Positions 1 through 32,545 of a stretch of DNA of 32,545 nucleotides are shown here, in pieces. A program made the translations under genes and the position numbers. Within the stretch, counting starts at the first letter, position 1; each line of letters opens with the position of its first letter. The notes beneath the pieces were generated by a model, which was given only the letters and a program-made list of their open reading frames with translations, was not told where the DNA came from and did not search any database. The stretch comes from Candidatus Thioglobus pontius. Lineage in GTDB: Bacteria; Pseudomonadota; Gammaproteobacteria; PS1; Pseudothioglobaceae. The stretch covers positions 1 to 32,545 of the forward strand of contig JACNGB010000018.1 in NCBI GenBank assembly GCA_014384345.1. The letters run 5' to 3'.

Positions 1-98
1 TATTATCACCAATCGCTATGGAAGATGGTTTAAGATTCGCAATTAGAGAAGGTGGTCGTACAGTAGGTGCGGGCGTTGTTGCTAAAGTTACGGATTAA
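1..98 (+). CDS. tuf: Elongation factor Tu, 3' end (partial)
   Basis: The last 32 codons of EF-Tu, the GTPase that delivers aminoacyl-tRNA to the ribosome; the 5' part lies outside the window. Reading from position 3, the peptide contains [14 protein letters not shown] and ends [10 protein letters not shown], the standard C-terminal beta-barrel end of domain 3. The stop is TAA at 96-98. A rho-independent terminator follows and rpsJ starts 88 bp downstream, the usual str-to-S10 junction of gammaproteobacteria. It cannot be told here whether this is tufA or a tufB copy. Confidence 0.95.
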
Positions 99-113
99 TT
101 AGTTAAATAAAGG

Positions 114-144
114 CCGAAGATTTATTGTATAATCTTCGGTTTTT
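114..144 (+). terminator. Rho-independent terminator after tuf
   Basis: A 9-bp perfect stem (CCGAAGATT at 114-122 with AATCTTCGG at 131-139), an 8-nt loop, then five T. It separates tuf from the S10 block. A TATAAT hexamer (128-133) lies across the loop and 3' arm, so the site could also carry the -10 of an rpsJ promoter, but no good -35 is visible. Confidence 0.85.
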
Positions 145-186
145 CGTTTGTAAAGAAAGACAGTACAAATAGATAGGACAAAACAC

Positions 187-498
187 ATGAGCAATCAAAA
201 TATTAGAATTAAATTAAAAGCATTTGATCATCGTTTAATCGACAAATCAGCGCTTGAGATTGTAGAAACAGCTAAGCGTACTGGTGCTAGTGTAAGAGGT
301 CCAATTCCTCTTCCTACGAAGAGTGAGCGCTTTACAGTATTGACTTCTCCGCACGTTAATAAAAAGGCAAGAGATCAATACGAATTAAAAACTTACATTA
401 GATTAATGGATGTTATTAGCCCTACTGATAAAACAGTAGATGCTTTAATGAAGTTAGATTTAGCAGCTGGTGTTGACGTAGCAATTAAGCTTAATTAA
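187..498 (+). CDS. rpsJ: 30S ribosomal protein S10
   Basis: S10 of the 30S head, 103 residues, the usual length; in E. coli S10 (NusE) also acts with NusB in antitermination. Recognisable stretches are [13 protein letters not shown] near the N-terminus, [15 protein letters not shown] in the long loop (about residues 38-52) and a [14 protein letters not shown]-terminus. It is the first gene of the S10 block. Only about 42 bp separate it from the preceding terminator, too short for the long L4-binding leader known from E. coli, so control may differ or transcription may enter from the str operon. Confidence 0.97.
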
Positions 499-543
499 GC
501 ATAAATAAATAATTAAATTTACCCATAAATTAGGAATAAGATC

Positions 544-1269
544 ATGGCAATTGGTTTAGTAGGACAAAAATTAGGTATGACACGCTTAATAAACGACGAT
601 GGCACTGCCACGCCGGTTAGCGTTATTAAAATTGAGCCTAATCGTGTTGTTCAAACAAGAACACTTGAAGTAGACGGCTATAGCGCTGTACAAGTAACAA
701 CAGGCGCAAAAGTGAACAAAAAAGGTGAAGCTAAAGTGCGTCGTGTACCTGCTGCCACTAAAGGACATTATGCTAAGGCGTCACAAGAAATTGGCCTTGG
801 TCTTTGGGAATTTAGAGCTGATGCTGATGAGATTGGTGATAACACTAGTTTTGATTTGTCTTTATTTGGTGCGGGACACTACGTTGATGTTACTGGCCAA
901 TCTAAGGGTAAAGGTTTTCAGGGTGGTGTAAAGCGTCATAACTTCTCGATGCAAGATGCAACACACGGTAACTCAATCTCTCATAGAGCGATTGGTTCAA
1001 CAGGTCAGTGTCAAGAGCCTGGTCGAGTTTTTAAAGGTAAAAAGATGGCTGGTCACATGGGTGATGAGCAAGTTACTCAAGAATGTCTAGAAGTCGTTAG
1101 AGTTGATAGTGATAAGAGTGTTATTTTAGTTAAAGGCTCTATCCCAGGCGCTACTTCAGGCTTTGTTAAAGTTTCTTTATCACCTAAAAAAGATAAAATT
1201 AACGTTGAAGTAACAAAAAACATTCAAGAAAGTGCAGCTGCTGAGTCTGCTGATTCTGAAGAAGCATAA
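544..1269 (+). CDS. rplC: 50S ribosomal protein L3
   Basis: L3, an early-assembling 23S rRNA-binding protein whose extended loop reaches the peptidyl transferase centre. The conserved loop [10 protein letters not shown] (residues 151-160) followed by [13 protein letters not shown] is intact and includes the glutamine region that the methyltransferase PrmB modifies in E. coli. At 241 residues it is about 30 longer than the E. coli protein (209). The excess is a C-terminal tail ending in an Ala/Ser/Glu-rich acidic stretch. Starts at ATG 544 after an AGGAATAAG ribosome-binding site. Confidence 0.97.
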
Positions 1270-1278
1270 GGTTTTAAG

Positions 1279-1893
1279 ATGAAATTAAATGTATTAAATA
1301 TAAGCACAAACAAGTCAACTACGACAGAAGTAGCTGATACTATTTTTGCAAGAGACTACAACCAGTCATTGGTTCACCAGGTTACTACCGCTTACATGGC
1401 TGGTGGTCGTCAAGGCTCAAAGGCTCAAAAAAACCGCGCTGCAGTTAGTGGTGGTGGTAAGAAGCCTTGGAATCAAAAAGGTACTGGCCGAGCTCGTGCA
1501 GGTACATCACGTGGTCCAATTTGGCGCTCAGGTGGTGTTACATTTGCTGCACAGCCTCGTAGCTATGCACAAAAAGTAAACAAGAAAATGTATAAAGGCG
1601 CAATCTCAGTTATTTTTTCTGAGTTGGCGCGTACGGACCGCTTGAAAGTAGTTAATGAATTTGACGTGAAAGAAGCTAAGACTAAAAGCATTACTGCAAT
1701 TCTTAAGTCATTGAATGTTGAAGATGCGTTATTAATGACAGATGAGTTAGATGAGAACTTGTACTTATCTTCTAGAAACTTATACCATGTGGGTGTATGT
1801 GACACACAAAGCATTGATCCGGTTAGCTTAATTGGCTACCAGAATGTTGTTGTTACTGAAGCTGCATTGAAGAGAATTGAGGCAATGTTATGA
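1279..1893 (+). CDS. rplD: 50S ribosomal protein L4
   Basis: L4, 204 residues, binds 23S rRNA domain I and lines the exit tunnel. The tunnel loop is recognisable as [20 protein letters not shown] (about residues 61-80). In E. coli L4 autoregulates the S10 operon through the rpsJ leader; the short leader here makes that arrangement doubtful. The TGA stop overlaps the rplW start by 4 nt (ATGA), indicating translational coupling. Confidence 0.97.
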
Positions 1894-2180
1894 ATCAAGA
1901 GAAAGTATTAAAAACTTTATTGGCGCCAATGGTATCTGAAAAAACAGCGATGTTATCAGCGCACAATCAGTATGCATTTAAAGTGCGTGTTGATAGCAAT
2001 AAGAAAGAAATTAAAGCTGCTGTAGAATTATTATTTGGCGTTAACGTTGAAAATGTTACAACTTCAATTGTTAAAGGTAAAAAGAAAGTATTTAAAGGCA
2101 AATTGGGTCGTCGAATTAATTGGAAGAAGGCAATGGTAAAAGTGTCTGAAGGCCAAATGATTGACGTTAGCGCATCTTAA
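1890..2180 (+). CDS. rplW: 50S ribosomal protein L23
   Basis: L23, 96 residues, sits at the tunnel exit and is the docking site for trigger factor and SRP. N-terminal [13 protein letters not shown] and central [15 protein letters not shown] are typical. The start ATG overlaps the rplD stop by 4 nt. Trigger factor itself is encoded later in the window at 25266-26561. Confidence 0.96.
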
Positions 2181-2192
2181 AGAGATTTTATT

Positions 2193-3023
2193 ATGGCACA
2201 AATAATTAAAAGAAAACCAACCTCACCAGGTAGAAGATTTGTAGTTAGCATTGTAGATAAAGATCTACATAAAGGCGCACCTTATGCACCACTAACTGAA
2301 AGTAAGAGTAAAACTGCTGGTAGAAATAATCATGGTCGCATTACCACTCGTCATATGGGCGGTGGTCATAAGCAGCGTTACCGCATAATTGATTTTAAAC
2401 GCAATAAAGATGATATCACTGCACGTGTAGAACGTATTGAATACGATCCAAATCGTAGTGCAAATATTGCGTTAGTTTTATATGCAGATGGCGAGCGTCG
2501 TTATATTATTGCTCCTAAAGGCTTATCAGCTGGCGATTCAATCGTATCAGGTGCAACCGTTGCCATTCAAACAGGTAACGTTATGCCGTTAGCTAATATT
2601 CCATTAGGTAGTGTGGTTCATTGTATTGAATTGCAGCCAAAGAAAGGTGCTCAAATTGCACGTAGTGCCGGTACTTCAGCGCAATTAATTGCAAAAAAAG
2701 GTAACTACGTAACATTAAGATTACGTTCTGGTGAAGTTCGTAAGGTTTTAGCTGAATGTCGTGCAACGATTGGCGAGGTTTCTAAGTCTGAGCATAGTTT
2801 AAGAAAATTAGGTAAAGCGGGTGCAACTCGCTGGAGAGGTGTTAGACCAACCGTTCGTGGTGTGGTAATGAACCCGGTAGATCACCCACATGGTGGTGGT
2901 GAAGGTAAAACAAGTGGTGGTCGTCATCCAGTTTCACCTTGGGGTACGCCGACTAAAGGTTATAAAACACGTAGCAACAAACGTACTGATAAGCTTATCG
3001 TACGTCGTAGAAATAAGGGTTAA
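2193..3023 (+). CDS. rplB: 50S ribosomal protein L2
   Basis: L2, 276 residues, a large primary 23S rRNA-binding protein needed for subunit association and peptidyl transfer. The highly conserved [13 protein letters not shown] segment is present (residues about 227-239, with His231 and His233), followed by the basic C-terminus ending RRRNKG. N-terminal KPTSPGRRF is also typical. Lies 12 bp after rplW and 2 bp before rpsS. Confidence 0.97.
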
Positions 3024-3025
3024 TC

Positions 3026-3292
3026 ATGGCTAGATCATTAAGAAAAGGACCATTTGTTGACGAGCACTTAATCAAGAAAGTATTAACGGCTCAAGATAAC
3101 AACGACAGAAAACCAATTAAAACTTGGTCACGTCGCTCAGTAATCGTACCTGAGATGATTGGTTTAACAATTGCAGTTCATAACGGCAGAGCGCATGTTC
3201 CAGTTTCTATTACAGAAGAAATGATTGGACACAAGTTGGGCGAATTTGCTTTAACTAGAACGTTTAATGGCCACTCAGGCGATCGTAATTAA
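3026..3292 (+). CDS. rpsS: 30S ribosomal protein S19
   Basis: S19 of the 30S head, 88 residues; forms a complex with S13 near the A-site tRNA. Diagnostic features are the N-terminal [26 protein letters not shown] in the middle and [18 protein letters not shown] at the C-terminus. Tightly packed between rplB and rplV. Confidence 0.97.
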
Positions 3293-3304
3293 TAGGTGAA
3301 TGAC

Positions 3305-3637
3305 ATGAAAGAAGTTAAAGCAGTACACAAGTATGCAAAAGGATCATCTTTTAAGGTGAGATTGGTTGCAGACCAGATTCGTCAAAAATCAGTAGAAGAA
3401 GCATTAAATATTCTGTCGTTTAGCAATAAGGGAGCGGCAAAATTAGTTAAGAAGGTTCTTAATTCAGCCATTTCAAATGCTGAACACAATAACGGTCTTG
3501 ATATTGATGAGTTAAAAGTAAGCAGTGTTTATGTTGACGAAGGTTCAACGATGAAGAGAATTCGTCCAAGAGCCAAAGGCCGTGCAAACAGAATTTTAAA
3601 AAGAACTAGCCACATCACTGTTGGCGTAAGCAAGTAG
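3305..3637 (+). CDS. rplV: 50S ribosomal protein L22
   Basis: L22, 110 residues from ATG 3305, the same length as E. coli L22; its beta-hairpin reaches into the exit tunnel (here [20 protein letters not shown]). I prefer ATG 3305 over an upstream in-frame GTG at 3296. AGGTG (3294-3298) is a well-spaced ribosome-binding site for 3305, whereas the GTG lies inside that site. The C-terminus [15 protein letters not shown] is typical. Confidence 0.95.
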
Positions 3638-3644
3638 GTTTAAT

Positions 3645-4337
3645 ATGGGTCAAAAAGTAAATCCAAAAGGTATTAGATTAGGTATCGTTAAAGATTGGGA
3701 TTCAAAATGGTATGCCAATTCTCAAGATTACTCTAAATTTTTATTATCTGATATCGAAGTTAGAGATTTCTTATTCGAGAAATTAGCTGCTGCTTCAGTT
3801 AGTCGTGTTCAGATTGAGCGTTTAGCAAGTAATGCTAAAGTGACAATTCACACTGCTCGTCCTGGCATCGTTATTGGTAAGAAAGGTGCTGATATTGAGC
3901 AGTTAAAATCAACAGTGTCTAAGATGATGGGTATTCCTGTTCATATCAACATTGAAGAAATTAAGAAGCCTGAACTAGATGCACGTTTAGTTGCCGAGAA
4001 TATTGCTCAGCAATTAGAAAAGCGTGTTATGTATCGTCGTGCAGTTAAGCGTGTATTGGGTAATGCAACACGTCTAGGTGCTCAAGGTATTAAGGTTATG
4101 GTTGGTGGTCGTTTGAATGGTGCTGAAATCGCCCGTTCAGAATGGTACCGTGAAGGTCGTGTGCCATTACACACTTTTAGAGCTGATGTTGATTACGCTA
4201 GCTATGGCGCAAACACACAGTACGGTGTAATCGGTATTAAAGTTTGGATCTTTAAAGGTGAAATTCTTGACCATAAGAAAGGCACATTAGATGAGGTTGC
4301 TCGTCGTGGTGCTACAAATCAAATCGGTAAGAAGTAA
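3645..4337 (+). CDS. rpsC: 30S ribosomal protein S3
   Basis: S3, 230 residues, at the mRNA entry site of the 30S head. The N-terminal domain starts [22 protein letters not shown] type II KH domain carries the GKKG loop at residues 78-81. The C-terminal domain contains [20 protein letters not shown]. All conserved blocks are intact and the length matches the family. Confidence 0.97.
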
Positions 4338-4350
4338 TAAGGATTGAGAA

Positions 4351-4761
4351 ATGTTACAACCTAAGCGTACAAAATTTAGAAAAATGATGAAAGGCCGTAA
4401 TCGCGGTCTAGCAACTGGCCATAAGGTTAGTTTTGGTGAAATTGGCCTTCAGGCTAATGGCAGATGTCGTATGACTGCAAGACAGATTGAATCTGCACGT
4501 CGTGCAATGACTCGTCATGTTAAGCGTCAAGGTAAGATTTGGATTCGTGTATTCCCAGATAAGCCTATTACTAAAAAACCTCTTGAAGTTCGAATGGGTA
4601 AAGGTAAAGGTAGTGTTGAATACTGGATCGCGCAAATCAAGCCAGGTCAAATGTTATTTGAAATGCAAGGTGTTGACGAAACAGTTGCCCGTGAAGCTTT
4701 TGCATTAGCCGCTGCTAAGTTACCAGTAAGCACAAAAGTTATTAAAAGGACGGTAATGTAA
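4351..4761 (+). CDS. rplP: 50S ribosomal protein L16
   Basis: L16, 136 residues, lies near the A-site and peptidyl transferase centre. Starts [19 protein letters not shown]; central [20 protein letters not shown] and [17 protein letters not shown] are diagnostic. The TAA stop shares one base with the rpmC ATG (TAATG), so the two are probably translationally coupled. Confidence 0.97.
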
Positions 4762-4949
4762 TGGATATTAAAGCATTAAGAGATCAAGATATCTCTACAC
4801 TAAACGAGACATTAATGTCTTTATTAAAAGAGCATTTTGAACTGCGTATGCAACATCGTAGCGCTCAGTTGGATGATTCATCTAAACTAGGCAAAACGAA
4901 GAGATCTATTGCACAAGTAAAAACGATTATTAAAGAGAAACAAGCATGA
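4761..4949 (+). CDS. rpmC: 50S ribosomal protein L29
   Basis: L29, 62 residues, a two-helix protein near the tunnel exit next to L23. The family core is [19 protein letters not shown] followed by [16 protein letters not shown]. It overlaps rplP by one base and rpsQ by 4 nt (ATGA). Confidence 0.95.
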
Positions 4950-5212
4950 GTGATAATAAAGTAGAACGCGTACTAATGGGTACAGTTGTAAGCGCTGGTC
5001 GTGATAAGACGATTGCTGTTGAAATTGAACGTAAAGTTAGACATCCGATATATAAGAAATACATCAAGCGTAGCACGAAAGTTCATGCTCATGATGAAAA
5101 GAATGAATGTTCAATGGGTGATACAGTAAGAGTGGTAGAGTCAAAGCCATTCTCAAAGACTAAACATTGGGCATTGATTGAAGTGGTTGAGAAATCAGTT
5201 TCAGTTGATTAA
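4946..5212 (+). CDS. rpsQ: 30S ribosomal protein S17
   Basis: S17, 88 residues, an OB-fold primary 16S rRNA-binding protein. Recognised by [39 protein letters not shown] and [18 protein letters not shown]. Last gene of the S10 block; the 25-bp gap to rplN marks the S10/spc boundary without a visible terminator. Confidence 0.96.
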
Positions 5213-5237
5213 TATCTAAATTTAAAGAGAGTAAGAC

Positions 5238-5606
5238 ATGATTCAAATGCAAACAAAACTTAGTGTTGCCGATAATAGCGGCGGTGTTAAGGCAATGTGT
5301 ATTAAAGTTTTAGGTGGTTCAAAGCGTCGTTATGCTAATATCGGTGATGTGATCAAAGTAAGTATTAAAGAGGCTTCTCCGCGCGGTAAAGTTAAAAAAG
5401 GTGACGTGTATGACGCTGTTGTAGTACGTACCGCACAAGGCGTTCGTCGTGCTGATGGCTCACGTATCCGTTTTGATAACAATGCTGTTGTGCTTTTGAA
5501 CACAAAGCTTGAGCCAGTTGGTACCCGTATCTTCGGCCCTGTTACTCGTGAATTACGTAACAAGCAATTTATGAAGATTGTGTCGTTAGCTCCAGAGGTT
5601 CTATAA
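5238..5606 (+). CDS. rplN: 50S ribosomal protein L14
   Basis: L14, 122 residues, contributes to intersubunit bridges and is the binding site of the silencing factor RsfS. Conserved segments: [35 protein letters not shown] and the end [20 protein letters not shown]. First gene of the spc block. It overlaps rplX by one base (TAATG). Confidence 0.97.
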
Positions 5607-5917
5607 TGCAAAAAATTAAATTAAATGACGAAGTAATTATTATTGCTGGTAAGGACAAAGGTTCTACAGGCACAATTACAAAAGTATTAGATAACAAGGT
5701 TATCGTTGAAGGTAAGAATATTGCAAAGAAGCACGTTAAAGCCAATCCAAATGCGGGTGTTACTGGCGGCATCGTGGATACTGAAATGCCATTAGCTATT
5801 TCAAATGTTGCTATTCTAAACCCTAAAACAAATAAAGCTGACAAAGTAGGTATTCGTACAGACAAAGAAGGCAATAAGGAAAGATTTTTTAAATCAAACG
5901 GCGATTCAATCGTTTGA
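5606..5917 (+). CDS. rplX: 50S ribosomal protein L24
   Basis: L24, 103 residues, an assembly-initiating protein of the 50S. A KOW motif is visible at the N-terminus (DEVIIIAGKDKGSTGTITKV), followed by GKNIAKKHVKANPNAGVTGG. Ends in TGA, one of several ordinary genes here that use TGA as a stop. Confidence 0.96.
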   Translation: MQKIKLNDEVIIIAGKDKGSTGTITKVLDNKVIVEGKNIAKKHVKANPNAGVTGGIVDTEMPLAISNVAILNPKTNKADKVGIRTDKEGNKERFFKSNGDSIV

Positions 5918-5937
5918 GCAAGTTAAGGAAATAAACC

Positions 5938-6477
5938 GTGTCTAGATTACAAGAAGAATATACAAATGTTATTAAGCCCGCTCTACAAAAAGAGCTAGGT
6001 CTTAGCAACCCAATGGCTGTGCCTAAAATTGAAAAGATTACCATTAACATGGGTCTTGGTAGTGCACTAGGTGATAAAAAAGTATTGCAAAATGCATTAG
6101 AGGAAATGGGCCTTATTTCTGGTCAAAAGCCTTTAACGTGTAATGCGCGTAAATCTGTGGCAAGTTTTAAAATTAGAGAAGGTAATGCAATTGGTTGTAA
6201 AGTTACTTTACGTAAAGAAAAGATGTATGAATTTCTTGATCGTTTGGTTAATGTTGCCATTCCTCGTATTCGTGATTTCCGTGGTTTAAAGCCTACCTCT
6301 TTTGACGGTCGTGGTAACTACAACATGGGTATTACTGAGCAGATTACGTTTGCTGAAATTGATTTTGAGAAAGTAGATAGAACACGTGGTATGGATATTG
6401 CTATCACAACGTCTGCTGCTTCTGATGATGACGCTAAGAAACTATTAGCAATGTTTAAATTCCCATTTAAAGGATAA
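5938..6477 (+). CDS. rplE: 50S ribosomal protein L5
   Basis: L5, 179 residues, binds 5S rRNA and contacts P-site tRNA. It uses a GTG start at 5938 with AAGGAA seven bases upstream; no better ATG exists in frame. Conserved blocks include [31 protein letters not shown] and [20 protein letters not shown]. Full family length. Confidence 0.97.
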
Positions 6478-6482
6478 GGAAA

Positions 6483-6788
6483 ATGGCTAAAAAGTCTATG
6501 ATAAATAGAGATCTTAAACGCACCAAGCTGGCTGAAAAGTTTAAAGCTAAGCGTTTAGAATTAAAGAAAATTATTAAAAGTGTACATTCTTCTGATGAAG
6601 AGCGTTTCCAGGCAACTATTAAGTTGCAAGCACTGCCACGTGATGCATCGCCAACTCGTCAACGTTCTCGTTGTGGTTTGACAGGTCGTCCACATGGTTT
6701 TTACCGTAAGTTTGGTTTGGCTAGAACGAAACTTAGAGAGCGCACTATGAATGGTGAAGTTCCAGGTTTATCTAAAGCAAGCTGGTAA
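6483..6788 (+). CDS. rpsN: 30S ribosomal protein S14
   Basis: S14, 101 residues, from the 30S head. The C-terminal half [20 protein letters not shown] and [10 protein letters not shown] is diagnostic. Only one cysteine is present and the CxxC pairs of the zinc-ribbon form are missing, so this is the long zinc-independent (C-minus) type typical of gammaproteobacteria. Confidence 0.97.
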
Positions 6789-6799
6789 GGAGAAATAAT

Positions 6800-7195
6800 A
6801 TGAGTATGTCTGATCCTATTGCTGATATGTTAACGCGCATTCGTAACGCTCAAATGGTTGCGAAGAAAGAGGTTAATATTCCAGCGTCAAATTTAAAATC
6901 TGCTATTGCTAGTGTTATGCAGCAAGAGGGCTTTATTGAGTCTTTTTCTGTTGACGGTGAAAAAGCCGCTAAAACATTAACAATTAAACTTAAGTACTTT
7001 GAGAATAAGCCGGTAATTGAAACATTAGAGCGTATTTCTAAGCCAAGTCTTAGAGTTTATGCACCTAGTACTGAAATGCCAAGTGTTATGAATGGTCTTG
7101 GTATTGTTATCGTTTCTACCCCTAAGGGTGTAATGACTGGACAAGCTGCATCATCCCAAAATGTGGGTGGTGAAGTTCTGTGTAGCGTCTACTAA
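6800..7195 (+). CDS. rpsH: 30S ribosomal protein S8
   Basis: S8, 131 residues, a primary 16S rRNA-binding protein and, in E. coli, the translational repressor of the spc operon acting near the rplE start. N-terminal [17 protein letters not shown] and C-terminal [18 protein letters not shown] identify it. Start ATG 6800 follows a good AAGGAGAAAT site. Confidence 0.97.
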
Positions 7196-7209
7196 GTTGG
7201 AGAGATAAT

Positions 7210-7755
7210 ATGTCTAGAGTAGCAAAATCACCAATTACAATCGAAAGTGGCACAGAAGTTTCAATGTCTGGTGCAACAATGACAGTTAAAGGTAAGCTAG
7301 GTCAAATGGCCATGGATGTTCACCCATCGGTTAACGTTAGCATTAAGGATAGTGAAATTACCTTTACTATTACCAACGTTGAAAAGAAAGCAGAAAAGTC
7401 TGCTTGGGCTCAAGCAGGTACTGCTAGAGCAAATACAGCAAACCTTATTCAAGGTGTTACTGCAGGTTGGGAAAAGAAATTATCACTAATCGGTGTTGGT
7501 TACCGTGCGAAAGCAATGGGTAAAACACTTGATCTTACTTTGGGTTTTTCACATCCGGTTGCTTACGCACTGCCTGAAGGTATTACGGTTGAAACACCTT
7601 CTCAAACTGAGATTGTTGTTAAAGGTATGGATAAGCAAAAAGTTGGCCAAGTAGCCGCTGAAATTAGAGCTTACCGTCCACCTGAGCCTTACAAAGGTAA
7701 GGGTGTGCGTTATACGGACGAGTACGTTGTTCGTAAAGAAGCTAAGAAGAAATAA
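7210..7755 (+). CDS. rplF: 50S ribosomal protein L6
   Basis: L6, 181 residues, located near the sarcin-ricin loop and factor-binding site. Two related alpha/beta domains are expected. The C-terminal RNA-binding signature is present as [20 protein letters not shown] followed by [26 protein letters not shown] seven bases before ATG 7210. Confidence 0.97.
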
Positions 7756-7772
7756 TTGATAAGGTATTCACA

Positions 7773-8120
7773 ATGAAACTTTCAAAAAAACAAGCTCGTT
7801 TAAGAAGAGCAACAAAATTTAGAGCTCAACATGCTGAAAGAGGCACTGAGCGTTTGTCTGTACATAAGACATCTGCACACATTTATGCGCAAATTATCAG
7901 CGCTTGTGGCACTAAAACATTGGCATCAGCATCTTCAGTTGCATCTAAGATGAAAAATGGTGGTAATGTTGATGCTGCGACAGAAATTGGTACTGCGATT
8001 GCTAAGGCTGCTAAGAAAGCCAAGGTGACTAAAGTGGCATTTGATCGCTCTGGTTTTAAATACCATGGTCGTATCAAGGCTTTGGCTGATGCAGCAAGAG
8101 ATGGCGGATTAGAATTCTAA
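7773..8120 (+). CDS. rplR: 50S ribosomal protein L18
   Basis: L18, 115 residues, links 5S rRNA to the 50S. The start [20 protein letters not shown] and the C-terminal [20 protein letters not shown] with DGGLEF are characteristic. Located between rplF and rpsE as in the canonical spc order; 38 bp to rpsE. Confidence 0.97.
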
Positions 8121-8158
8121 TAAGCGTTCAACTGGAACAATATTAAAAGGCAATAAAA

Positions 8159-8677
8159 ATGGCTGAATATAAGAAAAATAATAATAACGACGACAATGAA
8201 TACATTGAAAAATTAGTTAACATTCGTCGTGTTGTAAAAGTAGTTAAAGGTGGACGTATCTTTGGTTTCTCTGCATTAGTTGTAGTAGGTGACGGTAAAG
8301 GTAAAGTAGGTTACGGTACGGGTAAATCTCGTGAAGTGCCTTCAGCCATTCAAAAAGCAATGGAAAAAGCTAAGAAAGCTATGAAGACTGTTCCATTAAC
8401 AAATGGCACTTTGCATTACCCAGTAACTTCAAACGTAGGTGCTGCAAAAGTTTACATGCAGCCTGCTTCTGAAGGTACAGGCGTTATTGCTGGCGGCCCT
8501 ATGCGTAGTGTCCTTGAAGCAGTTGGTGTTCACGATATCTTGGCTAAATGCAATGGTACACGTAACCCAATTAGTGTGGTTCGTGCTACGGTTGAAGGGC
8601 TAACTTCTATGTCTTCACCTGCAATGGTTGCTGCTAAGCGTGGCAAGACAGTTGAACAAATTAACGGAGAAGGATAA
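8159..8677 (+). CDS. rpsE: 30S ribosomal protein S5
   Basis: S5, 172 residues, at the mRNA entry channel; involved in decoding accuracy and helicase activity. The dsRNA-binding-like N-domain contains [20 protein letters not shown] and the C-domain ends [17 protein letters not shown]. The N-terminus holds an Asn/Asp-rich stretch ([10 protein letters not shown]) before the folded domain. The stop overlaps the rpmD start by one base (TAATG). Confidence 0.97.
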
Positions 8678-8859
8678 TGGCTGGCAAGACGGTAACAGTA
8701 ACATTAACTAAAAGTTTTTTTGGTCGTCTACCTTCGCATCGTGCTACGGTAACAGGCCTTGGCTTAAAAAGAATTAACCACACGGTAACACTTGAAGATA
8801 CTCCTGCTGTAAGAGGCATGATCAATAAAGTGTCTTACTTATTAAAAGTAGAGGATTAG
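8677..8859 (+). CDS. rpmD: 50S ribosomal protein L30
   Basis: L30, 60 residues, a small 50S protein. Family features: [40 protein letters not shown] and a [13 protein letters not shown] end. Overlaps rpsE by one base and is followed by rplO after 4 bp. Confidence 0.95.
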
Positions 8860-8863
8860 TAAA

Positions 8864-9298
8864 ATGTTTTTAAATTCATTAGCGCCTAACGAAGGTGAAA
8901 AGAAATCAAGAAAGCGTGTAGGCCGTGGTATTGGTTGTGGCTGGGGTAAAACTTGTGGCCGTGGTCATAAGGGGCAAAAGTCACGTTCTGGCGGATTTAC
9001 TAAAGTAGGTTTTGAAGGTGGTCAGATGCCATTGCAACGTCGCCTTCCAAAGGTGGGTTTCTCTTCAAGAGTTTCTATTATTACGTCACAAGTTACTCTA
9101 TCTGAAATTAACAACCTAGAAGAGACAGATATTACTGTTGATGTGCTTAAGCAACACAACTTGATTACTAAAAATATCAAGCGTGTTAAAGTGATGTTGT
9201 CTGGTGAGATTACGCGTGCAGTAACATTAACAGGTATCAAGGCAACCAAAGGCGCTAAGGCTGCCATTGAAGCTGCTAAAGGTTCTGTAAACGAGTAA
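8864..9298 (+). CDS. rplO: 50S ribosomal protein L15
   Basis: L15, 144 residues, a late-assembly core protein of the 50S. The Gly/Arg-rich N-terminal extension ([20 protein letters not shown]) and [17 protein letters not shown] are diagnostic. Stops 3 bp before secY, so secY translation is probably coupled to it. Confidence 0.97.
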
Positions 9299-9301
9299 TT
9301 T

Positions 9302-10600
9302 ATGTCTCAACCCTTAGGCCTTTCTGAAGACTTATCGAGGCGCATCCTCTTTTTATTGGGTGCGTTAATCGTTTTTAGATTAGGCACACATATTACCATT
9401 CCATTTATTTCAAGCGCCGCATTGGCGTCTTTGGTGCAAGATCAGCAAGGCACAATCTTGGATATGTTTAATATGTTCTCGGGTGGTGCGTTGGAGCGCT
9501 TGTCAATTTTTACCTTGGGTATCATGCCTTACATCTCTGCATCAATCATTATTACTTTGATGACCTCAGTTGTGCCGAAATTGGAGCAACTGAAAAAAGA
9601 AGGTGAAACAGGAAAGCGTAAAATTACTCAATATACGCGTCTGGGTACGGTTGTTTTGGCAGTATTTCAATCGTACGGTATTTCCATTGCCTTGCAGTCA
9701 CAAAGCGCTGGTGGTGTTGCCTTAGTAACCCAAGGTGGTTTTACTTTTAGTATGGTGACAGTTGTTACCTTAACAACAGGTACGTTATTCTTGATGTGGC
9801 TTGGTGAGCAAATTACTGAAAAAGGTATCGGTAACGGTATTTCAATGATTATTTTTGCCGGTATTGTCTCAGGCTTACCTTCAGCCTTTGGCTCAACGCT
9901 ATCTTTAGTTTCTACTGGTGAACTGACGGTTATCTTAGTTGTGATCTTGTTGGCCATGACTTTATTGGTTACTGCTTTTGTTGTATTCATGGAAAGAGGT
10001 CAACGCCGTATTACCGTGAACTACGCTAAACGCCAACAAGGTCGTAAAATGGTTGGCGGACAAAGCTCATACTTGCCACTAAAAATTAATATGGCCGGTG
10101 TTATTCCACCAATTTTCGCCTCGAGTATCATTTTATTTCCGGCAACCTTGGGTGGCTGGTTCTCACAAAGTGAAGGCCTGGGTTGGTTGGCAGATTTAAC
10201 GGCTAGCATTTCTCCAGGACAGCCACTGTACGTGATGTTTTATGGTTTAGCCATTGTATTCTTTACATTTTTCTATACCGCATTAACGTTCGATTCAAAA
10301 GATACGGCTGATAATTTACGTAAGTCTGGTGGTTTTATTCCGGGTATTCGCCCGGGCAAGCATTCAGCGGACTATATTGATTCAGTTATGTCACGATTAA
10401 CTGCATCGGGTGCAATTTACATTACTGCGGTATGTTTATTGCCAGAATTTCTAATTTTATACTGGAATGTGCCATTTTACTTTGGCGGAACCAGTTTACT
10501 AATCATCGTCGTAGTGGTGATGGATTTTATCGCGCAAGCTCAGTCTCATTTAATGTCTAATCAGTACGAGTCATTAATGAAGAAATCGGGCTTAAAATAA
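9302..10600 (+). CDS. secY: Preprotein translocase subunit SecY
   Basis: SecY, 432 residues, the membrane pore of the SecYEG translocon. Ten hydrophobic transmembrane segments are expected and apparent. Conserved stretches include [20 protein letters not shown] near TM2, the cytosolic loop [16 protein letters not shown] (about residues 234-249) and [18 protein letters not shown] in the C5 region. No strong ribosome-binding site is seen; it starts 3 bp after rplO. Several proteins in this window carry signal peptides that would use this pore. Confidence 0.97.
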
Positions 10601-10615
10601 TAAAAGGTAGCAATC

Positions 10616-10729
10616 ATGAAAGTAAGAGCATCAGTAAAGAAAATTTGTAATAACTGTAAAGTTATTAAGCGCAATGGCGTTGTAAGAGTAATTTGTAAAG
10701 AGCCTCGTCACAAACAAAGACAAGGCTAA
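10616..10729 (+). CDS. rpmJ: 50S ribosomal protein L36
   Basis: L36, 37 residues. The protein begins [20 protein letters not shown] and ends EPRHKQRQG. The zinc ribbon is intact with Cys11, Cys14, Cys27 and His32, so this is the zinc-binding (C-plus) form. SD AAAGG precedes ATG 10616. It closes the spc block, directly before the alpha-block promoter. Confidence 0.96.
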
Positions 10730-10735
10730 TTTCAA

Positions 10736-10764
10736 TTGACATTGTTAAGCGTGCAACGTATAAT
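10736..10764 (+). promoter_or_regulatory. Consensus sigma70 promoter of the alpha block
   Basis: TTGACA at 10736-10741 and TATAAT at 10759-10764 match both consensus hexamers exactly with the optimal 17-bp spacer. Transcription would start near 10771, giving a leader of about 85 nt before rpsM. The base run after the -10 (TGCCCG) is GC-rich, a discriminator type associated with stringent control of ribosomal promoters. Confidence 0.88.
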
Positions 10765-10770
10765 TGCCCG

Positions 10771-10855
10771 TTTTTCAAATTTGAATTTTGCAAGCGAAAA
10801 AATAAATAAAACTTAGCAAAATTAAAACTAATAGAGACAAGGTACAAGGAAAAAT
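10771..10855 (+). promoter_or_regulatory. Alpha-block leader with candidate RNA structure
   Basis: About 85 nt of untranslated leader. It contains a 12-nt perfect palindrome TTCAAATTTGAA (10774-10785) and an 8-bp pairing of AATTTTGC (10784-10791) with GCAAAATT (10816-10823). In E. coli, S4 represses this operon by binding a pseudoknot in the leader. Whether this AT-rich leader does the same cannot be judged from sequence alone. A ribosome-binding site AAGGA lies just before ATG 10856. Confidence 0.4.
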
Positions 10856-11209
10856 ATGGCTAGAATAGCGGGAATTAACATTCCAACACACAAACACATC
10901 GTCATTGGCTTGCAGTCAATATTTGGTATTGGTGAAACAAGATCTAAAGCGATCTGTGACACGTTAAAAATTGACCAATCAACAAAAGTTTCTGAGATTC
11001 CAGAAGATGTTGTTGAGTTAATTCGTGGTGAAGTGGCTAAATTCGAAGTTGAAGGCGATCTTCGTCGTCAAGTGGCTATGGATATTAAACGTCTTAAAGA
11101 CCTAGGTTGTTACCGTGGTGTTCGTCATCGTAAAGGCTTACCTCTACGCGGTCAAAAAACTAAAACTAACGCAAGAACTCGTAAGGGTCCTCGTCGTTTA
11201 ATTAAATAA
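10856..11209 (+). CDS. rpsM: 30S ribosomal protein S13
   Basis: S13, 117 residues, contacts the P-site tRNA and forms intersubunit bridges with L5. N-terminal [20 protein letters not shown] with the helix-two-turn-helix motif [15 protein letters not shown], then [20 protein letters not shown] at the C-terminus. First gene of the alpha block, driven by the promoter at 10736-10764. Confidence 0.97.
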
Positions 11210-11224
11210 TCATAGGTAGATATT

Positions 11225-11608
11225 ATGGCTAAAGCACCAGTAAAAAAGAAGTCTAAAAAGGTAATTACAGACGGTATTGCGCATATCCATGCGACATTTA
11301 ACAATACCATCGTTATGATTACAGATCGTCATGGTAATGCTGTTTGTTGGGCAACATCAGGTGGTTCTGGTTTTAGAGGTTCTAGAAAATCTACGCCATT
11401 TGCTGCACAAGTTGCTGCTGGCAACTGTGGTGAAAAAGCATTAGCATTTGGCATGAAGAATCTTGATGTTCGCGTTAAGGGTCCTGGTCCTGGTCGTGAT
11501 TCTGCTATTCGTGGCCTTAATGCACAAGGGTTAAAAATTCAATCAATTACAGATGTTACGCCAATCCCTCATAACGGTTGTCGTCCTTCTAAGAAACGTA
11601 GAGTATAA
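11225..11608 (+). CDS. rpsK: 30S ribosomal protein S11
   Basis: S11, 127 residues, on the 30S platform near the Shine-Dalgarno/E-site region. [30 protein letters not shown] and the C-terminal [18 protein letters not shown] are the family signature. 15 bp after rpsM, 9 bp before rpsD. Confidence 0.97.
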
Positions 11609-11617
11609 GGATAAATT

Positions 11618-12244
11618 ATGGCTAGATATACTGGACCAACTTGTAAATTAGCACGTCGCGAAGGCACGGACTTATTTCTTAAAAGCGGCATTAGATCATT
11701 AGATTCTAAGTGTAAATTAACTCAATTACCTGGTGTACACGGTGCTAATGCCCGTCGTCAAAAGGGTACTGAGTACGGTTTGCAGCTTCGTGAAAAGCAA
11801 AAAGTTAGACGTATTTACGGCATTCTAGAAAAGCAATTCCGCTCTTACTACAAGAGTGCTTCACAAAAGAAAGGTTCTACCGGTGAAAACTTGTTGTCTT
11901 TACTTGAGTGTCGCCTAGATAACGTTGTGTACCGTATGGGCTTTGGCTCTACACGTGCAGAAGCTAGACAATTGGTTTCGCATAAGTCAATTCTAGTTAA
12001 CGGTTCAATTGTTAACATTCCTTCATATCAAGTGAGTGCTAATGATGAAATCTCTATTCGTGAAAAAGCTAAAAAACAAAGTCGTATTCAATTAGCAGTC
12101 GAACTTGCAGAGCAAGGCGACCAAGCAGAATGGATTGATGTTGATTCAAAAGCATTAAAAGGCGTATTTAAGAATGTTCCAGCACGTGATGATCTATCTT
12201 CAGACATCCAAGAACACTTAATCGTTGAATTGTATTCTAAATAA
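11618..12244 (+). CDS. rpsD: 30S ribosomal protein S4
   Basis: S4, 208 residues, nucleates 30S assembly; in E. coli it also represses the alpha operon. The N-terminal domain carries [20 protein letters not shown]. The S4 RNA-binding fold is visible as [20 protein letters not shown] and [15 protein letters not shown]-terminus [10 protein letters not shown] is typical. The stop lies 10 bp before the rpoA start. Confidence 0.97.
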
Positions 12245-12254
12245 GGAATTAATC

Positions 12255-13235
12255 ATGCAAGGTAGCGCAAAAGATTTTTTAAAGCCAAAATTAGTTGAGT
12301 CTTCTCAAACTGGCACTAACGAATTCAAGGTAGTTCTTGAGCCGTTAGAGCGTGGTTTTGGTCATACTTTGGGTAACGCCCTTAGAAGAACATTGCTTTC
12401 ATCAATGACTGGTTCTGCAGTGACTGAAGTAGCAATTGATGGAGTAATGCATGAGTTTTCAACCATTGAAAACGTTCAAGAGGATGTTTTAGACATCTTG
12501 CTAAACTTAAAAGAAGTATCTGTCGCATTAAACACATCTGATACTGCTGAAGTCGTGATTGATAAAAAAGGCCCATGTGAAATCACGGTTGCTGATATTG
12601 AAGCAAGTGGAACAGATATCACTGCCCACAATCCTGAGTTTGTTATTGCTACAGTTAATGAGGGTGGTCATGTACGCATGACGCTAAAAATTGGTACAGG
12701 TACTGGCTATGATACGGCGGTATCACGCTCTGAGGAGTCATCAACTATTGGTGGTATTCAACTTGATGCAAGCTTCTCGCCAATTAAGCGTGTTAGTTTC
12801 ACAGTTGATGCTGCGCGTGTTGAGCAAAAGGTTAACCTTGATAAGCTAAACATGGTGATTGAGACTAATGGTTCAGTTGATGCAGAGTCTGCAATTAAGC
12901 GCGCTGCTTCAATTCTTCAAGATCAGCTATCTTCTTTTGTTGAACTAGAGTTAGTTGAAGAAGAAGAAGCATTGCCAACTTCAGATGACTTTGATCCTCA
13001 GTTGCTTGCAGCGGTTGACGAGCTAGAGTTAACAGTTCGTAGTGCTAACTGTCTTAAAGCAGAGCAAATCTACTACATTGGTGATTTAATTCAAAAGTCT
13101 GAGCAAGACTTATTGAGAACGCCTAACCTAGGTCGTAAATCATTAAACGAAATTAAAGAAGTATTGACTGACAAAGGTCTTGATTTAGGAACAGACATTC
13201 CTAACTGGCCACCAGTTGATCTAATGAGTGAATAA
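12255..13235 (+). CDS. rpoA: DNA-directed RNA polymerase subunit alpha
   Basis: RNA polymerase alpha subunit, 326 residues (E. coli 329). The N-terminal dimerisation domain begins [15 protein letters not shown] and contains [20 protein letters not shown]. The C-terminal domain that binds UP elements and activators ends the protein with [19 protein letters not shown]. An acidic linker [14 protein letters not shown] joins the two. ATG 12255 is chosen because AAGGA precedes it and homology begins there; the longer reading from 12225 overlaps rpsD without homology. Confidence 0.97.
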
Positions 13236-13244
13236 GGAAATAAC

Positions 13245-13634
13245 ATGAGACATAGAAAGTCAGGTAAACAACTAAACCGTAATTCTTCTCACCGTAAGGC
13301 GATGTTTAAGAATATGGCGAACTCTTTGTTCGACCATGAAACAATTAAAACAACTTTGCCCAAGGCAAAAGAGCTTCGTCGTGTTGTTGAGCCATTAATC
13401 ACTAAAGCTAAAGTTGATTCAGTTGCCAATCGTCGTAATGCATTTGCAAAATTACGTGATGATGCAATGGTTGCTAAGTTATTCACGCAACTAGGCCCAT
13501 TCTACAAAGATCGTCCTGGTGGCTATATTCGTATTTTAAAAGCTGGTTTTCGTACTGGTGATAAAGCGCCAATGGCTATTGTTCAATTGGTTGATTTTGA
13601 CAGCTCTGCTGATGCTGCAACTACAGATTCATAA
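13245..13634 (+). CDS. rplQ: 50S ribosomal protein L17
   Basis: L17, 129 residues, at the tunnel-exit side of the 50[21 protein letters not shown] and the central [20 protein letters not shown] are diagnostic; [20 protein letters not shown] near the C-terminus is also conserved. Ends the canonical alpha operon; rpsU follows after 12 bp. Confidence 0.97.
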
Positions 13635-13646
13635 AGGAAAAATAAC

Positions 13647-13862
13647 ATGCCTTCAATTAAAGTAAGAGAGAACGAACCATTTGATATTGCCCTTAGACGT
13701 TTTCGTCGTTCATGCGACGGAGCAGGCGTTATTACTGATGTTCGTAAAAAAGAATTTTACGAGAAACAAACATGGGTTAACAAACGCATGAAAGCAGCGG
13801 CTGTGAAGCGTACTCATAAAGAGATGGCTAAAAACCGAGTGCATCGCAAACGCATGTACTAA
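13647..13862 (+). CDS. rpsU: 30S ribosomal protein S21
   Basis: S21, 71 residues, needed for mRNA engagement by the 30S. Sequence begins [20 protein letters not shown] and ends [10 protein letters not shown], matching the gammaproteobacterial protein. In E. coli rpsU heads the macromolecular synthesis operon with dnaG and rpoD. Here it instead ends the alpha block with a good AAAGGA ribosome-binding site and a terminator right after it, while the yqeY-like gene that often neighbours rpsU follows. Confidence 0.97.
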
Positions 13863-13872
13863 AGAGTTCTTG

Positions 13873-13901
13873 AAAATGCGGTTTTAAACCGCATTTTTTT
13901 T
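13873..13901 (+). terminator. Rho-independent terminator after rpsU
   Basis: AAAATGCGGTTT (873-884 of this kilobase) pairs with AAACCGCATTTT (13886-13897), and the T run continues to 13901. This is the strongest visible end point for the alpha-block transcript. Confidence 0.9.
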
Positions 13902-13930
13902 CTTTAATATTTTTCAAATTAATAACCACT

Positions 13931-14377
13931 ATGTCTAATCTTAAATCTCAAATAATCACCGATATGAAAACTGCCATGAAAGCCAAGGATAAAGATGGTT
14001 TAAAGGCAGTTCGCATGATACTAGGCGCTATTAAGCAACGTGAAGTTGATGAGCGTATTGAACTTGACGATACCCAGGTGCTTGCAGTTATTCAAAAAAT
14101 GGTTAAACAGCGTAAAGATTCTATCGCTCAATTCAAACAGGCTAGTCGTACAGACTTAGTTGATGTTGAAGAAGCGGAGCTTGGCATTATTTCAAGTTAT
14201 ATGCCAGAACAACTCTCAGAGGCTGAAATTACAACAGCAGTCGACAAAGCTATTACCGATACTGGAGCAACCTCTATGCAAGACATGGGTAAGCTTATGG
14301 GTAAACTTAAAGGTCAATTAGATGGAAAGGCTGATATGGCTGTTGTTTCATCAATCATTCGTAGTAAGCTTTCATAA
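13931..14377 (+). CDS. GatB/YqeY domain protein
   Basis: A 148-residue stand-alone YqeY-type protein. The family shares the C-terminal tRNA-binding helical domain of the amidotransferase subunit GatB, but its own role is not established. Typical features are AMKAKDKDGLKAVRMILGAI near the N-terminus, a YMPEQLSEAEI linker and DMGKLMGKLKGQLDGKAD at the C-terminus (about residues 118-135). It follows rpsU, as in many proteobacteria. The start has no clear ribosome-binding site. Probably co-transcribed with the rhodanese gene 9 bp downstream. Confidence 0.9.
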   Translation: MSNLKSQIITDMKTAMKAKDKDGLKAVRMILGAIKQREVDERIELDDTQVLAVIQKMVKQRKDSIAQFKQASRTDLVDVEEAELGIISSYMPEQLSEAEITTAVDKAITDTGATSMQDMGKLMGKLKGQLDGKADMAVVSSIIRSKLS

Positions 14378-14386
14378 AAACCCTTT

Positions 14387-14998
14387 ATGAAGAAATTATT
14401 ATTGCTTAGCCTGCTATGCATTTCTTTTGCTGGTTTGGCTAAGGAAGTTTTAATTCAAAAAGACTTTAAATCGGTTAACGTTATACATAACGGTGAGCCT
14501 GTTGATTTGCAGCGCAATCAAGATAGATCCAACAATATCATGAAGTTTTATCAGGGCACTTGGCGCGGCAAAATTCAGCCCATGCAGCCATTTAAGCCAC
14601 ACCCTGTTGAGACTATAGCTGAGCTAGAGGTGATTCATTATATTGATCAAATTTCTCACGGCGATGATTCAATTTTAATTGTTGACTCTAGACCTCAATC
14701 AGCTGTGATGATTACTGGCATGATTCCTAGTGCTGTTCGCATTAATTCTAAACAGCTGTTGTCACATGAGGCTCGTCTGAAGGCTTTTAAAACATTTGGG
14801 GTTAAGTGGGTAGACAATCAATGGGATTTTAGCCAAGCCAAGACATTGGTCTTGTATTGCAATGGTTTTTGGTGTGGCAAATCTCCAAGAATGATTCGTA
14901 AGTTGTTGGTGCTGGACTATCCTGCTGATAAGTTGAAATATTATCGTGGTGGCATGCAAGCATGGCGATCAGTTGGCCTTACTACGGTTAAAAAATAA
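14387..14998 (+). CDS. Secreted rhodanese-like sulfurtransferase
   Basis: A 203-residue protein with a signal peptide (KKLLLLSLLCISFAGLA, residues 2-18) and one rhodanese domain at about 80-200. The domain shows IVDSRPQSAV at its start (Asp100, Arg102), IPSAVRI as the substrate-entry strand, and an active-site loop YCNGFWCGKSP with candidate catalytic Cys158. A second cysteine (Cys163) lies in the same loop. YYRGGMQAW near the end is the usual C-terminal signature. Residues 20-80 are not rhodanese and I do not recognise them. Periplasmic sulfane-sulfur or thiol chemistry is inferred; the substrate is unknown. Confidence 0.85.
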   Translation: MKKLLLLSLLCISFAGLAKEVLIQKDFKSVNVIHNGEPVDLQRNQDRSNNIMKFYQGTWRGKIQPMQPFKPHPVETIAELEVIHYIDQISHGDDSILIVDSRPQSAVMITGMIPSAVRINSKQLLSHEARLKAFKTFGVKWVDNQWDFSQAKTLVLYCNGFWCGKSPRMIRKLLVLDYPADKLKYYRGGMQAWRSVGLTTVKK

Positions 14999-15094
14999 AA
15001 TTTAACTCGTTACTTCTGTGCCAAATAAATAAGGAATACCCCCATATCCCTGTGTTTATAACCTAGATATAATTTATTCGTCTAATAGTTGGGC

Positions 15095-15136
15095 TGCTGT
15101 TTTACAGCAATAGATTGGTACTAATCTCCATTTTTT
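15095..15136 (+). terminator. Possible weak terminator after the rhodanese gene
   Basis: Two short hairpins in tandem: TGCTGT/ACAGCA (15095-15109) and AGATT/AATCT (15113-15128), the second followed closely by a run of six T. The stems are short and AT-rich, so this is only a candidate end for the yqeY-rhodanese transcript. Confidence 0.35.
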
Positions 15137-15167
15137 ATCCGATCTGCATTCTTCTCAATGCTGCCTA

Positions 15168-15194
15168 AGTGTTAGACACTAATTAGATTATAAT
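15168..15194 (+). promoter_or_regulatory. Candidate promoter with dyad upstream of the regulator
   Basis: A -10-like TATAAT at 15189-15194 sits 26 bp before the GTG start of the regulator gene. No convincing -35 is spaced at 16-18 bp. A short perfect dyad AGTGT-TAG-ACACT (15168-15180) covers the place where the spacer would be, a plausible operator. Both assignments are by eye. Confidence 0.35.
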
Positions 15195-15207
15195 TTGGTG
15201 AAATTTA

Positions 15208-15215
15208 GGGGGGGG
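15208..15215 (+). repeat. G8 homopolymer at the ribosome-binding site
   Basis: Eight consecutive G in an otherwise AT-rich intergenic region, ending five bases before the GTG start at 15221. It occupies the Shine-Dalgarno position (TTAGGGGGGGG). Length changes would alter SD spacing rather than the reading frame. Confidence 0.8.
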
Positions 15216-15220
15216 CGTGA

Positions 15221-15865
15221 GTGAGGTTATCAAGTTCAATAATAGAAAAAACAATTTTTATTATTGTAAAAGATTTTGAGTATAGGCAGTCATTGATCGG
15301 TATATTCACTGAGCAAAATTTTAAGGTTGTGTGTTTTGATGCTTATTCTGACTACCTTGCCCAAGTGGATGACACTCAAGGCTGCTTAATTGCAGATATA
15401 ACCACAACTGAAGGTAATGGTGCTTCCCTCCTAAATAAACTTAATGTGATTGAACACTTAAGTCCTGTTGTTTTTATTAGTTCGCTAGGCTCTGTGGCCA
15501 CTATGGTTGAGGTGATTAAACTAGGTGCTTTTGATTTTATCGAATATCCTTTTTCATCTGCCAAAGTGCTAGAAAAGGTGTCACATGCCATTGATGATTT
15601 TCAGAAAAATATTGACATAATTGAGCGATATAAACAACTCACTAACAAAGAAAAGAAAGTATTTGCTTGTATTGTTCTAGGTGCTACCAATCAGCAGATG
15701 ACAGAAAGGCTCCATGCTTCCACTTCCACGATTGAAAAGCATCGTGCTTCAGTAATGAAAAAAATGCAAGCAGACACGCTACCAAGCTTAGTCAAGATGC
15801 TGCCAATGCTTAACCCTTTGAGTATTGATCTCGAGCCAGCCTGGTGTGATTTGGCCACTGTCTAG
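15221..15865 (+). CDS. FixJ/LuxR-type response regulator with degenerate receiver
   Basis: A 214-residue regulator with an N-terminal receiver-like domain (about 10-125) and a C-terminal LuxR-type DNA-binding domain (about 138-185: LTNKEKKVFACIVLGATNQQ, then STSTIEKHRASVMKKM). The possible phospho-acceptor is Asp59 (IADI). The usual acidic pair is reduced to Lys17-Asp18. The invariant lysine before Pro-Phe is replaced by Tyr109 (FIEYPF). Phosphorylation-independent action is therefore plausible. GTG 15221 is the first possible start, since TGA lies in frame just upstream at 15218. No histidine kinase is adjacent. Targets unknown. Confidence 0.85.
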   Translation: MRLSSSIIEKTIFIIVKDFEYRQSLIGIFTEQNFKVVCFDAYSDYLAQVDDTQGCLIADITTTEGNGASLLNKLNVIEHLSPVVFISSLGSVATMVEVIKLGAFDFIEYPFSSAKVLEKVSHAIDDFQKNIDIIERYKQLTNKEKKVFACIVLGATNQQMTERLHASTSTIEKHRASVMKKMQADTLPSLVKMLPMLNPLSIDLEPAWCDLATV

Positions 15866-15884
15866 TTAAAAAAATGTGAAATGC

Positions 15885-15908
15885 TGCCATTTATATATTG
15901 GCATTTTT
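15885..15908 (+). terminator. Weak terminator after the regulator gene
   Basis: TGCCA (15885-15889) pairs with TGGCA (15899-15903) over a 9-nt AT loop, followed by five T (15904-15908). A short stem, so a modest candidate. The remaining sequence to 16056 shows no gene. Confidence 0.45.
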
Positions 15909-16056
15909 AAAATATAACGACTTTATTGTATCAATTCACCCTCTTCCCAAGTTGATTTGATTGATGTGGTTTTTCTGCATTTCTTGTATTCTCCTTAGTT
16001 TATTTGAATGCGCCTTGTCAAAACCTATCATTTGCATTATTTCCTAAATTTTAATT

Positions 16057-16062
16057 TATAAT
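16057..16062 (+). promoter_or_regulatory. -10 element upstream of the hydrolase gene
   Basis: TATAAT at 16057-16062, 25 bp before ATG 16088. A weak TTGCAT at 16032-16037 is the nearest -35 resemblance, with a long 19-bp spacer. The hexamer includes the first bases of an in-frame ATG at 16061, an argument against using that ATG as a start. Confidence 0.45.
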
Positions 16063-16087
16063 GAAATTTTTTACGAAGGAGAAAATT

Positions 16088-16810
16088 ATGAAAAAAATAT
16101 TGATGGCATTATGGTTGTTAAATACCGTGGCTTTTGCACAGATTGTGCCAGACTATGCTAAAGAGCTACGTTGGGCTGAGCAGGTTGAAGACGGGATTAT
16201 GGATGGTGACGTGGTTTGGTTGACTGCCAACAACCATGAATTTATGTCTATATACACGCCAAGCGAAACCGATACTAAAAAAACAGCCGTGATTGTGCAT
16301 GGATTAGGCATTCATCCTGATTGGCCACAGGTTATTCAGCCGTTACGTGTCGCATTAACCAACAAAGGGTTTAACACCTTATCTATTCAAATGCCAGTGC
16401 TAGAAAACGGCGTAGAGTCGCCGGCCTATATGTCACTATTGGACAAGGCGGATGACAGAATTCAAGCTGCGCTTAATTATTTTAAAGTTGAAGGTCTAGA
16501 GGCAGATGTGATTATTGCACACAGTCTGGGCAGTGTTATGTCAACGCATTTTTTAGCTAATCATCCAAATTCAGTCAAGCGTTTTGTGGGTGTTGGTATG
16601 CCTGAAGCAACGGTTCAATACTTAAAGAAAATTAGCTTGCCTGTCTTTGATTTGTATGGTGATAAGGATATTCAGAGTGTGATGCATAGTGCGATCAATA
16701 GGGCGAGCACAACTAATAATCACTATACGCAGAAGATGGTTGATGCAGATCATTTTTTTAATGAAAAAGATCAGTTGTTGGTTGATGAGGTCAGTGCTTG
16801 GCTGAAATAG
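16088..16810 (+). CDS. Secreted alpha/beta hydrolase (DUF3530-like)
   Basis: A 240-residue protein with a signal peptide (KKILMALWLLNTVAFA, residues 2-17) and an alpha/beta-hydrolase fold. The oxyanion region is VIVHGLGIHPDWP (68-80). The nucleophile elbow reads AHSLGS with Ser146 (Ala replaces the usual first Gly). Asp192 or Asp194 in LYGDKD and His222 in DADHFF complete a likely triad. I place it in the DUF3530-type group by general resemblance; substrate unknown. ATG 16088 is preferred because GAAGGAG precedes it and the signal peptide starts there. Its 3' end overlaps the permease gene by 13 nt. Confidence 0.8.
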   Translation: MKKILMALWLLNTVAFAQIVPDYAKELRWAEQVEDGIMDGDVVWLTANNHEFMSIYTPSETDTKKTAVIVHGLGIHPDWPQVIQPLRVALTNKGFNTLSIQMPVLENGVESPAYMSLLDKADDRIQAALNYFKVEGLEADVIIAHSLGSVMSTHFLANHPNSVKRFVGVGMPEATVQYLKKISLPVFDLYGDKDIQSVMHSAINRASTTNNHYTQKMVDADHFFNEKDQLLVDEVSAWLK

Positions 16811-17580
16811 CATCTTTATTACTATTAGGTGTATTTTCAGGTTTTATTGCTGGATTATTGGGCGTTGGTGGTGGACTGATTATAGTGCCGGCTTTGTTGT
16901 ATTTACTTGCTGGCAGTGTTGATCAAGCCATCTTAATGCATACAGCCGTAGGTACGGCTCTAGCGGCAATTGTATTCACTTCAATTTCTAGTGTTAGGGC
17001 GCATCAGAGCCACGGCGCTATTCATTGGCATAATTTTAAAAAACTCACGCCTACGATCTTATTAGGTGCTTTTAGTGGTGCGCTACTTACCAAACTCATG
17101 AGCTTTGATTTTATGCGTATTTTCTTTGCTTTTTTTGAATTTGGTGTGGCTATTATTATGTTTTTTGGTGTGAGTAGTTCTACCCATGTAGACCATTTAA
17201 AAACATGGGTGTGGCGTGTTACTGGCTATATTATTGGCCTGGTGTCGGCAATTGTAGGCATTGGCGGTGGCACCATGACCACGCCATTTTTAACCTACAA
17301 TAATGTTGATATTAAAAACGCCATTGCCACCTCAGCAGCGGTGGGCATGCCAATTGCTATTGCGGGTGCATTGGGTTTTATTGTAGCAGGTTGGGGCGTG
17401 GAATCTATTGACAGTGGTTTGGGCTTTATTCACACTGAAGCGCTCATTAGTATTGTGGTGATGAGTGTATTGTTTGCCCCACTTGGTGCACGAGTCGCAC
17501 ACAGTGTTGATGGCAAAAAACTCAAAAAATTCTTTGCGATATTCTTAGCTTTTTTAGGTTTAGCCGTTATCACTTTTTAG
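16798..17580 (+). CDS. TauE/SafE-type permease
   Basis: A 260-residue integral membrane protein of the TauE/SafE (DUF81) family, with about eight hydrophobic segments in two homologous halves. Each half has a family glycine motif: GLLGVGGGLIIVPALLYL (about 19-36) and AIVGIGGGTMTTPFL (about 150-164). Members export or import sulfite, sulfoacetate or related organosulfur anions; the substrate here is unknown. The only usable start is TTG 16798, inside the hydrolase gene, with GAGG (16787-16790) correctly spaced. The 13-nt overlap suggests co-translation. Confidence 0.88.
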   Translation: MAEIASLLLLGVFSGFIAGLLGVGGGLIIVPALLYLLAGSVDQAILMHTAVGTALAAIVFTSISSVRAHQSHGAIHWHNFKKLTPTILLGAFSGALLTKLMSFDFMRIFFAFFEFGVAIIMFFGVSSSTHVDHLKTWVWRVTGYIIGLVSAIVGIGGGTMTTPFLTYNNVDIKNAIATSAAVGMPIAIAGALGFIVAGWGVESIDSGLGFIHTEALISIVVMSVLFAPLGARVAHSVDGKKLKKFFAIFLAFLGLAVITF

Positions 17581-17605
17581 TATTATAGGCAAGGCCTATA
17601 ATACT
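17579..17605. terminator. 12-bp perfect hairpin between convergent genes
   Basis: AGTATTATAGGC (17579-17590) and GCCTATAATACT (17594-17605) form a perfect 12-bp stem with a 3-nt loop, overlapping the TAG stop of the permease gene. No T run follows on either strand, so it is not a textbook intrinsic terminator. Its position between convergent genes still suggests a bidirectional transcript-end or 3'-stabilising role. Confidence 0.55.
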
Positions 17606-17607
17606 AA

Positions 17608-18207
17608 TCATTCTTGCCAAGGGGGTAGTAGCTCGTGCTCTACCGCTAAATGATCTAGAATTCTAGCCACTACAAAATTAACCAAATCTTGAATAGAGGC
17701 TGGTTGCTGATAAAACGCTGGATTGGCGTCCATAATAACCACACCAAGGCGAGATAGTTTGAGCATGTTTTCTAGATGAATGGCTGAATAAGGGGTTTCT
17801 CTAGGTACGAGAATTAATTTCTTTTGCTCTTTAATCACTACATCGGCAGCGCGATGCATCAAATTATCGCCATGACCATTGGCAATGGCTGAGAGCGTGC
17901 TCATGGTGCAGGGGCATACCACCATTGCCCTTGGCGGGTTAGAGCCAGAGGCAACAGGCGCAGTCCATTGGTTTTTAGAAAAAACCTTAATTTGCCCTGT
18001 CTTAGCACCAAGATATTTTGATAAGTTTTGCTCGATTGTATTTGTATCATTGCCTAAATTTAAATCAGTTTCCATAGCGATAACGGTATTGGCCGCCGTT
18101 GAAATCATGACATAAATAAGCTCTTGGGTTTTGACTAACTCTTTAAGTAGGCTGAGTGCATAGGGCATTCCTGAGGCGCCTGTCAGAGCAATTGCAATTG
18201 GTTTCAT
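17608..18207 (-). CDS. ubiX: Flavin prenyltransferase UbiX
   Basis: UbiX makes the prenylated FMN cofactor needed by the UbiD decarboxylase in ubiquinone synthesis. The 199 residues carry the flavoprotein motifs GASG (10-13), VVCPCTMSTLSAIANG (96-111), RAADV (119-123) and VPRETPYSAIHLENML (134-149), all conserved in the family. The start shares one base with the mpl stop (TAATG), so it is the last gene of msrB-mpl-ubiX. No ubiD is in this window. Confidence 0.95.
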   Translation of the reverse strand: MKPIAIALTGASGMPYALSLLKELVKTQELIYVMISTAANTVIAMETDLNLGNDTNTIEQNLSKYLGAKTGQIKVFSKNQWTAPVASGSNPPRAMVVCPCTMSTLSAIANGHGDNLMHRAADVVIKEQKKLILVPRETPYSAIHLENMLKLSRLGVVIMDANPAFYQQPASIQDLVNFVVARILDHLAVEHELLPPWQE

Positions 18208-19520
18208 TAGGATTTTCCAGTGTGTAAATGAGTGATTAATTTTTCAAAAATATTGTCAAATCCACCGTTTGACATAACCACAAAGTGGCCTTGATTGATG
18301 TTGGTCAACTGTTTAATAATATCATCAACAGAATCGAATAGGTAATTGCCGTCAAATAATGTATTGATATTCCAAGAATTAGATTCAGGCTTAAGAATTA
18401 ATAATTGATCAGCCACTTCTAGTGCGTCAACCAAACTTTGTTGGTGAACACCGGATTTCATGGTGTTGGATCGAAGCTCCAAAATGGCGATAATTTTCTC
18501 ATTACCCACTTTGGCACGTAAGCCTTGTAATGTGGTGCGAATGGCTGTTGGATGATGAGCAAAGTCATCATATAGGGTGATGCCATTTGCTTGATGTTTG
18601 ACCTCTAAACGACGCTTCACTCCTTTGAATTTTTCTAGCGCCTCACAGGCAATGCCAAGCGGCATGCCGGCGTGGTGCGCTGCATAAGCTGCATGGATGC
18701 CGTTTTGCATGTTATGCTCGCCAAGTAGGTGCCAATTAACTCTCAAACCTTCCACACTAAAGCTTGTACCTGTTTTGGTGGTGATTAGTTGCTGAGCAGG
18801 CAAGGCCTGCTCAGATGACCATAGTCCTTGATTGAGTACCTCGTTAATTGTTTGGGTATTATCTGGATGAATGATCAACCCTTCTTTTGGTACAGTTCGA
18901 ATTAGATGATGGAATTGTTTTTGAATATCTTTAATGGAATCGAAAATGTCAGCATGATCAAATTCAAGGTTGTTAATCACCAGTGTTCTTGGATGATAAT
19001 GAACAAACTTTGAGCGCTTGTCAAAAAAGGCAGTGTCATATTCGTCTGCCTCAATCACGAAAAAATTTGAATCCGTCAAGCGTGATGAGACGCCAAAATC
19101 TTCTACCACACCACCAATTAAAAAACTAGGGTTGTAGCCAGCGTAGTCTAGGATCCAGGCGAGCATGCTGGCTGTCGTTGTTTTGCCGTGTGTGCCAGAT
19201 ACAGCCAACACCCATTTATTACGCAGTACATTTTCACTCAGCCACTGTGCACCTGAGGTGTAGGCGTATTGTTTGCTAAGGATCTCTTCAACACATTCGT
19301 TGCCACGCGATAGGGCATTGCCAACAATAAAGACATCAGCTTTTGGCATGTCCAGCATTTTGTAGCCATGAGTATAGGTAATGCCTTGCTCATCGAGCTG
19401 AGTGCTCATTGGTGGATATACGCCTTGATCTTGACCGGTGACGGTGTGACCGAGTTGTTTAGCGATTAGTGCCAGTGAACCCATGAATGTGCCAGCAATG
19501 CCGAGAATATGAATATGCAT
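18207..19520 (-). CDS. mpl: Murein peptide ligase Mpl
   Basis: Mpl is the UDP-N-acetylmuramate:L-alanyl-gamma-D-glutamyl-meso-diaminopimelate ligase of the Mur ligase family; it reattaches recycled murein tripeptide to UDP-MurNAc. The 437 residues start [20 protein letters not shown] and have the ATP-binding loop SGTHGKTTTASML (108-120). The central region includes FFVIEADEYDTAFFDKRSKF, and EHNMQNGIHAAYAAHHAG and YDDFAHHPTAIR follow. These features separate Mpl from MurC. It overlaps msrB and ubiX by one base each. Confidence 0.95.
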   Translation of the reverse strand: MHIHILGIAGTFMGSLALIAKQLGHTVTGQDQGVYPPMSTQLDEQGITYTHGYKMLDMPKADVFIVGNALSRGNECVEEILSKQYAYTSGAQWLSENVLRNKWVLAVSGTHGKTTTASMLAWILDYAGYNPSFLIGGVVEDFGVSSRLTDSNFFVIEADEYDTAFFDKRSKFVHYHPRTLVINNLEFDHADIFDSIKDIQKQFHHLIRTVPKEGLIIHPDNTQTINEVLNQGLWSSEQALPAQQLITTKTGTSFSVEGLRVNWHLLGEHNMQNGIHAAYAAHHAGMPLGIACEALEKFKGVKRRLEVKHQANGITLYDDFAHHPTAIRTTLQGLRAKVGNEKIIAILELRSNTMKSGVHQQSLVDALEVADQLLILKPESNSWNINTLFDGNYLFDSVDDIIKQLTNINQGHFVVMSNGGFDNIFEKLITHLHTGKS

Positions 19521-19915
19521 TATTTGGTCTGAAAGTTAAGTGAAGCGGAGTTAATACAATAGCGTTGCCCAGTTGGCTCAGGGCCATCAGCAAATACATG
19601 GCCAAGATGGGCGTCGCAGTTTTTACAGCGAACCTCTACACGGGTCATACCGTGGTTATTGTCCTTAATCAAAAATACACTATCGGCATTAGCAATATCA
19701 TAGAAACTGGGCCATCCCGTGCCAGAGTCAAACTTGGTATCAGATGAAAACAGCACTTGACCACAACAAACACACGTGTAGTTGCCATCTTCATGATGAT
19801 TAACATACTCGCCAGTAAAGGGCGTCTCTGTACCACACTCTTGTGTTACTCGAAACTGTTCGGGCGTTAAACTATCTAAATCCATTAGGGTATTATATTT
19901 GTATTTAGTCAGCAT
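19520..19915 (-). CDS. msrB: Peptide-methionine (R)-S-oxide reductase MsrB
   Basis: MsrB repairs methionine-R-sulfoxide in oxidised proteins. From ATG 19915 the protein has 131 residues. Zinc ligands are Cys48 and Cys51 (YTCVCCG) and Cys97 and Cys100 ([13 protein letters not shown]); the catalytic cysteine is Cys120 in [11 protein letters not shown]. The usual resolving cysteine of the DSGCGWPSF motif is Thr66 here, so another cysteine or direct thioredoxin reduction is implied. The start is uncertain: Met 19885 is an alternative, and neither has a clear ribosome-binding site. The much longer upstream reading overlaps cca and has no homology. First gene of msrB-mpl-ubiX. Confidence 0.92.
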
Positions 19916-19923
19916 TTGAGATA

Positions 19924-21009
19924 ATGAAAGTTTATTTGGTTGGCGGTGCAGTGCGCGATCGCTTGTTAGGGCTTGCAAATGACAACACCGAAAGAGATTG
20001 GGTGGTGGTTGGTTCATCACCTGATGAAATGTTGGATCTTGGGTATCGTCAAGTGGGTAAGGAGTTTCCGGTATTTTTACACCCCGGCACGCAAGAAGAA
20101 TATGCGTTGGCCAGACTCGAGCGAAAAGTTGGCAAGGGCTATAAAGGCTTTGAATTTGATACGTCAATGTCGGTCACTTTGGAGCAGGATCTATCGCGTC
20201 GCGACCTCACTATAAATGCCATGGCTGAAAAAGATGGTGAATTAATCGACCCGTTTAATGGTCAGGATGATTTAAATAATGGCTTGTTAAGGCATGTATC
20301 TGATGCCTTTAGTGAAGATCCGGTGCGTGTACTGCGTGTGGCTCGTTTTGCTGCACGTTTTAAACCATTTGGCTTTAAAGTGGCACATGCGACACATCGC
20401 TTAATGAAGGATATGGTTGCATCAGGTGAAGTGGATGCGCTCACCCCTGAGCGCGTTTTTAAAGAGTTGGAAAAGTCACTCTCTTATAAAACACCCTCGG
20501 CCTTTTTCAAGATGTTAGCTGCCTGTGGCGCTTATGAGCGTATCTTTTCGCCACTGAGTGTTGGTCAATCTATTAAGCATGTTAATCAGTTTGATTTTTT
20601 AGACCACGTTGATACTGATCAACCACACCTTAAATTTTGTCTTTGGTTGATTGCTGAAAATTTAGATAACATTACTCAGGTTTGTCAGCAGCTTAAGGCG
20701 CCAAAACAATATGAGCAGCTGGCTAAGTTGAGTGCGCAATTTTATCAATTTGTACAATTATTCAAACAGCAAACGGTCGAGGCGATTAATGATTTTTTTA
20801 TCAAGACAGATGCAATCAGGCGCCAAGATCGGTTTGAAGAATTACTGCGAGTTTTTCAGTTGTTAGCTGTTGATGTTAATCCAATTGCAGCACTTAGAAA
20901 ACAATTGGCATCGATAGATATTGCTTCATTGGATAAAACTAATATTGCTCAGGCAATCGCCCAAGAAAGGCAATCTATCATTGCTTTATTTTTGCACACG
21001 ACAGAGTAA
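19924..21009 (+). CDS. cca: CCA tRNA nucleotidyltransferase, short form
   Basis: Adds CCA to tRNA 3' ends. The 361 residues align well with the N-terminal part of E. coli Cca: [16 protein letters not shown] with [22 protein letters not shown] with the DxD-type pair, [13 protein letters not shown], and [17 protein letters not shown]. coli Cca has 412 residues and a C-terminal HD phosphohydrolase domain; here that region is about 50 residues shorter and no HD dipeptide or matching histidines are visible. It starts 8 bp from the msrB start on the other strand and its last 24 bp overlap the end of the addB-like gene. Confidence 0.93.
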
Positions 21010-23457
21010 ATCAAACTCGCAATAATCGCAGGCTGCTTTATTAGGACTGACCTGTGCCTGACCTGATTGAAAATCTTGACTGGCTTGATTGAGTTGATTT
21101 TTCCAGGTGGCTAATTGATCATCCCAATCTTGGCACTTGCCTTTGCGAGTAGATTGTTTAAGCAGTGAATCTGGATCTTTTGATAAACCTTTAAAGCTTA
21201 CACAACTTGAGGTTAATTCGATAAACGCAGCGCCTTGAGTGTTATTGGTAACGCTATAAATAGGAAGCTGTGGTTCGTCAATTTGCTCTGAACACCATTT
21301 AGCTGTAGAAGTGGATCCAGTTTTATAGTCAAACACAATCTGGTCGCCATTATTCATCTCGTCCAGCCGGTCTAATCGTGTGTTGAAGTTAAGTCCGGCA
21401 ATATCTACGCTCACGCTACGCTCGGTAGCTAGTACACGGAAATCTTCTCTAAGCTTGTCGGTTTCAATAAATTTAGCCAATAATTGCTCTACACGGGTTT
21501 TCTCAATGGTTTTAAAGCCAGATTCCGTGTGACGTTTAAGTGCTGCATAAACTTTGCGACTAATCAATGAGTTAAGCTCAGATGAGCTGAGTGCTAGTAA
21601 AGCCTCCTTGGTGTTTATTTCTTCATAAATATACTGTAGCGCATGATGAATAACATTGCCTTGTTCGCGTCGATCTAGGCCAATATGTGGCTCATCAACT
21701 GATTCGATTTTTAGTCGATGTGCAAACCCTTTGAAGGCGCACGCCATTTGATCTTTTAAAAGTGAAACGCCAGATTTGATGTGCTTATCTAAAAACTCTG
21801 GCGCACTGTGATTATCAACAGACTCAAGGTTGATCGCCTCTATGTTGAACGGTTCTTGTGGCTTGTGCTTATAAAAATCATTTAACAAAGGAGAAGGCAG
21901 CTGCTCTGATTCGTCGTGTGATTTTGCATAAGAAAAAATGACGTGGTCAGATAATGCACTCAAGTTGGCAAATGTATTCTGCGCATCTGTTTGGATTAAT
22001 TCATAGCTGCTATGAGGAATTTGATATTCAGCGGCGATTGCACCACTAATAAAGCGTGGCGAATTAAGTTTAGCCGGTAAAAATCCTTGTGTCATACCCA
22101 TCACCCAGGCTTTGTCAAAACGCAACCCTTCAGCTTCCAAGGAGCCAATAATTTGAATATTTGATTGACTAGATTGAGCTTGGAAGACGACCTGACTGGT
22201 TATTTCTTTAAGTGTTTGTAGTGCCATAACAGTACTACACTTTTCTTGATGCAGGGATAATTGATTCAGTATTAGCGAACTATCTAAGTATTTTTGCAAT
22301 AATTGATACTCGCCACTGCTTAAGTTTCGATCAGTGGCAAATCCCCAATGCTCAAGCGTTGCATTAAAACTTGTTAAATGTTGATCTAGGGTTTGTGTGT
22401 TAGTTTGATGCGTTATTTGGCTGAGTATTTCTGACAATACTGGGCACTGTGTTAGTGCGTCTACTAGCTGCTCTAAAGAAAAATGCTCAAGTGCTAAAGC
22501 ATTAGTTTGGTTGGCTAATAAGTGTCTAGCACTGCGTTCTGACTGATGACCTTTGACATAGATGCTGCTAACCGCTTGAGTAAATAAAGATGATTCAATG
22601 CGATCCTTTTTAAGCTGCTCAGATAGAGTGAGTAGGTTAAGTAAATCTTGGATTAATGCATACTGAGACAAGGGCAAGCCTAATGACATATTGTAGGATT
22701 TTTGCCCTGTCTCAGTGAGCAAGTCGTCAAAAACCTGATCAAATGTTGAGGTTAATTGATGCTGTAATTCACTTAATTGTGGACAAACAATGGCAATAGA
22801 TTTGTGCGGATAATCTTGTTGTTGTTGCTTGGCCCAGTTGGCTGCCGAGACTATTTCATCCAAAGTATTATTAAAGCAGTATTGCTCGGTTGATTGAGTT
22901 TGTCGCGCCTGAAGTGTTTGATAGTTAAGCGCTTTAAAAACCTTATCTTGCAAGGGTGTGAGTGTTTTAAAGCCGTAAACAAAAAGAGATTGTGTTAATT
23001 CGTCATCGGCCAATATTAAGCTGGCCAAATCGTTCGTATCGATTACATTTAGTGTTTTTTTATGTTTCTGATAATGCGATATCCATTGAGCGAACACTTC
23101 ACTAGCTTGAATTTTTGATTGCTTTAATAGGTTTAATGGGATTTGATGATTGATGCAATAATCATAATTTTTATTCACTTCATCGATTAGCTGTGTGTGA
23201 CTGAGCTGACCATAAGCTTCAAGCGATGATTTGATTAGGTGGCGTTGTTCAATCGTATTAATCAACCGGGCATGGTTGTGCAACTGGCGACTCTTCCAAT
23301 AATGATTAAGATATTGAACCCAAGAAAATATTTTAGGTAATTGAGCTTGTGGATTTTGTTGACTAAAGCTTTTTTTGAAGGCCAGTACTTGGCGATTATT
23401 AGCAACAACAATCGTGTCGGTTGCTACAAGATGGCCTAGATCAACATTTAACTGCAT
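20986..23457 (-). CDS. AddB/RecB-like PD-(D/E)XK nuclease, predicted DNA repair protein
   Basis: An 823-residue protein resembling the 'probable DNA repair protein' branch of AddB-like proteins. The C-terminal nuclease is recognisable: a GNVIHHALQYI motif (His604/605), RLDRLDE (Asp696, Asp699), and VFDYKTG (Asp710, Lys712). Four cysteines placed as in AddB Fe-S nucleases are Cys573 (ACAFKGF), Cys810, Cys813 and Cys819 ([10 protein letters not shown]). No Walker A motif is seen in the N-terminal part, which looks like an inactivated helicase domain. Its ATG abuts the engB stop. No AddA/UvrD-type helicase partner is in the window. Confidence 0.8.
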   Translation of the reverse strand: MQLNVDLGHLVATDTIVVANNRQVLAFKKSFSQQNPQAQLPKIFSWVQYLNHYWKSRQLHNHARLINTIEQRHLIKSSLEAYGQLSHTQLIDEVNKNYDYCINHQIPLNLLKQSKIQASEVFAQWISHYQKHKKTLNVIDTNDLASLILADDELTQSLFVYGFKTLTPLQDKVFKALNYQTLQARQTQSTEQYCFNNTLDEIVSAANWAKQQQQDYPHKSIAIVCPQLSELQHQLTSTFDQVFDDLLTETGQKSYNMSLGLPLSQYALIQDLLNLLTLSEQLKKDRIESSLFTQAVSSIYVKGHQSERSARHLLANQTNALALEHFSLEQLVDALTQCPVLSEILSQITHQTNTQTLDQHLTSFNATLEHWGFATDRNLSSGEYQLLQKYLDSSLILNQLSLHQEKCSTVMALQTLKEITSQVVFQAQSSQSNIQIIGSLEAEGLRFDKAWVMGMTQGFLPAKLNSPRFISGAIAAEYQIPHSSYELIQTDAQNTFANLSALSDHVIFSYAKSHDESEQLPSPLLNDFYKHKPQEPFNIEAINLESVDNHSAPEFLDKHIKSGVSLLKDQMACAFKGFAHRLKIESVDEPHIGLDRREQGNVIHHALQYIYEEINTKEALLALSSSELNSLISRKVYAALKRHTESGFKTIEKTRVEQLLAKFIETDKLREDFRVLATERSVSVDIAGLNFNTRLDRLDEMNNGDQIVFDYKTGSTSTAKWCSEQIDEPQLPIYSVTNNTQGAAFIELTSSCVSFKGLSKDPDSLLKQSTRKGKCQDWDDQLATWKNQLNQASQDFQSGQAQVSPNKAACDYCEFDLLCRVQK

Positions 23458-24057
23458 TTACTCTATATAGCCAAAAAAAGTATCAAGACGAGACCATAAT
23501 GTATCCAGGCCTTGTTTTTTTAAACTGGAAAATAACTGTACATCAACATAAGGATGGTTTTTTATTTCTTTTTTAACCAGTTGGTAAGCATTGGCAGCAG
23601 CGCCTTTTTTAAGTTTATCTGCTTTAGTGAGGAGAATTTGCGTCGGGAGATTGATACTAACGCACCAATCTAGCATCATTTTGTCGAAAGGTTTAAGTGG
23701 GTGGCGCACATCCATCACCAATACTGCGCCTCGTAAGCAATCACGTTTTTCAAAATATTCGCTCATATCTTGATGCCATTGCTTTTTGATGTGCTCAGGC
23801 ACCTTGGCGTAACCGTAACCTGGCAGATCAACCAGGCGCCTATCTTTGTCTAACTCAAAGAAAACTAAATGCTGTGTGCGCCCCGGTGTTCGTGATACTT
23901 TGGCTAGCTTATTTTGCATGGTTAATGTATTAATCGAGCTAGATTTACCCGCATTGGATCTTCCGGCAAAGATAACTTCGAAACCTTCATCGGCAGGTGC
24001 GCCTTTGATTGACGGGCAAGAAAGTAAAAATTTGGCTTGATGGTAGTGTTTGCACAT
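23458..24057 (-). CDS. engB: Ribosome biogenesis GTP-binding protein EngB (YihA/YsxC)
   Basis: A 199-residue TRAFAC GTPase needed for late 50S assembly. The G1 loop is GRSNAGKSS (32-40), switch I TPGRTQ (57-62), G3 DLPGYGYAK (77-85), and G4 TKAD (144-147). Length and motif spacing match EngB. The stop is directly followed by the ATG of the addB-like gene, so the two form one transcript. It diverges from the cytochrome gene across 81 bp. Confidence 0.95.
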
Positions 24058-24071
24058 TGAGTAAAACTATG

Positions 24072-24077
24072 TATAAT
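24072..24077 (+). promoter_or_regulatory. -10 element upstream of the cytochrome c gene
   Basis: TATAAT at 24072-24077, 61 bp before ATG 24139. A partial -35 (TTTGCA at 24049-24054, 17-bp spacer) lies inside the 5' end of engB on the other strand. This divergent 81-bp gap should also hold the engB promoter, for which no clear match is seen. Confidence 0.45.
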
Positions 24078-24138
24078 CAAAAAAAGTGGTGTTTGAGCTA
24101 TATGCCATTTTATATTATTAAAAAATAAGGAGAGAGTA

Positions 24139-24420
24139 ATGAAGAAGGTTTTATTAGTAGCTGCAGCTACATTAGCAATGGGTTCTGTTCATGCAAATCC
24201 ATTTGACGCATTAGGTTGTTCTGGTTGTCATGGTGTAGGCGGTAAATCAGCAATCCCAACTTACCCATCATTGGCTAAGTCGGCGCGTCCAGATCTTGAC
24301 GTTGTTAAAGCGCTTAAAGATTTCCAATCTGGTGCACGTAAAGATGCTACTATGAGTGCTATGGCGCCATTAGCAGCAGGCCAAGAACAAGCGATTGCTG
24401 ACTACTTAGCAGGTCAGTAG
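24139..24420 (+). CDS. Small mono-haem c-type cytochrome
   Basis: A 93-residue periplasmic cytochrome. The signal peptide (KKVLLVAAATLAMGSVHA, residues 2-19) is followed by the haem site CSGCH (Cys27, Cys30, His31). Met75 in MSAMAPLAAG is the probable sixth ligand, and the end EQAIADYLAGQ is the usual C-terminal helix. It resembles one half of cytochrome c4 and the class I cytochromes found with it. Strong ribosome-binding site GGAGAG. Its partner is unknown; the cytochrome c4 gene lies 90 bp downstream after its own terminator. Confidence 0.9.
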   Translation: MKKVLLVAAATLAMGSVHANPFDALGCSGCHGVGGKSAIPTYPSLAKSARPDLDVVKALKDFQSGARKDATMSAMAPLAAGQEQAIADYLAGQ

Positions 24421-24426
24421 ATTACT

Positions 24427-24444
24427 TGCGCCACTTGGCGCATT
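24427..24444 (+). terminator. Small hairpin after the cytochrome c gene
   Basis: TGCGCC (24427-24432) pairs with GGCGCA (24437-24442) over a 4-nt loop, with only a short T stretch. It comes just before a much stronger terminator and may act with it. Confidence 0.4.
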
Positions 24445-24453
24445 TCATCATTT

Positions 24454-24494
24454 AAATAAGCCGATATTAGCGTATAATATCGGCTTATTTTTTT
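24454..24494 (+). terminator. Strong rho-independent terminator
   Basis: AAATAAGCCGATATT (24454-24468) and AATATCGGCTTATTT (24476-24490) form a perfect 15-bp stem, followed by four more T. It isolates the mono-haem cytochrome from the c4 gene. The loop and 3' arm contain TATAAT (24473-24478), which could serve as the -10 of the c4 gene 38 bp before its start, although no -35 is evident. Confidence 0.92.
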
Positions 24495-24510
24495 GCAAAA
24501 AAGGACACAC

Positions 24511-25152
24511 ATGAACAAACTAGCATTTATTTTTAGCGCAGCATTGGCTCTTATTTCAGTTAATACGTTCGCTGCAGGTGATGCAGCCAAAGGTAAGGCT
24601 AAGTCTGTTACTTGTACAGCATGTCATGGTGCTAATGGCAATTCAATGGTGCCAAATTTTCCTAAAATTGCTGGCCAGGGTGAAGGCTATATTTTTAAAC
24701 AATTGAAAGACTTTAAATCAGGTGATCGTAAAGATGGCATGATGGCTGGAATTGTTGCACCACTATCAACAGATGATATGGCTAATTTGGCGGCTCACTT
24801 CTCTAAACAAAGTATTGCGCAAGGTGTTGCCAATAAAACAGCAAACATCGCCTTAGGTGAGCGACTATACCGTGGTGGTGATAAAACAAGAGGCATTACT
24901 GCTTGTATCGCTTGTCATGGCCCTAAGGGTGCAGGCATCCCATCAGCAGGATTTCCAGCATTGGCTTCTCAACATGCAGCCTATACAGCAAAGCAGTTGA
25001 AAGATTTTCGTCAAGTATCAATTAATGCACAAACAGAATCTAATACGCCAGCTAGAACGAATGATCAGTTAAAGATGATGACTGCATTTACTAAAGATTT
25101 AAATAATGCAGAGATTGAAGCGTTAGCACAATACGTTGCTGGTTTGCATTAA
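24511..25152 (+). CDS. Di-haem cytochrome c4
   Basis: A 213-residue periplasmic electron carrier of the cytochrome c4 family, which usually delivers electrons to terminal oxidases. A signal peptide (about 1-22, ending FAAG) precedes two homologous class I domains with haem sites CTACH (Cys35, Cys38, His39) and CIACH (Cys132, Cys135, His136). Each domain has a KQLKDF motif (64-69 and 161-166) as in other c4 proteins. Met78 and Met190 are candidate axial ligands. ATG 24511 is chosen because AAAGGAC precedes it; the in-frame ATG at 24493 lies in the terminator tail. Confidence 0.93.
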   Translation: MNKLAFIFSAALALISVNTFAAGDAAKGKAKSVTCTACHGANGNSMVPNFPKIAGQGEGYIFKQLKDFKSGDRKDGMMAGIVAPLSTDDMANLAAHFSKQSIAQGVANKTANIALGERLYRGGDKTRGITACIACHGPKGAGIPSAGFPALASQHAAYTAKQLKDFRQVSINAQTESNTPARTNDQLKMMTAFTKDLNNAEIEALAQYVAGLH

Positions 25153-25177
25153 GTCAAAGTTTTTAAAGTAAGCTTAC

Positions 25178-25204
25178 AAAAAGGCAGTATTTACTGCCTT
25201 TTTT
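25178..25204 (+). terminator. Rho-independent terminator after cytochrome c4
   Basis: AAAAAGGCAGTA (25178-25189) pairs with TACTGCCTTTTT (25192-25203), leaving a very short loop, with a T run to 25204. Confidence 0.88.
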
Positions 25205-25222
25205 ATTGCCTTGAATTTTAGG

Positions 25223-25228
25223 TATAAT
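25223..25228 (+). promoter_or_regulatory. -10 element upstream of tig
   Basis: TATAAT at 25223-25228, 37 bp before the tig start. No good -35 at standard spacing; the region upstream is a T-rich terminator tail. It is the only apparent promoter for the tig-clpP-clpX-hflX-lon run. Confidence 0.45.
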
Positions 25229-25265
25229 TGTCTGTTTTTATAAGCAAGAGACGGATTTAACACAC

Positions 25266-26561
25266 ATGAAAACTTCATTAGAAACACTAGAAGGTCTAAA
25301 AAGATCATTAACAGTAGACGTAGCCATTGATATGTTCAACCAAAAGGTTGAAAAAAGTTTAAAAACAATGGCCTCGCAAGTGAGTATTGATGGCTTTAGA
25401 AAGGGTAAAGTTCCTGTTTCTATGGTGAAGCAACGCTTTGGTGATAATGCAAAATCAGATGCGGTTAATGAAATTGTTAATGAAACTCTGGTTGAGGCAT
25501 TAACTGAAGTTAAGTTATCTCCAGCTGCAAGACCAACGGTTACTAAAGTTGATTCAGAAGGTGAGTCGGAGTTTTCTTACACAGTAGAATTTGAAGTATT
25601 CCCAACGATTGAAATGGCAGATTTTTCTGGCCTAGAGATTGATCAAATTGAAGTAGATATTACCAAGGCTGACGAAGACAGAACGTTAAACGGCCTACAA
25701 GAGCAGTTGACAGAATACAAAGCGGTTAAGCGCAAGTCAAAAGCCGGCGATAGATTAGCGTTGGATTTCGTGGGCACGATTGAAGGCGAGAAGTTTGAAG
25801 GCGGCGAAGCTAACGACTTTAAATTGGTATTAGGCAAAGGTACCATGATTCCAGGCTTTGAAGAAAGCGTGACTGATGTTGCAGCCGGTAAAACCGTTGA
25901 ACTTGATGTTAACTTCCCAGATGACTATCAAGCAACTCACTTAGCGGGCAAGCCGGTTAAGTTTTCAATTACTGTTAATGAAGTAGGCTCGCCTAAATTA
26001 CCAAAATTAGACGCTGAATTTGCTAAAAAATTCGGCGAAGATACAATGGATAAGCTACTTGTCAGCATGAAAGAGCAAATGCGTACTGAGATTAATGGCC
26101 GTATTGAGCAGCTGAATAAAGATGCAATATTTGGTGCATTAGCGGGCGCTAACGAATTTGACGTACCGCAAGGTAGCATTGATGGTGAGGCGCAAAATCT
26201 ACTGGCTGAGATGAAAGAGCGTATGCAGCAGCAAGGTCAGTCAGCACCAGATGACATGCCAGCAACGGTATTTAATGATGAAGCAGAGCGTCGAGTTAAG
26301 TTGGGCTTAATGGTAAGTCAGATTGCTAGTGACAATAACATGGTAGCCAGTATGGAGCAGATTGATGCAAAAATTGCTGAAATGTCTCAAGCTTATGGTG
26401 AAAATGCACAGCAAATGGTTGATTACTACAACGAAGATGTTTCAAGAAAATCAAGTGTTGAGTTGATGATTGTTGAAAAAATGGTGCAAGATAAAATTTT
26501 AGAAGCGGCAAAGATTAAGCCAGTTAAAAAGAAATTTACAGACATTACTGAACAAGGTTAA
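25266..26561 (+). CDS. tig: Trigger factor
   Basis: The ribosome-associated chaperone that meets nascent chains at L23. The N-terminal ribosome-binding domain carries the signature GFRKGKVP (43-50). The FKBP-type prolyl isomerase domain spans about 150-240 ([20 protein letters not shown], with [11 protein letters not shown]). The C-terminal chaperone arms fill the rest of the 431 residues. Full length. It begins the classic tig-clpP-clpX-lon proteostasis cluster, 4 bp before clpP. Confidence 0.97.
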
Positions 26562-26565
26562 ATCA

Positions 26566-27162
26566 ATGGATATTAATAATCTGAATCAAATACCCATGGT
26601 GGTGGAGCAATCTGCCCGCGGTGAGCGTTCATACGATATCTACTCGCGCCTATTAAAAGAACGAATCATTTTTTTAGTAGGGCCTGTAGAAGACTATATG
26701 GCCAATGTGGTGGTTGCTCAGTTATTATTTTTAGAATCTGAAAATCCTGATAAAGATATTCATTTGTACATTAATTCACCCGGTGGTTCGGTGACTGCCG
26801 GTTTGGCGATTTATGACACCATGCAGTTTATTAAGCCTGATGTGTCTACTTTATGTATTGGTCAAGCAGCGTCAATGGGTGCCTTGTTATTAACAGCAGG
26901 TGCTAAAGATAAGCGCTTTGCTTTGCCGAATGCAAGAATGATGATTCATCAGCCATTAGGCGGCTTCTCTGGTCAAGCCAGTGATATCGACATTCATGCT
27001 AAAGAAATTTTAACAGTAAGAGAAAAGTTGAATAACATCATGAAAACTCACACAGGGCAGAATCTCAAAACCATTCAAAAGGATACTGATAGAGATAACT
27101 TTATGTCAGCGGCCGATTCGGCTGATTATGGATTGATCGACAAGGTGATTGATAAGCGTTAA
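26566..27162 (+). CDS. clpP: ATP-dependent Clp protease proteolytic subunit
   Basis: The serine protease chamber of ClpXP. The 198 residues show the triad Ser103 ([11 protein letters not shown]), His128 (MMIHQPLGG) and Asp177 (DTDRDNF), with the ribbon [19 protein letters not shown] before it. N-terminal [20 protein letters not shown] is typical of mature ClpP with a short propeptide. Only 2 bp precede clpX. Confidence 0.97.
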
Positions 27163-27164
27163 TT

Positions 27165-28430
27165 ATGGTAGAGGACGATAAAAAAGAACTTTCTTGTTCA
27201 TTTTGTGGCAAGGCGAAATCTGAAGTTGAGCGTTTAATCGCTGGACCTGGTGTCTACATTTGTAACGAATGTATTGAGTCTTGTCATGACCTTATCGAAG
27301 AGCAAGCCATTAAAGAGATTACTGATCAGTATCAGGATTGGGACTATACACCTATTCAATTGCGTGATTTTTTAAACGACTATGTGATTGGGCAAGAGCA
27401 TTCTAAAAAAGTGCTTTCGGTGGCGGTCTACAATCACTACAAGCGCCTAAAAAATGATTATGTTTCTAATGAGGTTGAACTAGATAAGTCAAACATCTTG
27501 ATGGTAGGTCCGACGGGCTCGGGTAAGACATTATTGGCGCAGACATTGGCTCGCATTCTAGACGTGCCGTTTACTGTTGCTGATGCGACCACATTGACGG
27601 AAGCAGGCTATGTGGGCGATGATGTTGAGAATGTCATTAAGAGTTTATTGTCTAAATGTGATTTCGACCCTCAGCGTGCTGAGCGCGGCATTATTTTTAT
27701 TGATGAAATTGATAAAATCTCACGTCGCTCTGATTCACCTTCTATCACCCGAGATGTATCAGGTGAAGGTGTGCAACAAGCTATGTTGAAATTGATTGAA
27801 GGTACGGTTGCATCAGTGCCACCACAAGGTGGTCGTAAACATCCTAATCAAGAAACCATTGATGTGGATACGTCAAAAATTTTATTCATTTGTGGTGGTG
27901 CATTTGATGGATTAGATGCGATTATTAATCGCCGTGTTGAAAAAGTAACCGGCATTGGCTTTTCTGCTGCTGTCAAAGATGAGAATGAAAAGAAAACACT
28001 GACTGACTTATTTGATTTAATCCAGCCGGAAGATCTAATTAAATTTGGCTTAATTCCTGAATTGGTTGGCCGATTACCTGTGCAAACGGCGTTGTCAGAA
28101 CTAGATGAAGATGCGTTAGTTCAAATTCTAACCAAGCCAAAAAATTCAGTCGTTAAACAATTCCAAGAAATCTTTAAACTTGAAGATGTTAAATTAACGT
28201 TTAGAAAAGCATCACTGTTAGCGATTGCTAAATTGGCCATCAAGCGTAAAACGGGCGCTCGTGGCTTGCGTTCAATTCTTGAAGATTTGTTGCTAGACAC
28301 CATGTTTGAGTTGCCATCATTAAAAGATGTTTCCGAAGTGGTGATTGATAAAGAAGTGGTTGAAAAAAATAAAGAGCCGCTGATTGTTTACAAATCTGAA
28401 AAATCCAAGCCTAATAAGAAAGCTAGTTAA
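27165..28430 (+). CDS. clpX: Clp protease ATPase subunit ClpX
   Basis: AAA+ unfoldase, 421 residues, that feeds ClpP. The N-terminal zinc-binding domain has Cys11, Cys14, Cys33 and Cys36. Walker A is GPTGSGKT (115-122), the pore loop GYVG (148-151) and Walker B IIFIDEID (176-183). The RKH loop (GGRKHP) and the ClpP-docking IGF loop (GIGFSAA) are both present. It is therefore expected to be fully functional with the ClpP encoded just upstream. Confidence 0.97.
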
Positions 28431-28441
28431 GCGCCACTCTT

Positions 28442-29752
28442 TTGGAATTATTTGATCGTCAGAAAGATGCCGTTGGACAAGGTGAGCGAACCTTATTGGT
28501 GTATGTCGAGCTACCTTCAACGCGTAATATCCATAATGCCAAATCTGAATTTAAAGAATTGGCAGAATCTTCAGGTTTGGATATTGTAGATATCATTCAA
28601 GTTAATCGAAACTCTGCCTTAGCGCAATACTACATTGGTACAGGTAAGGTTGATGAGATTGCACAAATGGTTAAGGAGCTTGAGCTTGATTTGGTGATAT
28701 TCTCACCTGAGCTTTCTCCATCGCAAGAGCGTAATTTAGAAAAAACACTCGAATGTCAGGTGATGGATCGCACAGGGCTAATCCTAGATATTTTTGCGCT
28801 CAGGGCAAGTTCATTCGAAGGCAAGCTTCAAGTAGAGCTTGCGCAATTGCGTCACCTGTCCACACGTCTAGTTCGAGGTTGGACCCACTTAGAGCGACAA
28901 AAAGGTGGTATTGGACTACGTGGTCCGGGTGAAACCCAGCTTGAAACTGACAAGCGTTTGATCGCTGTACGCATTAAAAATATCACCAAGCGCCTAGACA
29001 AAGTGCATAAGCAGCGTGATTTGGGGCGTAAATCTCGAACTAAAAACGAATTACCCATGATTGCGTTAGCGGGCTATACCAATGCGGGCAAGTCTACTTT
29101 GTTTAACACACTGACAGATGCAGAAGTCTATGCACATGATCAGCTATTCGCAACACTAGACGCCACGATTAGACGTGTTATTTTGCCAGCGTCTGGTGAG
29201 GCTGTTATTGCAGATACAGTTGGTTTTATTCAAGACCTGCCGCATGATCTAGTTGATGCATTTAAATCAACCTTGGAAGAAACTAAGCGCTCTAATGTGT
29301 TGTTGCATGTTGTGGATAGTGCTGACGAATATAATGTTGAAAAAATTGACCAAGTTGAAGAGATTATTGAGCAAATTGGTGCAGGAGAAATCCCCAGTAT
29401 ATTGGTAATGAACAAAATAGATTGTCTTGAAAATTTTGCACCTCGCCTAGACCGGGATGAGTCAGGGCGTATTTACCGAGTGTGGATTTCAAGCAAAACT
29501 GGCGAAGGCATTGATTTGTTATATCAAGCACTAGCCGAGCAACTGAGTGGTATGATGACACGTGCACGAATTGAGCTTGATGTTATGAGTGCGTATATTC
29601 GTAGTGAAATCCACAATGTTGGCTATATCCACAACGAAAAGGTGGATGATTTTGGCCAGTGGATACTTGAAATTAACGTCACTCATCACTATTTATCTAA
29701 ATTATTAAACAAAAAAGGTGTCAAGTTGTTATGGGAACAAAGCCCGAAATAG
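28442..29752 (+). CDS. hflX: GTPase HflX
   Basis: A 436-residue ribosome-associated GTPase; in E. coli it splits stalled ribosomes during stress. The N-terminal HflX domain contains the glycine-rich GGIGLRGPGETQLETD (155-170), and the G domain has G1 GYTNAGKST (211-219), DTVGFIQDLPHDLV and NKID. The start is the TTG at 28442: an in-frame TAG lies at 28424-28426 and no ATG or GTG follows before homology begins. No Shine-Dalgarno is visible. Its end overlaps lon by 22 nt. In many genomes hflX is near hfq; here it is inserted between clpX and lon. Confidence 0.93.
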   Translation: MELFDRQKDAVGQGERTLLVYVELPSTRNIHNAKSEFKELAESSGLDIVDIIQVNRNSALAQYYIGTGKVDEIAQMVKELELDLVIFSPELSPSQERNLEKTLECQVMDRTGLILDIFALRASSFEGKLQVELAQLRHLSTRLVRGWTHLERQKGGIGLRGPGETQLETDKRLIAVRIKNITKRLDKVHKQRDLGRKSRTKNELPMIALAGYTNAGKSTLFNTLTDAEVYAHDQLFATLDATIRRVILPASGEAVIADTVGFIQDLPHDLVDAFKSTLEETKRSNVLLHVVDSADEYNVEKIDQVEEIIEQIGAGEIPSILVMNKIDCLENFAPRLDRDESGRIYRVWISSKTGEGIDLLYQALAEQLSGMMTRARIELDVMSAYIRSEIHNVGYIHNEKVDDFGQWILEINVTHHYLSKLLNKKGVKLLWEQSPK

Positions 29753-32067
29753 AAGAAATTGATTTAAAGCTTGAGAATGTTCCTCTGCTGCCTTTGAGAG
29801 ATGTTGTGGTGTTTCCGCATACGGTGATGCCGCTATTTGTTGGTAGAAAAACATCAGTTAACGCCATTACTCACGCTATGGCTGGCAGTAAATATATTTT
29901 CTTGGTCACTCAAAAAGATGACAAAGTAGAAAATCCACAATATGATGATTTGCATGAAGTTGGCACACTGGCCACTATTTTGCAAATGCTAAAACTACCT
30001 GATGGCACCATTAAAGTGCTGGTTGAAGGAGTGAAACGTGCCAAGGTTGAGGCTATCATTGACTTAGAAGAGTATAGTGAGGTTCAGCTCAGTGATTTGG
30101 CCCTAGCCTCAGAGGATGAAACTGAAGTTAAGGCGATGATGCGCCTAGCGCTCGAAAGTTTTGAAAAATACATTAAGTTGAACAAAAAAATTCCTGAAGA
30201 AGTATTAAAAATGCTTAAAGATGTTACGGATGTTGAGCGTTTTAGTGACGTGATTATTGCCAATTTGTCGCTCAAGGTCTCGGAAAAACAAGCGCTACTT
30301 GGTGGCAACCAAGCTCAGGAAAGATTAAATAAAATCTTAACCGTTATTCAAAGTGAAATCGAGGTGCTAGATACAGAGCACAAAATTCAATCGCGCGTTC
30401 GTAAACAAATGGAATCCAATCAGCGTGATTATTATTTGAATGAGCAAATGAAATCCATTCAAAAAGAATTAGGTAATGCTGAAGATGAAAATGAAATTGA
30501 GGAGTTGCAATTAAGTATTGATAAGGCAAAAATGCCTAAAGCAGCTAAAGAAAAGGCACAAAGCGAACTTAAAAAGTTATCGCGCATGTCGTCTCAATCA
30601 TCTGACGCTTCTATTATTCGCACCTATATTGAAAATTTATGCGACGTACCCTGGAAAAAGAAAACCATCATCAATAAAGACCTGAAAAAGGCGCAAAAAA
30701 TTCTTGATGATGATCATTATGGCTTGGATAAAGTTAAAGAGCGTATTTTGGAGCATTTAGCAGTACAAACCAGAGTATCTCATAATAAAGCCAATATCTT
30801 GTGTTTAGTGGGTCCACCGGGTGTGGGTAAAACTTCTTTGGGTGAGTCTATCGCCAAAGCGGTCAATCGAAAATACGTGCGTATGGCTTTAGGCGGCGTT
30901 CGTGATGAAGCCGAAATTCGTGGTCACAGACGTACTTATATTGGTGCCATGCCCGGCTCTATCGTGCAAAAAATGCAGAAAGTCAAAGTAAAGAACCCGT
31001 TATTTTTACTTGATGAAATTGAGAAAATGGCCAGTGATTATCGAGGTGATCCTTCATCAGCCATGCTTGAGGTGCTAGACCCTGAGCAAAATCATACCTT
31101 TAATGACCATTATTTAGAAGTTGATTATGACCTTTCGCAAGTGATGTTTGTCGCAACTGCCAACTCACTTGATTTGCCTCAACCATTGTTAGATAGGATG
31201 GAGATCATTGAATTATCTGGTTATACGGAAGATGAAAAGGTTCAAATTGCTAAGCGTCACTTAATTAAGCAAGCGATGGATAGTAACGGTATTAAGGCGG
31301 GTGAAATCAGTTTCAAAGATTCGGCTATTTTAAATATTATTCGTTATTACACCCGTGAAGCAGGTGTGCGTGGCCTTAATAGAACCATTAGCACTATTTG
31401 TCGTAAAGTGGTGAAAGAGGTGGTGCTTAAGAAGCGCAAAACCAAAGCTACCATTAGTGACAAGAATCTTGAAAAATATTTAGGCGTCAAGAAACATCGT
31501 TTTGGTTTGGCTGAAGAAAACAACCAAGTCGGTGAAGTAACTGGCCTGGCATGGACATCAGTTGGTGGCGATCTATTAACCATTGAGGCAACTGCTTATA
31601 AGGGCAAGGGTAAGCTTAACTATACTGGCCAACTAGGCGACGTCATGAAAGAATCCATTCAAGCGGCCATGAGTGTTACACGTACTCGCGCCGAGGAGTT
31701 GGGCATTGCTGATGATTTTCAAGATAAACTTGATATTCATATTCATGTGCCTGATGGCTCAACGCCAAAAGACGGCCCAAGTGCGGGCGCGGCAATGTGT
31801 ACAGCTTTGGTATCTGTACTTACAGGACGCAAGGTTAAGGCTGATGTGGCTATGACGGGTGAAATCACACTAAGAGGTGAGATCACACCAATTGGCGGCT
31901 TAAAGGAGAAGATGTTAGCAGCCCTTCGTGGTGGCATTAAAACCGTTATTATTCCTGATGATAACGAGCGTGAGTTGTCTGAAGTGCCTGAGAAAATCAA
32001 AGGCAAGCTTAATGTGATCAAAGTTAAGTGGATTGATGAAGTGTTAGATATTGCGTTAGAAAAATAA
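29731..32067 (+). CDS. lon: ATP-dependent protease Lon
   Basis: The homo-hexameric AAA+ serine protease of 778 residues (E. coli 784). The N-domain starts VPLLPLRDVVVFPHTVMPLF. A coiled-coil region follows (about 200-300), then the ATPase module with Walker A GPPGVGKT (361-368). The protease domain holds the Ser-Lys dyad at Ser684 (DGPSAGAAM) and Lys727 (GGLKEK). The start overlaps the hflX end, implying translational coupling. No terminator is evident in the 12 bp before the convergent DsrE-like gene. Confidence 0.97.
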   Translation: MGTKPEIEEIDLKLENVPLLPLRDVVVFPHTVMPLFVGRKTSVNAITHAMAGSKYIFLVTQKDDKVENPQYDDLHEVGTLATILQMLKLPDGTIKVLVEGVKRAKVEAIIDLEEYSEVQLSDLALASEDETEVKAMMRLALESFEKYIKLNKKIPEEVLKMLKDVTDVERFSDVIIANLSLKVSEKQALLGGNQAQERLNKILTVIQSEIEVLDTEHKIQSRVRKQMESNQRDYYLNEQMKSIQKELGNAEDENEIEELQLSIDKAKMPKAAKEKAQSELKKLSRMSSQSSDASIIRTYIENLCDVPWKKKTIINKDLKKAQKILDDDHYGLDKVKERILEHLAVQTRVSHNKANILCLVGPPGVGKTSLGESIAKAVNRKYVRMALGGVRDEAEIRGHRRTYIGAMPGSIVQKMQKVKVKNPLFLLDEIEKMASDYRGDPSSAMLEVLDPEQNHTFNDHYLEVDYDLSQVMFVATANSLDLPQPLLDRMEIIELSGYTEDEKVQIAKRHLIKQAMDSNGIKAGEISFKDSAILNIIRYYTREAGVRGLNRTISTICRKVVKEVVLKKRKTKATISDKNLEKYLGVKKHRFGLAEENNQVGEVTGLAWTSVGGDLLTIEATAYKGKGKLNYTGQLGDVMKESIQAAMSVTRTRAEELGIADDFQDKLDIHIHVPDGSTPKDGPSAGAAMCTALVSVLTGRKVKADVAMTGEITLRGEITPIGGLKEKMLAALRGGIKTVIIPDDNERELSEVPEKIKGKLNVIKVKWIDEVLDIALEK

Positions 32068-32079
32068 CAGCAAGTTTTA

Positions 32080-32376
32080 TTATGGTTTCATGTAGGTATA
32101 GCCACTTTCTTGTAGAGTAACGATGCGCATCAAACATCCTTGCACTTCAACAACGCCAGGCAAAAAATCAATGTACTGTTCACGTTGTGAATCAGCTTTA
32201 TCGGTGTAGTCTATGCCAGCACTGTATCTAATGCCGTCTTTAATCATGCGTTTGATGCGCTTTGAGTAATATTTAGTATCGGACTTCACCATGTTAAGCC
32301 CAGGGCCACAAGTAACAATTTCAACATTTACGTTATCTTTTCCGTAGAGATGCTGTAGATTATCTGCAGCATTCAT
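32080..32376 (-). CDS. DsrE-like protein (intact part of a broken reading frame)
   Basis: From Met 32376 the uninterrupted reading frame gives 98 residues resembling the DsrE/DsrF (YchN-type) fold: VNVEIVTCGPGLNMVKSD, RIKRMIKDGIRYSAG, then CLMRIVTLQESGYTYMKP. Family homology clearly continues upstream in the same frame (NIVIHVDLRGLKTQKLA), so 32376 is unlikely to be the original start. The cysteine that follows the 'FSAC' strand in DsrE and YchN is absent here (YSAGIDYTD). Members act in sulfur transfer; periplasmic examples of unknown role also exist. Convergent with lon. Confidence 0.7.
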   Translation of the reverse strand: MNAADNLQHLYGKDNVNVEIVTCGPGLNMVKSDTKYYSKRIKRMIKDGIRYSAGIDYTDKADSQREQYIDFLPGVVEVQGCLMRIVTLQESGYTYMKP

Positions 32377-32511
32377 GGCTAGCTTTTGAGTTTTTAATCC
32401 GCGTAAGTCAACATGAATGACAATATTATGCTTTTTAAGCGCATACGTGTTAAATACTGTAATGGCTACGATTAGCGCAATTAATATTTTGGGTCAAGAC
32501 AACTTAAGCAT
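32377..32511 (-). pseudogene. Interrupted N-terminal region of the DsrE-like gene
   Basis: Upstream of 32376 the frame stays open back to TGA at 32494-32496. Before that TGA comes ATG at 32509-32511, giving M-L-K-L-S-stop. After the TGA come PKILIALIVAITVFNTYA and KKHNIVIHVDLRG. Joined, this is a typical signal peptide (basic start, hydrophobic core, TYA cleavage end) followed by the first DsrE strand. No ATG, GTG or TTG occurs between the TGA and 32376. The gene is probably broken by a nonsense change, or the TGA is a read error or uses an unusual start. Confidence 0.6.
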
Positions 32512-32545
32512 GAATAAAAACCTGTTAAAGTACCGTCATGACAAT

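Follow-up and report, generated by a model that had tools for sequence, protein, structure and literature searches.

The in-frame TGA that seems to cut off the signal-peptide region of a DsrE-like gene at one end of a contig of Candidatus Thioglobus pontius is real as sequence and has an ordinary cause, an IS1595/IS1016-type insertion sequence in the gene. The element, of about 0.74 kb, was almost certainly inserted at codon 5 of dsrEb. This genome has a divergent pair of DsrE-like genes, of which dsrEb is the second. The window, by which is meant the whole stretch of DNA analysed (32,545 nucleotides), is the complete contig C7 (1-32545) of a draft assembly of 56 contigs (G000), and the ATG and TGA in question lie at a contig end because the window is that entire contig. 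Insertion of an element is an ordinary way for bacterial genes to break, and here the gene is DsrE-like, the element is of IS1595 type and the host is a Thioglobus-like bacterium. The case matters mainly as a caution for annotation: when an apparent in-frame stop lies within ~55 bases of the end of a draft contig, the first thing to test is whether a multicopy mobile element terminates there. Coordinates of the features are collected in Table 1.

Table 1. Features of the interrupted locus, in window coordinates (contig C7) unless a locus is named
Feature	Position	Strand	Basis
lon, convergent neighbour	29731..32067	+	Open reading frame; adjoins dsrE in relatives
DsrE-like gene dsrEb, disrupted, 3' part (all but the first codons)	32080..32490	-	Open frame, homologues, fold
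Target-site duplication, 8 bp, AAAATATT	32483..32490	-	Exact match in the C24 flank of the opposite element end
Element end, transposase-5' side, IS1595/IS1016-type	32491..32545	+	Shared contig ends; 50/55 against the G002 right end
Terminal inverted repeat GGGTCAAGACAACTTAAGC, 19 bp	32491..32509	+	18 bases found 20 times in G000
Probable transposase start codon and opening bases, truncated where the contig stops	32538..32545	+	Position as in G002
dsrEa, uninterrupted DsrE-like copy	L002:1486-1893 (C24)		Homologue of dsrEb

Repeated element ends in the draft genome and an intact congener

Read in frame on the minus strand from 32511, the codons are ATG CTT AAG TTG TCT TGA CCC AAA ATA TTA ATT GCG and onward, with the ATG at 32509-32511, the TGA at 32494-32496 and four sense codons between them. 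Below the TGA the frame is open for 137 codons, the next stop being the TAA at 32080-32082, and between the TGA and the ATG at 32376 it contains no ATG, GTG or TTG. The codon reading thus confirmed the ATG, the TGA and the uninterrupted frame after it that had been reported in the initial annotation. The same annotation had rightly set aside reassignment of the genetic code, TGA being a normal stop of rplD, rpmC and rplX (the only 3 of 33 genes checked). A recoded TGA, by selenocysteine or by a change of code, was rejected here as well, since the TGA belongs to the element rather than to the gene and TGA also ends those three genes.

The terminal repeat contains the minus-strand TGA together with the last base of the ATG. 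Its 18-bp core was found once in the window and 20 times in G000, all without mismatch in a search that allowed up to 2, and every occurrence lies beside a contig end; the reversed control pattern was found 0 times, which ruled out a chance repeat. Inward of the core, the sequence is of exactly two kinds, ten occurrences of each, and runs for 37 bases to the contig end (34 in two cases), and outward of the core all 20 sequences differ. Positions 32491-32545 are exactly common to 10 contig ends, two of them 3 bases shorter, and 10 others carry the opposite end, with 19 bp common to both end types. The two kinds mark the two termini of an insertion sequence present in many copies, and it was at these that the assembly broke. 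Contig C7 was broken 55 bases into the element because the element ends are identical between copies, and the 55-base overhang suggests that the assembler used k = 55. The premise that 32491-32511 is gene sequence fails; these bases belong to one end of a mobile element present in many copies, and chance (1 in 3) put its TGA in the reading frame of the gene.

A transposase search of G000 returned 0 matches and no contig of the draft contains the interior of the element, so its length and transposase were taken from a congener with a single-contig genome (G002), whose copies the one described here would resemble internally. The 19-bp motif (up to 2 mismatches) is present in 4 of the 12 genus genomes, G000 included. 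G002 has 7 intact copies of 740 bp, 6 of them flanked by exact 8-bp direct repeats, and the TGA is at the same place of the element in these copies, one base of the repeat being different from G000. The ends of the first G002 copy match the two G000 ends at 50/55 and 51/55, and its single open frame of at least 50 aa encodes an IS1595-family transposase of 229 aa, whose ATG is as far from the element end as 32538-32545 is in the window. The transposase of this one copy matched NF033547 (IS1595; E 3.4e-51) and PF12762 (E 2.3e-25), and gave no match to Zn_Tnp_IS1595 in Pfam at E<=1; DESYFG and HINGIE-FW motifs were recognised in it by eye. Two copies examined in another congener (G006; 731 and 630 bp) both lacked an exact 8-bp repeat. 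The closest plasmid-borne relatives of the G002 transposase were 58% identical (Hymenobacter) and then ~48-49% identical (Acinetobacter, several annotated ISAcra1). On contig C171 of G003, a dsrE homologue that is displaced from the usual locus has, ~0.2 kb downstream, a degenerate end of such an element with 2 mismatches (L004:1266-1284).

Target-site duplications and the probable junction with contig C24

Among the 10 opposite ends, only that on contig C24 has 8 bp identical to AAAATATT beside the terminal repeat, the nearest of the others being C9 with 1 mismatch. Across the draft, 7 of 10 end pairs share an exact 8-bp duplication and none shares exactly 7 or 9 bp; among non-partner flanks one pair agrees over 5 bp and one over 6 bp, and random flank positions in the same 100 pairings gave a mean of 0.0025 8-mer matches. 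For 3 of the 10 ends of each kind, no partner with the same 8 bp was found in G000 (C41, the start of C45 and C56 of one kind, and C9, C29 and the start of C37 of the other; loci L040, L041, L045, L029, L035 and L037). Such unpaired 3+3 ends might be expected if copies of the element recombined and thereby rearranged the chromosome. At 6 of the 20 element boundaries (L026, L027, L029, L031, L037 and L045) a frame without stops over at least 60 codons reaches the element, and therefore further genes besides dsrEb may be interrupted, such stop-to-stop frames being in themselves no proof of gene interruption.

C24 carries rsmB, then dsrEa and then the partner element end, and beyond dsrEa it holds the reverse complement of the window bases around the TGA. 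Its gene sequence runs up to the element as ATG AAA AAA ATA TT, and beyond the element the frame is taken up again on C7; when the two flanks were joined in a script, one open frame starting MKKIL resulted. A conserved N-terminal stretch had been expected, and 6 of 7 genus homologues indeed begin MKKILLS, that of G003 differing. Comparison of "codon 6" with the genus orthologues, as the initial annotation had proposed, found MKKILLS ahead of the stretch and no longer start of the form MLKLS-x-PKIL. The genes rsmB, dsrE and lon are contiguous in 6 of 11 congeners (G001, G004, G005, G007, G008 and G009), and this synteny supports the adjacency of C24 and C7, which, judged from the 8-bp duplication and gene order, very probably flank one and the same copy. 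Duplication, joined MKKIL frame and synteny together point to codon 5 of dsrEb as the place of the element.

The proposed course of events is that an IS1595 (IS1016-like) element of ~0.74 kb transposed into the fifth codon of the DsrE-like gene between rsmB and lon, its transposase acting on the 19-bp terminal inverted repeats by a chemistry that is presumed to be that of the family. The element would have been joined into an AT-rich target, and repair would have duplicated the 8 bp. The native ATG and first codons would then be on the far side of the element, on C24, behind the upstream paralogue dsrEa. The window side starts with element sequence, in which an ATG happens to occur and is followed five codons later by the in-frame TGA of the terminal repeat. 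Severed from its own start codon and from the region upstream of it, dsrEb has most likely lost its expression and its activity. The earlier suggestion of a recent pseudogene therefore names the likely outcome correctly and the cause wrongly, since the supposedly changed sense codon is made of bases that belong to the element end.

The DsrE-like proteins and their locus in the genus

Assignment of the gene as DsrE-like held both by family profile and by fold. A profile of 17 family members matched MTH1491 (1l1s) at E 9.2e-22; alignment A1 used 17 of 25 matches. Modelling with AlphaFold2 on 58 sequences (mean pLDDT 87.5, and 61-62 over the first 20 residues) placed a helix at residues 2-12, a first strand at 22-28 and a helix at 33-50 of the frame that follows the TGA, in agreement with the hydrophobic stretch and first beta strand that had been described from the sequence, and the dsrEb product is probably periplasmic. 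The modelled fold matched 1l1s (E 2.1e-8, TMt 0.88), and the DsrEFH chains of 2hy5 more weakly. Profile and fold thus agree in their relation to PF02635/MTH1491, whereas neither G000 copy matches PF02635 at E<=1: the window protein matched no Pfam and no NCBIfam family at E<=1, and its paralogue on C24 no Pfam family at that threshold. Four homologues with 29-38% identity to the window protein were scanned. Three of them matched PF02635 at E<=1, one exceeding the curated cut-off, one equalling it and one falling short of it. A single-sequence scan of the genome contigs with the window protein gave 29 pattern stretches and 0 relatives, and phages gave no match, whether searched by DNA or, with the C24 paralogue as query, by protein.

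A cysteine in the motif SAC-x-NT, which we take to be catalytic, is present in all 57 aligned homologues and is replaced by Gly in both dsrEa and dsrEb (alignment A2, comprising 57 of 80 kept loci, from 521 found, plus the window). Both proteins have Cys in CGPGL where the homologues have Tyr (53) or Phe (4), a count that is biased because the homologue search patterns allowed Tyr, Cys or Phe at the position before GPGL; the SAC cysteine lay outside the patterns. The remote match L022 is also without the SAC-x-NT cysteine, which marks this subfamily rather than the whole DsrE/DsrF-like family. The cysteine changes were not caused by the insertion, because the uninterrupted dsrEa has them too. 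In a tree from which 10 of the 57 homologues of A2 were left out, their contigs being equal in length to contigs already entered from the genus genomes, dsrEa and dsrEb were paired (99/97) as two of the longest branches, so that long-branch attraction may account for their pairing.

Among the 11 other members of the genus, 6 have one intact dsrE copy beside lon. In G002 (L184) the gene beside lon is reduced to its two ends, the 5' end being recognised by eye, and in G006 (L183:2314-2504) it is internally deleted (by eye), with only the last 51 residues matched in the search. No dsrE was found between rsmB and lon in G010 (L185) or in G003, the homologue of the latter being elsewhere, and in G011 the contig ends ~100 bases after lon and no dsrE homologue was found in the genome. 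The dsrE locus beside lon thus decays repeatedly in the genus, and several relatives have lost or damaged the gene there by routes other than the insertion described here.

The spacer between rsmB and dsrEa on C24 (L002:1258-1485) contains 24 codons, with one internal stop, that resemble the usual 3' end of dsrE in the genus, followed by what by eye is a terminator-like remnant. At the protein level, this stretch scored 70-84 against 7 of 7 relatives, and in each case none of 500 shuffles scored as high; against dsrEa its score was 51 and against dsrEb 48. At the nucleotide level it beat all shuffles in only 3 of 6 relatives (G001, G007 and G012, not G004, G005 and G008). The remnant suggests that an ancestral dsrE was replaced by the divergent pair dsrEa/dsrEb. 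A bolder proposal, to which we give little credence, is that the pair constitutes a DsrE-like variant that lost the conserved Cys, gained another 31 residues upstream (CGPGL) and took the place of the ancestral dsrE, with the element in dsrEb able to excise or absent from part of the population; if true, the number of working members of the pair would alternate between one and two. On the other side of dsrEb, the stops of lon and dsrEb are 12 bases apart, and these bases (32068-32079) hold no terminator-like site, the hairpin and T-run that follow dsrE or lon in relatives (by eye) being missing. G011 has a similar lon 3' flank, and there a hairpin with a T-run follows it.

Alternative explanations

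A point nonsense mutation, or a sequencing error, that turned a sense codon of the signal peptide into TGA was the explanation offered initially, and it would account for the open frame below the TGA and for the signal-like stretch that is intact there. Its probability is nevertheless close to nil. The bases around the TGA are the repeat found 20 times in the genome, the complete congener genome has that repeat with one base different and TGA at the same position of the element, and the orthologues of the genus start MKKILLS rather than with the longer sequence. No single base of a sense codon at "codon 6" was changed, ATG CTT AAG TTG TC(T/A) TGA being element end and identical in 10 of 10 such ends, and a sequencing error is untenable because 20 contig ends share one core. 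That an assembly chimera attached an unrelated repeat to the contig end is hardly more credible. The site does lie within the last 55 bases of a contig in a 56-contig draft genome, but the exact 8-bp duplication with C24 and the synteny argue against it, as does the same architecture in 6 other G000 pairs and in 6 of the 7 intact elements of the single-contig genome G002.

Two further readings accept the insertion. The downstream part of the gene could still be expressed, from the ATG at 32376 (98 aa) or from a rare ATT/ATA start, by way of an outward or internal promoter. Such expression would be allowed by an outward promoter, which the terminal repeats of an insertion sequence can provide, and one promoter-like pair lies at 32453-32425 (10/12 matches); promoter-like sites are, however, at chance level (2 in 31900-32545, shuffles having 2.5 on average), and the 98-aa product would begin at modelled residue 40, without strand 22-28, part of helix 33-50 and the signal peptide. 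The rare start suggested initially is superfluous, because the native ATG sits beyond the insertion on C24, and continued expression of the downstream part is judged very unlikely. A mixed population in which some cells have an empty site and an intact gene is compatible with the insertion, and the rest of the frame contains no other stop, which fits a recent event; the assembly has only the occupied state at C7 and C24, and we regard such a mixture as unlikely, though less far-fetched than the foregoing. Insertion of the IS1595/IS1016-type element into dsrEb is the preferred reading.

Comparison with known insertion sequences

A literature search whose coverage was without most subscription journals found no description of this insertion. 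In one account of the IS1595 family (PMC8101967), 8-bp duplications are usual, the IS1016 group is without the N-terminal Zn_Tnp_IS1595 domain, and the terminal repeats of Merlin elements, which are related to the family, begin with GG. The element described here agrees with the IS1595 family and IS1016 group in its transposase (that of the G002 copy), its 8-bp duplications, its GGGTCAAGACAACTTAAGC inverted repeats, which start with GG at both G000 ends, and its lack of a zinc-finger match. ISApl4, of the IS1016 group, is reported to be 712 bp long, with repeats beginning GGGG and A/T-rich 8-bp direct repeats, and its ends were mapped to many contigs of draft genomes (PMC12561309). The two elements are alike in a single DDE transposase without a zinc-finger match, with the DESYFG and HINGIE-FW motifs seen in that of G002, in A/T-rich 8-bp direct repeats, in the GG start, in length (740 bp in the G002 copy against 712 bp) and in having their ends scattered over many draft contigs. 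They differ in the terminal repeat, which is GGGTCAAGACAACTTAAGC (19 bp) here and GGGGCTGTACTAGA (14 bp) in ISApl4, and in the host, which here is a Thioglobus-like sulfur bacterium.
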